Part shown: piece after piece, positions 1 to 64,000 of the stretch
Layout: every line of letters starts with the position of its first letter
Numbering within the stretch: position 1 is the first letter of the stretch
From: Gammaproteobacteria bacterium
GTDB lineage: Bacteria > Pseudomonadota > Gammaproteobacteria > JAABTG01
DNA length: 64,000 nucleotides
Assembly: GCA_034522055.1 (NCBI GenBank)
Contig: JAXHLS010000002.1
Span: 806,001-870,000, forward strand
Direction of reading: 5' to 3'
Notes under the pieces: generated by a model
Told to the model about the DNA's origin: nothing
The model's input: only the letters and a program-made list of their open reading frames with translations
The model's database searches: none
Made by a program: the position numbers and the translations under genes

Positions 1-286
1 GCGACACCGGATCCACCGGCATCAGGGGTGGATGGGGAAAACGCTCATCCAGGTACTCCATGATGATGTGCTCGTCGTAGAGCACCAGGTCCCGGTCCAC
101 CAGGGTGAGTACCGTGCCGTAGGGATTGAGGTCGTTCAGTTCCTCCGGCCGGCTGTCCTCATCGACGCTGAGGACATCGACGTTGATGGCCTTTTCGGAC
201 AACACGTAGCGCACGGCGTGACAGGCGGGATCCTTGGGATCGGAGTAGAAGGTCATCGTCGAACGGCGATTTGCAAGCTGAGCCAT
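1..286 (-). CDS. sspA: Stringent starvation protein A, N-terminal part (cut by window edge)
   Basis: The first 95 residues of an SspA-type, glutathione-S-transferase-like protein that binds RNA polymerase and alters transcription under starvation and acid stress. The visible part is the thioredoxin-like N-terminal domain, with the family signatures LNPYGTVLTLVDR and IIMEYLDERFPHPPLMPV. The reading frame runs off the left edge, so the helical C-terminal domain is not seen. It lies downstream of petABC on the same strand, a common gammaproteobacterial arrangement, separated by 268 bases in which I see no other gene. The ATG at 286 fits the family N-terminus; the ribosome site before it is weak. 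Confidence 0.9.
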   Translation of the reverse strand, partial: MAQLANRRSTMTFYSDPKDPACHAVRYVLSEKAINVDVLSVDEDSRPEELNDLNPYGTVLTLVDRDLVLYDEHIIMEYLDERFPHPPLMPVDPVS

Positions 287-554
287 GATTGGATATTTAA
301 CCCTCGAAAACGGAATAATGCGCCGGGCCACCAAGTGGGACGCCAGAATCCTCGGCGTGTCCGGCGCGACCCGTGGGAGGGCCGTCCTGCCGAATGCCCA
401 GGCGCCGGTGCGCAGATGCCCGGCCCGGGCGTGTAACGGATCAGGCGTAAAAAGCGCGGCCGGGAACGGGACGAAGCGGCGAGATACCCCGCACCCCGGC
501 GCCCACGCCAGGACATGAGCCGCTCGCAGGAGCCATTGAAGCCCCCGCGAGACC

Positions 555-1313
555 TCAGTGTATGTCCTTCCAATACTCCTTTTTGAGGAGATAGGCCAGT
601 ACGGTGAACACGATTAGGAACAATATCACGAACGTGCCCACCTGGGTACGCACCATCTTGGCGGGCTCCCCCAGATAGACGAGGAAGTTGGTCAGGTCTG
701 ACATGGCGGCCTGGAACTCCTCATCGCTCATGGAACCGGCCCGCAGGGTATCGAAGTCCTCGATGACCTTGCCGGCATCGTCGCCTTCACCCGCCGTGGT
801 CTTCTTTGCCGCCTTCAGCCCCTGCAACTCCCACAGCACGTGGGGCATGCCCACGTCCTTGAAGACCCCGTTGTTCACGCCGAAGGGGCGGGACTCGTCC
901 TTGTAGAAGGACAGGAGGTAAGTATAGACCCACTCCGGCCCCCGGGAGCGCGTCACCAGGGACAGGTCCGGCACGTTGATGCCGAACCAGCGTTCCGCAT
1001 CCTCGGCGGCCATGGCCACCTTCATGAGCTGGCCCGGCTTGTCCGTAATGTGCATGTAGTCGGACAGGAGTTCCTCTTCACTGAGGCCGATGTCGCGCCC
1101 GGTGCGGTTGTAGCGCTGGTAGGAAGCGCTGTGACAGGACAGGCAATAGTCCACGAACAACTTGGCGCCCCGTTGCAGGGACTGCTCGTCGCCGAGGTCA
1201 ATGTCCGGATGCTGGCAGGGCACCTGGCCGCAGGCACCGCCACCGGCGGCGTGGCCAAACAGGGGGGCCGCGCACAGCAGCACGGCGGCCAGGGTTCTGT
1301 TGATCATGGTCAT
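555..1313 (-). CDS. petC: Ubiquinol-cytochrome c reductase, cytochrome c1
   Basis: Membrane-anchored c-type cytochrome of the bc1 complex, passing electrons from the Rieske protein to soluble cytochrome c in the periplasm. The 252-residue product has a signal peptide of about 24 residues, one CLSCH heme site (Cys57, Cys60, His61), a likely axial Met156 in GMPHVLW, and one C-terminal membrane helix near residues 225-245. I chose the ATG at 1313 because it overlaps the petB stop as ATGA, which indicates translational coupling; ATG 1307 is the alternative. Last gene of petABC. Confidence 0.93.
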   Translation of the reverse strand: MTMINRTLAAVLLCAAPLFGHAAGGGACGQVPCQHPDIDLGDEQSLQRGAKLFVDYCLSCHSASYQRYNRTGRDIGLSEEELLSDYMHITDKPGQLMKVAMAAEDAERWFGINVPDLSLVTRSRGPEWVYTYLLSFYKDESRPFGVNNGVFKDVGMPHVLWELQGLKAAKKTTAGEGDDAGKVIEDFDTLRAGSMSDEEFQAAMSDLTNFLVYLGEPAKMVRTQVGTFVILFLIVFTVLAYLLKKEYWKDIH

Positions 1314-2530
1314 ATCACCCTCTCCGGTACCGGCTTGGTTCGTTCCATCCTGGTGTAGAACGGCATGAGCAGGAAGTATGCGAAATAGATGATGGAAAAG
1401 ACTCGCGCCAGAATGGTCTTGGTCGGGGTCGGGGCCTGCATGCCAAGCCAGCACAGTACCAGGAAGGCCACCACGAAGAGCCCCAGGGCCACCTTGGAGA
1501 TGATGCCCTTGTAGCGCATGGAGCGCACGGGGCTGCGATCGAGCCATGGCAACAGCACGAACATCACGATGGCCGCTCCCATGGCCACCACCCCCAGGAA
1601 CTTGTCCGGCACCGCGCGCAGGATGGCGTAGAAGGGTGTGAAGTACCACAGGGGCGCGATGTGCTCGGGGGTCTTCAGGGGATCCGCCGGCACGAAGTTG
1701 GCGTGCTCGATAAAGTAGCCACCCAGCTCCGGCGAGAAGAAGATGATGAGGGAGGCGATGATGAGGAACACGCCCACGCCGATGAGGTCCTTCACCGTAT
1801 AGTAGGGATGGAACGGAATGCCGTCCTTGGGGATGCCGTTCTCGTCCTTGTTCTTCTTGATGTCCACGCCGTCGGGGTTGTTGGAACCGACCTCGTGCAG
1901 CGCGATGATATGGGCCACCACCAGTCCCAGCAGCACCAACGGCAGGGCGATGACGTGGAGGGCGAAGAAGCGGTTAAGGGTGGCGTCGGACACCACGTAG
2001 TCGCCACGGATCCACAGGGCGAGTTCCTCGCCTATCACCGGGATGGCTCCGAACAGGGAGATGATCACCTGGGCGCCCCAGTAGGACATCTGTCCCCAGG
2101 GCAGCAGGTAACCCATGAAGGCTTCGGCCATGAGGGCGATATAGATGCCCATGCCCAGCAGCCAGATGAGTTCGCGGGGTTTCTTGTAGGACCCGTAGAG
2201 CACGCCGCGGAACATGTGCAGGTACACCACCACGAAGAACAGCGAGGCACCCGTGGAATGCATATAACGCAGCAGCCAGCCCCAGTTGACGTCACGCATG
2301 ATGTACTCGACCGAGGCGAAGGCAAGTTCCGCGTTGGGCTTGTAGTTCATGGTGAGCCAGATGCCGGTGACGATCTGATTGACCAGCACCAGCAGGGCGA
2401 GGGAGCCGAAGTAGTACCAGAAATTGAAGTTCTTGGGGGCGTAATACCGGGCCAGATGGTCGTTCCACAGCTGCGTCAGGGGGAACCGCTCGTCCACCCA
2501 CACGAGCATGGAGTTCATGGCATTTTTCAT
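1310..2530 (-). CDS. petB: Ubiquinol-cytochrome c reductase, cytochrome b
   Basis: Integral membrane cytochrome b of the bc1 complex, carrying the two b hemes and both quinone sites. The 406-residue sequence has the expected multi-helix layout and paired heme-binding histidines (for example RYMHSTG and FFVVVYLHMFRG, then FFALHVIALP and VVAHIIALHEVG). The Qo-site tetrapeptide is PLWY (in EHIAPLWYFTPFY) rather than the textbook PEWY. The ATG at 2530 shares one base with the petA stop (TGATG), and the 3-prime end overlaps petC by four bases, so the three genes form one transcript. Confidence 0.95.
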   Translation of the reverse strand: MKNAMNSMLVWVDERFPLTQLWNDHLARYYAPKNFNFWYYFGSLALLVLVNQIVTGIWLTMNYKPNAELAFASVEYIMRDVNWGWLLRYMHSTGASLFFVVVYLHMFRGVLYGSYKKPRELIWLLGMGIYIALMAEAFMGYLLPWGQMSYWGAQVIISLFGAIPVIGEELALWIRGDYVVSDATLNRFFALHVIALPLVLLGLVVAHIIALHEVGSNNPDGVDIKKNKDENGIPKDGIPFHPYYTVKDLIGVGVFLIIASLIIFFSPELGGYFIEHANFVPADPLKTPEHIAPLWYFTPFYAILRAVPDKFLGVVAMGAAIVMFVLLPWLDRSPVRSMRYKGIISKVALGLFVVAFLVLCWLGMQAPTPTKTILARVFSIIYFAYFLLMPFYTRMERTKPVPERVI

Positions 2531-3123
2531 CAGGCGGCTCCTTGATCCACACCAATAATGAGCTTGGTGTCGCTGAGATAGGAGTGGGGCGGCACCTCGA
2601 GATTGAGGGGCGCGGGAACGCCGGCGTATACGCGCCCGGCGAGATCGAAGGAGGAACCGTGGCAGGGGCAGAAGAAGCCGCCTTTCCATTCCGGGCCCAG
2701 ATCCGCCGGTGCCAGTTCGGGGCGATAGGTGGGGGAGCAGCCGAGATGGGTGCACAGGCCCACCAGAATGGCGTACTGGGGCTTGATGGAGCGCGTGGGA
2801 TTGGCGGCGTAATCGGGCTGCTGGGGCTCCTCGGAGTGGGGGTCGCGCAGCTTGTCCTCCAGCGTATCCATGGCCTCCAGGGTGTCGTCGGAGCGGCGCA
2901 CAATCCACACCGGCTTGCCGCGCCATTTGACCGTCAACATCTGGCCCGGTTCCAGCTTGCCGATATCCGCCTCGACCGGCGCGCCGATGGCCTCGGCGCG
3001 GGCGCTGGGGCGCCAGGACATAATGAAGGGCACGGCCGCGAAGGCCACCCCCACGCCACCGACGACGGAGGTCGCGGCCGTCAGAAAACGGCGGCGATCC
3101 TTGTCTGTACTCTGCTCACTCAT
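2530..3123 (-). CDS. petA: Ubiquinol-cytochrome c reductase, Rieske iron-sulfur subunit
   Basis: Rieske [2Fe-2S] protein of the bc1 complex, taking electrons from quinol on the periplasmic side. The 197-residue product begins with a twin-arginine type anchor (DKDRRRFLTAATSVVGG) and carries both cluster motifs, CTHLGCSP and CPCHGSSFD, near the C-terminus. The ATG at 3123 is preceded by GGGGA about seven bases upstream; a TTG at 3129 is possible but less likely. First gene of petABC; a 17-bp palindrome lies about 35 bases upstream. Confidence 0.95.
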   Translation of the reverse strand: MSEQSTDKDRRRFLTAATSVVGGVGVAFAAVPFIMSWRPSARAEAIGAPVEADIGKLEPGQMLTVKWRGKPVWIVRRSDDTLEAMDTLEDKLRDPHSEEPQQPDYAANPTRSIKPQYAILVGLCTHLGCSPTYRPELAPADLGPEWKGGFFCPCHGSSFDLAGRVYAGVPAPLNLEVPPHSYLSDTKLIIGVDQGAA

Positions 3124-3157
3124 TCGCAAATCCCCACAGGGCGTCGATACACGAATC

Positions 3158-3174
3158 CTGATTAAATTAATCAG
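3158..3174. promoter_or_regulatory. Perfect 17-bp palindrome upstream of petA, possible operator
   Basis: CTGATTAAATTAATCAG has 8-bp perfect arms around one central base, inside an A/T-rich stretch (about 3,155-3,205) that contrasts with the surrounding high-GC sequence. It ends about 35 bases before the petA start, where a repressor or activator of petABC could bind. The binding protein is unknown and function is inferred from position and symmetry only. Confidence 0.45.
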
Positions 3175-3309
3175 AATATATTTAAATAACCATTCTTAAA
3201 ATAGCCAAATAGGATGGTCGAAGTTGCCATTTTCGTCAAGCGCCGGTTACGACACCGTTCCCCTTCCGGATCACGCCCCCGCCCCTTCGGCCAGGCGATG
3301 GCAACCACC

Positions 3310-4404
3310 TCAGCCCCCGGCCAGGGCATCCTCGAGGGCGGTGAGGAAGGCGCGGTTCTCTGCCGGGGTGGACACGGTCACCCGCAGGCAGTCGGCCAAC
3401 ATCGGGCCCGCGCCATCCAGACACTTCACCAGCACGCCGCGGGCCTTGAGTCCTTCGAATATCGATCGTGCCCTCCCGGGGGGCGTACGGAAGAGCAGGA
3501 AATTGGCCCGGCTCGGCCACACCCACAGCCCCGAGAGGGCCTCCAGTTCCGTCGTGAGCAACTCCCGCTGCTGCCGCAGGCCGGCCACCTGGGCCTCCAG
3601 CACATCGTAGTGGCGCAGGGCGAAGTCGGCGCTCAGCTGGGTCAAGACGTTGATGTTGTAGGGCAGGCGCACCTTGTCCAGTTGCGTCACCCAGGCCCCT
3701 GGTCCCGCCAGCCAGCCCAGGCGCAGGCCGGCGAGGCCGAGCTTGGATACGGTGCGCATCACCAGCAGGTTGGGGTGATGGGCCACGTCCTCCAGGAAAG
3801 AGGCGCCGGCAAACGGCGTATAGGCCTCATCCACCACCACCAGCCCCGGCGCGGCCGCCAGGATGCGCTCCACCTGTTCCCGGGGGAACAGGTTGCCCGT
3901 GGGGTTGTTGGGATAGGCCAGGAAGATGACCGCCGGCTGCTCGATGCGTATGGCCGCCAGCATGGCGTCCATGTCGAGGCCGAAGTCATCGGCGGCCAGG
4001 GCCACGGGCACATAGCGGAAACCCAACGTCTCGGCCAACAGCCGGTACATGACGAAGGAGGGCTCGGGCGACATCACCGCGCGCCCGCTGCCCGCCACCG
4101 CCATGAGGATGATCTGGATGAGTTCATCGGAGCCATTGCCCAGCAGCAGGGCGGCCGCCGGTGGCACCTTCATGGTGGCGCGCAGGCGCGCCACCAGGCG
4201 GCGGGCGGTGGCGTCGGGATAGCGATTCACCGGCGCCGCCTTGAGTTCTTTTAGCCAGGCCCCGGCCAGTTCCCCGGGCCACGGCCAGGGGTTCTCCATG
4301 GCGTCCAGCTTGATCAGGCCGCCGGCGTCGGGGACGTGGTAGGCGTCCCGTTCCCGCAACCGCGGCTGTACCAGGTTGCGGACCAGGCGCTCGGCCTCAG
4401 TCAT
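3310..4404 (-). CDS. hisC: Histidinol-phosphate aminotransferase
   Basis: PLP enzyme of histidine synthesis that transaminates imidazole-acetol phosphate to histidinol phosphate. The 364 residues show the fold-type I aminotransferase pattern: NPWPWP near the start, [16 protein letters not shown], the [10 protein letters not shown] segment, the Schiff-base lysine in [14 protein letters not shown], and the C-terminal [11 protein letters not shown]. The start at 4404 overlaps hisD by eight bases, so hisG-hisD-hisC are probably translated as a unit. I see no clear terminator in the short gap before petA. Confidence 0.94.
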
Positions 4405-5692
4405 CCCGCACCCGGTACTCGGCTGAGCGGGCATGGGCAGTGAGCCCCTCGCCCCGGGCCAGCCGTGAAGCCACCCGTCCGAGGACGTCGGCGCCAGCCG
4501 CCGAGCACATGATGATGCTGGAGCGTTTCTGGAAGTCGTAGACCCCCAGGGGCGAGGAGAAGCGTGCCGTGCGGGAGGTGGGCAGCACATGGTTGGGACC
4601 CGCACAGTAATCCCCCAGGGCCTCGGCGGTGTAGCGCCCCATGAAGATGGCCCCGGCATGGCGGATGGAGAGCAGCATGGCCTCGGGATCGGCCACCGAC
4701 AGCTCCAGGTGCTCGGGGGCGATATGGTTGGCCACCCGTACCGCATCCGCCATGTCCGCCACCCGGATGAGGGCGCCCCGGGCCGCCATGGAGGCCCCGA
4801 TGATGGCGGCCCGCTCCATGCCGGGCATGAGACGCGCCACCGCCTCCTCGACGGCATCGAGGAAGGCACCGTCCGGGGACACCAGGATGGCCTGGGCGTC
4901 CTCGTCGTGTTCCGCCTGGGAGAACAGATCCATGGCGATCCAGTCGGCATCGGTGGCGCCGTCGCACACCACCAGGATCTCCGAGGGTCCCGCCACCATG
5001 TCGATGCCCACGGTGCCGAAGACCATGCGCTTGGCGGTGGCCACGTAGATGTTGCCGGGGCCCACGATCTTGTCCACCGCCGGGATAGTGGCGGTGCCGT
5101 AGGCCAGGGCCGCCACCGCCTGGGCGCCGCCCACCGTCACCGCACGGTCGACGCCGGCCACCGCCGCCGCCGCCAGCACCAGTTCGCTGAGCTCGCCGTC
5201 GGGAGCCGGCACCACCATGAGGATCTCCTCCACCCCCGCCACCTGGGCGGGGATGGCGTTCATCAGCACCGACGAGGGATAGGCGGCCTTGCCGCCGGGA
5301 ACGTAGAGTCCCACCCGGTCCAAAGGGGTCACCTGCTGGCCCAGCACGGTGCCATCGGCCTCCTCGTAGCGCCAGGATTCCAGGCGCTGGTGCTCGTGGT
5401 AGGCCCGCACCCGGGCCGCGGCCGTCTCCAGGGCCTCCCGGAGATCCGCGGGAATGGCCTCGAGGGCCGCCGCCAACCGCTCGGGACCGATGACCAGGTC
5501 GGCCATGGCGGTCACGTCACGGCGGTCGAAGCGGTTGGTGTACTCCATCACCGCAGCGTCGCCGCGGTGGCGCACGTCCGCCAGGATGTCCGCCACCCGA
5601 CGGTTCACCGACCGGTCCGCCTCGCCGTCCCAGCTCAACAAGCCGTCGAGACGGTCCCAGAAATCCACCTCCGCGATATCGAGTCGCTGCAT
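4397..5692 (-). CDS. hisD: Histidinol dehydrogenase
   Basis: Zinc and NAD-dependent enzyme that oxidises histidinol to histidine in two steps. The 431-residue protein matches the family length and keeps its hallmarks: [69 protein letters not shown] and the C-terminal [16 protein letters not shown]. The ATG at 5692 gives the usual N-terminus; longer upstream reading is out of family. It sits four bases after hisG. Confidence 0.95.
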
Positions 5693-5696
5693 TGGT

Positions 5697-7880
<2,184 letters not shown>

Positions 7881-7972
7881 AGTACTTCCAACCGGGTTGA
7901 GTAGGGTGCCGCCGTGACTCGCCAACGGCATGACGGGACGGATTCATGAGGTCAACGGCGCGGATTGTAACC

Positions 7973-8269
7973 TCAGGGCAGGAGTTCGCGCAGGTTGCTG
8001 GCCCGGGCGATGGCCTCCATCTGGGCGGGAATGTTGGTGAAATGGACCTCCATATCCCGCTTGTGCGCCTCGCGCATCCACTCCACCAGCAGGGCAAGCC
8101 CAGCACTGTCGGCGCGGGTCACGCCCGCCAGATCGAACACCAGCCGCCGGTGACGCCCCGAGAACAAGGCCAGGGACGAGCGCCACACATCGGGCACGGT
8201 GGCGAACTGCAGCGGGCCCTTGACCTCGAACCAGTCGCCTTCGGCATCCCGCACCTCCACCACGCTCAC
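7973..8269 (-). CDS. mlaB: Mla system STAS-domain protein MlaB
   Basis: Cytosolic STAS-domain subunit (98 residues) that stabilises the MlaFEDB phospholipid-transport ABC complex. The STAS signature appears as VFDLAGVTRADSAGLALLVEW, with the conserved DSAG loop. Its start overlaps the mlaC stop by four bases (ATGA). Sequence similarity among MlaB proteins is low, so the name rests on domain plus position. Confidence 0.87.
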   Translation of the reverse strand: MSVVEVRDAEGDWFEVKGPLQFATVPDVWRSSLALFSGRHRRLVFDLAGVTRADSAGLALLVEWMREAHKRDMEVHFTNIPAQMEAIARASNLRELLP

Positions 8270-8886
8270 CGATCCAGACTTTGATTGCGCTCGGCCAGCA
8301 TGGCGATGAGCCTGTCGATGCCGTGGGATCGGATCTGGCCGGCGAAGGACGACCGATAGTTGCTCACCAGGCTCACCCCCTCAATGGTGACATCGTAGAC
8401 CATCCATCTGCCATCGTTGCGATGCATGTTGTAACTGATGGGGATGGTGTAGCCGCCACCCTGCCGGACCTCCGTGCGTACCAGCACGTCTTCGCCCTCG
8501 GTACGCACCCGCACCGGCAGGTATTCGATCTCCTGATCGGAATACTCGGTGAGGGCCGTGGCATAGGTCTTCACCAGCAGTTGCCTGAACTCCTGCTCGA
8601 AGCGCTCCCGTTGCTCCGGCGACGCCTCACGCCAGTAACGGCCGAGTACCCACTTGGACATGCGCTCGAAATCGAAGTGAGGTAGCACCACCTCGTTTAC
8701 GAGTTCGTGGATCAGGGCCTCGTTCTTCACCAGGGCCTCGCGATCCGCCCTGACCTGGCTTATCACCCGGTCCGCGGTCTCTTTCACCAGGCGCGCCGCC
8801 TCGTGCACGGGCGGGCCGGCGACCGCGGAGCCCCCCCATAGCAACAGGAAGAGGGAAACGCCTGCAATCAATCGGGACATGCTCAT
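8266..8886 (-). CDS. mlaC: Periplasmic phospholipid shuttle MlaC
   Basis: Soluble periplasmic lipid carrier that ferries phospholipids between the outer-membrane MlaA complex and the inner-membrane MlaFEDB complex. The product (about 206 residues) has a signal peptide ending near AVAGPP and the MlaC-family core LPHFDFERMSKWVLGRYW, with the later GRWMVYDVTIEGVSLVSNYR block. Two close ATG codons exist (8886 and 8880); I report 8886, with weak ribosome-site support for either. Confidence 0.9.
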   Translation of the reverse strand: MSMSRLIAGVSLFLLLWGGSAVAGPPVHEAARLVKETADRVISQVRADREALVKNEALIHELVNEVVLPHFDFERMSKWVLGRYWREASPEQRERFEQEFRQLLVKTYATALTEYSDQEIEYLPVRVRTEGEDVLVRTEVRQGGGYTIPISYNMHRNDGRWMVYDVTIEGVSLVSNYRSSFAGQIRSHGIDRLIAMLAERNQSLDR

Positions 8887-8966
8887 AATGTTTTTCTGCC
8901 AAAGGTACATGGATGCCGGACCGCTGCCACCCGGGCCATCGCATAGCGGGCGCAGTCGGGCCGGCC

Positions 8967-9491
8967 TCAGGGTGCGAAGGGATCCTGGGGGTCGAAATCA
9001 CCCGTCCCGGCCGGTGGTGCGGCCGGCCCGTCGGCGGCCTGGCTGTAGAGGAACTGCCCCACGATCTGTTCGAGCACCAAAGCGGACTGGGTGATCAGGA
9101 TCTCATCGCCGTCCTTCATATAGTTGTCGTCACCGCCGGCGTCCAGGGCGACGTATTGCTCGCCCAGCAGACCGGCGGTGAATATGTTTGCCATGGTGTC
9201 GGCGGGGATCTTGTCATAGCGGGCGCCGATACCCATGGTCACCCGCGCCTGGTAGGTGCGGTCATCGAACTCAATGGCCCGCACGCGTCCCACGTTGACC
9301 CCCGCCATGGTGACCGGCGAACGCACCTTGAGCCCGCCGACGTTATCGAAATAGGCGACGACCTCGTAGCCATCACCGCTGCCGTCCGACAGGGCCAGGT
9401 TGCTCACGTGCATGGCGAGCATGAACAGAGCCGCCAGTCCCAGGGCCACGAACACCCCTACGCCCACCTCGACCATCTTGGTATTCACCAT
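8967..9491 (-). CDS. mlaD: Mla system MCE-domain protein MlaD
   Basis: Inner-membrane protein with one N-terminal helix (about residues 9-27) and a periplasmic MCE domain that forms the hexameric lipid channel of the Mla complex. The MCE core reads FDNVGGLKVRSPVTMAGVNVG, and the barrel-loop region ends in AGLLGEQYVALDAGG. At 174 residues it is of normal length. Its ribosome site lies within or beside the repeat remnant between mlaE and mlaD. Confidence 0.93.
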   Translation of the reverse strand: MVNTKMVEVGVGVFVALGLAALFMLAMHVSNLALSDGSGDGYEVVAYFDNVGGLKVRSPVTMAGVNVGRVRAIEFDDRTYQARVTMGIGARYDKIPADTMANIFTAGLLGEQYVALDAGGDDNYMKDGDEILITQSALVLEQIVGQFLYSQAADGPAAPPAGTGDFDPQDPFAP

Positions 9492-9501
9492 CCGCCTGTC
9501 C

Positions 9502-9526
9502 TAACTCTCCCGACTTTCACGTTAAA
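9502..9526. repeat. Possible internally deleted copy of the 127-bp repeat (ends only)
   Basis: The mlaE-mlaD junction contains TAACTCTC directly followed by CCGACTTTCACGTTAAA. These match the first 8 and last roughly 16 bases of the 127-bp repeat at 52,858, with the middle missing. The right part supplies the mlaE stop codon. The match is short and could be chance, but both termini occur in the correct order and orientation. Confidence 0.45.
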
Positions 9527-10304
9527 CCTCGTTGAACATCAGCGCCGTGAGCACGAAATCCAGCCCCAGCACCGCCAGCGCCGAGTGGACCACCGTACGC
9601 GTGGTGGCGCGCCCGACACCCTCCGACGTGGGCACACAATCATACCCCTCGAAGACCGCTATCCAAGTCACCACGAAGCCGAAAACGATGCTCTTTATCA
9701 CACCATTGAACACGTCATCACGCAAATCCACCTTGGACTGCATCTGGGACCAGAAGGCGCCGTCGTCCACACCCAGCAGACCCACCCCGACGAAGTAGCC
9801 ACCGAGTACGCCCGTGGCGCTGAAGATGGCCGCCAGCAGGGGCAGGGACAGCCACCCCGCCAAGAAACGGGGACCCACCACCCGCCGCAGGGGGTCCACC
9901 GCCATCATCTCCATACCCGCTAGCTGCTCGGTGGCCTTCATCAGCCCGATCTCGGCCGTGAGCGCCGAGCCCGCCCGCCCCGCGAACAGCAGCGCCGACA
10001 CCACCGGACCCAGTTCCCGCACCAGGGACAGGGCCACCACCACCCCCAGGGACTCCTCGGCTCCGAAGTCCACCAGGGTGTTGTAGCCCTGGAGCCCCAG
10101 CACCATGCCCACGAACAGCCCGGAGACCACGATGATGAGCAGGGACAACACCCCCACGGACCACAGCTGGGCCACCACCAGACCGGCGCGGGGATACAAT
10201 TCTCCCAGTCCCCACAACACTCGGGCGAGGAACAGATGGGCCCGCCCGAGGCGCTCGAAGAACCCGAGCCCGCCGCGTCCCAAGCGCCGTAGCAGTTCTA
10301 TCAA
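9522..10304 (-). CDS. mlaE: Mla system ABC permease MlaE
   Basis: Inner-membrane permease (260 residues) of the MlaFEDB lipid transporter. It has several strongly hydrophobic helices, the family block [19 protein letters not shown], and the [17 protein letters not shown] coupling segment that contacts the ATPase. The start overlaps the mlaF stop by four bases. Its last codons lie in the short repeat remnant at 9,502-9,526. Confidence 0.94.
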
Positions 10305-11170
10305 CCCTCTTCCCCGGCCATCAGGTCTTCCACGTAGTCGCGCGCCGGATAGTGAAAAGGCACCGGTCCGTCCGGCAGGCCCTCGAGGAACTGGCGCACC
10401 CAGCGTGAATCGGTGCGGGCCAAGGCTTCGGGCGTGCCCTCCCCCACCACCCGACCGCCCGACAGCACGTAGACGTAATCGGCAATGGCCGCCGTCTCCT
10501 CCACATCGTGGGAGACCACCACGCTGGTGAGCCCGATGATGTCGTTCAATTCCCGGATGAGCTTCACCAGGGTGGCCAGGGAGATGGGGTCCTGTCCGGT
10601 GAAGGGCTCGTCATACATGATCATCATGGGATCCAGGGCGATGGCGCGGGCCAGGGCCACCCGGCGTGCCATGCCGCCGGACAACTCGCGGGTCTCGAGG
10701 TTTCGCGCCCCGCGCAGGCCCACCGCTTCCAGCTTCATGAGCACGATGTCGCGGATGATGGACTCAGGCAGGCCGGTATGCTCGCGCAGGGGATAGGCGA
10801 CGTTGTCGAACACGTCGAGATCCGTGAGCAGCGCGCCGCTCTGGAACAGCATCCCCATGCGCTTGCGCAGGGCATAGAGGCCGTCCCGGGACAGGCGGTG
10901 GACGTCCTGGCCGTCCACCTCGATGGTGCCTGCATCGGGGCGCAGCTGGCCGCCGATGAGCTTGAGCAGGGTGGTCTTGCCGGTGCCGCTGGGGCCCATG
11001 ATAGCCGTCACCCGGCCCTCGGGAATGGCCAGATCCACGTTATCGAAAATGACCCGTGGACCACGGGAGAAACACAGGCCACGGATCACCACCAGGGCGC
11101 CGCCGGCGGCGGTCGGGTCGGCCTCGGGGGTTGTCGGGTCACTGGTGGTCACGATCTCTCCGGCTTTCAT
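10301..11170 (-). CDS. mlaF: Mla system ABC ATPase MlaF
   Basis: ATP-binding subunit driving MlaFEDB phospholipid transport. Walker A is GPSGTGKTT, the signature is [15 protein letters not shown], and Walker B is [14 protein letters not shown], followed by VVVSHDVEE. The 289-residue protein starts at ATG 11,170 (MKAGEIVTT); a longer frame exists but its extra residues look unlike the family. The first gene of the mla operon, nine bases after the DUF72-like gene. Confidence 0.94.
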
Positions 11171-11178
11171 CGACGCTT

Positions 11179-11808
11179 TCAGGCCCCCAACAGGTCGATG
11201 ATGATCTGGACCTGCGCCATGGATTGGGGCGCCCGCGACGACGCCGGGAAGCATGCCAGCGCAGGTCTGCCCTCCGTGGCCGCCGCGAAGGCCTGCAGAT
11301 GGGCGGCGAGATGCCGGTTATCGGACGGCGCCTCCGGGAACCTCAGGACCGCGCAGGGTTGGTGAACCTCACCACCGGCGTCGCAGATGAAGGCCGCCGC
11401 GGGCGCATCGGGCCCACCCGCGGGTAGGCCATCGCCCCCGGTATAAGGCATTGCGCACACCGCCCGGGGTGCCGCCCAGGCCCCCAGGGCGTCAAGCCAG
11501 CCCGGCGCGGGCGGAGACGACGCCACCACGCCGCCGAGGCAGGGCCCGAGGGCGCGCAGCCCGGGCCCGACCCGGACCAGGGCCGCCGGAGCCACCTCCA
11601 CCCAGAAGGCGAACCCGGGGGGGACGTCCTGCAGCCAACTCTCCACCTGCCCCACATCGGTCGCGGCGAAGCGATGGCCGGGCACCAGGACGGCGCGGAA
11701 CTCGTTGGCATAGTAGCCGAGACGCCATTCCCGGGGCAGGTCCGGGGGATAGAAGGACCCCGCCCAGTGGTCGTGATCCCAGCCGATGCTGCCGACGACG
11801 ATGGTCAC
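11179..11808 (-). CDS. DUF72 (YecE-like) family protein, apparently degenerate
   Basis: The 209-residue product opens with the DUF72 pattern (VVGSIGWDHDHWAGSFYPPD, then LGYYANEFRAV), but it is shorter than usual members and lacks a clear version of the later YVRLHG and WYVFFNN blocks of that family. Function of DUF72 proteins is not established. The gene is well placed between secF and mlaF with short gaps, so it may simply be cotranscribed. I call it DUF72-like on the N-terminus only. Confidence 0.6.
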   Translation of the reverse strand: MTIVVGSIGWDHDHWAGSFYPPDLPREWRLGYYANEFRAVLVPGHRFAATDVGQVESWLQDVPPGFAFWVEVAPAALVRVGPGLRALGPCLGGVVASSPPAPGWLDALGAWAAPRAVCAMPYTGGDGLPAGGPDAPAAAFICDAGGEVHQPCAVLRFPEAPSDNRHLAAHLQAFAAATEGRPALACFPASSRAPQSMAQVQIIIDLLGA

Positions 11809-11842
11809 GGGCTCAAGCGACGGGTCCCTGCACCGTCCTCCC

Positions 11843-12784
11843 TCAGGGACGGTCGTCCACCGCCTCGGCGCCTTCCTTCTTGGGCGGCATGAGATCGGCC
11901 TTGCTCACCCCCAAAGCCAGGGTCACGGGGCTCGCCACGTACAGGGAGGAGTAGGTGCCGATGATGACGCCCATGATGAGGGCCGTGGCGAAACTGTGAA
12001 TCAGCTCTCCCCCCAGGAAGAACAGCGCCACCAACACCAGTAGCGTGGTCAGGGACGTCATGATGGTGCGGGACAGGGTCTCGTTGAGGGAGCGGTTGAT
12101 GACCTCGGCCGGACTGCCCTTGCGCATCTTGCGGAAGTTCTCCCGCACGCGGTCGAACACCACGATGGTATCGTTGAGGGAATAGCCGATGACCGCCAGC
12201 ACCGCCGCCAGCACCGTGAGATCGAACTCCAGCTGGAATACCGAGAACAGGCCCAGGACGATCAGCACGTCGTGGGCCAGGGCGGCCACCGCCCCCAGGG
12301 CGAAACGGTACTCGAAGCGCACCATGACGTAGATGAGGATGCCTCCCAGGGCCGCGAGCATGGCCAGCCCGCCCTGCTCCGTGAGTTCATCGCCCACCTG
12401 GGGGCCCACGAACGCCACCCGTCGCAACTCCACCGGGTTGGAGGCGTCCCGTCTGAGGATGCCGATCACCTGGTCGCTGAGCTCCGCTTGGGACAGGGCC
12501 TCCCGCGGTGCCAGACGGATGAGCACGTCCCGGGCGGTGCCGAAATGCTGCACCACAGCATCGGTGAAGCCGGCCTCGGCCAACCGCTCACGCACGGGCT
12601 CCAGTTCCACCGGCCGCTCGTATCCCACCTCCACCAGGGTGCCGCCGGTGAAATCGATGCCGAAGTTGAGGGTCTGCACCGCCAGGGAGGCCACGCTCAC
12701 CAGCAGCAAGACCCCCGAGACCAAGAAGGCCGTTCGGCGCCTGCCCATGAAGTCGAAAGTGGGGGTGGTCTTGAACAATCGCAT
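11843..12784 (-). CDS. secF: Protein translocase subunit SecF
   Basis: Inner-membrane partner of SecD that uses the proton gradient to complete protein export through SecYEG. The 313-residue protein has six predicted helices, the N-terminal FGIDFTGGTLVEV signature, the periplasmic P1-like domain, and the conserved GYSLNDTIVVFDRVREN and LNETLSRTIMTSLTTLL blocks. Start at ATG 12,784 (MRLFKTTPTFDFM). It follows secD by ten bases. Confidence 0.95.
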   Translation of the reverse strand: MRLFKTTPTFDFMGRRRTAFLVSGVLLLVSVASLAVQTLNFGIDFTGGTLVEVGYERPVELEPVRERLAEAGFTDAVVQHFGTARDVLIRLAPREALSQAELSDQVIGILRRDASNPVELRRVAFVGPQVGDELTEQGGLAMLAALGGILIYVMVRFEYRFALGAVAALAHDVLIVLGLFSVFQLEFDLTVLAAVLAVIGYSLNDTIVVFDRVRENFRKMRKGSPAEVINRSLNETLSRTIMTSLTTLLVLVALFFLGGELIHSFATALIMGVIIGTYSSLYVASPVTLALGVSKADLMPPKKEGAEAVDDRP

Positions 12785-12794
12785 GGCGGATGGC

Positions 12795-14654
12795 CTAGAT
12801 GGACAGGCGGGCCACACGGCGCCCGCCATAGATGAGGTTGATCACCGCCCGCGTGCCCATGATGGCCGTAAACATGGAAGTGATGATGCCGATGGACAGG
12901 GTGATGGCGAAGCCCTTGATGGGGCCGGTGCCGAAACCGAACAGCACCACCGCCGCGATGAGGGTGGTGATGTTGGCATCGGCGATGGTGGATACCGCCT
13001 TCTGGTAGCCCGAGTGGATGGCCGCCTGGGGCGTGTTGCCGTTGTGGATTTCCTCACGGATACGCTGGAATATCAGCACGTTGGCGTCCACCGCCATGCC
13101 CACGGTGAGGACGATGCCGGCGATGCCCGGCAACGTCAGGGTGGCCTGGAGCATGGACAGCACGGCGACGATGAGCACCAGGTTCATGGCCAGGGCCAGG
13201 TTGGCCACCAGCCCGAACACCCGGTAGTAGACGGCCATGAACACCAGCACCAGCACGAATCCCACCATCACCGAGCGGAAGCCCTGTTCGATGTTCTCCT
13301 GACCCAGGCTCGGGCCCACCGTGCGCTCCTCGATGATCTCGATGGGGGCGGCCAGCGCACCGGCGCGCAGCAGCAGGGACAGGTCCCGGGCCTCCTCGGT
13401 GCTGTCGAGGCCCGTAATCTGGAAATTGGCGGCGAACTGCTCGCGGATGCGCGCGGCGTTGATCACCTCCTCGATGGTCTGCTTGATCTTCACCGGCTCG
13501 CCGTCCCGCATGCGGGTGGTGACCTTGTTCTCGATGAACACCACCGCCATGAGGTTGCCGATGTTGTTCTTGGTGAAGTCGTTCATGATGCGCCCGCCGC
13601 GACCGTCGAGGCGGATGTTCACCATGGGGCTGCCGTCGCGGCTGTCGATGCCGGATTTGGCGAAGGTGATGTGATCGCCGGTGAGGATCACGCGCTTCTC
13701 GAGCAGGATCGGCGATCCGTCACGGTGACGGTAGAGCTTGGACCCCACCGGCACCCGGCCATCGAGGGCATCCTGGACGTTGCCCTCCATATCGACGGCG
13801 CGGAACTCCAGGGTGGCCGTGGCCCCGAGGATATCCTTGGCGCGGGCGGGGTCCTGGACGCCGGGCAGCTGCACCACGATGCGCTCGAGGCCCTGCTGCT
13901 GGATCACCGGCTCCGCCACCCCGAGTTCGTTGACGCGGTTGCGCAGGGTGGTGATGTTCTGCTGCAGGGCGAAGCGCTTGAGCTCCCGGGTGGCCGTCTC
14001 CGAGAGGGCGAGGCGGAGATTGAACTCGGCCCCCTCCTCATCCTCGGTCACCACCAGGTCATCCATCTCACGACCGATGAGGGTGGCGGCGACGTCCCGT
14101 TCGTCCTCCTTCCTGAAACGCACCAGGATGCCACCCTCCTCCTGCAGGGTGACGGTCTTGTAGCGCACCTTGTCCTTGCGCATCAGGGTGCGCAGGTCCC
14201 CCACGAAGCGCTCTTCCGCCTGGGTCACGGCCGCCTCCATGTCCACCTCCATGAGGAAATGGACGCCTCCCCGCAGGTCGAGGCCCAGGTACATGGGCAG
14301 GGCACCCATGGAAGTCAGCCACTCCGGCGCGGAGGGCGCCAGATTGAGGGCCACCACGTAGTCGTTCCCCAGGCCTGCCTCCACCGCCGCCTGGGCCGCG
14401 AGCTGCTCATCGGCGTTGCGGAACCGTAGCTGTAATCTAGCCTCTTCCAATGTCACTTCCGTGGGTTCGAGGCCCGCGGCGGTCACCATGGAAACCACCC
14501 GCTCCCGGACGGTCTCGTCCATGGGGGCGCCCCGCCCCCCCGAGACCTGGAGGGCCGGGTCCTCGCCATAAAGGTTCGGCAGGGCGAACAACAGGCCGAT
14601 GAGGGCCACCGCCAGGATGAGCAGGTACTTCCACAGGGGGTAGTGGTTGAGCAT
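12795..14654 (-). CDS. secD: Protein translocase subunit SecD
   Basis: Large RND-superfamily subunit (619 residues) of the SecDF export motor. It has one N-terminal helix, the LGLDLRGGVHFLMEVD signature, a big periplasmic domain, the QLPGVQDPARAKDILG block, and the C-terminal helices with GMAVDANVLIFQRIREE and GTGPIKGFAITLSIGI. Order yajC-secD-secF is standard. Confidence 0.96.
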   Translation of the reverse strand: MLNHYPLWKYLLILAVALIGLLFALPNLYGEDPALQVSGGRGAPMDETVRERVVSMVTAAGLEPTEVTLEEARLQLRFRNADEQLAAQAAVEAGLGNDYVVALNLAPSAPEWLTSMGALPMYLGLDLRGGVHFLMEVDMEAAVTQAEERFVGDLRTLMRKDKVRYKTVTLQEEGGILVRFRKEDERDVAATLIGREMDDLVVTEDEEGAEFNLRLALSETATRELKRFALQQNITTLRNRVNELGVAEPVIQQQGLERIVVQLPGVQDPARAKDILGATATLEFRAVDMEGNVQDALDGRVPVGSKLYRHRDGSPILLEKRVILTGDHITFAKSGIDSRDGSPMVNIRLDGRGGRIMNDFTKNNIGNLMAVVFIENKVTTRMRDGEPVKIKQTIEEVINAARIREQFAANFQITGLDSTEEARDLSLLLRAGALAAPIEIIEERTVGPSLGQENIEQGFRSVMVGFVLVLVFMAVYYRVFGLVANLALAMNLVLIVAVLSMLQATLTLPGIAGIVLTVGMAVDANVLIFQRIREEIHNGNTPQAAIHSGYQKAVSTIADANITTLIAAVVLFGFGTGPIKGFAITLSIGIITSMFTAIMGTRAVINLIYGGRRVARLSI

Positions 14655-14668
14655 GAGGGACCCTGGCC

Positions 14669-14995
14669 TTAAGCGGCCTTGATGGTGCCCTTGGGCATGG
14701 CCGAGGCCACCGACTGGCGCTGTACCTTCACCTCCAGGCCCTCGGCAATCTCCAGGGTGATGAAATCGTCACCGACGTTGGTGATGCGCCCCAGCATCCC
14801 GCCCACCGTCACCACCTCGTCACCCTTCGAGAGTTCTGACACCAGTTGCCTGTGCTGCTTGGCCTTCTTCATCTGGGGCCTTAGCAGCAGAAAATAGAAA
14901 ATGACGAACAGCAGGATGAGGAACACGAAGTCCCCCATGCCGGGTGCACCCGCCCCCGAACCCTGGGCATACGCGTCGTTGATCAGAAAATCCAT
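14669..14995 (-). CDS. yajC: Sec translocon accessory protein YajC
   Basis: Small single-helix inner-membrane protein (108 residues) associated with SecDF. It has a hydrophobic segment (FVFLILLFVIFYFLLLRPQ), followed by KKAKQHRQLVSELSKGDEVV and GMLGRITNVGDDFITLEIAE, which are typical of YajC. It lies between tgt and secD in the conserved queA-tgt-yajC-secD-secF series. Confidence 0.95.
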   Translation of the reverse strand: MDFLINDAYAQGSGAGAPGMGDFVFLILLFVIFYFLLLRPQMKKAKQHRQLVSELSKGDEVVTVGGMLGRITNVGDDFITLEIAEGLEVKVQRQSVASAMPKGTIKAA

Positions 14996-15075
14996 AAACC
15001 TCTCCCACTGCGGTTGACGAGGATTGAAAACCCGCGATTATACATTGATGGATGATCCGGTGAACGGGGGATTGA

Positions 15076-17225
<2,150 letters not shown>

Positions 17226-17298
17226 GGCGCGCGATGGTACCAGAAGCCGGTCGGGTGCAGGCTTTGCCCGCGGGCCCGGCACCCCCTATACTCGCGCG

Positions 17299-17425
17299 TA
17301 ACGTGAAAGTCGCGAAGCACGAACTCCCCCTCTCCCTCTGGGAGAGGGATGGGGTGAGGGAACGAACATGGCGATACGCGCTCCTCTGTCATCATCTTGG
17401 GCGGCGCGTATCGCCATGAGAGTTA
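17299..17425 (-). repeat. 127-bp hairpin-rich interspersed repeat, copy A
   Basis: Near-identical over 127 bases to copies at 38,648-38,774 and 52,858-52,984, here in reverse orientation. It contains a 14-bp inverted repeat (ATGGCGATACGCGC and its complement, about 21 bases apart) and a 9-bp hairpin (CCCTCTCCC/GGGAGAGGG). It ends two bases before the mature 5-prime end of tRNA-Leu. No coding sequence is seen; the size and structure suggest a non-autonomous mobile repeat. Confidence 0.85.
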
Positions 17426-17427
17426 GC

Positions 17428-17514
17428 GCCGAGGTGGCGGAACTGGTAGACGCAGTGGACTCAAAATCCACCGGTGGTGACACCTTGCGGGTTCGAGTCC
17501 CGCCCTCGGTACCA
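17428..17514 (+). tRNA. tRNA-Leu (anticodon CAA)
   Basis: An 87-nt class II tRNA. The acceptor arms GCCGAGG and CCTCGGT pair (one G-U), followed by discriminator A and an encoded CCA (17,512-17,514). The anticodon loop CTCAAAA gives CAA, reading UUG. It has a long variable arm (CGGTGGTGACACCTTG) and the TTCGAGT T-loop. A strong terminator hairpin follows within five bases. Confidence 0.97.
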
Positions 17515-17518
17515 TTCA

Positions 17519-17585
17519 GCCCTTTCCCGGCACCCCTGGCCAGGCCAAAGGCCCTGGCCAGGGGTGCCGGGAAAGGGCAATTTTT
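17519..17585 (+). terminator. Strong hairpin terminator after tRNA-Leu
   Basis: Perfect 26-bp inverted repeat (17,519-17,544 with 17,553-17,578) separated by eight bases and followed by TTTTT at 17,581-17,585. The stem is far longer than most intrinsic terminators, so the element may have arisen from a palindromic repeat that now ends tRNA-Leu transcription. Confidence 0.8.
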
Positions 17586-17745
17586 AATTCTGAATTTTGA
17601 ATTGGGTGCGGGCCGCCTGGGACAGGGGCGGGGGGCAGGGGCCCTCAAGTGGGCGGGGGTTCTGCCGCAAAGCCCCTGAAACGGGGCGTGCGTCCTTCAA
17701 GATTGGCATGCGCAGACGATTCTCGACGATACCTAAGGAAATCCC

Positions 17746-18414
17746 ATGAGTGATAATGAACAGGCGTGGCAGGCGGCCAGCCAGATGAAGGCCACCAATG
17801 TGACGTGGCACTTCAGCCACGTCGGAAGGGAGAGCCGCGAGCAACTGCTCAACCAGAAGGGGGCCACCCTGTGGTTTACCGGGTTGTCGGCCTCGGGCAA
17901 GAGCACCATCGCCTTCACCCTGGAGCACCTGCTCATCGAACAGGGCTACCTGCCCTACGTGCTGGACGGCGACAACGTGCGCCATGGCCTCAACAAGAAC
18001 CTCGGCTTTTCCGCCGACGACCGTGCCGAGAACATCCGCCGCATCGGTGAGGTGGCACGCCTGTTCGCGGATGCCGGGGTCATCACCATGACCAGCTTCA
18101 TCTCGCCCTATCGTATGGACCGCGACCGGGTGCGGGACCTCCATGACGAGGCCAACGTGCCCTTCGTGGAGATCTTCGTGGACACCCCCATCGCGGTGTG
18201 TGAGGACCGCGATCCCAAGGGCCTCTATCAGCGCGCCCGGGCCGGGGAGATCAAGATGTTCACCGGCATCGACGACCCCTACGAGCCACCCCTGGAGCCC
18301 GAGATCGTCATCCGCGCCGACCAGATGGACCCGCCGGGTTGCGCCCGGGTCATCATCGAGCGGCTCCAGGAACTGGGCATCACCAACGTCAACGGCGCCC
18401 GCCCCGCGGTCTGA
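17746..18414 (+). CDS. cysC: Adenylylsulfate (APS) kinase
   Basis: Phosphorylates APS to PAPS, normally for assimilation or sulfation. The 222-residue protein has Walker A GLSASGKST, the LDGDNVRHGLNKNLGFS substrate block, RAENIRRIGEV, and the lid region FISPYRMDRDRVRDL with CEDRDPKGLYQRARAGEI. An N-terminal stretch of about 35 residues precedes the kinase core, as in many free-standing CysC. No cysN, cysD or sat gene is adjacent. A hairpin repeat follows the stop codon. Confidence 0.94.
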   Translation: MSDNEQAWQAASQMKATNVTWHFSHVGRESREQLLNQKGATLWFTGLSASGKSTIAFTLEHLLIEQGYLPYVLDGDNVRHGLNKNLGFSADDRAENIRRIGEVARLFADAGVITMTSFISPYRMDRDRVRDLHDEANVPFVEIFVDTPIAVCEDRDPKGLYQRARAGEIKMFTGIDDPYEPPLEPEIVIRADQMDPPGCARVIIERLQELGITNVNGARPAV

Positions 18415-18439
18415 ACTCTGTAGATCGATGGGTAACTTG

Positions 18440-18521
18440 TAGGTTGGGGTGAGGAACGAACCCCAACATAACGATGACTCTGGTGAATACCCGTTGGGGT
18501 TCGCAAGCTCACCCCAACCTA
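18440..18521. repeat. Palindromic repeat with 14-bp terminal inverted arms
   Basis: Starts with TAGGTTGGGGTGAG and ends with the exact reverse complement CTCACCCCAACCTA, with GAACCCCAAC and GTTGGGGTTC as inner inverted arms. The total is 82 bases. It lies between cysC and the convergent panC and could serve both as a terminator-like structure. It resembles short miniature elements common between gammaproteobacterial genes; only one copy is seen here. Confidence 0.75.
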
Positions 18522-18569
18522 CGAGAGGTTAAAGAACGGCCGGCGTTCATTGTGCCTTCTCCGTTTTTG

Positions 18570-19430
18570 CTAAGGCGTATTCGCCGCGGTGGCGGCGACG
18601 TTGTCGATGAGTCGCGCCGCGCCCAGGCGGGCCGCCCCCAGCACGACGAAGGCGCGGGTGCCGGGGCCAGGAGACGCCAGGGTCTCGGCCTCGCGGATGC
18701 TCACGTAGTCCACCGTGAATCCGGCGGCGGCCAGCCGCGCCGCGGCATCCCGCTCCAGGGCGCCGGTGTCCCGCGCCCCCCGTTCCAGGGCCAGGGCGAT
18801 GTCCCTGAGGGTGTAATAGAGTTGCGGGGCCCGGACACGTTCGGCCACGGACAGGTAACGGTTGCGGGAACTCAACGCCAGGCCGTCGGGGGCCCGCCGG
18901 GTGGGCAGACCCACCACCTCCACGTCCATCTGCAGATCCGCGACCATGCGCCGGATGATCCGCAACTGCTGGTAATCCTTTTCCCCGAACAGGGCCAAAT
19001 CAGGACGCACGATGTTGAACAGGATGTTCACCACGGTGGCCACGCCGGTGAAATGGCCGGGACGCGCCGCGCCACACAGGATGGAGGTGAGTTCCGGCAC
19101 CTCGACCCGGGTGGTGGCGGCGAGCCCCCGGGGATAGATGGCCTCGGCGGTTGGCGCGAACAGCAGGTCCACCCCGGCGGCCTCGAGGGTGCCGGCATCC
19201 CGCTCCAGGGCCCGCGGATAACTCTGAAAATCCTCGCCGGGACCGAACTGGAGGGGATTGACGAAGATGCTCGCCACCAGGACATCGGCGCGCCGGCGCC
19301 CCGCCGTCACCAGAGAGAGGTGACCGTCGTGGAGGTCCCCCATGGTGGGCACCAGGGCGACGGACGCCCCGCGGCCGCGGGCATGGGCCACGTCATCACG
19401 TACCGCCGCCGGCGCGGTCAGGATTTCCAC
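18570..19430 (-). CDS. panC: Pantothenate synthetase
   Basis: Condenses pantoate and beta-alanine to pantothenate using ATP. The 286-residue sequence has VALVPTMGDLHDGHLSLV (HIGH-type motif), SIFVNPLQFGPGEDFQSYPR, ALFGEKDYQQL and LALSSRNRYLS. I assign a GTG start at 19,430 (EILTAPAAVRDDV follows), with AGGGG just upstream; this gives the normal family length. It follows panB by 16 bases, so both act in coenzyme A synthesis as an operon. Confidence 0.92.
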   Translation of the reverse strand: MEILTAPAAVRDDVAHARGRGASVALVPTMGDLHDGHLSLVTAGRRRADVLVASIFVNPLQFGPGEDFQSYPRALERDAGTLEAAGVDLLFAPTAEAIYPRGLAATTRVEVPELTSILCGAARPGHFTGVATVVNILFNIVRPDLALFGEKDYQQLRIIRRMVADLQMDVEVVGLPTRRAPDGLALSSRNRYLSVAERVRAPQLYYTLRDIALALERGARDTGALERDAAARLAAAGFTVDYVSIREAETLASPGPGTRAFVVLGAARLGAARLIDNVAATAANTP

Positions 19431-19446
19431 TGGCCCCTGCCGTCCG

Positions 19447-20259
19447 TCAATCGAAGCTGTGATCGGCGTCGGGAAAGCGCCCGCCCCGCACGTCGGCGAC
19501 GTAGCGGGCCACCGCCTGGCGAATGGTGCCACCGTCGGCCAGGTAGTCCTTCGCGAAACGCGGAATACGGCCCGGGGTGATGCCCAGTAGATCGTAGAGC
19601 ACCAGGACCTGGGCGTCGCAGGAAGGCCCGGCACCGATGCCGATGACCGGCGCGCTCACTGCCCCCCGCAGCGCTACGGCGAGGGACGACGGCACGCTCT
19701 CCACCAGCAGCACATCGGCACCCGCCTGTTCGAGGGCGCGGGCGTCCTCGATCATGGCGGCGGCGGTCTCGTCATTCCTCCCTTGAACCCGGTAACCCCC
19801 GAGCTTGTGGACGAACTGGGGCCGCAGCCCCAGATGAGCACACACGGGGACACCGTTGTCCGTGAGGCGGGCCACCACCTCGGCCTGGCGGGCGGTGCCC
19901 TCCAGCTTGACCATCTGTGCCCCACCCTCGGCCATCAGGCGGGCCGCGTTGGTGAGGGCCTGCTCCGGGGTGGCGAAGCTCATGAAGGGCATGTCCACCA
20001 TCACCAGGGCCCGGCGGGTGGCCCGTGACACCATGGCGGCGTGGTAGACCATATGGTCCATGGACACCGGCAGGGTGCTGTCCCATCCCTGCACCACCAT
20101 GCCGAGGGAGTCCCCCACCAGGATCACCTCCACCCCGGCATCATCCAGGATGCGCGCGAACCCCGCGTCGTAGGCCGTGAGACAAGTGAAGCGCTCGCCG
20201 GCGTCACGGGCGCGTTGCAGGTGGCTGAGGGTGATCTTCCGGGCCTCGGCGATGGTCAT
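19447..20259 (-). CDS. panB: 3-methyl-2-oxobutanoate hydroxymethyltransferase
   Basis: First step of pantothenate synthesis, adding a hydroxymethyl group from methylene-tetrahydrofolate to ketoisovalerate. The 270-residue protein has TCLTAYDAGFARILDDAG, LVGDSLGMVVQGWDSTLPV, VMVDMPFMSFATPEQAL, HLGLRPQFVHKLGGYRVQG and GIGAGPSCDAQVLVLYDLLG. First gene of panBC. Confidence 0.95.
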   Translation of the reverse strand: MTIAEARKITLSHLQRARDAGERFTCLTAYDAGFARILDDAGVEVILVGDSLGMVVQGWDSTLPVSMDHMVYHAAMVSRATRRALVMVDMPFMSFATPEQALTNAARLMAEGGAQMVKLEGTARQAEVVARLTDNGVPVCAHLGLRPQFVHKLGGYRVQGRNDETAAAMIEDARALEQAGADVLLVESVPSSLAVALRGAVSAPVIGIGAGPSCDAQVLVLYDLLGITPGRIPRFAKDYLADGGTIRQAVARYVADVRGGRFPDADHSFD

Positions 20260-20400
20260 GGCAGGACTCCGGGATTGAAGTGATGGCGGGTGCTGGGGCG
20301 CGCCAGTATAGCCTCCGGCCGGCGATCATTGTTCTCCGCCACGTAGGCGGAGTCGGCAGCCGCGGCGACGATCATGAGCATTCCCGGGGTGCCCCTCGCC

Positions 20401-20895
20401 TCAGTCCAGGGCCGTCAGGCCATGGGCCCCGAGGTCGCCCACCAGGGCCGCCAGGGGCCCCAGACCGGGCACCACGAGGGCGGGAGCGATCTCCAGCAGG
20501 GGCACGTAGACGAAGGGTCGCAGGTGAACGCCGGGATGGGGCACGGTAAGGCGGTCGTCCGCCAGGGTGCGATCACCGAAGAGCAGGATATCCAGGTCCA
20601 GCGGGCGCGGCCCCCAGCGCTCGCCCTCGCCCCGCCGGCGACCACTGGCGCGCTCAAGGGCCTGCAGCGCGTCGAGCAGGGCGTGGGGTTCGAGGCCGGT
20701 GGCCAGGCGGGCCACGGCGTTGACGTAATCGGGCTGGTCCGGGGGCCCCATGGGCGGGCCGATGTAACGGCGGGAGGCCGCCTCGAGGCGGGTGTGAGGC
20801 ACGGCGTCCAAGTCATGAATGGCCTGGGCGACCCGCCCGGCAGGGCCCTCGAGATTGGCGCCGATGCCGATGTAGGCGGTGACCCCGTCCCTCAC
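20401..20895 (-). CDS. folK: 6-hydroxymethyl-7,8-dihydropterin pyrophosphokinase
   Basis: Folate-pathway kinase (164 residues) transferring pyrophosphate from ATP to hydroxymethyldihydropterin. It shows YIGIGANLEGPAGRV, QPDYVNAVARLATGLEPHALL, the GPRPLDLDILLFGD signature, and the VPHPGVHLRPFVYVPLLEIAP block. Its start overlaps the pcnB stop by four bases, the usual pcnB-folK pairing. Confidence 0.94.
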   Translation of the reverse strand: MRDGVTAYIGIGANLEGPAGRVAQAIHDLDAVPHTRLEAASRRYIGPPMGPPDQPDYVNAVARLATGLEPHALLDALQALERASGRRRGEGERWGPRPLDLDILLFGDRTLADDRLTVPHPGVHLRPFVYVPLLEIAPALVVPGLGPLAALVGDLGAHGLTALD

Positions 20896-22214
20896 GTCGC
20901 GGGGGCTTCACGGGGCCGGCGCGGGCGCTTGCGGCGGCGGCGGTTCTTCTTCGGGGCATTGCCGATCATGGCCTCCTGGGCCGACGGATCCGACGCCTGG
21001 AACTGGGTCCACCACTCCGCCAGCTCCGCCACCGGCTCCCCCGCCCGGGCGCGAATGAGCAGGAAATCGTAGGCCGCGCGAAAGCGCGGGTGGCCGAGCA
21101 ACAGGTTCGGACGCTTGCCCGTGGTACGGGTGAGGCGGAGCTGCAGGGTCCAGATCTCCCGCACCATGACGCTGAAGCGCCGCGGCAACGCCACCCGACT
21201 CACCTGGGCCGCCAGCACCTCGTCCGCCGCCTCCTGCATGGCCTCCTGCTCGCCCAGGTCCCCGGCCAGCCGTTGCATACGCTCGCGCAGCGGCTCCCAC
21301 AGGAAGGCAGCGAACAGGAAGGCAGGATTCACGGCCTTGCCCTCCTGTACCCGCTGGTCCGTGTTCTCCAGGGCATGGGCGATGAGCAGTCGTGGAAACC
21401 CCTCCTGCTCCTCGGCCAACAGGGATTCACTGGCCGGGAACAGGCGGCGGTAGAGGTCGTAGTGGCGCAGCAGTTCGAAAGTCTCGAGGGCGTAGCCGTA
21501 ATGGAACAGCTTCAGCACCTCATCGAACAGCCGGGCCGGCGGAATGTCCACCAGCAGTTCCCCCAGCGTTGGCATCAGTCGCTCGATCTCGCCATCCACC
21601 CGGAAGCCCAGCTTGGCGGCGAACCTCACCACCCGCAACATGCGTACCGGGTCCTCCCGTAAGCGCGTCTCGGCATCGCCGATGAAGCGCAGCAGACCGT
21701 TCTCCAAGTCCTCCATACCCGTGGTGTGGTCCACCACGGAGAAGTCGCGAATGTTGTAGTAGAGGGCGTTGACCGTGAAATCCCGGCGCAGGGCATCTTC
21801 ATCCAGGGTACCGTAGACATTGTCCCGCAGGATGCGCCCATCCACACACTCGCCCTCATCCCCCTGGCTGTGGTGAGCCCGGAAAGTGGCGACTTCGACA
21901 ATCTCCTGACCGAAACGCACGTGCACCAGGCGAAAACGCCGGCCGATGAGCCGGCTGTTGCGGAATTGCGCCTTGACCTCCTCGGGCTCGGCATCGGTGG
22001 CCACATCGAAATCCTTGGGCTCACGGCCGAGCAGCAGGTCACGGACGCTGCCGCCCACCAGGAAGCCCTCGTAACCGGCCTTCTTCAGCCGATAGAGCAC
22101 CTTGAGGGCAGCCTCGCTGATGTTGCTGCGCGAGATGTTGTGGGCCTCGCGGGGGATGATACGTGGCGGGGCGCCGGTGGCGCCGTCGGCGGCATTAGGG
22201 GTTTGCTGGTTCAC
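20892..22214 (-). CDS. pcnB: Poly(A) polymerase I
   Basis: Adds 3-prime poly(A) tails that promote RNA decay. The 440-residue protein has the nucleotidyltransferase signature GFLVGGSVRDLLLGREPKDF followed by DVATDA, the FRNSRLIGRRFRLVHVRFG block, RRDFTVNALYYN and RMLRVVRFAAKLGF. A basic arginine/lysine-rich C-terminus (KKNRRRRKRPRRPRE) suits RNA binding. First gene of pcnB-folK. Confidence 0.94.
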   Translation of the reverse strand: MNQQTPNAADGATGAPPRIIPREAHNISRSNISEAALKVLYRLKKAGYEGFLVGGSVRDLLLGREPKDFDVATDAEPEEVKAQFRNSRLIGRRFRLVHVRFGQEIVEVATFRAHHSQGDEGECVDGRILRDNVYGTLDEDALRRDFTVNALYYNIRDFSVVDHTTGMEDLENGLLRFIGDAETRLREDPVRMLRVVRFAAKLGFRVDGEIERLMPTLGELLVDIPPARLFDEVLKLFHYGYALETFELLRHYDLYRRLFPASESLLAEEQEGFPRLLIAHALENTDQRVQEGKAVNPAFLFAAFLWEPLRERMQRLAGDLGEQEAMQEAADEVLAAQVSRVALPRRFSVMVREIWTLQLRLTRTTGKRPNLLLGHPRFRAAYDFLLIRARAGEPVAELAEWWTQFQASDPSAQEAMIGNAPKKNRRRRKRPRRPREAPAT

Positions 22215-22578
22215 AAACGATATTCTTCACTTGGCCTCGGGTGATTTCAAAACGGAGTTGATGAGGACTCCTCCTTCAGTCAAGGCGGGCGGGGGCACAT
22301 ACGGAACCGGAAGGTCGGCGCAGAGATCAGGCCCAGACGGAAACCTTGTGAAGGCACTCAGGACGCGTATAATACCACGCCCTCAGGGCAGCGCTTAAAT
22401 AAAGCGTTACCCCGCGGCCCCGCCACCATGGCAACCGGGTGCTGCGGTACCGAGCCAATACGCGATGCTTCGCATCGACATTGCTCGGACTCCCCATGAG
22501 ACAACCGCCTCGACGGCCCATGTCCTGGCACCATGGGCATAGGGGAAAGCCCGAGTCGTTGCAGTAACGAAGGTCCAC
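22215..22578. other. Intergenic region between pcnB and tRNA-Glu
   Basis: A stretch of 364 bases without a convincing gene. It must contain the promoters for pcnB (minus) and tRNA-Glu (plus). Short frames here have no recognisable product or ribosome site. A small hairpin, GCGATGCTTCGCATCG, lies near 22,461-22,478. I see nothing else. Confidence 0.5.
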
Positions 22579-22653
22579 GTCCCCTTCGTCTAGCGGTCAG
22601 GACATCGGCCTCTCACGCCGGTAACAGGGGTTCGATTCCCCTAGGGGACGCCA
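22579..22653 (+). tRNA. tRNA-Glu (anticodon CUC)
   Basis: Acceptor arms GTCCCCT and AGGGGAC pair perfectly, discriminator G, encoded CCA at 22,651-22,653. The loop CTCTCAC gives anticodon CUC, reading GAG. The T-arm has GGTTCGATTCC. It closely follows the bacterial tRNA-Glu pattern. A run of six T follows directly. Confidence 0.95.
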
Positions 22654-22664
22654 TTTTTTCTTGT

Positions 22665-22690
22665 TGCTCTCGCCAAGAACGCCAAGAAGG
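22665..22690 (+). repeat. Short copy of the CTCTCGCCAAGAACGCCAAG repeat
   Basis: Carries the core CTCTCGCCAAGAACGCCAAG, shared with the longer direct repeats at 23,465-23,526 and, with changes, 30,924-30,990. It lies just after tRNA-Glu. Confidence 0.65.
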
Positions 22691-22805
22691 CTTTAGCATT
22701 TTTTCCTCATAGCCCACATGCCAAGCCTCCTGCGGAGGCTCATCACTTTGCAGGCGACAAGCGGCCAAACGCCGCTATTCTATCCATTCCCGGACCCTTA
22801 CCACC

Positions 22806-23441
22806 ATGACCAGCCGACTCGTTCAAAAGCGACTCTTCAAGGAAACGCGGGAATTCGAAATCATCGACGATACGGTGACTGTCCGCATCAAGACCCCGTT
22901 CAAGGAAAAGGAGCTGAGCGTGGTGTTCACGATACTGAACCCCGAACCCGTCATCGAGGATGGCTTTCTGCATTTCCATAGCCGCGTCAAATGCGGGCCG
23001 CTGCTGTCGCTGTATCTGAACAAGCCGAACCCCGCGGAGTTCAATGCCTTTGTGGAGGAACTCAAGCGGCGGGCACAGGCCTATAGCGTCTTTTTGGGGG
23101 ACGGCCAGGCCACAAGGCCGCAGGCGCCTGGCGGGAACAGCGTCGACGAGCCACCGGAGTTTGTTGACTTCGGACAGGACCGCAAGGCAACCCATAGAAA
23201 GGACGTCAATGTGGACAGGGTGGAGACCTCGATCCAGATGCTGGACCAGTATCTCGGGGCGGAAGACATCAGGCCCCTGGTCGCGGCGCTGGAAGCACTC
23301 AAGTCGGAACCGCAAAACCCATCCCGTATGGCGCAACTGGCCGAGGCGTTCAATGACCTCGGTCTCCTGCAAGGTGCCGTTTTGACCTATGCACCCTATA
23401 TCGGCATCCTCCTATCCGATGACCCCTTCGGCGATTCCTGA
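22806..23441 (+). CDS. Hypothetical protein, 211 residues
   Basis: I do not recognise this family. The product is soluble, with no signal peptide or membrane helix. The first roughly 90 residues alternate charged and hydrophobic residues as in a beta-rich domain (for example TVTVRIKTPFKEKELSVVFT); the last 70 residues look helical (VETSIQMLDQYLGAEDIRPL). The frame has normal amino acid composition while the opposite frame is arginine and cysteine rich, which favours the plus strand. Base composition is slightly less GC-rich than the core genes. It lies alone between tRNA-Glu and repeat copy 23,465. Confidence 0.65.
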   Translation: MTSRLVQKRLFKETREFEIIDDTVTVRIKTPFKEKELSVVFTILNPEPVIEDGFLHFHSRVKCGPLLSLYLNKPNPAEFNAFVEELKRRAQAYSVFLGDGQATRPQAPGGNSVDEPPEFVDFGQDRKATHRKDVNVDRVETSIQMLDQYLGAEDIRPLVAALEALKSEPQNPSRMAQLAEAFNDLGLLQGAVLTYAPYIGILLSDDPFGDS

Positions 23442-23464
23442 ATCGTCACCATCCATCAAAAGAA

Positions 23465-23526
23465 GGCTCGTCAGCAGAATTCATGGGTGTTGAGAGAAGA
23501 ATTTCCTCTCGCCAAGAACGCCAAGG
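23465..23526 (+). repeat. Direct repeat, left copy
   Basis: About 62 bases beginning GGCTCGTCAGCAGAATTC and ending CTCTCGCCAAGAACGCCAAGG. The same pattern recurs at 30,924-30,990 in the same orientation, so the two copies bracket the gene module 23,558-30,754. No coding capacity is seen. Confidence 0.7.
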
Positions 23527-23557
23527 AACCTGTTTGATTGTCGGGATGAATCCCGAC

Positions 23558-24442
23558 CTACATCCGTGCCAAATGAATGGGCGGTTCGTGGTGTTGTGAG
23601 CCCCGCAGGCGTGCCTCCACGCGCATGGCCGCCATGAGCTGCTCATCGGCGACTCCCGGATACAGCGGATAGAAGCGCTCGACTTCCATGACATTGTCGC
23701 GGGCCGCCTGTTCCAACCGCAAGCGGTCGGCTTCAGCCAGGCCATGCAACATGAGCAAGAGCGGTGCCTGGCGCCGCACATAGCGCTGGCAGAGCTGGCG
23801 GTCGGCCTCGTCGTCCCAGTCCTCGGACACCAGTAACGGCGGAAACGGCGTCGTCTCGCCGGCCCGCCGCTGAAACCAGGTGGCACATGGATGGCGCCCG
23901 GCCCGTTCGTTGACGAGGCCCTCCAGGCGGTAGTTCACCGGTGGGATGCCGCCTTGCTGTTCCTCGACGGTGGCCGGGATGTTCATCCTTGCCGCCGGTA
24001 AGGCGGTCCACTCCGGCCGCTCCGGGTAAAGGGCCATCTCATCGGCCTGGGTACAGGAGAAGATCAGGGCCAGGGGCGCCTCGTCGCGGCCGTCCAGCAG
24101 CCAGTACTCATAGTTATCGGCGGCCGGGAACGGCAGGGCGACATCGGCCAGGTAGTCCGCCAGCTCGTCGATTTGCCCATCGACCTGGGCGCGGTCGAAG
24201 AAGGCGGGCAACCCCATGCGCTCGGTACGGCCGTTCTGGATGCTGGCGATGGGCACATAACGCTGGCGTATCGGCTTGCCGTAGAGCTTGTTCTCACGCT
24301 CCTGCTCGGCGTCGGGCGGGAGCCGATACTGCATTTCCCAATGCTCCCCGTCCAGGGTGAGCGCCCGCACCCTGTGGCCCTCGACGATCTGCATCTGCCC
24401 CGAAAAAGGCGAGAGCAGACGCTTGGAGTAGGAGCGGATCAT
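23558..24442 (-). CDS. Hypothetical protein, 294 residues
   Basis: Not recognised. It has no signal peptide or membrane segment and begins MIRSYSKRLLSPFSGQMQIV. The sequence is rich in acidic and aromatic residues (NYEYWLLDGRDEAPLALIFS) and ends with a helical stretch. It follows the RND transporter gene at 112 bases on the same strand and might share its transcript, but nothing in the protein suggests a transport role. Confidence 0.65.
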   Translation of the reverse strand: MIRSYSKRLLSPFSGQMQIVEGHRVRALTLDGEHWEMQYRLPPDAEQERENKLYGKPIRQRYVPIASIQNGRTERMGLPAFFDRAQVDGQIDELADYLADVALPFPAADNYEYWLLDGRDEAPLALIFSCTQADEMALYPERPEWTALPAARMNIPATVEEQQGGIPPVNYRLEGLVNERAGRHPCATWFQRRAGETTPFPPLLVSEDWDDEADRQLCQRYVRRQAPLLLMLHGLAEADRLRLEQAARDNVMEVERFYPLYPGVADEQLMAAMRVEARLRGSQHHEPPIHLARM

Positions 24443-24554
24443 GCGGAACCCCTAAACGGTTCTTGCCACGGCGCCACAGTCTCGCGGGCCCGCGCCTGTC
24501 CGGGGCACCCACCCCGGGCGGCCGTCGCCCGCCCCGGGGTGGGATGCGCCGGCG

Positions 24555-27362
24555 TCAGGCGGCCCGGGTGTCGCCGAACACGAAGCGCGGTTTGAGCCAG
24601 TAGACCAACAGCGGCAGCAGGGTCAGGGTGGTCACCACATCGATGAGCAGCGCCTCGGAGATGTAGATCCCGAGGCCCCAGGTGTTGGCCAGATCCGTGT
24701 TCATGAGGGGAATGAAACAGGCCAGCAACACCACCACCGACATGATGACCGCCGAACCCGTGGTATTGAGGGTATTACGCAGGGCGTCGGTCCACTGGCC
24801 GCCGGTGGCCTGCATCTCCTCCCGCAACCTCGACATCATGTAGATGCCGTAGTCGATGCCCAGCCCCATGGAGATGGACAAGGCCGTGAGCAGATGGAAG
24901 GCGAGGTTGCCCGACCAGTTGCCGGTAGCGGACATGTAGCCGCCGAGGCCGTATTGGGCGAACAGGGTGATGAACAGGATCACCATGAGGATGATGGACA
25001 CCACGACGGACCGGAAGATCACCGCAGCGATGAGGAACACCGCCAGGGCGGTGATGAGCGGGCTCTTCAGCCACTCCTCCATGGCCACCTCGCGGGTGGC
25101 CTCGGTGGCCCCCAGGAAGCCGCCCACCCCGGGACGCACGTAGTCCGGCCCCTCCTTGGACAGGGCGTTGACGTCCCCCGAGAAGTCCGGGTCGTCGGGC
25201 GTCCAGCAGCAACGCAGACCGAAGTTCGCCTTGCTGAAACCGGGGTCGTTCTTGTGGGCCTCCACGTAGTCCATGATGTCCACGGTCACCTCGTGGGTCT
25301 CCCGCGGATGCATGGTATTGATGAAGCCCATGATGGCGCCCTCGTTCCAGTCCCTGGAGACGAAGGAATCCATGTCCCCGGCGCTGGTCATGGTCTCCAG
25401 CAGACCGTTGTAGAGCTGCACCAGATCATCCGGCACCCGAGTGTCATTGGGATCGATCGACTCGAGGTATTCCCGGGTGGGGATCCGCAGGTCCGTCATT
25501 TGCGGTTGTTCCCCCGGGTCCACCGCCAGCAGCATGTTCACCAGCCGCACGTACTGGGCGTAGGAACCGGTGAAGCCGATGAACTTGTGGTCCCGCATCC
25601 AGTTCTCCATGGCCTCGATATCCGCCAGCACCTCGGCATCGTTGTAGATGCCCTGGGCCCCGCACACCTCCGGGTCCCAACAGCCGAGTTCGCGTTTGCT
25701 GGCGAGACACGCCGCCGTCTTCTCCTCCGGGTCCTCGATGTCGAAGAGTTCCTCGGGGAAATACTTGTCTATGCACAGGGGCGCCGTGGGCTCCTTGCCG
25801 CGGATGGGGATGGAGACGGAGATCACCCCCGGCATGATCTCGTTCAGGCGCTCGATGTGCTGGATGGTGATGGACTTCTCCTTGAAGGCGGCACGGGCGT
25901 AGTTGATGCCCTTCTCCACCCCCGGCATGATGTCTCCCTCCTCGGCGAGGCGTTCCGCCGCCAGGGGGTCGCCCTTCCAGTTCATGATGTTGGTGTAGTA
26001 ACCGGACACGCCGACCACGAGCACCACGAAGCCGATGGGCAGCCACTTGCCGGGCCCCGCCAGCATGCGGGTGATGACCCCGCCGATCTTCTTCTCCCAG
26101 GCCCGTTCCTCCTGATAACAGGCCGCCGGCGGCGGGAACTGGATCATCAGCAACGGAATGAGGGTGGTGGTGGTGAACAGCAGGGTCAGCATGCCGAACA
26201 TGCCGAAATAGGCGTAGGCCTTGTAAAAGGAGATGTCCACCAGGCCCAGGGTGGCGAAACCCACCATGTCGGTGATGATGGCCAGGGTGGCCGGGATGAT
26301 GGTGCGAGCGATGGCGGTGCGCGCCGCATCGTTGCAATCACCCCTGGAGGCCTGTTCCTGGAGGAAGCGGCGAGTCACCTGCACCGAGTGGCCGATGCCG
26401 ATGGCCAGCAGCAGCATGGGTGTGAGCACCATCATGGTGGTGAGCTTGAAGGCGGACAACCCCATCAGGCCCAGGGTCATGATGATGGTGGCGGTGACTC
26501 CCAGCAGGGGGAACACGGCACCGCGCCAGTCCCGGAACTCATACCACAGCACCGCCAGCACGATGAGGAAGGAAATGGCGAACAGCCACCACTTGTTGAC
26601 CAGGTCGGCGAGCATCCAGGCGAGGAAATAGGGTTCCCCCGCCACCAGGACCTCGAGTCGCTCGTCCTCGGCGAACTCGTCCATCATGGCGCGCACATCG
26701 CGCACCCAGGGCAGGTAGATCTCCTTCACCTCGTCGGTGTAGTCGCCGATGATGTAGGCCGCCTTGGCGGTGCAGTTCCTGGTCTCGTAATCGTCGAATT
26801 CGCACAGGTTGCCTGCCGCATCCTCCATGGAGATGAGCATGGGCGCCATCACCGGGTTGCTCTCCACGCCCTCCTTCAGGAAGGCGAGCTGCTGCGCCGC
26901 CTTCGCCGGGTCATCGCTGATGCCGGCGGTCGGGATGAGGCGTTTGAACACCAGTCCCGTCTCGTCGGCCCCCATGTATTTGATCTTCTGGGCGGCGATG
27001 TCGATGAAATTAGCGGGGCGGGAAGTGGGCAGTTCCACCAGCCGGCGGTGAAGCTCCTGGAGCTTGTTGACGAACCACGCCTGGTAGATGTCGCCTTCTT
27101 TGACGCGCAGGGCGAACACCATGAGGTTGCCCATGCCGAACTTCTCCTCGGCATAGAGGTTGGTCGCCACGTAGCGGTTGCTGGGCGGCAGCAGGGTATC
27201 GGGGTCGTTGCGGATATCGAGGTTCGGCACCTGGGTGCCGGCCAGGATGGTAAAAACCAACAGGATGGCGATGAAGGGCCAGCGGAAGCGGATGACGAAG
27301 TCGGCGTAACGATCCGCCATCCGCTGTTCTTTCTGGAGGTGATTATTCGCCGACTGCGCCAT
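24555..27362 (-). CDS. RND-superfamily exporter, MMPL/HAE3-like
   Basis: A 935-residue inner-membrane protein with two RND halves: one helix near residues 30-48, a large periplasmic loop, a cluster of helices around 260-430, a second periplasmic loop, and a second cluster at the C-terminus (GLGIDYGIYMMSRLREE). GIGHSVQVTRRFLQEQ and GLGIDYGIYMMSRL are typical of the MMPL/HAE3 branch, which moves lipids and hydrophobic compounds. It is followed upstream on the same strand by DUF1302- and DUF1329-type genes, a recurring trio in gammaproteobacteria. The substrate is not known. Confidence 0.85.
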   Translation of the reverse strand: MAQSANNHLQKEQRMADRYADFVIRFRWPFIAILLVFTILAGTQVPNLDIRNDPDTLLPPSNRYVATNLYAEEKFGMGNLMVFALRVKEGDIYQAWFVNKLQELHRRLVELPTSRPANFIDIAAQKIKYMGADETGLVFKRLIPTAGISDDPAKAAQQLAFLKEGVESNPVMAPMLISMEDAAGNLCEFDDYETRNCTAKAAYIIGDYTDEVKEIYLPWVRDVRAMMDEFAEDERLEVLVAGEPYFLAWMLADLVNKWWLFAISFLIVLAVLWYEFRDWRGAVFPLLGVTATIIMTLGLMGLSAFKLTTMMVLTPMLLLAIGIGHSVQVTRRFLQEQASRGDCNDAARTAIARTIIPATLAIITDMVGFATLGLVDISFYKAYAYFGMFGMLTLLFTTTTLIPLLMIQFPPPAACYQEERAWEKKIGGVITRMLAGPGKWLPIGFVVLVVGVSGYYTNIMNWKGDPLAAERLAEEGDIMPGVEKGINYARAAFKEKSITIQHIERLNEIMPGVISVSIPIRGKEPTAPLCIDKYFPEELFDIEDPEEKTAACLASKRELGCWDPEVCGAQGIYNDAEVLADIEAMENWMRDHKFIGFTGSYAQYVRLVNMLLAVDPGEQPQMTDLRIPTREYLESIDPNDTRVPDDLVQLYNGLLETMTSAGDMDSFVSRDWNEGAIMGFINTMHPRETHEVTVDIMDYVEAHKNDPGFSKANFGLRCCWTPDDPDFSGDVNALSKEGPDYVRPGVGGFLGATEATREVAMEEWLKSPLITALAVFLIAAVIFRSVVVSIILMVILFITLFAQYGLGGYMSATGNWSGNLAFHLLTALSISMGLGIDYGIYMMSRLREEMQATGGQWTDALRNTLNTTGSAVIMSVVVLLACFIPLMNTDLANTWGLGIYISEALLIDVVTTLTLLPLLVYWLKPRFVFGDTRAA

Positions 27363-27518
27363 TGAAGGTTCTCCTCGGAATAAACACGGTTCGATGCCCG
27401 CCGGCGGGCGACAGCATCAACAAAGGGGGACCCGCGACGGGCCGGGACGCTTCCAGGGCAAAGTCATGGCCGGTCACCGCCGGCCGATAGGAGAATCGGC
27501 CGGCGGCCCGGCATGGCC

Positions 27519-29741
27519 TCACTCGAAGATGTAACGCAGACCCACCTGGAGACTGGACGAGTCCTTGAACTGCCCGAACTGCGTGTCCTCGTCACCCCAG
27601 TAGTGGTTCCACTCCGCGGTACCGATGAGGAAATCGGAGAACTGGTACTGCACGTCCAAACGGTTCCATTTGCCGCCGTCTTCCTCGTAGATGAAGATGT
27701 TGTTCCAGCGATGCTCGTCCGACGGCCCGAAGGGCTTGGACAGGAACAGGGAGTAGAACTCCTGATTCTTATTGTCTTTCTTCAGGCTGTTCTCGAGGGA
27801 CATGGAGGCGAAATCGGCGGTGTATTTGGAGCAGTCGAACTGGGCTCCCGTCTGAGTGAAACAGGTGCGTTTCTTGTCCTCGAAATCCAGGTTGCGGAAC
27901 TGGATGAACTGGCCACTCACCAGCAGGTTGGTAAACACCGTCACATCTACACCGATGACGTACTTGAATATGTCCTGCTCCTCAGGCTGCAGGGCGCCTT
28001 CCAAATCACCGATGGAGAGAAGCCGCTTGTCCACCACCGGCTGCAGGGTATCCTTGTCGTAGAGGAATTCGCCCCTGATCACCGTGGGAAACTTCCATCC
28101 ACTCACACCGTAATCGAAAGAGGCGCCGAAGCTGTGGATGCGGTTGAGGCTTTCAGTAAAGCGCAGTTCGGCGCCATTGGGGCTGAGGCCGTTGGATCCC
28201 AACTTTCCCATTAGGTCGGGGTTGAAGGCGCCGTAATAGGTGTTGAAATTTGGATCATTAGGATTGAGGTTCTTCAGGAGGACTGTCACGGGTGCTTCCG
28301 TGGTCAAGTCACGGGGAGCTTGGCTCCGAAGAACCGGGTCACCGTCTGGCAATACTGCTCCACCACCCAGGTTGGTATCTGCTTTGCGCAATTCCGTTAC
28401 AAGCTTCGTCTTTGTCTTCGCATCATGCCAACTGATATCCACCGACGGGTTGGCGTCATAGTGGTAGAAATAGTTGAGGGAATAGTTGAAACCGTTGGGT
28501 AGACGCTGGCGGAACCGTAAGCCCGCGTTGGCATTCTCCTGCTTGTCCGGATAGTCTCTGACATAGGATGTCTCGACCGGTCCATGAGGGCCGCCCAAAC
28601 CACTATTGCCGGCAAAAGTATTAAAGGTCGCAAAAGTGGCGTTGGGCATGTGCTCGAACGCCGAGCGCGGGTCTCCCGGCCGCCATATCACAGTGCTAGG
28701 AACGCCACCCTCTCCTTCTTCCGTCATCAGGTTTGTTTGGCTGTTGTTGGCATTCGGGTCGTTCGGCCCCAGGACCCCTCCCTGGGCGATATTGTCTAGC
28801 AACCTGAATCCGGTGCACGTGCTGCCCGGGGGGGTCGATGTGAAACAGGGCGAAGCCGTATCGGAATCGGTGCCATTGGGTACGAAGGTAGGGGTAATGA
28901 AGCCCGCGTTTACGGTCCAGCCCTGGCCAGCGAAGCCGTCAACGGTGGTGCCGGTAAAGGGGGCAAGGCCCAATGGGCTCGCGGCACCGCCGATAAGCCC
29001 CCCGAAGGCACCGCTAGTAAAGCTGGTGGCTACCCCGGCCAGGTTGGGTGCGATGTTGAGGAACCCATTCACCTGCCCCGTAATGGTATCCACGCCCTTG
29101 AAGATGAAGGGATGGCCGGCGTCGCCGTCGCCGTTCAAGCCGGCGAACTTGTTCTCCTCCACCTGGGAGACGATGAACTGGATGTTGGAGGCGTCGCCCA
29201 CGTTGCGCTCGGCCTTGACCATCCAGATGGGGATGCGGGAGTCCTCGAACTGGTTCTGCACCACCTCGCGGAAGTCCGTGGGGTTGACGATGTCGAGCAG
29301 CTTGATGCCATCGGCAGTGCCCCACACGATCTGCTGCTTGCCGACGCGGACGTCCCAGTCGCCGGCGTAGATGTCCAGGTAGAGTTCCCGCAGCCAGTCG
29401 TGCTGGCTGTAGAGACGGTGGCCCTCGTACTCCACGCCGCCATCGTCGATGGCCTTGGAGTCGTAGATGATGTTGATGTCACCGTGCCATACGATGTCGT
29501 CGGTGACATCGCCGTTGAGGAACAACCGGGCCGAGTTCTCGAACTTCAACGCCTCGCCCGCTTTGCGGGTGTCGCTGTCGTCGATGGCGCTACGCGCGCT
29601 GCCGGTGGGCTGACCGTCCTGGACGAATATGGAGGTCTCGTTCTTGATGAAGCCAAAGGTGCTGATCTCCGCAACCGCGGCGCCGGGCAGGGCGATGCCC
29701 AGGGCCACCGCGAGGGCCAAAGGTGAAGGTTTCATGGCCAT
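27519..29741 (-). CDS. DUF1302-family outer-membrane protein
   Basis: A 740-residue secreted protein with an N-terminal signal peptide of about 24 residues (cleavage near AAVAEI), many alternating beta-strand segments such as GDWDVRVGKQQIVWG, and a C-terminal aromatic residue (VGLRYIFE), typical of outer-membrane barrels. The pattern GFIKNETSIFV followed by RLFLNGDVTDDIVWHGDIN matches the DUF1302 family. ATG 29,741 has GGGGGAA about seven bases upstream. The region 28,200-28,900 is less GC-rich and encodes Gly/Asn/Thr-rich loops. It probably works with the adjacent DUF1329 protein and RND exporter. Confidence 0.83.
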   Translation of the reverse strand: MAMKPSPLALAVALGIALPGAAVAEISTFGFIKNETSIFVQDGQPTGSARSAIDDSDTRKAGEALKFENSARLFLNGDVTDDIVWHGDINIIYDSKAIDDGGVEYEGHRLYSQHDWLRELYLDIYAGDWDVRVGKQQIVWGTADGIKLLDIVNPTDFREVVQNQFEDSRIPIWMVKAERNVGDASNIQFIVSQVEENKFAGLNGDGDAGHPFIFKGVDTITGQVNGFLNIAPNLAGVATSFTSGAFGGLIGGAASPLGLAPFTGTTVDGFAGQGWTVNAGFITPTFVPNGTDSDTASPCFTSTPPGSTCTGFRLLDNIAQGGVLGPNDPNANNSQTNLMTEEGEGGVPSTVIWRPGDPRSAFEHMPNATFATFNTFAGNSGLGGPHGPVETSYVRDYPDKQENANAGLRFRQRLPNGFNYSLNYFYHYDANPSVDISWHDAKTKTKLVTELRKADTNLGGGAVLPDGDPVLRSQAPRDLTTEAPVTVLLKNLNPNDPNFNTYYGAFNPDLMGKLGSNGLSPNGAELRFTESLNRIHSFGASFDYGVSGWKFPTVIRGEFLYDKDTLQPVVDKRLLSIGDLEGALQPEEQDIFKYVIGVDVTVFTNLLVSGQFIQFRNLDFEDKKRTCFTQTGAQFDCSKYTADFASMSLENSLKKDNKNQEFYSLFLSKPFGPSDEHRWNNIFIYEEDGGKWNRLDVQYQFSDFLIGTAEWNHYWGDEDTQFGQFKDSSSLQVGLRYIFE

Positions 29742-29800
29742 TAGTTGGTTCCCCCGAAAAACCGAATTTTAAGATTGCTTGTTTAGTGTGATGCGGCCCA

Positions 29801-30754
29801 TCAGCGCTTGATACGGCGCAGGGTCCTCTCGGACCAGAAATCCTCGTCCCGCTCATCGGAGTTGTATATCACCACGGAATCCGGGATCACGGCCCAGGTC
29901 TCGTGGCCGTTGGAGAAGGTCTTGCCGTACCAGGAGCGCCAGGACAGGGCCCGCGGATCGTCGAGGCCCAGGCTCATCCAGTCACGGTCGATGACCTTGA
30001 CCTTCTCGCCATCCTTGAAGTAGTCGGTGCGGTAGTCGGCGAAGGTCGTCGTATCGATGTAACTGATGCGGTGGTCGTACCACCAGTTCTCGAACTTGGT
30101 GGTGCTCTTGACCTTGTAGACCTCTTTGCCCTTGTGATTGCAGGCGGGCTCCGGGGGCTCCTTCAGGTAACGGCTGCGCACGTCGTCGATGGTGCCTAGG
30201 CAGTCATCGAAGGTCTCCGTACCCAGCAGTTCGTGGGTCTCGTGGAAGGGTTTGCGCAGGGTGACGTCACCGAAGGTGAAATCGGAGCCGCCCCAGGCAT
30301 CGTCGTGGGCGGGTTCGGCGAAGCGGCGGATCTTGCGCAGGGCCGGCAGCCAGATGGAATAGGACTGGTTTTGGGCGTCGTCCACGTAGTCCACGATGAG
30401 CATGCCGGTGCCCCGCAGCTTGCCGGAGCGGAAGATCGCGATGTCCTTGGCCTTGATGTTGCCGTCGTCGTAAGTGTTGTTGAGGTAACGTTCCAGGGTG
30501 ACGTTGATGGGCCTCGCTCCCTCGGCCTTGTTCACCAGCACGGTGATGTCGCCGTCCTTCTCGGAGATGCCATAGTTGTCGAAGGAGTAGAAATGGTTGA
30601 CGAAATAGACCTGCTCGATGATCTGCTCGGCGGTCAGATCGCCCCCGGAGGGATAGGGGAGGTCCTTGGGGACTCCGGCATTGGCGCTTAAGGGGGCGAG
30701 GGCAAGCAGGGAAGCGGCTGAAACGAGACCGGTACAGGCCTTCAGTATGCGCAT
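29801..30754 (-). CDS. DUF1329-family periplasmic protein
   Basis: A 317-residue protein with a signal peptide (cleavage near SANAGV) and the DUF1329 pattern: RGTGMLIVDYVDDAQNQSYS, WLPALRKIRRFA, GSDFTFGD, then WYDHRISYIDTTTF. Members are thought to have a LolA-like lipid-binding fold (family knowledge). I chose ATG 30,754 because GGAGGAGA lies just upstream. The gene precedes the DUF1302 barrel by 59 bases. Together with the RND protein it may form a trans-envelope lipid route (inference). Confidence 0.85.
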   Translation of the reverse strand: MRILKACTGLVSAASLLALAPLSANAGVPKDLPYPSGGDLTAEQIIEQVYFVNHFYSFDNYGISEKDGDITVLVNKAEGARPINVTLERYLNNTYDDGNIKAKDIAIFRSGKLRGTGMLIVDYVDDAQNQSYSIWLPALRKIRRFAEPAHDDAWGGSDFTFGDVTLRKPFHETHELLGTETFDDCLGTIDDVRSRYLKEPPEPACNHKGKEVYKVKSTTKFENWWYDHRISYIDTTTFADYRTDYFKDGEKVKVIDRDWMSLGLDDPRALSWRSWYGKTFSNGHETWAVIPDSVVIYNSDERDEDFWSERTLRRIKR

Positions 30755-30800
30755 TACATCTCCTCCGTAACGTACTGATATTTTATTCATAATGCGGATC

Positions 30801-30836
30801 GTAACACTATGTTACATTTATTACACACAGCGTGTA
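30801..30836. promoter_or_regulatory. Two palindromes upstream of the DUF1329 gene, possible operators
   Basis: GTAACACTATGTTAC (30,801-30,815) has 6-bp perfect arms with three central bases; TACACACAGCGTGTA (30,822-30,836) has 5-bp arms with five central bases. They lie 47-82 bases before the DUF1329 start in a low-GC stretch, where a dimeric repressor or activator would sit. No regulator gene is adjacent. Confidence 0.4.
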
Positions 30837-30923
30837 GATTACGGAACAGATGGTAGGTTCTTTTTTTATTCGGCGCAAATAAGTCGCTGTTAATAAACTA
30901 ATTCACAACCTCGGTTTATTTAC

Positions 30924-30990
30924 GGCTCGCCAGCAGGATTCGAGAGTGTAAAGAGAAGAAAATCCTCTCGCCAAGGCCAAGAGCGCCAAG
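30924..30990 (+). repeat. Direct repeat, right copy
   Basis: About 67 bases starting GGCTCGCCAGCAGGATTC and containing AATCCTCTCGCCAAGGCCAA, clearly related to the copy at 23,465-23,526 with small insertions. It lies in the 451-base gap between the DUF1329 gene and dsrE2, which holds no gene. Confidence 0.65.
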
Positions 30991-31004
30991 TTAGGGACTG
31001 CGAA

Positions 31005-31089
31005 GGGGTCGGGGGTCGAGCCGGGGGTCGGGGGTCGAGCCGGGGGTCGGGGTCAGAGTCGGGGGCCGGGGGCCGGGGGCCGGGGGCCT
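31005..31089. repeat. G-rich tandem repeat
   Basis: About 85 bases of GGGGGTCGAGCC-like units followed by four GGGGGCC units. The plus strand has many runs of four to five G and could fold into G-quadruplex structures. It lies between an apparent module boundary and the dsrE2 terminator. No open frame or ribosome site is seen. Confidence 0.75.
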
Positions 31090-31154
31090 AAGGGTACTGC
31101 TCTCTTTAGGGCCACCTTTTACAGGGGCCGGTTTCGGCTATGGCGCACGAAACG

Positions 31155-31178
31155 AAAAAGCCGGCATAAGCCGGCTTT
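31155..31178 (-). terminator. Intrinsic terminator downstream of dsrE2
   Basis: AAAGCCGGC (31,157-31,165), loop ATAA, GCCGGCTTT (31,170-31,178): a perfect 9-bp stem. On the minus strand it is followed by TTTTT, as expected for a terminator ending the rhd-tusA-dsrE2 transcript 28 bases after the stop codon. Confidence 0.85.
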
Positions 31179-31205
31179 GCGGGTGTTGCGATACTGGTGG
31201 TGGGA

Positions 31206-31688
31206 CTAGATGAACAGGCAGATATCGGATTCGCCGGCGAACTCGAAGAAGGTGGCGGCGCCGCCGTACTCGATGTCATCCACGAAATCCGACGTCGAGA
31301 AGTCGAACAGGTCGACGGTCATCTGACAGGCGATCATCTTGACCTCCGCTTCTGTACAGAGCTCCCTCAGCTCTTCAAGACTGGCGACGCCCTTGGATGC
31401 CATTTTCTTTTTCATCATGGAGGACATCATGGACTCCATGCCCGGCAACGCAGTACCGAGGACGGGGAACCACTTGTCCATCCCCATGGGCATGGGCATG
31501 CCGGGGTTGCCGAGGGGAGAGACCTTCAGATCCAGGTCCTTCTTGAGCAGTTGCAGGCCGTAGAAGGTGAAGAAGATCTGAGTCTCGTATCCCAGAGCAG
31601 CTGCGGTGGAGGCAAGAATAAAGGGAGGGTATCCCCAATCGAGAGTGCCTTTCGTGGCGATGATGGCGAGTTTCTTGTCGTCTGACAT
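31206..31688 (-). CDS. dsrE2: DsrE-family sulfur-relay protein DsrE2
   Basis: A 160-residue DsrE/DsrF-superfamily protein expected to take part in cytosolic persulfide transfer with TusA and rhodanese. Candidate sulfur-carrying cysteines are Cys111 and Cys121 (LRELCTEAEVKMIACQM); Cys157 is near the end. A hydrophobic N-terminal half (PPFILASTAAALGYETQIFF) and a methionine-rich stretch are typical. It is the last gene of an rhd-tusA-dsrE2 cluster, an arrangement known from Allochromatium and other sulfur oxidisers that use cytosolic Dsr. Confidence 0.85.
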   Translation of the reverse strand: MSDDKKLAIIATKGTLDWGYPPFILASTAAALGYETQIFFTFYGLQLLKKDLDLKVSPLGNPGMPMPMGMDKWFPVLGTALPGMESMMSSMMKKKMASKGVASLEELRELCTEAEVKMIACQMTVDLFDFSTSDFVDDIEYGGAATFFEFAGESDICLFI

Positions 31689-31757
31689 GACTGCCTCCTC
31701 CTGTGGTCTGGTGGGTCTGAATGTAATATTGGGTAGACCTGACTGAGGTCCGTTTCC

Positions 31758-31988
31758 TTACGCCTTCTTGATCATGAAGACGAACTTGCCCGCTTCTTCC
31801 CCGGACTCCATCAGCTCGTTACCCGTCTGCTTGGAAAATGCCTCGAAGTCCTTGACCGAGCCCGGGTCCGTGGACACGACCCGCAGAATCTTGCCGCTGT
31901 CGAGGGCCGCCAATGCCTTCTTGGCGCGCAGGATGGGTAGAGGACAATTGAGTCCGCTAGCGTCGAGTTCCTGATCAAAATCAGCCAT
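31758..31988 (-). CDS. tusA: Sulfur carrier protein TusA
   Basis: A 76-residue TusA with the CPLP motif (Cys15 in GLNCPLPILRAKKAL), which holds the persulfide. In sulfur oxidisers TusA receives sulfur from rhodanese and passes it toward DsrEFH and DsrC. The C-terminal GNELMESGEEAGKFVFMIKK forms the rest of the small alpha-beta fold. It lies between dsrE2 and the rhodanese gene on the same strand. Confidence 0.93.
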   Translation of the reverse strand: MADFDQELDASGLNCPLPILRAKKALAALDSGKILRVVSTDPGSVKDFEAFSKQTGNELMESGEEAGKFVFMIKKA

Positions 31989-32104
31989 GGATGTCTCCTT
32001 TTAGCAATAGTGGGTTGGAAAAATCTCGCAATTTTCCATTTATATTTGAATTCTCTAATTCTTGCAACCTGAGGACCGATTCCACCGCCAGGATCTGGCA
32101 CTCT

Positions 32105-32440
32105 TCAAGCGCTCTGACGCAGGTCCACCAACTCCTCTCCGTTGCGGACCCACGAGATGATGCCACCGCGCAGATTATAGGCCTCATCGAAACCACGCTG
32201 GGCCATGAACATGCAGGCCTGGCCCGAGCGGGCCCCGCTGCGGCAGTAGAACACCACCTTGCGGCCCCGTTGGGCTATCTGGTCGGCATGGAGGGGCAGC
32301 AGGTGCAGGGGCAGATTCTGCCCCCCGGCTATCACCCCGCGGGCGGCCTCTCCCGGTGTACGAACGTCGATGAGTTCCACGGACTCGTCGCCGGCCAGCA
32401 GTTGGGCCAGCTCAGCTGCCTCGATCTCTTTAACGAACAT
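32105..32440 (-). CDS. Rhodanese-like sulfurtransferase of the rhd-tusA-dsrE2 cluster
   Basis: A single-domain rhodanese of 111 residues with active-site Cys66 in YCRSGARSGQA, plus the ELIDVRTPGEAARGVI region. By family and position it loads sulfur onto the neighbouring TusA (role known in Allochromatium). No signal peptide, so it acts in the cytosol. It is the first gene of this small operon and is divergent from cysG. Confidence 0.88.
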   Translation of the reverse strand: MFVKEIEAAELAQLLAGDESVELIDVRTPGEAARGVIAGGQNLPLHLLPLHADQIAQRGRKVVFYCRSGARSGQACMFMAQRGFDEAYNLRGGIISWVRNGEELVDLRQSA

Positions 32441-32612
32441 GGAGCGCTCCTCGATGAAAATAATCCAGTGAAATAGTCAGCAAATATATAAGAATTCGTT
32501 AATAAAGTAAATCCCCTCAAAGGCATGGGGGCAGTTATCCCCATCAGGAGGTGGGCTTGCTCCCGCAATTGAGGGAATATAGGAGGTTGTCTCTGATTCG
32601 GATGCCGAAGCC

Positions 32613-34046
32613 ATGGAATTCCTACCCATTTTTCTCAAGGTGCGTGCCCAACCCTGCCTGGTGGTGGGAGGTGGTGACGTGGCCTCTCGCAAGGCATCCC
32701 TGCTGCTGCGTGCCGGGGCCGAGGTGCATATCGTCTCGCCACGCCTCGGCAGGGCGCTGGAAACCCTTTATCACGAGGGGGAAGTGCTTTGGCAGGAGGG
32801 GATATACGAGGCGAACCGCCTGACGGGCATGCACCTCGTCATCGCCGCCACGGATGATCCGGCCGTCAACGGTCGCGTCGCCAACGATGCCAGGGAACGT
32901 GGCATCCCCGTCAACGTGGTGGATCAGACCGACGCCTGCACCTTCGTGGTGCCCTCCATCATCGACCGTTCTCCCATCGTGGCCGCGGTGTCGTCCGGCG
33001 GTGCGTCACCCGTACTCGCGCGTCTCATCCGGGCCCGGCTGGAGACTCTCATCCCGGCCACTTTCGGCCGCATAGCCGCCCTGGCGGAGGAATATCGCGA
33101 CCGCGTCAAGGCCCGCTTCTCCCACCCTCCCCACCGCCGCATCTTCTGGGAGCAGGTGCTCCAGGGGAGCATCGCGGAGATGTTCTTCGCGGGGCAGGAG
33201 AAGGAGGCACGGGCGGCCCTGGAGAAGAAGCTCGAGGAGAGCCGTGACGAGCCCGAACGCGTCGGCGAGGTCTATCTGGTGGGCGGGGGCCCCGGGGACC
33301 CGGATCTCCTCACCTTCCGCGCGCTGCGTCTCATGCAGCAGGCAGATGTGGTGGTCTACGACCGCCTGGTGGCCAAGGCGGTCCTCGACCTCACCCGCCG
33401 CGACGCCGACCGCATCTACGTCGGCAAGGAACGGGACAACCACGCCATGCCCCAGGAGGAGATCAACAAGCTCCTGGCACGGCTGGCCAAGGAGGGCAAA
33501 CGGGTGGTCAGACTGAAGGGCGGCGACCCCTTCATATTCGGGCGCGGCGGTGAGGAGATCGATACCCTGGCGGCCGAGGGCGTGCCCTTCCAGGTGGTGC
33601 CCGGCATCACCGCCGCCTCCGGTTGTGCGGCCTATGCGGGGATCCCCCTGACCCACCGTGACTTCGCCCAATCCTGCGTCTTCGTCACCGGCCATCTCAA
33701 GGACGGTACCATCAACCTCAACTGGCCTGCCCTGGCCCAACCCCAGCAGACGGTGGTGTTCTACATGGGTCTCAAGGGCCTCGAGGACATCTGCGCCAAG
33801 CTCATGGAGCACGGCATGCCGCCGGACATGCCCGCCGCCCTGGTCCAGCAGGGCACCACCCAGCGCCAACAGACCCTCATCGGCACCCTGTCCTCCCTGC
33901 CCGGTATGATAGCGGTCAGAAAGCCCAAGGCACCCACCCTGTTCATCGTGGGCGAGGTGGTGAGCCTGAGCGCCAAGCTGGCCTGGTTCGAGCCCCATCC
34001 CACGGAAAGCGTGGAGCAGTATTCCAGCGAGGAACGCGGCATCTGA
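32613..34046 (+). CDS. cysG: Siroheme synthase, dehydrogenase-ferrochelatase and methyltransferase
   Basis: Makes siroheme from uroporphyrinogen III. The 477-residue fusion has an N-terminal precorrin-2 dehydrogenase/ferrochelatase part ([40 protein letters not shown]) and a C-terminal SUMT methyltransferase part from about residue 217 ([44 protein letters not shown]). Siroheme is the cofactor of DsrAB encoded downstream in this block, so the location makes sense. It is divergent from the rhodanese gene. Confidence 0.94.
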
Positions 34047-34052
34047 CGTCGA

Positions 34053-34520
34053 TCACTCCCGGGGCCGGCGCTGATCCGGCATCAGCTTGGTGGCGAAGTA
34101 GGCATCGCCCTCCTCCACGGTGACCGGATCACCCCCTTCGTCCACCAGGGGCTGCTCATACTCGTTCCAGCCCCGCAGGCCGGTCTTGAGGCTGACCACG
34201 TTCCCGAATCCCATCTCCGCGAGGACCCTGGCGGCGAAGATGCTGCGGTTGCCGGAGCGGCAGGCCACCACCACGTATCTATCCCGCGCCTCCACCAGTT
34301 CCGGTTCCGTCTCCTCGTAATCCCACTCGGCGGCGGTCTCCAGCACCCCCCGCGGTACGTTGATGGAATCCGGTATATGCATGGTGTCGAACTCGTAAGG
34401 CTCGCGCACGTCGACGATGAGGGGCTCGCGGCCCGCCGTGATGTGCTCCTCCAGGTCCCAGGGGAAAATCTCCTGCACCTGGCCCTCCACCTCCCGAACC
34501 AGATCGTTGAAACTCTTCAT
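34053..34520 (-). CDS. Rhodanese-domain protein
   Basis: A 155-residue single rhodanese domain with Cys87 in ACRSGNRSI and the IVDVREPYEFDTMHIP segment. It lacks a signal peptide. An acidic C-terminal extension (GGDPVTVEEGDAYFATKL) follows the domain. It lies 37 bases downstream of the response regulator, convergent with cysG, so it is probably cotranscribed with the two-component genes. The sulfur acceptor is unknown; it may be another TusA or DsrE partner. Confidence 0.86.
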   Translation of the reverse strand: MKSFNDLVREVEGQVQEIFPWDLEEHITAGREPLIVDVREPYEFDTMHIPDSINVPRGVLETAAEWDYEETEPELVEARDRYVVVACRSGNRSIFAARVLAEMGFGNVVSLKTGLRGWNEYEQPLVDEGGDPVTVEEGDAYFATKLMPDQRRPRE

Positions 34521-34557
34521 GACTACGGGTCTTCGTCTTCGTTGATGGTGGGTGGTG

Positions 34558-35211
34558 TTACTGGCCAGCGATCCTGTGGCACAGGCCGTGCTCCACGGCG
34601 AGCACCGCAGCCTCCACCCGGGAATGCACCTCGAGTTTGCGCAATATGGACTTCACATGGAGCTTCACGGTGCCATCGGAAATCTCCAGTTCTTTGGCAA
34701 TGACCTTGTTGCTCTGGCCCGCCGCGAGGTGACACAGGATCTCCATCTCACGATGGGTCAGGATGGAAAAGGGTGAACGCCCCGGCTCCTCGGCTTCGTC
34801 GCCTTTGACCATGCGCGCCAGCAGGCCCGCCATGTCGGGCGCCACCACGGTCTTGCCGGCGATGACGTCGCCCAGGGCGCCCACCAGTTCATCGGGCTCC
34901 ATGTCCTTCAGGAGGTAGCCCTGGGCCCCGTTGCGCAGACTCTCCACCAGGTCAGTCTCTTCCCGGGAGGTGGTGAGAATGACCACGGGGATCCCCAACT
35001 CCATGGCGACGATACGGCGCAGTACCGTGAGACCGTCCAGTTCAGGCATGCGCAGGTCCAACAGAATGACGTCGGGCTGGAGGCTCCGGGCGCCCAGTAT
35101 GCCCTCCTCCCCGCTGCCCTCGGCCGCGAGCACCTCGATGCCCCGGCGCGTAAGCAGTTCCCGCAGGCCGCTGCGGAACAGGGTGTGATCGTCGATCAGC
35201 AATACCTTCAA
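34558..35211 (-). CDS. NarL/FixJ-family response regulator
   Basis: A 217-residue regulator: receiver domain (residues 1-120, phosphoacceptor Asp52 in VILLDLRMPELDG, Lys in YLLKDM) and a LuxR-type HTH at about 150-205 (LTHREMEILCHLAAGQSNKV, then GTVKLHVKSILRKLEV). It follows its sensor kinase by 19 bases. The pattern matches NarL, but the target genes are unknown; the neighbouring dsr or rhodanese genes are possible. Confidence 0.9.
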   Translation of the reverse strand: MKVLLIDDHTLFRSGLRELLTRRGIEVLAAEGSGEEGILGARSLQPDVILLDLRMPELDGLTVLRRIVAMELGIPVVILTTSREETDLVESLRNGAQGYLLKDMEPDELVGALGDVIAGKTVVAPDMAGLLARMVKGDEAEEPGRSPFSILTHREMEILCHLAAGQSNKVIAKELEISDGTVKLHVKSILRKLEVHSRVEAAVLAVEHGLCHRIAGQ

Positions 35212-35230
35212 GGCGTCACCTCGGATGGTC

Positions 35231-36817
35231 TCAGTTGCCGGGGTTGGAAAAGTGGAGTTCGATGCGCGTGCCCTCGCCGGGCTCGCTGTCCACGTGCAAC
35301 GCCCCCCCCAGGCGGCGCGCCCGCTCCTGGAGGATCTGCAACCCGAGGTGCTCGCCGGGCCGGCTGCCGATGTCGCTGGTGCGGATCCCCACGCCGTCGT
35401 CTTCCACCATCAGATAATAGGACCCTTTGTCGTCGCAACGTAAGAGGATACGCACGGCACGCGCCTGCGCATGTCTGCGGATGTTGGAAAGGGTCTCCTG
35501 GAGGATGCGGATCACCTGCATCTCCATGCCCGCGGGCAGATCGGGATGGGCGCACTCGAGCTGGAACAGGGCGACGATGCCGGCCTCGCGCCTGAAGCGG
35601 TCGACGATGTCCTCCAGCGCCGGCAACAACCCGCGCTTGTCCATGGGCGCCCGGAAGTGGGCCAGCAGCCCCCTGAGTTCGGTGTTGGCTTCGTCCAGGC
35701 CACCGCGGATGCGGGCGAGCTCGGCACGGGCCACGTCGCTCTCATGGTGTTCCAGGGTATCCTCCAGCATACGCACCTGAAAACGCAGGCTGGCCAGAGT
35801 CTGGGCCAGGGAATCATGGAGTTCGTGGGCCAGCAGGTTACGCTCCTGCATGATGGACAGGCGCTGGGCCTGGCGGTCGATACGCACCTTCTCGATGGCC
35901 ATGCCGAGGTGGCGGCCGACGCTTTTCAGGAGCTCCTGGAGATCCGGGCGGGACAACAGTTCACTATCATCGAGGAACAGTTCGTACGCACCGAGGGTGG
36001 CGCCGTGATGCCGAAGGGGTACGGCGACACACTGCTGTGCCCCATCCGGGGGGGCATCGTTTCCACCAGCCTGATGAAGGGGCTCGCGCATCCCCTCCTC
36101 CGTGATCACCCAACCATCCATCAGGTCCTCGGCGGCGCGGGCGCGCTGAGTCGCCAGTTCTTCGTCACTCATACCCACCGCGGCCACCAGGCGCATCTCC
36201 CCCGTCTCGGCGTCCAGCAGGCGCACCGTGGCGGCCCTGGCGCTCACGACATCGATGAGGGTATGCAGATAGCGGGTCAGCAGATCGTCGAGATCATTGA
36301 AGATATTGATACTCGCCGCCACGTCGTAGAGCACCTGGAGCAGGCGGGTCTTCTGGGACAGGCGTTCGGTATGACGGGAGATCTCGTCGTCCATGCGCTC
36401 GTTGAGGCGCTGGAACTCGTCACTCAGCCTGTTGATATGACCTACGATGTCCGCGAGTTCGCCGGCTCTGGCCAGGGGTATACGGGCATCGAGTCGCTCG
36501 GAACGCAGCTGGTGCGCCCAGTGGCGCAGTTCCCCCAGGGGACTCAGCAGATCCCGGCGGATGCGCATGTCCAGGTACACGGCGCCGGCGCCCATCACCC
36601 CGAGGCAGATCAGGGAGAGGGTCGCGTAGACGGGCAGCACCCCGGCCGCCATAGCGCCGGCCACCGCCAGCACGCCGGCTACGGAGACCCCCACCAACAC
36701 TCGAATGGCGGTGAGAATACCGCTGTGGAATCGCTCCGGTGGCTCCTTCCGGTTGCCCCCATGCGGTGTCACCCGCGTGCGCCCGCCGGCGGCCCGGTTC
36801 ACTTCAGGTTGTCGCAC
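35231..36817 (-). CDS. NarX-type sensor histidine kinase lacking a large periplasmic domain
   Basis: A 528-residue kinase: two adjacent membrane helices near residues 33-78 with almost no loop between them, a HAMP-like linker, a GAF-like cytosolic segment (about 160-310), a HisKA_3 dimerisation helix with the H-box AHELHDSLAQTL, and a C-terminal ATPase domain (VEDDGVGI). NarX has a periplasmic nitrate-binding domain, which is missing here, so the signal is more likely sensed by the GAF region or in the membrane. Pairs with the regulator downstream. Confidence 0.87.
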   Translation of the reverse strand: MRQPEVNRAAGGRTRVTPHGGNRKEPPERFHSGILTAIRVLVGVSVAGVLAVAGAMAAGVLPVYATLSLICLGVMGAGAVYLDMRIRRDLLSPLGELRHWAHQLRSERLDARIPLARAGELADIVGHINRLSDEFQRLNERMDDEISRHTERLSQKTRLLQVLYDVAASINIFNDLDDLLTRYLHTLIDVVSARAATVRLLDAETGEMRLVAAVGMSDEELATQRARAAEDLMDGWVITEEGMREPLHQAGGNDAPPDGAQQCVAVPLRHHGATLGAYELFLDDSELLSRPDLQELLKSVGRHLGMAIEKVRIDRQAQRLSIMQERNLLAHELHDSLAQTLASLRFQVRMLEDTLEHHESDVARAELARIRGGLDEANTELRGLLAHFRAPMDKRGLLPALEDIVDRFRREAGIVALFQLECAHPDLPAGMEMQVIRILQETLSNIRRHAQARAVRILLRCDDKGSYYLMVEDDGVGIRTSDIGSRPGEHLGLQILQERARRLGGALHVDSEPGEGTRIELHFSNPGN

Positions 36818-36858
36818 CCTGGGAGTGCTGGGGAGACAGCCACCGGCTCGTCACTTCG

Positions 36859-37173
36859 TCATCCGCCGGCGGGCGGCGTGTAGTTGGGATCGTTGGGATT
36901 GAGGAAGATGAAATTGAAGCTCCCGGGTTCCAGTTCCACGTAGTCCAGGGTCAGCCCGTTGAGCATCTCCATGTAGGCCGGTGACACCACCACATTTACG
37001 CCTTCGCTCTTGAAACGCAGGTCGTCCTCCGTCTCCGAATCGAAGCCCATACCGTAATCGAAGCTGCCGTCCTCCATGCGCTTCACCGCGAGGCGCAGGG
37101 ACAATCCCTCCAGATTGCTTTCCTGCGCCGATTTCCTGATCTGCTCGGCAGCCGCCGTGGTCAGCGTGATCAT
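36859..37173 (-). CDS. dsrR: DsrR, IscA/HesB-fold protein of the dsr operon
   Basis: A 104-residue A-type carrier fold protein (MITLTTAAAEQIRKSAQESN, then GFDSETEDDLRF and VSPAYMEMLNGLTLDYVELE) that contains no cysteine at all, as in Allochromatium DsrR, where it affects dsr expression post-transcriptionally. ATG 37,173 has AGGGG six bases upstream. It is the last gene of the operon, after dsrN. Confidence 0.9.
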   Translation of the reverse strand: MITLTTAAAEQIRKSAQESNLEGLSLRLAVKRMEDGSFDYGMGFDSETEDDLRFKSEGVNVVVSPAYMEMLNGLTLDYVELEPGSFNFIFLNPNDPNYTPPAGG

Positions 37174-37220
37174 GATGAATACCCCTGGTTTTGAAAAAAG
37201 GCCCGCGGCCGCCGACAAGC

Positions 37221-38591
37221 TCAACAAAAATCGGCGACGTAAGCAAGGAACCGCTCGGTCCAGCGGCTTTCGGCACAGTTCCGCATGTGCACGTAGCTGG
37301 CCAGGAGGCGATGGCGAACGATACCGTCATGGCGCCCGTCGATGCCGTGACCGCGATCCACAGCGTAAGCATAGGCATGGCCGGCGCCGGGTTTAACCAG
37401 CATGGAATAGTGGAACTCGTGGCACGGAATGACGGTCCCGGCGCCGCCACCGGGCCAGGGATGGCGCGGCGTCTCCCGCACCTTGGCGTAGCCGCGACCC
37501 TGGGGCCTTTCACCCATTTCCACTTCCAGGGGCAGTACCCCGACCATGGCGCGCCGTTCGCCGCCCCAGGTGATGGCATCACACAGATACATGAGGCCAC
37601 CGCACTCGGCATAGGCCGGCATGCCGTCCCTTATGGCTTCGCCCATCTGCCGCCGCAGCCCCTCATTGGCCTCCAGCGGCTCGAGATGAGTCTCGGGGAA
37701 CCCCCCGCCCAGCACCAGTGCATCGATGGCTGGGAGTTGCCGATCCTGGATGGCGTCGATGTAGACCAGTTCCGCACCGCCCGCGGCGAGGTCCTCCAGA
37801 TCGTCCGCGTAATAGAAACCGAAGGCGGCATCCCGCAACACCCCCAGACGCAATCCGCGCGCGCCGACGACGGCGGGCGGCGCCGGCTCCTCTCCCGCGA
37901 CCGGGGCGGGAGCGGTGCGTGCCACCTCCAAGAGGGCATCCACGTCCAACTGCTGCTCCATCAGTCGTGCCAGGGCCGCGATGGTGGCGTCTGCGCCCCC
38001 GGCCTCGTTTCCCGGCACCAGGCCGAGGTGGCGTTCCTCGATGGAGATGGCGGCGTTGCGCTGCACGGCGCCGAGGACCGGGATATCGGTATAGTGCTCA
38101 ACCGCCCGGCGCAGCTTGTCCTCGTGGCGGGCGCCGCCGACGAAATTCAGTATCACCCCGGCGATGTCGACCTGGCGATCGAAGACCCTGTAACCCTGGA
38201 GCAGGGGCGCGATGCCCCGCGTGATGCCCCGTGTATCCACCACCAGCACCACCGGACTGCCGAGTTGTCGGGCGAGGGCGGCGTTACTGTCGGAACCGTC
38301 CAGGGACAAGCCGTCGTAGAGCCCCTTGTTGCCCTCGATGATACCGATATGAGCATCCCTGCTGCGGCTCGCGAACAGGGCTGACACCTCGGCCGGCGAA
38401 TGGACATTGAAATCGAGGTTGTACGCCACCCGCCCCGCCGCCCGGCCGAGCCAGATGGGATCGATGTAATCGGGCCCCTTCTTGAAGGGCTGGACGCTGA
38501 GGCCGCGGGCCGCCAGCGCCGCGCACAGGCCGATGGAGACGGTCGTCTTACCGGAAGATTTATGAGCGGCCGATATATAGAGATGGGACAC
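37221..38591 (-). CDS. dsrN: DsrN, siroheme amidase (CobB-like)
   Basis: Glutamine-dependent amidotransferase (456 residues) resembling cobyrinic acid a,c-diamide synthase; in sulfur oxidisers DsrN is thought to amidate siroheme to siroamide for DsrAB. N-terminal P-loop AAHKSSGKTTVSIGL, the PFKKGPDYIDPIW block, and the C-terminal amidotransferase domain with the nucleophile Cys in PAYAECGGLMYL. Two starts are possible: GTG 38,591 (SHLYISAAHKSSG follows, my choice) or TTG 38,606, which has GGGG upstream. A 127-bp repeat separates it from dsrP. Confidence 0.9.
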   Translation of the reverse strand: MSHLYISAAHKSSGKTTVSIGLCAALAARGLSVQPFKKGPDYIDPIWLGRAAGRVAYNLDFNVHSPAEVSALFASRSRDAHIGIIEGNKGLYDGLSLDGSDSNAALARQLGSPVVLVVDTRGITRGIAPLLQGYRVFDRQVDIAGVILNFVGGARHEDKLRRAVEHYTDIPVLGAVQRNAAISIEERHLGLVPGNEAGGADATIAALARLMEQQLDVDALLEVARTAPAPVAGEEPAPPAVVGARGLRLGVLRDAAFGFYYADDLEDLAAGGAELVYIDAIQDRQLPAIDALVLGGGFPETHLEPLEANEGLRRQMGEAIRDGMPAYAECGGLMYLCDAITWGGERRAMVGVLPLEVEMGERPQGRGYAKVRETPRHPWPGGGAGTVIPCHEFHYSMLVKPGAGHAYAYAVDRGHGIDGRHDGIVRHRLLASYVHMRNCAESRWTERFLAYVADFC

Positions 38592-38647
38592 GGCGCGGTA
38601 TGGCAATCAGCCCCAACCCCCGGCATGTCGTTGCCCGGGGGCGGGGG

Positions 38648-38774
38648 TAACTCTCATGGCGATACGCGCCGCCCGAGATGATGAAAGAGGAGCGCGTATC
38701 GCCATGTTCGTTCCCTCACCCCATCCCTCTCCCAGAGGGAGAGGGGGAGTTCGTGCTTCGCGACTTTCAGGTTA
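38648..38774 (+). repeat. 127-bp hairpin-rich interspersed repeat, copy B
   Basis: Same 127-base element as 17,299 and 52,858, starting TAACTCTCATGGCGATACGC and ending GACTTTCAGGTTA. It lies eight bases after the dsrP stop codon and before dsrN, hence inside the dsr operon transcript. Its 14-bp and 9-bp inverted repeats would form hairpins in that RNA. Confidence 0.85.
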
Positions 38775-38782
38775 AGGCCATC

Positions 38783-40000
38783 TCAGGCCTTGGCGGTGGC
38801 GTGGGGATCGACGGCCTCGTCGGCCAGGGTGACGGGCAGGAAGCGCAGCACTTTCACGCCGATGACCACCATGATCAGGGCGACACCCACGCCGGCCATG
38901 CCCAGCAGGAACTCGGGCAGGCTGGGGGAGTACCCGGCCACGACACCGTCGAAGAAGGCGCTGCTGATGATCTCATGGCCCGGCAGCATCTCCATGGGAT
39001 AGGCCTGACCGCCGATGAGAATCACGTAGATCTGGGTCAGCCCGCCGAGGATGACCAGGGCGCTGGCCACCCCCAGCCAGGTGCGCGACGCAGAGAAGGC
39101 CGGATGCCATACCAGCACCATGGGCAGGATACTTCCCACGACCACGAAACCTCCCCAGAACAGCAGGGGATAGATACCCCCATCCAGCAGCATGAAGGCC
39201 TCGAAGGCATGGTGCTCCGCCGCATAGAGATTGGTGAGGTGCTGCACCGCGACGAAGTACAGGGCCGCGGCGACGAACACCCCGAGGAGGTTCTTGAGAC
39301 GGCCGAGCACGGCGTCACCCAGGGGCCTTGCCAGCCATTTGTACGACGCCATCAGCACCAGCATGAATATCGCGAGACCGAAGGAGAAGGACATGACGAT
39401 GAACATGGGCGCCATGACCGCCGCGTCATAGCCCGGCCGGGCCACGAGGAAGCCGAAGATGGAGCCGGTACCGGTGGTGAGGATGAGTCGCCAGATGAAG
39501 GCGGCGTATCCCGCGGTCTTGTAATAGCGGTTCATCCTGGCCTCCATCATGAACCACAGGTAGACGGCGACGATGACCATGAAGCCGGTGTAGAGAAAGA
39601 TGTTCCACGCGAAGATGGAACGGAAGTTGTACTTGGTCATGGCCACGATGAGGCGGTCCGGCCGCCCCAGGTCCAGCACCAGGACCGCCAGGCCGCCGGC
39701 CAGCAAAGCCAAGGCCAGCAGGCCCGACAGGCGCGCCAGGGGCTTGTACATCGGCTTACCGAAAACGGTGCCGATGGAGGCCACGTTGAGGGCCCCGGAG
39801 GCCGCGACGATGAGGAAGATGGCGAAGACGTGGGGCATGCCCCACACCACCTGGTTGCTCATGCCGGTGACCCAGTGCCCCTGGTGCTCCATGTAATAGG
39901 CCGCGCCGAGCCCCACGACGATGATCGCCCCGAGCACCCCCAGGATGGCGAGATAGCCCGTGGACCAGCCCTTCACCTCGGTGTACTGAACAGTCTTCAT
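38783..40000 (-). CDS. dsrP: DsrP, NrfD-family membrane quinone protein
   Basis: A polytopic inner-membrane protein (405 residues, about ten helices) of the NrfD/PsrC family; part of the DsrMKJOP complex that exchanges electrons with the quinone pool. Strong hydrophobic segments run throughout (for example GYLAILGVLGAIIVVGLGA), and the conserved DLGRPDRL sits near residue 110. It follows dsrO by 71 bases. A 127-bp repeat lies just after its stop. Confidence 0.95.
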   Translation of the reverse strand: MKTVQYTEVKGWSTGYLAILGVLGAIIVVGLGAAYYMEHQGHWVTGMSNQVVWGMPHVFAIFLIVAASGALNVASIGTVFGKPMYKPLARLSGLLALALLAGGLAVLVLDLGRPDRLIVAMTKYNFRSIFAWNIFLYTGFMVIVAVYLWFMMEARMNRYYKTAGYAAFIWRLILTTGTGSIFGFLVARPGYDAAVMAPMFIVMSFSFGLAIFMLVLMASYKWLARPLGDAVLGRLKNLLGVFVAAALYFVAVQHLTNLYAAEHHAFEAFMLLDGGIYPLLFWGGFVVVGSILPMVLVWHPAFSASRTWLGVASALVILGGLTQIYVILIGGQAYPMEMLPGHEIISSAFFDGVVAGYSPSLPEFLLGMAGVGVALIMVVIGVKVLRFLPVTLADEAVDPHATAKA

Positions 40001-40071
40001 GATCTACTTAATCCGTGCTGAGGCCCGCGCCTGCCGGGGCGGGCGGTTTATTCCTGCAGATGCCGTGGCCT

Positions 40072-40848
40072 TCAGATGCCGTGGTAGCGAACCCCGGTGT
40101 TGAGGGCCAAGTCCTCACGCAGCTGGCGGGACGATATCTCGGTGAGCAGGCGGTATAACCGGCTCTCGGGATCCCGCAGATCACCGAACACCAGGGCCTC
40201 GTGCCCCTCGGCCTGACAGGCCTCGGCACACGCCGGCTGCTGGTCGCCGCCGGCGTCCACCCGGTGAACACAGAAGGTGCAGCTCTCCACGGTGCCCTTG
40301 CCCCGCGGTGCATGGGGCTTCTGATCGGTGGTGACCTCATGGATGAAGGAGCGGGCCTTGTAGGGACAGGCCATCATGCAATAGCGACAGCCGATGCAGA
40401 TATGCTTGTCCACCAGCACGATACCATCGGCACGGCGGAAGGATGCGCCGGTGGGACAGACGTCGACACAGGGTGGCTTCTCGCAATGCTGGCACAGCAG
40501 GGGCATGCCGTACTCACGACCCGTCATGCGGTCCCGCAGCTTCACCTTGCGGATCCAATAGGGATCGGTGGTGGGCCGGCCGTGATGCGTCACGCCATTC
40601 TCTTCGTGACAGGCATCCACGCAGGCCGTGCAACCATCGGCACACTTGTTGACATCCACCAGCATGCCCCAGCGCTGGTCCTCGGTCACCGGCTCGTCGG
40701 GCGAGCGGGCGCTGGCCGGGAGGATGGACAGACCGGGCACCATCGTGGCGACGGCCGCGGCCGCCGCGGCGGTACCGAAGAATCGGCGCCGCGCCAGATC
40801 GGGCTTGGCGTCCTCAGGGTCCTGCCTGGCTTCGTCGAACTCGCTCAT
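40072..40848 (-). CDS. dsrO: DsrO, periplasmic ferredoxin-like iron-sulfur protein
   Basis: A 258-residue iron-sulfur protein of DsrMKJOP. An N-terminal twin-arginine signal (ARRRFFGTAAAAAAVATMV) sends it to the periplasm. It has four cysteine groups, CADGCTACVDACHEE, CQHCEKPPCVDVCPTG, CIGCRYCMMACPYKA and CTFCVHR with CAEACQAEG, enough for up to four [4Fe-4S] clusters. ATG 40,848 overlaps the dsrJ stop by four bases. Confidence 0.95.
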   Translation of the reverse strand: MSEFDEARQDPEDAKPDLARRRFFGTAAAAAAVATMVPGLSILPASARSPDEPVTEDQRWGMLVDVNKCADGCTACVDACHEENGVTHHGRPTTDPYWIRKVKLRDRMTGREYGMPLLCQHCEKPPCVDVCPTGASFRRADGIVLVDKHICIGCRYCMMACPYKARSFIHEVTTDQKPHAPRGKGTVESCTFCVHRVDAGGDQQPACAEACQAEGHEALVFGDLRDPESRLYRLLTEISSRQLREDLALNTGVRYHGI

Positions 40849-41234
40849 TTTTGTTCCGGCGTGGTGGCGTGACATTGAAAGCAATCCATCTTGACGCTGG
40901 CGTAACTGTGGCAGCTGCTGCAGAACTGCTGAGGATCGTTGATGGGGATGTACTTACCCTGATCATCGGTTTGCACGTGACACTCGATACACTCCTTGAG
41001 AGAGTGACGCGAGGTGCGGATCCCCCGATGCATGGTCTCATCCCGCTGATGCAGGATGAACTCCATGTGATCCCGCCGCATCACATCCGTGGGCTCCACG
41101 CATTTATCGCCCTTGCCGGGCACGATGGTGGGCAGCAGCGGATTATCACCCGCCGCCACACCCGGGGGTGCGGCGGCCACGAGCAGAAGCCCTGCGAAAC
41201 CGATACCCAGTCGGGAAAGGAACCGTGCCGTCAC
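40845..41234 (-). CDS. dsrJ: DsrJ, periplasmic triheme cytochrome c
   Basis: A small (129-residue) periplasmic cytochrome of the DsrMKJOP complex, with an N-terminal signal or anchor helix and three heme sites: CIECH (82-86), CSSCH (105-109) and CFQCH (118-122). Cys45 is in the position of the conserved cysteine that ligates one heme in Allochromatium DsrJ. The start is GTG at 41,234, overlapping the dsrL stop as GTGA. Confidence 0.93.
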   Translation of the reverse strand: MTARFLSRLGIGFAGLLLVAAAPPGVAAGDNPLLPTIVPGKGDKCVEPTDVMRRDHMEFILHQRDETMHRGIRTSRHSLKECIECHVQTDDQGKYIPINDPQQFCSSCHSYASVKMDCFQCHATTPEQK

Positions 41235-43189
41235 TCGCCGAGCCCCATCTGGATGTAACCGGTGGGGCAGACATCGGCGCAGATATGGCAACCGATGCAA
41301 CGATCGTAATCCGTATCCACGTAACGACCCATGGTGTTCTTGCCTTTCTTGACCCGGAACACCGCGTCCTGAGGACAGTAGATCACACAGTTGTCGCACT
41401 CGAAGCACATACCGCAGCTCATGCAGCGACCGGCCTCGGCCACAGCCTGCTCCTCGGGGTAGCACACCAGGCGTTCCTGGAAGTTACCCAACACCTCGTC
41501 GGCGCTGATGTGGATCTCGTCGCGGCGGTTGCGGGGGGTGAACTTGAAGTGGCCGAGAAACAGTTTCTCGTGAGGGATGACGCTATTGGGGGAGCGGTCC
41601 TCGAAGTTGTGCACCGCGTAGTTGGCGTCATCGGTGCCACGGAAGTCGCCCGCCGCGCTGGTGTCGTAGCCCTCGGGGTCCAGGTGGGCCTCATGAAGCT
41701 TGGCCAACAGGTCGAAGTGATGCACGTCCACCTTGGGGCGCTTCTTCAGTTCTTCGTTCTTGAAGAAGTGCTCGATGCTCTCCACCGCCACCGCCGCTTG
41801 GCCGATGGCGGTGGTCAGCAGGTGGGGGCGCACGATGTCGCCGGCGATGAAATGTCCGGGCTTGTCCTTCACCTGGTAGTGGGCGTCACAGTCGATGAAG
41901 CCGTAGCCGTTGTCGAAGTCCTCCAGGCCGGCGCTGAGATCGCCCTTCTGGCCGATGGCCGAGACAATCAGGTCACAATCGAGGGTGAACTCGGTACCCT
42001 CTTTCTTCACCGGCCGGTTGCCGTCCATCTCGCATTCCGCGAACTTGAGGGCCACGGCGCGGCCATCCCCGTCCTTGACAACCTCCAGCGGCATCACGCT
42101 GCCCTTGATGTCCACGCCCTCGCGCAGGGCGTCCTGGACCTCGTGCTCGGCGGCGGTCATGCTCTCCACCGGGAACAGAGAGGTCAGGGTCACGGTGGCC
42201 CCCTCGCGGGTGGCCGCGGATGAGACATCATGGGCGGTGTAGCCCATCACCACCGCTTCCGGGGCCTCTTTCTCATGGCTGTCGGCGATATGACCGAGAC
42301 GCCGGGCCACGGAGGCTACGTCGATGGAGGTATCACCACCGCCGATCACCACCACTCGCTCGGCGGCCAGTTGCAGGCGTCCGTCGTTGAAGGCACGCAG
42401 AAAATCCACGCCGGTCAGGCAGTTGGGGGCATCGGCCCCATCCACGGGGATGTGCTTACCGCTGTGGGTACCGATGGCCCACAGGATGGCGTCGTATTCC
42501 TTTTCCAACTCATCCATGGGCACGTCGCGACCGACCTTGGTGTTCAGGCGAACCTCCACGCCCATGTCCAGGATGCGCTGGATCTCGCCGTCCAGCACGT
42601 CCCGGGGCGTGCGGTAACCGGGAATACCATAGGCCATCATGCCGCCGAGCTTGTCGTGGTCGTCGAACACCGTGGCGCCATGACCTCGACGACGCAGCTG
42701 AAAGGCCGCCGCAAGGCCGGCCGGACCGCCACCGATGATGGCCACCTTCTTGCCCGTCTCCTCGGCGGCGGCACTGAAGGTGAAACCGTTCTGCAGGGCG
42801 GTGTCGCCGATCCACTGCTCCACGGCGTTGATGCCAACGTGGTCCTCCACGGCATTGCGATTGCAGCCGTCCTCGCAGGGCGCAGGGCATACCCGCCCCA
42901 TGATGGAAGGGAAGGGGTTGGCATCCGTGGAGCGCCGGAAGGCGTACTCGGCCATGGACATGTCCGCACCGGGCTTCTCGATGCCGCGCACGATCTGCAG
43001 CCAGCCCCTGATGTCCTCGCCGGCCGGACAACTGCCCTGGCAGGGCGGCGTCTGATGGACATAGGTGGGACACTTGTGGCTCTCGTCGCCAACGAAGATC
43101 TGCTCTTCCCATCGATCCCAATCGTGGTCGCCGTCCTCGAACTTGCGGAAGGTCAGCTTGGTGTTCATGTCATCAGCACTGGTTGCCAT
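41231..43189 (-). CDS. dsrL: DsrL, NAD(P)H:acceptor iron-sulfur flavoprotein
   Basis: Cytosolic oxidoreductase (652 residues) that accepts electrons from DsrAB and reduces NAD(P) in sulfur oxidisers. It resembles the glutamate synthase small subunit: an N-terminal cysteine region (PPCQGSCPAGED), FAD motif GGGPAGLAAAFQLRRRG, NAD(P) motif VVIGGGDTSIDVASVARRLG, and C-terminal CMSCGMCFECDNCVIYCP and CIGCHICADVCP clusters. ATG 43,189 has AGGAG seven bases upstream. Essential for sulfur oxidation in Allochromatium (family knowledge). Confidence 0.95.
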   Translation of the reverse strand: MATSADDMNTKLTFRKFEDGDHDWDRWEEQIFVGDESHKCPTYVHQTPPCQGSCPAGEDIRGWLQIVRGIEKPGADMSMAEYAFRRSTDANPFPSIMGRVCPAPCEDGCNRNAVEDHVGINAVEQWIGDTALQNGFTFSAAAEETGKKVAIIGGGPAGLAAAFQLRRRGHGATVFDDHDKLGGMMAYGIPGYRTPRDVLDGEIQRILDMGVEVRLNTKVGRDVPMDELEKEYDAILWAIGTHSGKHIPVDGADAPNCLTGVDFLRAFNDGRLQLAAERVVVIGGGDTSIDVASVARRLGHIADSHEKEAPEAVVMGYTAHDVSSAATREGATVTLTSLFPVESMTAAEHEVQDALREGVDIKGSVMPLEVVKDGDGRAVALKFAECEMDGNRPVKKEGTEFTLDCDLIVSAIGQKGDLSAGLEDFDNGYGFIDCDAHYQVKDKPGHFIAGDIVRPHLLTTAIGQAAVAVESIEHFFKNEELKKRPKVDVHHFDLLAKLHEAHLDPEGYDTSAAGDFRGTDDANYAVHNFEDRSPNSVIPHEKLFLGHFKFTPRNRRDEIHISADEVLGNFQERLVCYPEEQAVAEAGRCMSCGMCFECDNCVIYCPQDAVFRVKKGKNTMGRYVDTDYDRCIGCHICADVCPTGYIQMGLGE

Positions 43190-43232
43190 GATTTTCTCCT
43201 ATGCCGAGTGGCCCAGGTAAAAGGGTTTGTGA

Positions 43233-44774
43233 TTATGCATTCTGGGGCGCATCTTCCGCCGTCTCTTGCGCGTCGCCGGCGCCGTCCTGTGCGCCATCCA
43301 TGATGATGGCGTTGCTCACCAACTGGTGAAGGCTCACGATCATGTCCATCCCGTAACCGTAGTAGGGAAAGACCTTGGTGAACTGACTCTTGCAGATGGC
43401 GCAGATGGCCGCCATGTTCGTGACTCCGTGGGCATCCACCACCTGTTTGACCGCCTCCATGCGCGGCTTGGCGCCGCGTACCCGGAGTTCCATCAGGTCG
43501 TCGGTGAGCAGGCCGCCGCCGCCGCCGCAGCAGTAGGTGGCGTCGTGGATGGAATCCTGGGCCATGTCCACATAGTTGTTGCACACGGCCTTGAGGATCT
43601 CCCGGGGAATGGTGAACTGCCCCCCCGGCTTGCTGCCCATGCGACTGGCCCGGGCCACGTTGCACGAATCGTGGTAGGTCAACACCATGTGGTCGTTCTG
43701 GGACTTGTCGAATTTCAATACCCCCTTCTGGATGAGGTCGTGGGTCACCTCGCAGATATGCTGGGGCACGGGATAGTTCGGGTCGAGGAAATCGAAGGGG
43801 CCCGCCAGGGTGTTCAGGAAGCTGTAGGCGACGCGCCACGCATGGCCGCACTCACCGAACACGATGCGCTTGACGCCGAGATCCAGGGCCGCCTCGCGAA
43901 TGCGCATGGACACCCTGCGCATGTTCTCGTAGCTGCCGATGAACATGCCGAAGTTGGCCGCCTCCGATGCGTGGGAAGAAACCGTCCAGCTGATGCCCGC
44001 CTGGTGGAACACCTTGCCGTAGCCGATGAGGCCGTCGATGTGGGGCTCGGCGAAGAAGTCCGCCGACGGCGTCACCAAAAGGACATCGGCGCCCTTCACA
44101 TCCAGGGGGAATTTGACGGGTACCCCGCACTCCTCTTCCACCTCTTCCTCGAGGTCCTCCAGGGTGTCCCTGAGGGCCGGCTCCGGCAGACCGAGATTGT
44201 TGCCGATCTTGAAGACCTTGCCGATGATCTCGTTACAGTACTTCTGCCCCTTACCCACGGCATCCATGATCTCGCGGGCCGCCATGGATATCTCCGCCGT
44301 ATCGATACCATAGGGGCAGAACACGGAGCAGCGGCGGCACTGGGAGCACTGGTGATAGTAGCTGTACCAGTCGTCCAGCACCTCCTTGGTCATATCCGTG
44401 GCCCCCACCAGTTTCGGGAACCACTTGCCTGCCAGGGTGTAGTAGCGACGATAGACCTTGCGCAGCAGATCCTGGCGCGCCACCGGCATGTTCTTGGGGT
44501 CGGAGGTACCGAGATAATAGTGACACTTGTCGGTACAGGCCCCACATTTCACGCAGGAATCGAGATAGACCCGCAGGGCCCGGTACTTGTTCGAGAGCTC
44601 ACCGAGCTTCGCGACCGCCACCGTCTCCCAGTCGTCCACCAACTCGCCGGGGAAACCCAATGGCGCCTGTATGACGGGCTTCGCCACGTAGGGGGCACTG
44701 TGTTCCATGGTTCCCGGTTTGACCGTGGGGATGGTCGGGATGTCATCGAGTTCCGGGGTTTCAAAGTCCGCCAT
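43233..44774 (-). CDS. dsrK: DsrK, HdrD-like iron-sulfur catalytic subunit
   Basis: Cytosolic face subunit of DsrMKJOP (513 residues) thought to act on the DsrC trisulfide or disulfide. Two ferredoxin motifs (CVKCGACTDKCHYYLG and CSQCRRCSVFCPYGID) are followed by the HdrD-type cysteine regions: FGECGHAWR and YCCGGGGGLLTDD, with the catalytic noncubane [4Fe-4S] site. Located 58 bases after dsrM. Confidence 0.95.
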   Translation of the reverse strand: MADFETPELDDIPTIPTVKPGTMEHSAPYVAKPVIQAPLGFPGELVDDWETVAVAKLGELSNKYRALRVYLDSCVKCGACTDKCHYYLGTSDPKNMPVARQDLLRKVYRRYYTLAGKWFPKLVGATDMTKEVLDDWYSYYHQCSQCRRCSVFCPYGIDTAEISMAAREIMDAVGKGQKYCNEIIGKVFKIGNNLGLPEPALRDTLEDLEEEVEEECGVPVKFPLDVKGADVLLVTPSADFFAEPHIDGLIGYGKVFHQAGISWTVSSHASEAANFGMFIGSYENMRRVSMRIREAALDLGVKRIVFGECGHAWRVAYSFLNTLAGPFDFLDPNYPVPQHICEVTHDLIQKGVLKFDKSQNDHMVLTYHDSCNVARASRMGSKPGGQFTIPREILKAVCNNYVDMAQDSIHDATYCCGGGGGLLTDDLMELRVRGAKPRMEAVKQVVDAHGVTNMAAICAICKSQFTKVFPYYGYGMDMIVSLHQLVSNAIIMDGAQDGAGDAQETAEDAPQNA

Positions 44775-44832
44775 GTGCGCTATCCAGTTAGTTTTACGTT
44801 GCCGAGGTGCCGTATGACCGCATCATCGGCTC

Positions 44833-45603
44833 TCAGGCCTTGCGATCGGTCTCGAGTTCGACGGCCCATGGCGCCACATGCCGGCTGTCGTGGGCGCGCA
44901 GGCCGGGCTCGGCGCGGGGGTTGTCCACCTGATTACGTGATGGGCTGAAGAACACGCCCGGGGCATGCAGCAGCTTACTGAACGGAAAAATCAGCATCAG
45001 CAGCGCCACCATGCCGAGGTGCAGGAGCAGCAGCAGGTCACCCGGCAGGGGCTGCATGCTGCCGAACTCGAAGCCCATGATACCGAGGAAAAAGGCCTTC
45101 ACCGCGATGATGTCCGTGTGGTTGACGAAGGTCATCAAGGCACCGCTGACGCCGATGGCGGTCAGTAGCAGGAGCATCAGGTGATCCGAGGGTGCGGTGA
45201 TGTAACGCACCCGGTCCACCAGCAGGCGTCTGGCCCACAGCCCCACCAGGCCGATGATCATGGCGAAGGCACCGTACTTGCCGAAAGGCTGTATCAGATC
45301 CACCCACCACCACACGGGTTCCGTGAAGTATCGCAGGTGCCGGGCCAGCACGATGAAAAGCCCCGCGTGGAACAGCCAGCCGAAGATCCAGATCCACTTG
45401 TTCGAGCGAAAGAGGCTTTCGAATAACACCACCTCGCGACCCATCCGCAACACCACCCCGCTACGGGTGGTGGGGGCCGGCGTGGTGGGGATCTTGAGGG
45501 GCGCGGGTGTCCGTGCGTATTGCACGATCTTGTACCCCACTCCGCCCACCAGTACCACGAAAGCGAAATAGAACAGGAACGCGTAGATACCCGTAAGGGC
45601 CAC
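44833..45603 (-). CDS. dsrM: DsrM, NarI-like cytochrome b membrane subunit
   Basis: Membrane diheme b-type subunit (256 residues) of DsrMKJOP, linking DsrK to the quinone pool. It has five or six hydrophobic helices with histidines in them (LFHAGLFIVLARHLRYF, HLGMVALLMLIFPFSKLLHA), as in NarI. The start is GTG at 45,603, with GGAGGAAG six bases upstream; an ATG five bases earlier is out of frame. Confidence 0.93.
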   Translation of the reverse strand: MALTGIYAFLFYFAFVVLVGGVGYKIVQYARTPAPLKIPTTPAPTTRSGVVLRMGREVVLFESLFRSNKWIWIFGWLFHAGLFIVLARHLRYFTEPVWWWVDLIQPFGKYGAFAMIIGLVGLWARRLLVDRVRYITAPSDHLMLLLLTAIGVSGALMTFVNHTDIIAVKAFFLGIMGFEFGSMQPLPGDLLLLLHLGMVALLMLIFPFSKLLHAPGVFFSPSRNQVDNPRAEPGLRAHDSRHVAPWAVELETDRKA

Positions 45604-45681
45604 GGCATCTTCCTCCAGGAATCTCGTTGGCGGCCCGTGGACGCGGCCGAGGCCGGTCCACGGACGTATACGGATGCGGTC

Positions 45682-46014
45682 TTAGACGCAGCCGGTGGGC
45701 TTCGGCAGTCCGGCGTACTTACAGGCCTGCTTGCCGGGGCCGTAGGGGAAGAGCTCGTAGAGGTACTTGCTGTTGCCCTTGTCCTTGCCCAGTTTCTTGC
45801 CGACGGCCTTGGTCAGGACGCGCACGGCCGGGGCGATCTGGTATTCCTCGTAGTACTCGCGCAGGAAATTGATGATCTCCCAGTGATCGCTGCCGAGTTC
45901 CACGTCCTCGGCCTTGGCCATGGCCTCGGCCACGTCCGGCTCCCAATCGTTGAGGTCGGCCAGGTAGCCTTCTTCGTCGGTCTCAAACGTCTTACCGTTA
46001 ACTTCGAGTGTCAT
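45682..46014 (-). CDS. dsrC: DsrC, sulfur-carrying substrate protein of DsrAB
   Basis: A 110-residue protein whose flexible C-terminal arm carries sulfur to DsrAB and is released as a trisulfide. Both redox cysteines are present, Cys98 and Cys109 (GKQACKYAGLPKPTGCV), corresponding to Cys100 and Cys111 in Allochromatium. The preceding helical core matches TusE/DsrC. Compare with the cysteine-free paralogue at 53,104. Confidence 0.97.
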   Translation of the reverse strand: MTLEVNGKTFETDEEGYLADLNDWEPDVAEAMAKAEDVELGSDHWEIINFLREYYEEYQIAPAVRVLTKAVGKKLGKDKGNSKYLYELFPYGPGKQACKYAGLPKPTGCV

Positions 46015-46055
46015 AATCAGTACTCCTTAATCTGTCGGGCCGCATGGCCCGGGTG

Positions 46056-46364
46056 TTAAAGCCAGGATTGAACCCTGTCGCATTCCGCAGCGAGGTCAAC
46101 GAACCCCGCGTAGTCCACGACGTTGATCCCTTCGATTATCTTTCCTTCATCCAGACCGCGGGCCTTGAAATCCTCTCCGAGCACGTAGACCCGGCCTGAT
46201 CTCGCGGCACCCTCGACCTGGGATGCTATAGTGGTCCCCCGCAGAGCACCGTAGACGCCGTCCTCGAAGAGAAGCACCGCGTACCCGCTCTGCAGATGAG
46301 ACAGGCAGGACGCCAGGGAATTCTTCTCGAAAGGGGATTTGTTGACTGTGTGAAGCGTTGCCAT
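46056..46364 (-). CDS. dsrH: DsrH sulfurtransferase subunit
   Basis: A 102-residue subunit of the DsrEFH hexamer that mobilises persulfide to DsrC. Cys20 (SLASCLSHLQSG) is in the position of the conserved Cys20. Ends with the conserved tryptophan near the C-terminus. It lies between dsrF and dsrC. Confidence 0.94.
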   Translation of the reverse strand: MATLHTVNKSPFEKNSLASCLSHLQSGYAVLLFEDGVYGALRGTTIASQVEGAARSGRVYVLGEDFKARGLDEGKIIEGINVVDYAGFVDLAAECDRVQSWL

Positions 46365-46376
46365 CGGCGGACTCCC

Positions 46377-46784
46377 TTAGAAATTGAGCATGACGTCTTG
46401 GTCTTCCATCAGACCGGCCAACTCTTCACGGTTGACGAGGCGAATGGAATCCTTCTCGGCCCAGTCATCATCCTCGTCCTCGTACTTGAGGGGCAGGAGA
46501 TCATCGAGCGTCAGGCCACGTTCTTCCAGGGACTCTCTCTCCACGTAGATCTGAGTGACGTCATAATCCCCGAGGGCGCTGTAGGTGGGTGAAAAGTTCT
46601 TCATCCCGATGCCCTTGGTGTCCTGCCCCTTCAACAGCTGAAAAACGCCGTCGTCCAGAAAGGCCAGGCTGACATTCTGGTCGAATGCCGCACCGATGAG
46701 CACCACCTCCAGCGACTCGAGGGCATACACGGTCCCATAGGGGGCCTTACGGTTCACATACATGAATTTCTTGATTTCCGACAT
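46377..46784 (-). CDS. dsrF: DsrF sulfurtransferase subunit
   Basis: A 135-residue DsrF of the DsrEFH complex. It has the family core APYGTVYALESLEVVLIGAA and the block NVSLAFLDDGVFQLLKGQDT. I see no cysteine in the sequence, consistent with DsrF lacking the sulfur-carrying residue found in DsrE and DsrH. Adjacent to dsrE and dsrH. Confidence 0.94.
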   Translation of the reverse strand: MSEIKKFMYVNRKAPYGTVYALESLEVVLIGAAFDQNVSLAFLDDGVFQLLKGQDTKGIGMKNFSPTYSALGDYDVTQIYVERESLEERGLTLDDLLPLKYEDEDDDWAEKDSIRLVNREELAGLMEDQDVMLNF

Positions 46785-46794
46785 CGCTATGCCC

Positions 46795-47187
46795 TCAGTC
46801 CCCGAACACCATCAGCCGATCCGCCGCGACACCGGCCTCGACCAACTGGCCGAGACCGGAGATGCGGAATGCCGGATGGATGTTGTGAGCGTCCTTGCCG
46901 TTTCGTTTCATCTCGTCTTCGTCCGCCACGCCGCGACGCTGGGCCGCGGCCACGCACACCACCATGTCCAGATTGTGCTGCTCGGCAAGATCCGCCCACA
47001 GCTTGGTGAGGTTGCGGTCGTCCTGGGGCGGCACCGCCAGACGCGTCGCGGTGTTGACCCCGTCGTGGTAGAAGAACACGCGAAATATCTCGTGTCCCTT
47101 GTCCAGGGCCGCCTTGGCGAACTGATAGGCGCTGTCCACCGCCTGATGTTGGTAGGGTCCTTCGTTGATCTGGATTGCAAACTTCAT
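46795..47187 (-). CDS. dsrE: DsrE sulfurtransferase subunit
   Basis: A 130-residue DsrE, the main sulfur-binding subunit of DsrEFH. Cys78 (NLDMVVCVAAAQRRG) is exactly where the active Cys78 lies in Allochromatium. The sequence keeps FFYHDGVNTATRL and the C-terminal GLGQLVEAGVAADRLMVFG. It follows dsrB by 29 bases. Confidence 0.96.
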   Translation of the reverse strand: MKFAIQINEGPYQHQAVDSAYQFAKAALDKGHEIFRVFFYHDGVNTATRLAVPPQDDRNLTKLWADLAEQHNLDMVVCVAAAQRRGVADEDEMKRNGKDAHNIHPAFRISGLGQLVEAGVAADRLMVFGD

Positions 47188-47216
47188 GCGATCTCTTCCG
47201 GTGATCCTGCCCCGAT

Positions 47217-48290
47217 TTAGAAGCGGATGTGGGTCGAAGCGTTCAGGCGCTCGCGGGCACCACGCCAGTTATCGATGTGGAACTTGGTGAACGGCAGACC
47301 GGTCATCTCGAAGAAACGCGGCCAGCCGATACGGTCGATCCAGTCATTGATACGCTCCCAATCCCGGGCGTCTTCCTTGTAGACCTTAAGAATATTCTTG
47401 ACGATGGCGGTCGCCTCGGGCCAGCGCGGCGGGTTGTTGGGGATGCCGGCGGCCACGAGCTTCTGGAAGCTCGGCTTGCTGCGCGCATTGGAGTGGTTGC
47501 CGCCTACCCAGATGGCGAGCTTGGTGTGCTCGGGGTCGTTGATCTGCATGGGCGGGCAGGGCGGGAAGCAGGCACCGCAGCAGATACACTTCTTCTCGTC
47601 CACCTCGAGGGAGGGCTTGCCGTTCACCAGCGCAGGCCGGATGGCCGCCACCGGACAACGGGCCACCACCGACGGCCGTTCGCAGACGTTGGCCACCAGG
47701 TCGTGGCGGATCTTCGGCGGCTTGGTGTGCTGGACGTTGATGGCGATATCGCCCTGGCCACCGCAGTTGATCTGGCAGCACGACGTGGTGAGATGCACGC
47801 GGTTGGGCATGTTGTGATTTTTGAACTCATCGATGAGTTCATCCATCATCGCCTTCACCACGCCCGAGGCGTCGGTACCGGGGATGTCGCAATGGAGCCA
47901 GCCCTGCGTGTGGGAGATCATGGCCACCGAGTTGCCGGTGCCGCCCACCACGAATCCGGCACCTTCCAGGGCATCGATGAGGGGCTGAACCTTGGCCTCG
48001 TCCGTCACCATGTACTCGATGTTGCTGCGCAGGGTGAAACGCACATAGCCGTCGCCGTAGGTCTCGCCGATCTCGCACAGTTTGCGCAAAGAATAGACAT
48101 CCAGAATGCGCTGGGTGCCGGCCTTGACGGTCCATACCTGGTCACCGCTGTGGGCGGCATGCATGAGGACACCGGGGCGGGTGTGCTCGTGGTATTTCCA
48201 CTGCCCGTAGTTCTTGCGCATCACGGGATGCATATACTGGAAGCCATCCGGGCATCCACTCTCGATGGGCGTACGATGCTGTTGAGCCAT
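47217..48290 (-). CDS. dsrB: Reverse-type dissimilatory sulfite reductase beta subunit
   Basis: Beta subunit (357 residues) of DsrAB, which oxidises DsrC-bound or sulfide-level sulfur to sulfite in the cytosol. It has the TSCCQINCGGQGD cysteine region near the siroheme pocket and a ferredoxin-like insertion with CICCGACFPPCPPMQI. The ending NASTHIRF and the context (dsrEFH, dsrL) identify the oxidative rDsr type. Lies 100 bases after dsrA. Confidence 0.96.
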   Translation of the reverse strand: MAQQHRTPIESGCPDGFQYMHPVMRKNYGQWKYHEHTRPGVLMHAAHSGDQVWTVKAGTQRILDVYSLRKLCEIGETYGDGYVRFTLRSNIEYMVTDEAKVQPLIDALEGAGFVVGGTGNSVAMISHTQGWLHCDIPGTDASGVVKAMMDELIDEFKNHNMPNRVHLTTSCCQINCGGQGDIAINVQHTKPPKIRHDLVANVCERPSVVARCPVAAIRPALVNGKPSLEVDEKKCICCGACFPPCPPMQINDPEHTKLAIWVGGNHSNARSKPSFQKLVAAGIPNNPPRWPEATAIVKNILKVYKEDARDWERINDWIDRIGWPRFFEMTGLPFTKFHIDNWRGARERLNASTHIRF

Positions 48291-48390
48291 TGCTTACCTC
48301 CGCTACTCGCTCAATAAACCTGTCTTGAAGGAAGGGGCGCAGAGATTGACACCCTGCGCCCCTTTCCGGGGTCCTTATTCAACAACCGGC

Positions 48391-49650
48391 TCAACCCGCG
48401 GCGGCAGCCTCGGCCTGGCGGTTGAACCACTTGGCAGCCTCGTCGTCCCAGTCGTCCATGCGCACATAGGACACCTGACGGGGGGAAGACACCATGTTGG
48501 GATCCACCTCGATGCCGATACCCTCGAGGAAATTCACCAGGCCGATACGCTCGATCATCTCACCGGTGCGCTCGTGCTCCAGGGCGTTCTCGGCGAAGAA
48601 GTCGATGCTCTCCTCGGCGATCTCGACGATGCGCTCATAGTCCTCGGCGGTGTCCATCTTCATGAAGGGCACCACGACGGTACCCATGAGGTCACCGATC
48701 TTCAGAGTGCGCTTACCGCCGATGAGGATGGTCACGCCCTTGTCGTCACCGGGGGACAGGGCCTTGTTCATGACGTTGAGGCAGTGCATGCAGCGCACAC
48801 AGTTGCGATTGTCCACGTCCAGGGTGTCGTCGTCATTGAGGGACATGCAGTTGGTGGGGCAACGCGACACCACGTTGTCGACGACGTACTTGCGACCCTT
48901 CTTCGCGACGAAGGCCTTGACCTCGTCCTGATCGATCTTCATGTCATCACGCCAAGTGCCGATAACGGCCATGTCCGCGCGCTCGATGGCGTTGACACAG
49001 TCGTTGGGGCAGCCCGACACCTTGAACTTGAACTTGTAGGGCAGGGCCGGGCGATGCACGTCATCGGTGAAGTTGTTCACCAGGTGGCGCATGATGGACT
49101 GCTCGTTGCAGTTGGACTGCTCGCAGCGCGCGGCGCCGACACAGCACATGGCGGTACGGACGCAGGGCCCGGCACCGCCGAGGTCCCAGCCGTAATCGTT
49201 GATCTCATCGAAGAAGTGCTGGGTGCCGGGGGTGTCGGTACCGATGAACATGATGTTCCCGGTCTGGCCGTGGAAGGTCACCATGCCCGAGCCGTACTTT
49301 TCCCAGCTGTCGGCGAGCTGGCGCAGCATCTCGGTGGTATACATGTTGCCAGCCGGCGGCTGCACGCGCAGGGTGTGGAACTCCTTGGAGGCAGGGAATT
49401 GCTTACCTACCTCGGAGAAGCGCGGAATGATGCCTCCACCATAGCCATAAACACTGACCGTGCCGCCCTTCCAGTAGCCCTTGCGGGTCTCGTAGGAGTG
49501 CTCCAGCTGACCCAGCAGGTCATTGGCCATCGCGTTGATGCGCTCTTCGGGATGCTGATCCCGCATGCGCTTGATTCCGGAGATGAAGCTGGGCCAGGGC
49601 CCATCCTCGAGCTGATCGATCATCGGGGTATCATGCTTCTCGATTGCCAT
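48391..49650 (-). CDS. dsrA: Reverse-type dissimilatory sulfite reductase alpha subunit
   Basis: Alpha subunit (419 residues) of DsrAB. It has the siroheme-[4Fe-4S] ligand regions CCVGAARCEQSNC and CPNDC and a ferredoxin-like domain with CVRCMHCLNVMNKAL. First gene of the dsrABEFHCMKLJOPNR operon. The ATG at 49,650 has GGAGGCA upstream (GAAGGAGGCACTT on the minus strand). The surrounding sulfur-oxidiser genes indicate operation in the oxidative direction. Confidence 0.97.
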   Translation of the reverse strand: MAIEKHDTPMIDQLEDGPWPSFISGIKRMRDQHPEERINAMANDLLGQLEHSYETRKGYWKGGTVSVYGYGGGIIPRFSEVGKQFPASKEFHTLRVQPPAGNMYTTEMLRQLADSWEKYGSGMVTFHGQTGNIMFIGTDTPGTQHFFDEINDYGWDLGGAGPCVRTAMCCVGAARCEQSNCNEQSIMRHLVNNFTDDVHRPALPYKFKFKVSGCPNDCVNAIERADMAVIGTWRDDMKIDQDEVKAFVAKKGRKYVVDNVVSRCPTNCMSLNDDDTLDVDNRNCVRCMHCLNVMNKALSPGDDKGVTILIGGKRTLKIGDLMGTVVVPFMKMDTAEDYERIVEIAEESIDFFAENALEHERTGEMIERIGLVNFLEGIGIEVDPNMVSSPRQVSYVRMDDWDDEAAKWFNRQAEAAAAG

Positions 49651-50094
49651 AAGTGCCTCCTTCGAGTTCCGAGAGGGTCAGGGCCTCGTTGCACAACGGC
49701 CCGACTCAATAGCGTTACTTACAAACTTCACCTGCTCCGGGCGGCGGCCTGCCAACGTGCTTCCCAACATGCTTTCCAGGGTCGCTGCCCCGGGGCCCGG
49801 CTTTGGACGCCAAAGTCTAATGGGGCGCACCGACCATAAACACCGCCCCAAAGGGGTGCTTGGATGAGGGTTATCTATCCCCTTTGGGATATGGATAAGG
49901 CCCGTGGAGAACCCGAATCGTCAAATGGCTTCATCGGAATGGTCCACCAAGAGGCCGGCCGGGCGGGCGCCGCCCCAAGACAGGGCATTCGTAAGTGAAT
50001 GATTATTCGATTATAGTCTGAATGTGTCAACCCGGTGTCATTCCCGGCCGTAGCGATGCCAGCGGCGTGCCTGTCCACCCAGCCCCTGGAGACC
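49651..50094. other. Divergent intergenic region between dsrA and the TauD-like gene
   Basis: About 444 bases without a gene. It probably holds the dsr promoter (see 50,002-50,030) and a long dsrA leader. Several inverted repeats are present: GGGGCG/CGCCCC near 49,818-49,850, CCCCAAAGGGG around 49,847-49,857, and TATCCC/GGGATA near 49,876-49,891. Their role is unknown; they could be regulatory RNA structure or operators. Confidence 0.6.
50002..50030 (-). promoter_or_regulatory. Candidate sigma-70 promoter for the dsr operon
   Basis: On the minus strand TTGACA (50,030-50,025) is followed, after a 17-base spacer, by AATAAT (50,007-50,002). A TATAAT also lies in between but with only nine bases of spacing. 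Transcription would begin near 49,995, leaving a leader of about 345 bases before dsrA. Motif match only; no start site data. Confidence 0.5.
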
Positions 50095-51012
50095 ATGGAC
50101 AATCCCTTCCTCACCCACCGTCTTACGGCCTATGAACACTGGCGCAGGCATAAGCTTGCCTGTGCCGACGCCGGACCGGCGGACACCGTGGAGGTGGCCG
50201 ACCCATGGTCGCCCACGGCCGGCGAGCTGACGGCGCTGCGCTATGCCCTCACCGTCCACAACATGGTGCACTACCGCTGGCCGGCCGTTCCACCGGAGGA
50301 TGAGAAAGAGGCCCTGCGCGCCTTCTGCCGCCGGCTCGGGCTGGTGGATCTGGACCGCAACCTCTACGCCGACGACGACGGCATCGCCGCCCTCAAGGTG
50401 GTAGCCGGCGGGCGCCGCGGCGAATACATCCCCTATACCAGTCGCGCCATCAACTGGCATACGGACGGCTATTACAATGCGCCTCACCAGCTGGTCAGGG
50501 CCTTCGCGCTCCATTGCTCCCGCGACGCCGCAATAGGCGGCGGCAGTCGGCTGCTGGATCACGAGCTGGCATATATAGCCATACGGGACCACCATCCCGA
50601 GTATGTCGAGGCCCTGATGGCGGACGACGCCATGACCATCCCCGAGAACGTCGAGGACGGTGAGGTGATACGCCCGCGCCAGGCCGGCCCGGTATTCAGC
50701 GTGGATCCCGGCCTCGGCAGCCTCCACCTGCGCTACACGGCCCGCACGCGTTCCATCCAATGGAAGGACGACACCCTCACACAGGAGGCGGTGGCCTGCC
50801 TGGTGGAGGTCTTGCAAGGGCTCTCCCACCGGGTCGTCGCACTACGCCTGCAATCCCAGGAAGGGGTCCTCACCAGCAATGTGCTCCACGGCCGGGACGC
50901 CTTCACGGACGACCCCGCTACGGGCCGGATACGGCTGTTCTATCGCGCGCGCTTCCACGAACGCGCGGCCGGCACCGGGGTCGCGGACTTCGCGGCCCTG
51001 TGCGGCGGCTGA
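50095..51012 (+). CDS. TauD/TfdA-family 2-oxoglutarate/Fe(II) dioxygenase
   Basis: A 305-residue oxygenase of the TauD/TfdA superfamily. The iron triad appears as His122 and Asp124 (NWHTDGYYN) plus His265 (SNVLHGRDAF), with a later arginine region (GRIRLFYRARFHER) for 2-oxoglutarate. I chose ATG 50,095, preceded by TGGAGA. Members act on taurine, carnitine precursors and other substrates; the substrate here is unknown. It is divergent from dsrA and leads a small plus-strand gene set. Confidence 0.82.
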   Translation: MDNPFLTHRLTAYEHWRRHKLACADAGPADTVEVADPWSPTAGELTALRYALTVHNMVHYRWPAVPPEDEKEALRAFCRRLGLVDLDRNLYADDDGIAALKVVAGGRRGEYIPYTSRAINWHTDGYYNAPHQLVRAFALHCSRDAAIGGGSRLLDHELAYIAIRDHHPEYVEALMADDAMTIPENVEDGEVIRPRQAGPVFSVDPGLGSLHLRYTARTRSIQWKDDTLTQEAVACLVEVLQGLSHRVVALRLQSQEGVLTSNVLHGRDAFTDDPATGRIRLFYRARFHERAAGTGVADFAALCGG

Positions 51013-51205
51013 GATGCCGCCGGGAGAACCGTGAAGCGTCAGCCCCGTCCCCCGGGCGAGTAAATCCCATAGAAGCCAGGATCAGGGATGTATTTCTTTC
51101 ACTGCCCGCCGCGATGAATCGGCATTTCCCCATGGCGGCTGCCTTGGAATCCCTGCCGCGTGGCCCGATACTTGTGCTTTGAAACCCACGTGGCAGGACA
51201 GACCG

Positions 51206-51391
51206 ATGCTCTATCTCAGCGAGTTGATGCTCCGGAACAACGACATCACCAGTTTCGAGGAACTCATGCTCCTGGTGAAGGAGGCGGCACGCTCGCATCG
51301 TTTTTTCAAGATGGACGTCAAGCCACCCTACGCCGATACGCCGGAGAACTGGGAGGATGTCCTGGAAGGGGCATTCAGCGGCGTGGTCTGA
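51206..51391 (+). CDS. Small conserved-looking protein, 61 residues
   Basis: Starts at ATG 51,206 (MLYLSELMLRNNDITSFEEL) with AGGA seven bases upstream. It is mostly helical and acidic, ending PYADTPENWEDVLEGAFSGV. No cysteine and no signal. I do not recognise it with certainty; its tight placement before the 51,436 gene and the cysteine-free DsrC suggests a role tied to sulfur metabolism. Confidence 0.6.
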   Translation: MLYLSELMLRNNDITSFEELMLLVKEAARSHRFFKMDVKPPYADTPENWEDVLEGAFSGVV

Positions 51392-51435
51392 AGACCATCG
51401 GGACGACTGAGCCTCAACGGGGACACGTACGGCAT

Positions 51436-52140
51436 ATGAAATTTTACAGCGGCAACGAGCACGACATTCACGCGGCGGCCCAGGACGCCGCCAGCGAGCG
51501 CGCCCAGTTGGAGACCCAGCTGCAGGCCCTGCGCCGACAGCTGCCCCAGGCGCCCGAGGGCAGCACCCGGCGCGCCCACATCCAGCTCGAGGAGGCCCAC
51601 CTGTTGCTGCGCATGGCCCGCCAGCCGGAGGCCTGGCCCCCCGCGCGCGAGGCCTTCGACCGCTTCATCGCCGAACGGGACTGGGAGAACGCAGCGGGCG
51701 CCGCCGAAGCCCTGTTCCTGGCCGAGCAGGACGATTCCCTGGCGGCCCTCGGTCAGGGGATCTGGCTCGCCGTCACCTTCCCCATCAATCCCGAGGTCAC
51801 CGTGGAACTGCTGCGGCGCGTGGTGGAAGAGACGCCCGAGGACTCGGATGGCGCCGCCGTGGCCGCGGCCGCCGCCCACTACGTGGCCGATCTGCGGGCG
51901 CCCGATGATGCCAAGGCCCGCGAGGACCTTTTGTTCTACACCGCCCAACTGCTGTCGTCGGTGGCGCGCCGTCACAGTGATGTCAAGGATCAGGCCCAGT
52001 TCGATGCCTGGATGTCCCGTCTGGAACTGGACCAGCCCGACAAGTTCCTGGTGCGGCTGCGCAACGTGGTGGACGTGCTGGTGCAGGACGAGTGGTGGTT
52101 CGACCGCGAGGCCCTGCAGGCCGCGATTCCGGAGAGCTGA
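51436..52140 (+). CDS. Helical protein of unknown function, 234 residues
   Basis: Not recognised. It begins MKFYSGNEHDIHAAAQDAAS, followed by a likely coiled coil (about residues 20-45), then an all-helical, acidic sequence rich in alanine and leucine that could form TPR- or HEAT-like helical pairs. No cysteines. It ends one base before the Cas6-like gene, so the two are almost certainly cotranscribed and may work together. Confidence 0.72.
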   Translation: MKFYSGNEHDIHAAAQDAASERAQLETQLQALRRQLPQAPEGSTRRAHIQLEEAHLLLRMARQPEAWPPAREAFDRFIAERDWENAAGAAEALFLAEQDDSLAALGQGIWLAVTFPINPEVTVELLRRVVEETPEDSDGAAVAAAAAHYVADLRAPDDAKAREDLLFYTAQLLSSVARRHSDVKDQAQFDAWMSRLELDQPDKFLVRLRNVVDVLVQDEWWFDREALQAAIPES

Positions 52141-52141
52141 C

Positions 52142-52849
52142 ATGTTCTGGGAGGACAACGAAGGCCAGCGGAACAAAGCCGAGACCGACGATGTAGTCGA
52201 CCTGGTGTTCCGTATCCGCTGCCCCACCATCCCGGCGGACCATGCCCACGCGCTCGGCGCCGCCCTCACCGGATTGTTGCCCTGGCTGCGGGACGATGCC
52301 CGGGCCGGCGTCCATACCATCCATGGCGCCCCCACGGGCAACGGCTGGATTCGTCCCGACGATGAGGCGGCCGACGCGGTTCTTCATCTCTCCAAGCGTG
52401 CCCGCCTGCAGCTGCGGGTACCGGCCACGCGGCTGGACGCCGCGCGGACCCTCGAGGGCCAGACCCTGGACATCGACGGGCATGCCATCGAAGTGGGTAC
52501 CCCCTCCATCAAGGAACTCGATCCTCTGCCCACCCTGTTCGCCCGTTACGTGGTGGGGAGCGAGGAGATGGAGCACGGCGACGAGATGGCGTTCCTGTCC
52601 TGGGTGAAGTCACGGCTGGCCGAGTCGGACATCCGTGTCCGCAAGCTCATGTGCGGGCGCAGCCACACCCTCAAGACCCCGGATGGCGGCCTGTTCGTGC
52701 GCAGCGTCATGGTGGCGGACCTGGACAAGGACGCGTCCCTCAAACTCCAGCGCCACGGCATCGGCCCATTGCGCCACATGGGGTGCGGACTGTTCATTCC
52801 CCACAAGGGCATCGTCTCCATGTCCCAAGGCTCCGACAAGGAATCATGA
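52142..52849 (+). CDS. Cas6/Cmx6-family RNA endonuclease-like protein
   Basis: A 235-residue protein that fits the Cas6/Cmx6 (type I-MYXAN) family pattern: an N-terminal VVDLVFRIRCPTIPADHAHA segment, LPWLRDDARAGVHTIHGAP with histidines 58 and 61 as candidate catalytic residues, LSKRARLQLRVPATRLDAA, and a C-terminal glycine-rich loop GIGPLRHMGCGLFIPHKGI (residues 206-224), a Cas6 hallmark. Cas6 enzymes cut CRISPR repeat RNA, but no array, other cas gene, or effector is present. The gene lies in a tight set with a helical protein and a cysteine-free DsrC. Family assignment is from memory of motifs. Confidence 0.7.
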   Translation: MFWEDNEGQRNKAETDDVVDLVFRIRCPTIPADHAHALGAALTGLLPWLRDDARAGVHTIHGAPTGNGWIRPDDEAADAVLHLSKRARLQLRVPATRLDAARTLEGQTLDIDGHAIEVGTPSIKELDPLPTLFARYVVGSEEMEHGDEMAFLSWVKSRLAESDIRVRKLMCGRSHTLKTPDGGLFVRSVMVADLDKDASLKLQRHGIGPLRHMGCGLFIPHKGIVSMSQGSDKES

Positions 52850-52857
52850 CTTCAGAA

Positions 52858-52984
52858 TAACTCTCATGGCGATACGCGCCGCCCAAGATGATGAAAGAGG
52901 AGCGCGTATCGCCATGTTCGTTCCCTCACCCCATCCCTCTCCCAGCGGGAGAGGGGGAGTTCGTGCTTCGCGACTTTCACGTTA
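52858..52984 (+). repeat. 127-bp hairpin-rich interspersed repeat, copy C
   Basis: Third full copy of the repeat. It starts nine bases after the Cas6-like stop codon and ends 119 bases before the cysteine-free DsrC gene. The 14-bp inverted arms and the 9-bp CCCTCTCCC hairpin are intact; the loop differs by one base from copies A and B, leaving the stem pairing unchanged. Confidence 0.85.
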
Positions 52985-53103
52985 AATGGTATAGAATTCT
53001 CCGCCGTCGATTCGATTGACCTGGCTTACCCCGCGGGGTGCCTGATCCTGGGGCGCTGCCGTACCAATAAACCAACCTTGTTTCATGTTTAAGGAGCCTA
53101 TCC

Positions 53104-53445
53104 ATGAGCTATGCGTTTGATGGTAAGACCATCGCCACCAACGACCACGGCTATCTCGAGGACCATAACGACTGGAGCGAGGCCCTCGCCCAGCATATCG
53201 CCAGTGAGGAAGCGGTGGGGGAACTCACGGAACGCCACTGGGACATTATCCACTACCTGCGCGACGAGTACTTCAACAACAACGGCAGCCAGCCCAACGA
53301 GCGCTCCATCATCAAGGCCATGTCGGACAAGTGGGGACGCAAGACCAGCAGCAAGGAGATGTACGAACTCTTCCCCCTCATGCCCAGCAAGCAGGGCGGC
53401 AAGGTCGCCGGCCTCCCCGAGAGCCGCCGCAAGGGCGGCTATTAA
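53104..53445 (+). CDS. Cysteine-free DsrC/TusE paralogue (RspA-type)
   Basis: A 113-residue DsrC-fold protein aligning along its length with the DsrC at 45,682 (DGKTIATNDHGYLEDHNDW, RHWDIIHYLRDEYF, KEMYELFPLMPSKQGGKVAG). Both redox cysteines are gone: the QACK position is QGGK, and the end is RRKGGY instead of TGCV. It cannot carry sulfur and matches the published RspA type, suggested to be regulatory. AAGGAG lies seven bases before ATG 53,104. Confidence 0.88.
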   Translation: MSYAFDGKTIATNDHGYLEDHNDWSEALAQHIASEEAVGELTERHWDIIHYLRDEYFNNNGSQPNERSIIKAMSDKWGRKTSSKEMYELFPLMPSKQGGKVAGLPESRRKGGY

Positions 53446-53878
53446 AAGCGACTTAACCGCGAAAGACCTGAAAAAGCGATTAAACTACGAAATACGCGAA
53501 AGGCGCGAAAAAAACAGCTCTTGGAGTGGGCCTGTGTATTGGCCAGATGCTGGCCATTGGGTATGGGCTGCCTTTCGTCGCCCACAGCCCTTGCCACTCC
53601 CACGAATGAGATCGAGAACCCCAGCACTCAAGACTTTTTCGCATTCTTCGGGTATTTCGTGGTTACCGCTTTTCTCTGTCCACGCCTTTCGTTACCGAGC
53701 CATCCGCGTACCGCGCACGACTGCAGTCGCAGGAATAATGGGCAGGGAAGGACCTCAGCCATTCCGGCCTGTCGGTGGTCGTTGGAAACCCGGGCGGCCA
53801 TAACTTTCGCTTCTTTCGCGCCTTTCGCGTATTTCGTAGTTAAAAAAATCTTTTCGCTGTTGAAGTTTTTCGTGGTGG
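53446..53878. repeat. Gene-free region with a 28-bp inverted repeat pair
   Basis: A 433-base gap. AACTACGAAATACGCGAAAG and eight further bases (53,483-53,510) recur exactly as an inverted copy at 53,814-53,841, enclosing about 303 bases without a convincing gene. Other CGCGAAA and TTTCGCG fragments occur at both edges. The element may be a repeat family common in gammaproteobacterial intergenic regions, or a remnant of a mobile sequence. Confidence 0.65.
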
Positions 53879-54553
53879 TCAAACCTCCGACCACATGCGC
53901 ACGAGGTTGACGTAGGCCACGTCCACCCGTTTGGTTTCCTCGGCATCGGGGGCATCCCGGAGCATCTGCTCTCGGGCCAGGTTGAGACCGTCCAGCAGTT
54001 CCCGTTGCTCGGGGCTTCTGATCATGCTCTGGATCCAGGTCACCGCCACCCGGCGCTCGCCGGCGGTCACGGGCGCCACGTGGTGGAGGCTGGACGAGGG
54101 GTAGGCCACGGCGGCGCCGGCCGCCAGCTTGACGCCGCGCGGGCCGAAGGCGGTGTTGATCACCAGCTCGCCGCCCTCGTAGGTCTCGGGAGCGGACAGG
54201 AATACCGTGGCGGAGACATCGGATCGGTACTGGCTGCCCGGTGCCCCCATGACGGGATCATCCACGTGATCCCCGTAGGTCATGTCGGACCCGTAGCGGG
54301 CATAGAAAGGGGTGGCCACCCGCAGGGGCAGCACCGCACTCTTGAAGCGGGGATGGCGCACCAGCGCCCCCATCACCAGGCGGTTCAACTCCGCGAGTTC
54401 GGGGGCGCCGCCATCCACCTCCTGGTTGTGCTTGACGCGCCGCGCCGCGAGGCCGGCCGACAACCGGCCGTCCACGAAGCGCGCCCCTTCCAGCAGTTCC
54501 TGCACCCGCGCCAGGGTGCGGGCATCGAGAATGCCGAGGATCTCCAGCAGCAT
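53879..54553 (-). CDS. PKHD-type 2-oxoglutarate/Fe(II) hydroxylase (PiuC/YbiX-like)
   Basis: A 224-residue oxygenase with the iron site His96-x-Asp98 (TYGDHVDDPVMG), distal His157/158 (SSSLHHVAPVTAGERRVA) and Arg168 for 2-oxoglutarate. It matches the PKHD-hydroxylase (PiuC) family, often linked to iron uptake genes. Here it is the last of three overlapping genes with a receiver-like protein and another oxygenase, so a modification pathway is possible. The substrate is unknown. Confidence 0.88.
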   Translation of the reverse strand: MLLEILGILDARTLARVQELLEGARFVDGRLSAGLAARRVKHNQEVDGGAPELAELNRLVMGALVRHPRFKSAVLPLRVATPFYARYGSDMTYGDHVDDPVMGAPGSQYRSDVSATVFLSAPETYEGGELVINTAFGPRGVKLAAGAAVAYPSSSLHHVAPVTAGERRVAVTWIQSMIRSPEQRELLDGLNLAREQMLRDAPDAEETKRVDVAYVNLVRMWSEV

Positions 54554-54930
54554 CAGTCCGCCGCCAGGCCTTCCAGGGCCGCGGCCACCGCCGCGGGAAC
54601 GATGGGGAACGCCAGGGTGCGATCCACGGGGAAGCGGCCCAGCACCTTGTCCAGATGGCCGGCCTGCTCCGTCTCGTAAAACACCACCACCCTGGCGGCC
54701 GGACAGCGAGTCTGGCGGGTGGCCAGCAGGGATTCCAGGCTGCTGGTACGGTCGCGGAAATCCGACTGGTAGTTGAACTCGGCGACGATGACCGCGGGTT
54801 GGCGTTTTTTCATCAAGGCGATGGCCTTGCGCATGGAATTGGCGGTGACCACCTCGTAGCCGGCCTGCCGATAGACATCCATGAGGTTGGGGTAACCGCC
54901 GAGTTCCATGATGGCAAGCAGCAACGGCAT
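54553..54930 (-). CDS. Receiver-like protein of 125 residues, degenerate
   Basis: Its fold pattern (GYEVVTANSMRKAIALMKKR, PAVIVAEFNYQS, ARVVVFYETEQAGHLDKVLG) resembles a response-regulator receiver, but the phosphoacceptor position reads VAEFNYQ, with no obvious aspartate, and the N-terminal acidic pair is missing. The start shares one base with the 53,879 stop arrangement, and it is one base from the oxygenase before it. Cotranscription is clear; function is unknown. Confidence 0.62.
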   Translation of the reverse strand: MPLLLAIMELGGYPNLMDVYRQAGYEVVTANSMRKAIALMKKRQPAVIVAEFNYQSDFRDRTSSLESLLATRQTRCPAARVVVFYETEQAGHLDKVLGRFPVDRTLAFPIVPAAVAAALEGLAAD

Positions 54931-54931
54931 G

Positions 54932-55528
54932 TCAGGCGAACACCACCCAGGTGGTGGCGATGTACTTGACGCCCTGCTCCAGGGTCACGCTGCGGTGTTC
55001 ATGGGTCCAGAAGGGGGGGAAGATCACCAGCTTGCCCTCCTCCGGGCGCACGCGCACGCCCTGGAAACGGAACTCGGTCTCGCCCCCCGGACCCGGCACG
55101 TCGTTGAGATACCACAGGGCCACCAGCTGGCGATAGCTGAAGTCATGGCTGCCGCCGTCGATGTGCCAGTGGTAGTACTCGCCGGCATGGTAGCGCTGGA
55201 TGCCGTAGCCCATATCCTTGAAGGAACCACCAAAGAACGGATAGACCTCCCGCACGATCTTCATGGTCGCCGCCAGGGAATGGAACAAGGCCTGGTCCAC
55301 GTCTTTCCAATCCGGCTTGTCGCTGACCGTCAGGTCCGTGGTCTTCTTGACACGTCCGTCCTCGGTCCCCACCTGGCCGATACGCCCCGCACGCTGGTGG
55401 TGGGGACTGTCCTCGAAACGGCGGATCACGTCACGGCAGAAGGCCCCGTCCAGGGCACCGTGGATCTCGTGGATGAAGGTGTCGGGCTTGACCTCCTCGA
55501 GGCGGGGGAAGGGGCTTGGGGATGTCAT
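54932..55528 (-). CDS. Prolyl 4-hydroxylase-like 2-oxoglutarate/Fe(II) oxygenase
   Basis: A 198-residue protein with the oxygenase core: His122-x-Asp124 (YHWHIDGGSHD), a distal His176/178 (FWTHEHRS) and Lys188 (GVKYIATTW), as in P4H-type enzymes. ATG 55,528 (MTSPSPFPRL) is my choice; the longer frame has no ribosome site. It is the first of three genes with a receiver-like protein and a PKHD hydroxylase. The substrate is not known. Confidence 0.85.
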   Translation of the reverse strand: MTSPSPFPRLEEVKPDTFIHEIHGALDGAFCRDVIRRFEDSPHHQRAGRIGQVGTEDGRVKKTTDLTVSDKPDWKDVDQALFHSLAATMKIVREVYPFFGGSFKDMGYGIQRYHAGEYYHWHIDGGSHDFSYRQLVALWYLNDVPGPGGETEFRFQGVRVRPEEGKLVIFPPFWTHEHRSVTLEQGVKYIATTWVVFA

Positions 55529-55582
55529 GGTTGGAAAACGTTCCGGGGCATGGATCGGGGGCACCGCCCACGATACGCAGGC

Positions 55583-56161
55583 TCAACCTCCCGTCGCGGC
55601 CGTACCGGCAGGCTCGTTCATGAGGTCCCGGATCAGGGCCTCGACATCGGGGTGGTCGAACTCACGCCCGCCGATGGCCCGATAGCGGACGCGGCCCTGC
55701 TTGTCGATGACATAGGTGGAGGGCAGCCCCACCACGCGGAAGCTGTTGGCCACGCTGCTGTCGGAGTCGAACAACAGGGGGAAGGTGGGATCCACCTCCA
55801 GCTGGCCGGTATAGGCGAACACATGGTCCGGGGTCTCGAACTGGTTGACCGCCACCACCGCGAAGCCGTCGTCCTCGAGGGCCTGGTAGAGGCGCTCCAT
55901 GGACGGCATCTCCTCGCGACACGGCGGGCACCAGGTGGCCCAGAAGTTGAGCAGCACCACTTGGCCGCGGTAATCCGCAAGGCTGTGGGGCTCGCCGTCC
56001 ATGTCGGGCAGCGTGAACTCGGGTGCCACCACCGGCGGATCCACCGGCGACAGGGAATGGCCGAGGCCTGCGGCGACGGCGGGTCCCACGACCAGGGCGA
56101 GGACCATGGCCAGGACCATGGCCAGAACCTGGAGTCCGGTCTTGCACACTCGCTCAATCAC
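55583..56161 (-). CDS. TlpA-like thioredoxin-fold thiol oxidoreductase
   Basis: A 192-residue protein with an N-terminal hydrophobic segment (VLAMVLAMVLALVVGPAVAA) acting as signal or anchor, and the thioredoxin active site Cys78-Pro-Pro-Cys81 in FWATWCPPCREEMPS. A later VGLPSTYVIDKQGRVRYRA holds the cis-proline. I assign a GTG start at 56,161, overlapping the upstream gene by eight bases. It acts in the periplasm, reducing disulfides, perhaps in cytochrome or sulfur metabolism. Confidence 0.86.
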   Translation of the reverse strand: MIERVCKTGLQVLAMVLAMVLALVVGPAVAAGLGHSLSPVDPPVVAPEFTLPDMDGEPHSLADYRGQVVLLNFWATWCPPCREEMPSMERLYQALEDDGFAVVAVNQFETPDHVFAYTGQLEVDPTFPLLFDSDSSVANSFRVVGLPSTYVIDKQGRVRYRAIGGREFDHPDVEALIRDLMNEPAGTAATGG

Positions 56162-56720
56162 GGGCGAGGAGTTCCGGCGGGCACTCCATATCTTCGATGA
56201 CTCCCACATGCTGTTGGTCTCCCACTGTCCAGGAAATTTCGAGATCGAAGGAACTGTCGCGGGGCAGTTTAACGGTGGTGAAGCCCTGGGCCCAATCGCC
56301 CGCCTGGAAGGTGGGGCTGTCCGGCAGGATGGACCAGTTGAAGGGCACGCCGGCGGCCTGCCAGTCCTGCAACCACTCGGTCTTGGTCTTCAGCGGATGA
56401 CGGGTCCCGTCCGGGGTGATGGCCCGCCAATCCGCCACCCGGTAGCTGACCGGGTGATCCGAGAGGTTCCGGGCGATGGTGCCGAAGGTGCAATAGGATG
56501 CCGCCTGGTCCAGCATCTCGGGGGTGAAGCCCTTGGAACCGTAGGTGGCCCTGATGAAGCGGGCATGGAGCTGGATGAGTTCGATACTGAAACCCTCGCC
56601 CTTCGCCTTGTAGACCCACAGCCCGGTCTCGGGATTGCGTTCCCGGACCACCTCCAGCGCCGCCGCGCCCGCCGCCGTGGCCACCAGCAACGCCCCTGCC
56701 ACCCACCGTAAAACATTCAT
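56154..56720 (-). CDS. Hypothetical periplasmic protein, 188 residues
   Basis: Not recognised. It has a clear signal peptide (MNVLRWVAGALLVATAAGAA) and a soluble domain of about 165 residues. ATG 56,720 has GGGGGTCGG seven bases upstream. It overlaps the TlpA-like gene and could be its substrate or partner. Two cysteines occur (positions near SYCTFG and DMECPP). Confidence 0.68.
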   Translation of the reverse strand: MNVLRWVAGALLVATAAGAAALEVVRERNPETGLWVYKAKGEGFSIELIQLHARFIRATYGSKGFTPEMLDQAASYCTFGTIARNLSDHPVSYRVADWRAITPDGTRHPLKTKTEWLQDWQAAGVPFNWSILPDSPTFQAGDWAQGFTTVKLPRDSSFDLEISWTVGDQQHVGVIEDMECPPELLARD

Positions 56721-56868
56721 AAAACACCGACCCCCAATTCGATTGGCGCGCACCCCGTATGCCCCTGAAGGGGCGACGCGGCCGTGCCGCGGCAAAGCCT
56801 GTGAGCTTCACGCAAGGCCGGCGGGATTGCAAGGATAGAGCCATTTCGAATTCCGCAAAACGCTGGCA

Positions 56869-57084
56869 GCAGGTAACCGGTGCTCCGTGGAGGGACCGTC
56901 AAATTCAAGGACGAATTTGAACGAGCGTACAGGGGCAAGCCGGGACCGAAAGTCCAGTGAACTTTCGCAGCCCGGCGCGCGCCCACGGCAGGGATGCCGT
57001 GGGCCGGGCCTGCAAGCGAAGCAGGACTGCGAAGCGCCGCAGGTATTCACAGCGATGTCCCGGAAGGGAGTACCGGTTACCTGC
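56869..57084. repeat. 216-bp inverted-repeat-bounded element
   Basis: GCAGGTAACCGGTGCTCC (56,869-56,886) recurs as an inverted, 17-of-18 matching copy at 57,067-57,084. The inside has strong nested hairpins, such as CCCACGGC/GCCGTGGG and GAAAGT/ACTTTC, and no gene. It lies in the 442-base gap (56,721-57,162) between two unrelated minus-strand genes. A miniature transposable element or structured RNA is possible. Confidence 0.65.
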
Positions 57085-57162
57085 GAACACCGCCTGGACC
57101 TTCGGTGATCGACAGCTTGTAACAGCTATCTGGCCCGTCTTTGCAAAACCCCGCGAGACGGC

Positions 57163-58209
57163 TCAGACGAGGGCCGATTCCACCGTCTCGGCGATGGCAT
57201 CCACGGCGCCGGTACCCTGCTCGCGGTACCTCGCGAGTATCTCCCCACAGGCCCGGGACCAACGCTCCTGACCGCGCCCCACGCAGTCCCGCAAGTCCTC
57301 GGCGCCCTGCCCGTCCGTCCATGCACCATAGGCCGCGAACCAGCCGGGTACCAGGGCCCGGCGCAGGCCCCGGAGATTGGCGAAGTAGAAGTGCAGGGAA
57401 CCGTCACGCCCCTCGGCCAGCAGCCGCGGCAGGGTGACCAGGGCGTCCGCCCACATGTCCCGTACCGCCCGCAGGTGCAGCTCGGCCCGGCTGCCCGCCA
57501 GGTCGAGCACCATGTGCTCCCAGGCCTCACCGAGTTCCCGCCCCACCAGGCCTTCCCCGAGTTCATGCCACACCGCAGTATCCACCTCGGCCTCGGTCAT
57601 GCGCTCCAGGGCCCGATCCCGGTCACCGTGATAGTCATGGAGGGCGAGGGCGCGGGCCAGGGGCCCGTCGGGGGTCTTCTGCCACTGCCATTCCTCGATA
57701 CGCTCCCAGATGAGCCGCCGCATGGCATCCCGCCGCACGTACACGGTCTCATTCAGGAACATCGCAGGAGGGGCGGACAGGTCCCGCGCCAGTTCCTCAT
57801 CGCTCACCAGGACCTCGAAACCCTCCTCACGGTCCCGCCGATGCAGGCGCGCCAGGAAGAAATGGGGCTTGACGAAACGCCCGTAGCCGGCGCTGTAGAT
57901 AAGGCCCAACGGCGCCAGCATGTGGTTGATGTCCGCGGATGCGAAGGGGTCGAGGCACTCCTCGTCGCTCATGGGGAGACAATCGAAATCCCTCACCTCG
58001 AGGTCGTCCCACAACTGCTCGCGGGCCGTGACCCACTCACTCACCTGCCCCATGGGCAGAGGCGCGTCCTCGGACAAACCCTTTTCCCAGCGATAGTATT
58101 CGCGCATCTTGAGGAGGTAGATACACATGGTGTGCTGGCGCGCGTAGCGCGCATCGGAGATATCGCAGTTGTGCTGCACCACCTCCCTGATTCGTGCCTG
58201 ATCGAGCAT
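57163..58209 (-). CDS. Conserved-looking cytosolic protein of unknown function, 348 residues
   Basis: Not recognised with certainty. It begins MLDQARIREVVQHNCDISDA and contains DARYARQHTMCIYLLKMREY and FLNETVYVRRDAMRRLIW. It has no signal or membrane helices and is rich in tryptophan and acidic residues. It is divergent from the 58,391 gene. Its presence in this sulfur-gene neighbourhood suggests a linked role, but nothing in the sequence names one. Confidence 0.72.
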   Translation of the reverse strand: MLDQARIREVVQHNCDISDARYARQHTMCIYLLKMREYYRWEKGLSEDAPLPMGQVSEWVTAREQLWDDLEVRDFDCLPMSDEECLDPFASADINHMLAPLGLIYSAGYGRFVKPHFFLARLHRRDREEGFEVLVSDEELARDLSAPPAMFLNETVYVRRDAMRRLIWERIEEWQWQKTPDGPLARALALHDYHGDRDRALERMTEAEVDTAVWHELGEGLVGRELGEAWEHMVLDLAGSRAELHLRAVRDMWADALVTLPRLLAEGRDGSLHFYFANLRGLRRALVPGWFAAYGAWTDGQGAEDLRDCVGRGQERWSRACGEILARYREQGTGAVDAIAETVESALV

Positions 58210-58390
58210 GTCGTCACCCCGGTTGGGTATTCTTGATTAACGGATTAATCCTTAGCAGAATGCTCCGACTTTATACAAGGCCCGCCCGGAGGCATTCCGC
58301 GCCGGCCGACCACAATGCGCCGCCCCTTCCGGCCTCCCCCGCCCCCCGCTATCGCGCCGCGGGCCCCACTGCCACGGAGTACCACCCAAC

Positions 58391-58960
58391 GTGCCTGTAA
58401 AACGCATCAAGAGTAACTGGCATCACACGGAACGCAATGCCGCCAGGGAGAAGGACTTCGACGACCGCGCCAGCGCCCTGGCCTTCATCGTCTGGCGTAT
58501 CGCCCTGGAGAGCGCCAAGGATCTGCACCGCGAGCGTTACAACTACGCCAGTGACCCCCAGCGGGCCGCGGTCATCGCCGAGTTCGTGGCCTTCCTCATC
58601 CACTGCGCGGACCGCCTGGTCTATGACATGGTGGACAATGAGGAACGCGAAATATTCATGAACCTGCTGGGCCGCCGCCTGGCCGACCACATGCAGGACA
58701 ATCTGGTGGACCTGTTCGGCCCGGGGGATTACCGCCCCTCCTTCATCGCCACCCTGAACGAGCGTCTGACGAGCTACGCCAGCCTGACCTTCCGGGCCGG
58801 CGAGCCGGGCTACGACATGCTGCGCTTCTTCGGCGACCGCGTCCTGCGCATCCTCGGCAGCGACCAGACCAACAAGTGGGTCATCGACCAGATTATGGAA
58901 CAGGCCGCACCGGATGCCTTCAAGCACCTCCAGAAGAACCTGCCCAACGTCATGGCCTAA
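58391..58960 (+). CDS. Conserved-looking helical protein of unknown function, 189 residues
   Basis: Begins MPVKRIKSNWHHTERNAARE. The whole sequence looks helical (ASALAFIVWRIALESAKDLH, then FLIHCADRLVYDMVDNEERE) without signal or membrane segment. It lies alone on the plus strand, convergent with the ferredoxin-reductase gene six bases away. An A/T-richer divergent gap (58,210-58,390), including the palindrome GGATTAATCC at 58,242-58,251, should contain its promoter. Function unknown. Confidence 0.72.
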   Translation: MPVKRIKSNWHHTERNAAREKDFDDRASALAFIVWRIALESAKDLHRERYNYASDPQRAAVIAEFVAFLIHCADRLVYDMVDNEEREIFMNLLGRRLADHMQDNLVDLFGPGDYRPSFIATLNERLTSYASLTFRAGEPGYDMLRFFGDRVLRILGSDQTNKWVIDQIMEQAAPDAFKHLQKNLPNVMA

Positions 58961-58966
58961 AGGCCG

Positions 58967-59977
58967 CTAAAACGTCCGCAGCACCTCCTGGAAGAACCGC
59001 TCCGGGGGCAGGCCGGCGGCCATGAAACGGCGGCGCGCGAAGTCCACCATGCCCCGGGGCCCGGTCATGTAGACATCGCAGCCCGACAGGTCCGGATGGT
59101 CCTCCACGATGCGTTCCACCGCCGTGAGTTCCCGCCACTCCGGGCCTCCCTCCGCCTCCGTTCGAAGGCTGGCAAGCGGCACGTAGTGGAACTCCTCGAG
59201 GGCATCGGCCCAGGAGCGACAGAGGTTGTCGAGGAAATGGTCCTGCGGCCGCAGGGTCATCCAGTAACACCACATGACGCGCAGTTCGTCGAGGGCCATG
59301 GTGTGCTCGATGAGGCTCCTCAAGGGCGCGAACCCCACGTCGTAGGCAAAGAAGATGATGGGACGAGTGGAGGCCTCGTCCAAGGTGAAACGTCCCTCGG
59401 GGCCCTCCACCATCACCTGGTCGCCACGTGCCAGGCTGGCGAACACATACTCCGAAAAGGCGTCCCCCGGGGCCCGACGCACGTAGAACAGCAGGTGGGT
59501 GCCGTTGCACGGGCAGTTGGCCAGGGAACGATAGCGGGGCAGCAACCCCGGCAGGGTGAGCAGGGCGTGTTGCCCGGGCAGGAACTGCATGGCCTGGCTG
59601 CGCGGGGTGCGCAGATGCACCTCCATCACCTCCCCGTCCAGCAGCTGGAGCTTGAATACCTTGGTGGCGATGGTCTGGCGCGGGATCTCCTCCACGCTCC
59701 CGATCTCCCTCACCTCCACCTCCACGTCGCTGGCGGCGGCGACACAGCACAGCAGTTGCACCCCCTGAGCCCGTTCCGCCTCACTCACCACGTAGTCGTG
59801 GGGGCGCACTTCGCGGATCTGCCCTGCGACGATGCGCCCCCGGCACTCGCCGCAACTGCCGTTGTCGCAGCGATAGGGCAGGGAGGCCCCGGCGCGCAGG
59901 CCGGCCTCCAACAGGGTCTCCCGGGCTTGCGCCGTGAAGGTCTTGCCGCTGGGCAGCAGGCGGACGTCGTGGCTCAC
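58967..59977 (-). CDS. Ferredoxin-NAD(P)H reductase-type iron-sulfur flavoprotein
   Basis: A 336-residue electron-transfer protein: an N-terminal [2Fe-2S] ferredoxin domain with Cys37, Cys42, Cys45 and Cys77 or 78 (LPYRCDNGSCGECRGRI), an FAD-binding barrel (PRYRSLANCP), and an NAD-binding domain ending YMTGPRGMVDFARRRF. It resembles CDP-6-deoxyglucoseen reductase, oxygenase reductases and Na-translocating relatives; the partner is unknown. It might feed one of the oxygenases nearby, although those use 2-oxoglutarate rather than a reductase. Confidence 0.87.
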   Translation of the reverse strand: MSHDVRLLPSGKTFTAQARETLLEAGLRAGASLPYRCDNGSCGECRGRIVAGQIREVRPHDYVVSEAERAQGVQLLCCVAAASDVEVEVREIGSVEEIPRQTIATKVFKLQLLDGEVMEVHLRTPRSQAMQFLPGQHALLTLPGLLPRYRSLANCPCNGTHLLFYVRRAPGDAFSEYVFASLARGDQVMVEGPEGRFTLDEASTRPIIFFAYDVGFAPLRSLIEHTMALDELRVMWCYWMTLRPQDHFLDNLCRSWADALEEFHYVPLASLRTEAEGGPEWRELTAVERIVEDHPDLSGCDVYMTGPRGMVDFARRRFMAAGLPPERFFQEVLRTF

Positions 59978-60092
59978 GGGACGGGACGAAATACGGGATG
60001 AGGATAGGGCATGGACCTAATCTACCAGTCCCCCGCGTCTCCGGCGACCGGTGGATGGCAAGGGTTTTCCGCCTCGGTTATGTGGTGGCGGC

Positions 60093-60632
60093 TCAAACTA
60101 CCTGGGAACTGGTGACGTCCACCGTGGCGAAGCTGTCACCGAGCCAGCGCCACAGCAGCTGCCGGATATGATCCCGCAACTCCGCCGGCGGTGGCGCCTC
60201 GGCCTTGAGCCCCACCGTGAGACCGACTCGTACGCTGTCGGGGGTGAAATGACGGGCCAGGGCGGTCATGGCGTTGGGGGCGTTCCAGCGGACCGCGGGC
60301 ATGGTGAAGGCCGTACATTGCATCATCTCGAGCCCGACCCGGGTGAATACCTGGGACAGTCGCTGCTGGACCTCTTCGCGCACCAGTTCCCGAGACAGCC
60401 AGGCGATATTATGGGCGGCGTCCACCAGATCCTCGGATACGGCCTCCATGTCCTCACAGAAATCCAGGGGCGGATAGTAGCCGAGGCGCTGTCGCCGGGC
60501 GAAGGCGTCCACGGCCCAGGCGAGTTCTTCCCCCACGACCTCGGGAGAGGCCGCCGTGTGGCGCTCCAGCACCTCCATGGGCACCGTCAGCACCACCCCT
60601 ACGGCCACACTCACCACCTGCGATTCCGCCAT
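60093..60632 (-). CDS. Hypothetical protein, 179 residues
   Basis: Not recognised. I chose ATG 60,632 (MAESQVVSVAVGVVLTVPME); longer readings lack support. It is soluble, with a mixed alpha-beta look, and has no signal peptide. The sequence YYPPLDFCEDMEAVSEDLVD lies in the middle. It stands between the ferredoxin-reductase and dsrS genes on the same strand. Confidence 0.62.
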   Translation of the reverse strand: MAESQVVSVAVGVVLTVPMEVLERHTAASPEVVGEELAWAVDAFARRQRLGYYPPLDFCEDMEAVSEDLVDAAHNIAWLSRELVREEVQQRLSQVFTRVGLEMMQCTAFTMPAVRWNAPNAMTALARHFTPDSVRVGLTVGLKAEAPPPAELRDHIRQLLWRWLGDSFATVDVTSSQVV

Positions 60633-60792
60633 CGTGCGTTCCCCTGTCAACCATCCCATGGGGCCATCGGGGAGGGGCAAGCCCTCCCCGGACCGCGCCG
60701 GGGGCACCGGGTACGACGGTGCCTCCTTCAATGATGATTAGCGGAGAGGGGGGACGATCCTTGAACCGCCCCGGGCCCGACTGTGACGCCCG

Positions 60793-61923
60793 TCAGGATC
60801 CGTTGGGGCGCATCAGTTGCTCGAACTCTCGCGCCAGGGGCGCGAAGACGGGCTCCAGCTTGCGGCGCATGAGGGAGCCGATGGCCGTGGTACGGGAGAA
60901 CACGGGGCGCACCACGGGATATCCCAACCGGCCCAACACCAGGGCCGCCTGTAGGTCGTCCCTGAGTGCCGGCACCCGCTCCAGCACCGCCGCCAGGTGA
61001 GGATCCGCGCCTGGTTCCCCCACCAGTTCGGCGGCCCGGGCCTGAAAGACCTCGAGATCACCCTCCACCTCGCCGGCCGGCCGCAGCGCCCCGAAATACC
61101 AGGCCACGGCATCGAGAAAGAGGTTCACCACATCCTGGTTCGGGGGCTTCTTCATTACCTGCAGGCAGGCTTGAAGATAGCTCTGACCCGCCGCCCCCAG
61201 GACCCTGAGGAGCAAGCCGGCCACGGGGTTACCCTGCCCCGCAAGGGCCTCCAGGGCGGGACCGTGGAGCCCCCGATCGGCCCGCTCGGCCACGGGTTCG
61301 GGCAGATCATGGGGGGCCCCCAGGAGGAAGCCCACGATGAACGCGGTCTTCTGGCGCGAACGCTGCCACAGGGAGAGGCGGGTCTTCTCGTCGATGAGGC
61401 CGGGCTGGAGCACCAACCGCACGGTATCGATCATGTCCGCCGGCTCGGTTTCGAAGGGCAGGTATTCCAGCAGGTAGGCGGCGAGTTCCGGCCCCAGGGG
61501 GCTCTGCACCACCACGTCCCGCTCCAGCATACGGCGGGCGTTTTCCGCCGTCGGCATGGCCCACCAGGCACGGCGCGCGAACTCGTGGGTGAGCCCCGGG
61601 GCATGGACCACCGCCACCACCGCCTCGGGCTCCCCCAGCAACAGCAACTGCGCCAGGCTCTCGTCCCGGGTCTGGCCCATGCGGGTCCAGCGCCGCAGGT
61701 AGATCGGGTACCCCCCCGGGGACCCCAGCACATGACCCGAAATGAGTTCCTTGACCCGCCGGATGTAGAGATCATCACGACAATTGGGGTTGAGCGCCAC
61801 CCGGGTCTCCCCCTGGGACGACAGCCCATGAACCGTCATGGCGGACTCGTCGATACGCACCGCCAGGGGCCTGCTGGCCAGCAGGACATTGAGTTTGAGG
61901 GTGTCTTCGGTGGAGAGGTCCAT
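60793..61923 (-). CDS. dsrS: DsrS, cytosolic protein of sulfur oxidation
   Basis: A 376-residue cytosolic protein that fits DsrS: MDLSTEDTLKLNVLLASRPL at the start, followed by RIDESAMTVHGLS, ELISGHVLGSPGGYPIYLRR and WTRMGQTRDESLAQLLLLGE. DsrS of Allochromatium is the last gene of its dsr operon and affects dsr expression after transcription; here it lies about 11 kb from dsrA, outside the operon. I chose ATG 61,923. Identification is from memory of the N-terminal pattern. Confidence 0.78.
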   Translation of the reverse strand: MDLSTEDTLKLNVLLASRPLAVRIDESAMTVHGLSSQGETRVALNPNCRDDLYIRRVKELISGHVLGSPGGYPIYLRRWTRMGQTRDESLAQLLLLGEPEAVVAVVHAPGLTHEFARRAWWAMPTAENARRMLERDVVVQSPLGPELAAYLLEYLPFETEPADMIDTVRLVLQPGLIDEKTRLSLWQRSRQKTAFIVGFLLGAPHDLPEPVAERADRGLHGPALEALAGQGNPVAGLLLRVLGAAGQSYLQACLQVMKKPPNQDVVNLFLDAVAWYFGALRPAGEVEGDLEVFQARAAELVGEPGADPHLAAVLERVPALRDDLQAALVLGRLGYPVVRPVFSRTTAIGSLMRRKLEPVFAPLAREFEQLMRPNGS

Positions 61924-61933
61924 GGGGGTTTTA

Positions 61934-62082
61934 GTGAATGGTGAATGGTGAATGGTGAATGGTTTGGAAGCCCCCCAGTATACGAAGGCGCCGTTCGAAA
62001 GCACCGCTTTTACTATTCACCATTCACTATTCACTATTCACTCGCTTCTACTATTCACTTTTTCCTATTTCCTATTCACTCG
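61934..62082. repeat. Heptamer tandem repeats in inverted orientation
   Basis: Four perfect GTGAATG units (61,934-61,961), then about 50 bases later a row of TATTCAC-type units on the opposite strand (62,014-62,041), with stray copies to 62,080. The two arrays are inverted to each other and could form a long hairpin between the VWA gene and dsrS. Copy number of such short repeats often varies between strains. Confidence 0.8.
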
Positions 62083-62085
62083 CCT

Positions 62086-63345
62086 CTAGTTCAACTGCAC
62101 CCTCTGCCCCCACGGCACCTTCTCGCGCCCCTTGACCAGCCAGATGGTCGGATAATCGGGGGCCGCGCGGGGGAACAGGCCCCTGGCGTCGGTGAAGTAC
62201 ACCAGCAGGTCGGGCCGGCGGCCGGCCTGTTCCACCCACTCGAATACCGGCTTGAAGTCCGTGCCGCCGCGGCCGCTCACCGACTCCGGCATGTCGGCCG
62301 GTTCCCAGGGCTCGAAGCACCACGGCGCCCCCTCGGCGAGGACCGTATCACAGGGCAGCAGGGTCAGCCGCGCGCGCACTTGGCCCTTGATGGCATCCAC
62401 CTCCGACATGAACTGGGCGATCTCCTCGTCGCTGATGGAGCCGCTGGTATCCACCGCCACCACCATGTCCACCTGGGCACTGCGCAGGCTGGGCATGATG
62501 GCATCGCCGCCGCGCCGGCTCGACGGCCGGGAATAGCTGTAATCGTCCCGCGCCGAGGCCGTGACATAGCGCGCCAGCAGCATGCGCCAGGGCAGTTGGG
62601 GCTGCAGCAGATGGTCCACCAGGCGGGCCATGTCGCCCCCCAGCTTGCCCGCCTGCATGGCCTGCTGAGCGGCGCCGGCCAGGCGCTGCTGCCACTGGAC
62701 GGCGAGGGCGTCCCGCTCCTGGGCATCCAGGGGCGGCGGCTGAGGGGCACCGCCGCCGCCCGCCCCCTGCTCCTCCTCGCGGGACTCCCCGCCCTCGCCC
62801 TGGCCGTCGCCGGCACCCCCCTCCTCGCCGTCCCCCGCCGGCGGCGGCTCGGCGGGGGGCTCGTCGGCCGGCGGTGGTGGCGGGTTATCATCCGCTGGCT
62901 CGTCATAGATATGCCGGTCCATGGGCTCCTCGGAGTCCGTATCGCGGATGCAGGGATAGATCTCCTCCGCCGTCATGCCCTCGAACTTGCGCTCGTACAG
63001 GGTGCCGGGGGGCGCCTCCAGGCCGTCCCCCATCAACAGCGGACTCACCGCGTAGTCGCAGGCCACGTCCCAGCGCCGCTTGTCGCGATGCTCGCGGCGG
63101 CGGAAGTGAGACAGGGCGCAGTGCAGGGCCTCGTGGGCCAGCACGAACTGCACCTGGGACAGGCTCAGGGCATCGATGTAGTCGTGGTTGAAATAGAATT
63201 TCCGGGCGTCGGTGGCGGTGGTGGGACACCACGACGCCTTGGCCTGCACCATGGGCAGGCGCAGCGCCAGGGCCCCCAGGAAGGGCTTGTCCAGAATCAG
63301 GCGGGTGCGTGCCGCCGCCAGCTTGTCCTCCACGCCGCCGGCCAT
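62086..63345 (-). CDS. DUF2201 metallopeptidase-like and VWA-domain protein
   Basis: A 419-residue protein with an N-terminal metallopeptidase-like domain (HEALH at 71-75), a long proline-, glycine- and glutamate-rich linker (about 150-210), and a C-terminal VWA-like domain with the metal-site motif VAVDTSGSISDEE. This is the DUF2201 pairing. The MoxR-type AAA ATPase encoded just upstream (three bases away) is its usual partner, likely in metal- or protein-complex maturation. Cytosolic. Confidence 0.88.
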   Translation of the reverse strand: MAGGVEDKLAAARTRLILDKPFLGALALRLPMVQAKASWCPTTATDARKFYFNHDYIDALSLSQVQFVLAHEALHCALSHFRRREHRDKRRWDVACDYAVSPLLMGDGLEAPPGTLYERKFEGMTAEEIYPCIRDTDSEEPMDRHIYDEPADDNPPPPPADEPPAEPPPAGDGEEGGAGDGQGEGGESREEEQGAGGGGAPQPPPLDAQERDALAVQWQQRLAGAAQQAMQAGKLGGDMARLVDHLLQPQLPWRMLLARYVTASARDDYSYSRPSSRRGGDAIMPSLRSAQVDMVVAVDTSGSISDEEIAQFMSEVDAIKGQVRARLTLLPCDTVLAEGAPWCFEPWEPADMPESVSGRGGTDFKPVFEWVEQAGRRPDLLVYFTDARGLFPRAAPDYPTIWLVKGREKVPWGQRVQLN

Positions 63346-63348
63346 GGC

Positions 63349-64000
63349 TCAGCCGTCGTAGAGCATGACGTCCGCCACCTGGTTGGCCCAGTCGGAGAAC
63401 TGGGGCACGGCGAACAGTTCCTCGCCCACGGCGCGGTGCATATCCGACACCAGCATCACACCCATCTCGCGCTGGGGAAAACGCCGGGCGTAGTCGAGGA
63501 TACAGCCCATCACGGCGTTGCCGTCGGCGGTCTCCCGGGCCCGAATGGCGCGGCCCACCAGGGAGGACGCCACGGCGTACTGGAGATCGATGGGCTCGGG
63601 CACCGGCACCTCGTCGCCCCGCAGGATGGCGTCGAGGTCGGGGAGGTTATCCAGGTTCTCCACGAAGGCGTGGAGTTCGATGCCGGCGGCCGGCCCCACG
63701 CAGGCCTGGAGGCTGCCCACCAGCAGGTCGGGGCGCGCGCCGAACTTCTGCAGGGCGCGGTGGGCGAACTCCCACGAGCGCGGGGACGGGAAGGCCACGG
63801 GATTGTGGGCGGGGTCGAAATCGAACAGCAGCTCCGGACGGAAACGCAGGAAGGCGATGACCCGCTCGTCGATGCCGTTGGCATAGGCCCAGGCCACCCA
63901 GTCGTCCAGGTTCACCTCAAACTCGAAGTGGGAAAAGCGGTTGGCCAGGGGGGCGGGCATGGTGTAGGTGACACCGCGGTCGCCCTGGCGGTTGCCGGCG
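63349..64000 (-). CDS. MoxR-type AAA+ ATPase, C-terminal part (cut by window edge)
   Basis: The visible C-terminal 216 residues or so of an AAA+ ATPase. The reading continues to the right edge with NRQGDRGVTYTMPAPLANRF, the conserved sensor and arginine-finger area of MoxR proteins. Below it are the lid helices. The Walker motifs lie beyond the window. It pairs with the DUF2201/VWA protein, as in many bacteria. Confidence 0.85.
   Translation of the reverse strand, partial: AGNRQGDRGVTYTMPAPLANRFSHFEFEVNLDDWVAWAYANGIDERVIAFLRFRPELLFDFDPAHNPVAFPSPRSWEFAHRALQKFGARPDLLVGSLQACVGPAAGIELHAFVENLDNLPDLDAILRGDEVPVPEPIDLQYAVASSLVGRAIRARETADGNAVMGCILDYARRFPQREMGVMLVSDMHRAVGEELFAVPQFSDWANQVADVMLYDG

Follow-up and report, generated by a model that had tools for sequence, protein, structure and literature searches.

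ERIC elements of the enterobacteria (also termed IRU or RU-1), as described in PMC2229807 and PMC10969869, are 127 bp in length with TA ends, form strong RNA stem-loops and occur in tens to hundreds of mostly intergenic copies, and in these respects they are like the repeat that precedes a tRNA-Leu gene in the DNA analysed here. They also have a duplicated TA target, for which the sites of the present repeat give a mixed picture. Their terminal inverted repeat is given as 7 bp in a review table, versus 4-5 bp (TAAC/GTTA) in this repeat. The Correia elements of Neisseria, known also as NEMIS, likewise have TA ends (PMC2229807, PMC10969869), and they resemble the repeat in falling into two size classes through an internal insert, 155 and 107 bp in Correia versus about 199 and 127 bp here. 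However, Correia elements feature 24-bp terminal inverted repeats and internal promoters, whereas the repeat has terminal inverted repeats of 4-5 bp and no promoter-like site, and its assignment to Correia/NEMIS was rejected on the length of the terminal inverted repeats. REP and BIME sequences, which are associated with a RAYT gene, are built from a palindrome of 20-40 bp with a GTAG-type tag, in contrast to a 127-bp unit with fixed ends in the present case.

QMITE1 of Coxiella burnetii is unlike the repeat in its length of 300-400 bp, its 2-3 nt repeats of variable sequence and its own sigma-70 promoters, as these are described in PMC5896051.

The tRNA-Leu(CAA) locus

The window, meaning the whole stretch of 64,000 nucleotides that was analysed, contains three copies of the repeat, the first of which is located immediately upstream of tRNA-Leu(CAA). 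The favoured reading, with a probability of roughly 0.85, is that a MITE-like element was inserted between the tRNA and its promoter, and that the old promoter would still drive the tRNA with a longer leader to be removed by RNase P. The insertion, the empty site in a sister genome and the intact promoter-like site in front are read directly from the sequences. The features are as follows, in window coordinates.

17428-17514, + strand: tRNA-Leu, anticodon CAA, encoded CCA (ARAGORN; Rfam RF00005, 56.5 bits)
17299-17425, + strand: repeat, short form, 127 bp, TAACGTGAAAG...GAGAGTTA (window and genome copies)
17264-17292, + strand: predicted native promoter of tRNA-Leu, TTGCCC-17-TATACT (consensus scan; kept in G001)
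17323-17355, + strand: hairpin 1, CCCTCTCCC...GGGAGAGGG.TGGGGTGAG (predicted fold, copy alignment)
17367-17418, + strand: hairpin 2, CATGGCGATACGCGC...GCGCGTATCGCCATG, with 16 consecutive pairs (one U-G) and 3 inner pairs
17419-17427, + strand: 9-nt stretch AGAGTTAGC from hairpin 2 to the mature tRNA, its last two bases outside the repeat
17520-17585, + strand: long G+C-rich inverted repeat, then CAATTTTT, likely terminator of the tRNA transcript (read from the letters)
16188-17225, - strand: queA-like gene, divergent from the tRNA (GTG start at 17282 in the ORF list; ATG at 17225 chosen by reading)
17746-18414, + strand: cysC-like gene, downstream of tRNA-Leu (ORF list)
38648-38774, - strand: second window copy of the short repeat, site empty in G001
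52858-52984, - strand: third window copy of the short repeat, site empty in G001

The preliminary description had placed the end of the repeat two bases before the tRNA, and these coordinates were confirmed by ARAGORN, Rfam and the pairing of repeats within the window: the last repeat base, 17425, is separated from the tRNA start at 17428 by GC (17426-17427). The upstream ORFs of genuine look, which are presumed to be queA-like, tgt-like and secD-like (the downstream ORF presumably being cysC-like), are all encoded on the strand opposite to tRNA-Leu in the ORF list. As the queA-like gene is divergent from the tRNA, no same-strand gene reads in from that side, and read-through from an upstream gene as the source of tRNA-Leu was rejected. 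The likely terminator was not called by a terminator scan of 17200-17650, perhaps because three bases part its stem from the T run. A hairpin with different letters is also located after tRNA-Leu at the equivalent place in G001.

No second full-length match to tRNA-Leu(CAA) was found in its own genome, and UUG, the codon read by this tRNA, accounts for 19/300 leucine codons in eight nearby gene frames, three of which are cut at guessed starts. Together, these two observations suggest that the gene is probably needed in modest amount.

The promoter and the repeat-free locus of the sister genome

In a consensus scan of 17200-17650, the sigma-70-type site TTGCCC-17-TATACT (+ strand, score 9/12) was the sole promoter-like site, with a mean of 0.1 in shuffled sequences, and none was located within the repeat, near the end of which the preliminary description had seen no strong promoter either. 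Its -10 hexamer TATACT ends 6 bp 5' of the repeat and 135 nt 5' of tRNA-Leu. Transcripts usually start 6-8 nt past the -10, and the spacing of 6 bp puts the predicted start (about 17298-17300) at the beginning of the repeat. The initial bases of the transcript, which are relevant too, would now come from the repeat. Similar matches precede other tRNA genes of the genome, for example TTGCCC-17-TATCTT and TTGCCA-17-TATATT. When 30 of the 47 tRNA loci were read at a threshold of at least 7 of 12, the 26 genes that come first in their cluster had a -10 ending 9-40 nt away in 18 cases, 96 nt away in one and no match in seven, the last of which makes the promoter scan an imperfect guide.

The only other genome of the genus in the comparison, G001, has the equivalent locus, with identities of 85.5% to the left and 86.1% to the right of the insertion site and a tRNA-Leu 99% identical to that of the window. 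Its promoter block GGCTTTGCCCGCCGGCCCGGCACCCCCTATACTC agrees with the window in 33/34 letters, the single change being in the spacer, and the dozen bases just 5' of the block are less alike. The repeat is absent there, with just 11 nt between TATACT and the tRNA, and bases -3 to -1 of the tRNA (AGC) are the same in both genomes. Among 36 relatives searched, 32 gave a tRNA match and 29 loci were read, comprising nine with a TAA anticodon, one without a call and 19 with CAA; of the latter, 18 (G001 among them) have a promoter-like -10 whose end is 9-21 nt away from the tRNA, by loose criteria (8 of 12) without a shuffle control.

These comparisons bear on what the preliminary description had proposed for the promoter. 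It had assumed that the natural promoter lay where the repeat is now, but an intact one is located directly upstream at 17264-17292 and is nearly identical in G001, so it was not displaced by the repeat. Its suggestion that the tRNA is read from further upstream holds in so far as an upstream start is supported, but the shift only equals the length of the repeat. Likewise, the proposal that the repeat supplies the promoter gained no support from the scan. Other MITEs do carry sigma-70 promoters, as described for Correia subtypes and QMITE1 (PMC10969869, PMC5896051), and the repeat might accordingly give tRNA-Leu a new promoter while the old one is dead; with no promoter-like site in the repeat and an upstream promoter that is intact and kept, this is highly improbable.

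The repeat family

The tRNA-Leu copy matches the two other window copies at 96% over 17299-17431 and at 98% over 17299-17425. A pattern of the 3' end, searched with up to 3 mismatches, gave 94 matches in the 5.14 Mb genome and none with the backward control; three of the 94 seem to come from the opposite arm of hairpin 2, within copies that the count includes already. As the similarity search for copies scored the best 40 candidates per genome, the copy number rests on this pattern and on the loci read. The 5'-end pattern gave 110 matches (control 1), versus 94 for the 3' end. In total, at least 89 copies were read, 41 of them short (about 127 bp, 25 exactly 127) and 48 long (about 199 bp, 31 exactly 199), a set from which nine partial matches and the copy on contig C1 (5' end 46, 3' end 244) are left out, further 5' fragments standing outside all copy counts. 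The copies are 85-100% equal to their own consensus, 68/89 of them at 95% or above, and the tRNA-Leu copy equals the consensus of the 41 short copies at 125/127 positions. In the long form, the loop of hairpin 1 is enlarged by about 73 bp. This extra segment carries small hairpins of its own, CAAATCCGTCGGGAACGGATTTG and GCGCCTTGGCGC (loci L115-L165, e.g. L131).

The terminal inverted repeat TAAC/GTTA comprises 4 bp, or 5 bp if the preferred flanking T and A are counted, with T preceding the element in 75/83 copies and A following it in 55/77. For one copy (L022), the matching site in G001 is exactly empty and shows one TA, and tandem head-to-tail copies (L008, L149 and L162) have one TA in common, GAGAGTTAACGTG. 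These head-to-tail junctions look as if one copy had been inserted at the TA end of another. The third window copy fits better with insertion without TA duplication, the flanks of window copies 1 and 2, L028 and L158 are too diverged to judge, and the site of L122 has been replaced in G001. At tRNA-Leu the TA duplication is not exact, since the short leader differs between the window genome and G001.

With its many near-identical dispersed copies and a length within 100-400 bp, the repeat has the form by which MITEs are defined, and 127 bp leave no room for a gene. Judged by its sequence, it is most likely a MITE-like, small non-autonomous element with a TA target. A profile search for a transposase partner of one family (PF13358) gave five matches, all below the cut-off, and the repeat ends were not found at up to 5 mismatches in 1.5 kb on either side of these; two of the loci are alike over all 3.3 kb, so that their ends may lie further out. 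A partner of the IS630 type gained no support from this search, in which the weak matches all concern one frame of 497-538 aa in surroundings, as far as covered, without repeat ends. This frame occurs five times (L189-L193), with weak DDE_3 similarity below the cut-off, and perhaps represents an insertion sequence.

Beyond the genus, the repeat was found in none of the three other genomes of the family. A scan of named genomes with a 17-base piece of hairpin 2 gave 29 stretches from scattered organisms with one match each, which are taken as chance matches, and near relatives may be absent from that scan. Plasmids yielded one short match, to hairpin 1 only, and phages yielded no match to the repeat. 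An identity with ERIC by sequence was rejected on a comparison with E. coli genomes rather than with an ERIC consensus, none of the 5426 genomes giving a match with at least 80% query cover at E values up to 10. Two matched places in E. coli were read and contain only the CCCTCTCCC-type palindrome. Hairpin 1 resembles the G+C-rich palindrome CCCTCTCCC..GGGAGAGGGTTAGGGTGAGGG, intergenic in E. coli and presumably boxC-like, whereas the ends of the repeat and hairpin 2 are not alike.

A sister repeat of about 120 nt in G001 is similar in its 5' end TAACGTGAAAGTCGCG, the type of hairpin 1, the presence of a second hairpin and the GTTAG end, and it differs in the letters of the linker and of hairpin 2, matching at 76-81% over about the first 75 nt (best 40 candidates). 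The sister repeats are the loci L173-L186 of G001, one of which is located about 880 nt downstream of its tRNA-Leu. Truncated pieces also occur in the window genome: L194, L195, L200 and L201 keep only the first 23-50 bases or so of the repeat and continue with other DNA. The window also contains, at 23465-23516 and 30924-30975, another repeat family, whose hairpin is of the GGCGAGAGGAAATTCTTCTCT type (opposite strand), and at L194 the 5' fragment of the MITE-like repeat runs directly into a sequence resembling this type.

The family is evidently old in the genus, since G001 bears one full copy elsewhere (93%) and many sister-type copies among the best 40 candidates scored, which is what can be said for the view that the repeat is ancestral at the tRNA-Leu locus and was precisely lost in G001. 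Against such a loss, the tRNA-Leu copy equals the consensus at 98.4%, compared with a difference of about 15% between the flanks in the two genomes. The element is also absent in 7/7 cases in which the flanks of one of the 89 copies were located in the part of G001 examined, which covered about 350 kb and six further loci and kept gaps below 150 nt, so that a G001 site filled with the long form would be missed. The other 18 tRNA-Leu(CAA) loci comprise 17 with a short predicted leader and one without a promoter call. Ancestry followed by precise loss is thus extremely unlikely.

Position of the copies relative to tRNA genes and promoters

For distances to tRNA genes, the partial copy L040 was added again, giving 90 copies to be compared with 47 tRNA genes. 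A copy is present within 120 nt on the 5' side in three cases, at 2, 79 and 117 nt. The latter two, L040 (79 nt, upstream of tRNA-Thr(CGU)) and L132 (117 nt, upstream of tRNA-Leu(UAG)), are in the same orientation as the tRNA, one of them is cut short, and in both a promoter-like site lies between element and tRNA, leaving the element outside it. Only tRNA-Leu(CAA), 1/47 tRNA genes, has a copy between promoter and tRNA, and on this count the candidate role of the element as tRNA-targeting was rejected.

The broader proposal, that the family targets promoters or tRNA genes and that tRNA-Leu is a preferred site, draws on the junctions of the elements, 3/178 of which have a promoter-like site ending 2-14 nt away versus 2/3520 control places, a comparison that is not a fair rate because the controls, taken at distances from 100 nt to about 2 kb, probably lie mostly in coding DNA. 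The remaining 175 junctions have no such site, and with only three of 90 copies within 120 nt 5' of the 47 tRNA genes, two of them outside the promoter-like site, targeting is very unlikely. If 89 copies were placed uniformly at random, the probability of at least one hit to the 10-nt leader zones of the 47 tRNA genes would be 0.008; mostly intergenic insertion would lift this several-fold and the case was picked after the fact, so the value is not called targeting. The tRNA-Leu case is read as one chance insertion that was tolerated.

The predicted folded leader and its proposed processing

The repeat has a predicted fold of -64.2 kcal/mol (z -5.6 versus shuffled sequence), and in the predicted fold of the whole precursor its hairpins form separately from the tRNA, hairpin 2 being set apart from the expected RNase P cut by 9 bases (AGAGUUAGC) with weak pairing or none. 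With and without the repeat leader, six of the seven acceptor-stem pairs had pairing probabilities of 0.93-1.00, and the seventh stayed at 0.49 throughout the three models. None of these models gave a full cloverleaf as the minimum-energy fold of the tRNA, leader or none, and the leader test accordingly speaks for the acceptor stem only. On the third option of the preliminary description, a role of the hairpin in 5' processing, the models suggest that this stem is left undisturbed by the repeat and that the cleavage site stays accessible. A leader that pairs with the 3' RCCA is reported to be harmful in E. coli, and shortening the leader of one substrate to 2 nt lowered kcat/Km 5.2-fold (PMC9433436). 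By analogy with this standard, the new leader may be no worse, and perhaps better, than the short one.

The leader hairpins might also have been co-opted, altering processing through RNase III or RNase E entry, transcription rate or stability, and thereby the supply of tRNA-Leu(CAA). Precedents are described in PMC2229807 and PMC10969869, where RNase III cuts transcripts with Correia elements and Yersinia transcripts become open to RNase E at a site exposed by ERIC, and the 5.2-fold cost of a 2-nt leader implies that a longer one could help. In the 89 copies, moreover, 2.6% of the cells in the stem of hairpin 2 are off consensus, versus 10.5% for its unpaired loop positions. The stems, however, are conserved in copies at any location, which marks a trait of the family, and changes on both sides of a pair occur in only 2/1688 cells of hairpin 2, indicating conservation and hardly covariation. 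As the predicted acceptor stem is unchanged and the arrangement was found at only 1/47 tRNA genes, co-option is regarded as unlikely.

A further idea, highly speculative, arises because the element landed where a stable-RNA promoter would begin its transcript: the highly folded leader (about 128 nt, with the full MITE sequence) that RNase P would free with every tRNA-Leu made might act as a small RNA that pairs with transcripts of the other 88 copies in opposite orientation or competes for the RNases that cut them.

A probably tolerated insertion

In the favoured explanation, a MITE-like element was inserted 6 bp past the -10 hexamer and 2 bp before tRNA-Leu(CAA). RNA polymerase would still use the native promoter, but its start point would now fall at the beginning of the repeat, and the leader of the precursor would measure about 128 nt (some 130) instead of about 4 nt. 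The two leader hairpins would form without touching the tRNA fold, and RNase P would cut at the usual place, in the free 9-nt stretch that follows hairpin 2. Since neither the promoter core nor the bases next to the cut site (A, G and C at -3 to -1) were altered, the insertion was presumably tolerated. Going by the sequences, a special role in tRNA expression or processing does not seem to be needed to explain the insertion, which is neat but of an ordinary kind.

As a natural experiment, the locus bears on the distance that is acceptable between a tRNA and its promoter and on the amount of folded leader that RNase P accepts, and since the sister genome has the same promoter and tRNA with a short leader, a direct comparison is possible.

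Comparison with known promoter-adjacent elements

Among the matches listed in a literature search that covered few subscription journals, no report was found of a bacterial tRNA separated from its promoter by a MITE. Insertion directly downstream of a promoter has, in contrast, been described for other genes. One Correia copy is located directly downstream of the mtrCDE promoter (PMC10969869), and copies of QMITE1 lie directly downstream of the promoters of the small RNAs CbsR3 and CbsR13, which, as far as PMC5896051 describes them, end within the element, whereas the repeat here precedes the tRNA on the predicted transcript. The present locus suggests that tRNA genes, too, can receive such an insertion, as small RNAs and mtrCDE are known to do. 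In form, the repeat is closest to ERIC by its length and TA ends and to Correia by its two size classes, and what is particular here is the tRNA as the gene downstream of a promoter-adjacent MITE.

Follow-up and report, generated by a model that had tools for sequence, protein, structure and literature searches.

The stretch of DNA analysed here (the window) comprises 64,000 nucleotides of a gammaproteobacterial genome and contains a dsr locus, in which a block of plus-strand genes ending in rspA runs divergently from dsrA. The relevant features are:

45682 to 46014, minus strand: DsrC with Cys98 and Cys109 (PF04358, 5.1e-47; alignment)
47217 to 49650, minus strand: dsrB and dsrA, which open the dsr operon and point away from the block ending in rspA (open reading frames; DsrB served as search query)
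50095 to 51012, plus strand: TauD-like dioxygenase gene, the first gene divergent from dsrA (PF02668, 2.2e-18; position conserved)
51206 to 51391, plus strand: p61, a conserved 61-aa protein associated with dsrA in both Gamma- and Alphaproteobacteria (49 loci)
51436 to 52140, plus strand: 234-aa protein with no family above its cut-off (28 loci)
52142 to 52849, plus strand: stand-alone Cas6-like protein, 235 aa, upstream neighbour of rspA (PF09559, 6.6e-65; TIGR02807 over its cut-off)
53091 to 53096, plus strand: AAGGAG, ribosome-binding site of rspA (sequence)
53104 to 53445, plus strand: rspA, encoding a cysteine-free DsrC-family protein of 113 aa (PF04358, 5.1e-32; AlphaFold model)
53428 to 53442, plus strand: codons for the last five residues, RKGGY (joint alignment of 148 RspA and 61 DsrC sequences; 60 re-fetched orthologues)

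The rspA reading frame runs for 113 codons from an ATG, and in profile searches its product matches both PF04358 (5.1e-32, 110.9 bits, cut-off 24.9) and TIGR03342 (1e-27, 96.6 bits, cut-off 53.5). With scores above these cut-offs and a predicted DsrC fold, RspA is a member of the DsrC/TusE/DsvC protein family. The original prediction had described a DsrC paralogue without redox cysteines, and this is borne out, as the protein contains no cysteine at all, QGGK takes the place of QACK and the tail reads ESRRKGGY where DsrC has KPTGCV; the DsrC of the window retains both of its cysteines in the alignment, as had been claimed. In the joint alignment, whose 148 RspA sequences were selected by their KGGY ending so that the perfect tail there is by construction, Gly99 occupies the position of the first cysteine and Gly112 that of the penultimate one. 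The GGY of RspA falls in register with the GCV of DsrC, and Arg109-Lys110 form a two-residue insertion. K96-Q97 and G103-L104-P105 are common to both proteins, and many positions invariant in DsrC are altered in RspA, the loop EYQIAPAVR included. With glycine at both redox positions, the claim that RspA would be unable to carry sulfur as DsrC does is supported. The description of the C-terminal arm as "basic instead" was overstated, since the DsrC arm (from KQ on) already carries a charge of +3 and the RspA arm one of +4; the novelty of RspA lies in the R-K insertion close to the arm's tip. The core of RspA averages about –8.

The AlphaFold model of RspA (pLDDT 93.2, falling to about 51 over the last three residues) has A. 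vinosum DsrC (1yx3) as its best PDB match, and structure alignments give TM scores of 0.84 and 0.78 and identities of 39% and 28% to 1yx3 and to the D. vulgaris protein (2v4j chain C), respectively. RspA thus shares with DsrC the fold, the conserved KQ...GLP arm and the dsr locus, but differs in the absence of redox cysteines, the R-K insertion, KGGY in place of TGCV and the many changed DsrC-invariant residues. Judged by its alignment, RspA is not a DsrC sensu stricto, which requires the two arm cysteines. Nor is it a TusE, with which it shares the Pfam and NCBIfam subfamily, as Gly112 stands where TusE keeps its penultimate cysteine and its NF008562 score of 89.7 bits falls short of the cut-off of 191; in addition, RspA is found almost exclusively in dsr genomes. 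DsrC-like proteins lacking either cysteine are said to have been grouped as RspA by Venceslau and colleagues in 2014, with a regulatory role proposed. The window protein fits this definition, and the KGGY-tailed clade may be the same class.

The window genome holds nine more DsrC-family members beyond DsrC and RspA among its search matches (contigs C2 and C3; L002, L003 and L005–L011). Four of them have no cysteine at the redox positions (the near-identical duplicates L007 and L008, as well as L009 and L010) and three have the first cysteine only (L002, L003 and L005).

RspA proved to be more than a paralogue minus its cysteines, as it forms a separate conserved subfamily with its own invariant tail. 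A plain protein search of 56 related genomes returned 16 full-length orthologues, the window copy included, all of which end in RKGGY (16/16), the other 15 being 53–94% identical to the window protein. A pattern-based scan of genome contigs yielded 80 named loci; because the tail was one of its two patterns this set is biased, and profile-search loci were therefore re-fetched. These 60 loci (58 from the 232 gammaproteobacterial genomes described below and 2 from alphaproteobacteria) end in RKGGY in 58 cases and TKGGY in 2, so that KGGY is present in 60/60, in a set that is less biased though not bias-free because the search profile itself includes the tail. A tree computed for 80 family members without their arm groups all 35 RspA sequences (35/35) in one clade with a support of 100/97; the inner forks are weak because few columns remain. 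Between the window genome and a genus mate rspA shows a dN of 0.026 and a dS of 0.289 (dN/dS ∼0.09), and the gene is retained in three genomes of 1.0–1.1 Mb (G043, G133 and G232). On the strength of these comparisons RspA is under purifying selection and no decayed copy. Five divergent orthologues (L165–L169, the rspA genes of G227, G173, G081, G145 and G128) form an RspA sub-clade with a single arm cysteine, which replaces Leu104 (GGCP) and coincides with neither DsrC redox position.

Across the 80 named loci the common gene order is dsrA on the minus strand, followed on the plus strand by the tauD-like gene, p61, in some cases the 234-aa gene, the cas6-like gene and rspA. The cas6-like gene precedes rspA in 53/80 of these loci. 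The 234-aa gene is present in 28 loci as against the 53 with a Cas6-like gene, or around half of the homologous loci in Gammaproteobacteria, and p61 in 49. In alphaproteobacteria p61 occurs in 21/24 genomes, where it and the tauD-like gene are divergent from dsrA, with a 68-aa protein and an apparent siroheme synthase (read from sequence) coming next; rspA itself lies away from dsr in varied places. The invariant residues of p61 are S5, D37, P40, P46, W49, E54 and F57, and a structure search with it gave no significant match. Downstream of rspA in the window (53879 to 55564, minus strand) lie two 2OG-Fe(II) oxygenase genes, which are found near rspA in 34/80 and 24/80 loci.

The distribution samples were drawn from Gamma- and Alphaproteobacteria, with Chlorobia and sulfate reducers outside them. 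Among 232 genomes of the GTDB class Gammaproteobacteria that are at least 90% complete, 81 encode DsrB, 80 a member of the Cas6 family PF09559 and 73 RspA. DsrB is also present in 72 of the 73 genomes with RspA (Fisher p about 1e-48), and DsrB and PF09559 occur together in 78, that is 78/81 of those with DsrB (Fisher p about 1e-55); as the genomes are related, these p-values are descriptive only. The lone exception for RspA, G119, has its TauD-p61-cas6-rspA block at the edge of a contig, the next gene expected there being dsrA. RspA is absent from 9/81 dsr genomes and is thus not essential everywhere. A full RspA match was found in 3/289 sampled alphaproteobacteria, and the 24 alphaproteobacterial RspA genomes, the only ones covered by the alphaproteobacterial DsrB count, contain DsrB in 20/24 cases and PF09559 in 0/24; in one of the four without DsrB (the genome of L088) rspA lies close to dsrK and dsrL. 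The gammaproteobacterial genome G193 likewise has RspA and no Cas6-like gene. These counts (72/73 and 20/24 with DsrB, 0/24 with PF09559 in alphaproteobacteria) indicate that RspA follows the dsr pathway and not the Cas6-like gene. Relatives with the KGGY tail are all but confined to bacteria that oxidise sulfur through the reverse Dsr pathway, plus a few phages, which marks RspA as a dedicated part of that pathway.

KGGY-tailed RspA is encoded on three IMG/VR contigs. IMGVR_UViG_3300033182_000674, a contig of 219,676 bases, carries tusA (PF01206), dsrC and rspA in this order (L256, 9341 to 10342); the surrounding genes match phage families, dsrC keeps both cysteines, and rspA begins 10 bases past the dsrC stop with a ribosome site of its own. 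IMGVR_UViG_3300032087_002997 carries rspA and baseplate genes, dsrC being absent from the stretch read, and the phage nature of the third contig (L254) is less clear. The three-gene cassette is present in one phage contig only, as L261–L264 contain tusA-dsrC with no rspA nearby. DsrC-family genes in phages of sulfur oxidisers have been described before: the accessible text of PMC4164917 reports a phage DsrC-like group without the second cysteine, and that of PMC8190135 five phage DsrC-like proteins with neither cysteine. The cysteine-free proteins are given no identity in these portions of the two papers, whereas the KGGY tail ties at least some phage genes to cellular RspA. An open-literature search found no relevant paper for RspA together with DsrC, and within the literature searched the KGGY signature, the strict dsr linkage, the Cas6-like companion and the phage cassette appear to be undescribed.

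The association with DsrAB (nearly always) and with TusA and DsrC (in phage), together with the register of the tail, point to the sulfur relay as the putative site of RspA action. We therefore propose, with a probability of roughly 45%, that RspA is a redox-dead protein of the DsrC fold dedicated to the reverse Dsr pathway, where it would act as a protein-binding regulator of the TusA-DsrEFH-DsrC-DsrAB/DsrL relay. In such a model the DsrC-like core and the arm would dock on one component of the relay, with KGGY placed where DsrC has Gly-Cys-Val. Lacking any cysteine on which sulfur could be taken up or passed on, RspA would tune sulfur traffic rather than carry it, whether as a competitor, a gate or an allosteric effector. 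Since a thiol-less RspA cannot carry sulfur, we infer a binding or gating role, with a relay protein as the putative partner. RspA may not bind the partners of DsrC by the same face, because many DsrC-invariant residues are changed; the partner or the face may differ. DsrD, which is reported to activate DsrAB allosterically in sulfate reducers (PMC11406059), offers a possible precedent for such a way of working as a small protein of a Dsr system, but there the pathway runs in the other direction and DsrD would serve as an analogy, not as a relative of RspA.

The original prediction had correctly placed an RNA-endonuclease-like gene beside rspA, as a Cas6 family gene adjoins it, and had raised the idea that RspA binds nucleic acid. 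In one form of this idea, the Cas6-like endoribonuclease would cut or bind hairpins in dsr mRNA, and RspA would serve it as a regulatory subunit that recruits or senses via KGGY. The gene pair is indeed close, with cas6 directly upstream of rspA on the same strand in 62/71 genomes that have both and a median gap of about 136 bases between matches. The nearest solved relative of the Cas6-like protein is the type I-B Cas6 8fcj (9.6e-12), and nearly all of 54 Cas6-like sequences retain H34, H58, K168 and the glycine-rich loop. By cas1 co-occurrence and gene neighbours, the Cas6-like gene does not behave as part of a CRISPR-Cas module, as its neighbours are dsr genes and Cas1 is found in 40/80 Cas6-like genomes (40 with, 40 without) versus 56/152 others (p 0.07). 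Because this tie is not significant while the dsr link is near-universal (78/81), the gene looks like a CRISPR-independent dsr companion. A search of the open literature found no link of Cmx6 to sulfur, and its accessible parts none of Cas6 to DsrC.

A GC-rich hairpin lies between dsrC and dsrM at 45604 to 45681 and in the homologous gaps of most loci, with or without a Cas6-like gene, and might act in mRNA stability. Such hairpins would supply a substrate for the proposed endoribonuclease, but they are found also where the Cas6-like gene is absent (G115 and many alphaproteobacteria): the median z is –2.6 in 32 loci with cas6 and –2.3 in 19 loci without, and the highest stem score belongs to G115. 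The two genes also part company, RspA occurring without a Cas6-like gene in alphaproteobacteria and G193, the Cas6-like gene without RspA in 9 of its 80 gammaproteobacterial genomes, and the phage rspA following tusA-dsrC; together with the acidic core, this leaves the regulatory-subunit reading unlikely and the nucleic-acid role drawn from the neighbouring gene unsupported. A joint control module adopted by reverse-Dsr sulfur oxidisers, in which the stand-alone Cas6 and the cysteine-free DsrC would process or sense dsr transcripts and so couple the state of the relay to mRNA fate, is likewise improbable.

The DsrC of A. vinosum reportedly binds DNA upstream of dsr. RspA could be a transcription factor that binds the divergent dsrA promoter through a helix-turn-helix-like core. 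The block ending in rspA is divergent from dsrA, and a putative role of DsrC in transcription regulation is mentioned in PMC7787665, citing Venceslau 2014. However, the core charge of about –8 opposes DNA binding, all structure matches with E < 0.001 are DsrC-family folds, DNA-binding folds appearing first at E ∼0.6 or more, and in alphaproteobacteria rspA is not beside dsr, so that we consider this reading improbable and binding of nucleic acid by the core, as originally suggested, is not favoured. Overall, the acidic core, an arm of +4 versus +3 and the occurrence of RspA without a Cas6-like gene count against the nucleic-acid reading, and we favour a protein-binding regulator because the core is acidic and the arm barely more basic than that of DsrC.

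RspA might instead, as a relative of TusE, serve tRNA thiolation with TtcA or MnmA, and a ttcA-like gene (read from an SGGKDS protein) does lie just downstream of rspA in several Rhodobacteraceae. This adjacency is unseen in other groups, other genes intervene in L074 and L102, and the distribution of RspA follows that of DsrAB, a protein dispensable for tRNA thiolation, making such a role very improbable; we rejected the neighbour as a general link and regard it as a local arrangement of the Rhodobacteraceae. Finally, a functionless decayed paralogue or a frameshift or sequencing error hiding cysteines, for which the two missing redox cysteines might be taken to speak, is rejected with near certainty given KGGY in all full-length orthologues checked, the dN/dS of 0.09 and retention in the 1.0–1.1 Mb genomes.

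A protein-binding regulator of the relay thus remains our preferred, if tentative, reading of RspA, an accessory protein conserved in the sulfur oxidation of Gammaproteobacteria and present in 72/81 dsr genomes sampled. Its annotation as a DsrC/TusE sulfur carrier assigns it a role that it cannot fill, and counting such proteins as DsrC inflates the number of sulfur-carrier genes, phages included. The invariant KGGY tail provides a clean handle for mutation and pull-down, and the Cas6-like companion (78/81 dsr genomes), a CRISPR-type protein beside sulfur oxidation, merits separate study. If RspA does gate the relay, models of sulfur-flux control would change for sulfur-oxidising symbionts and purple sulfur bacteria.
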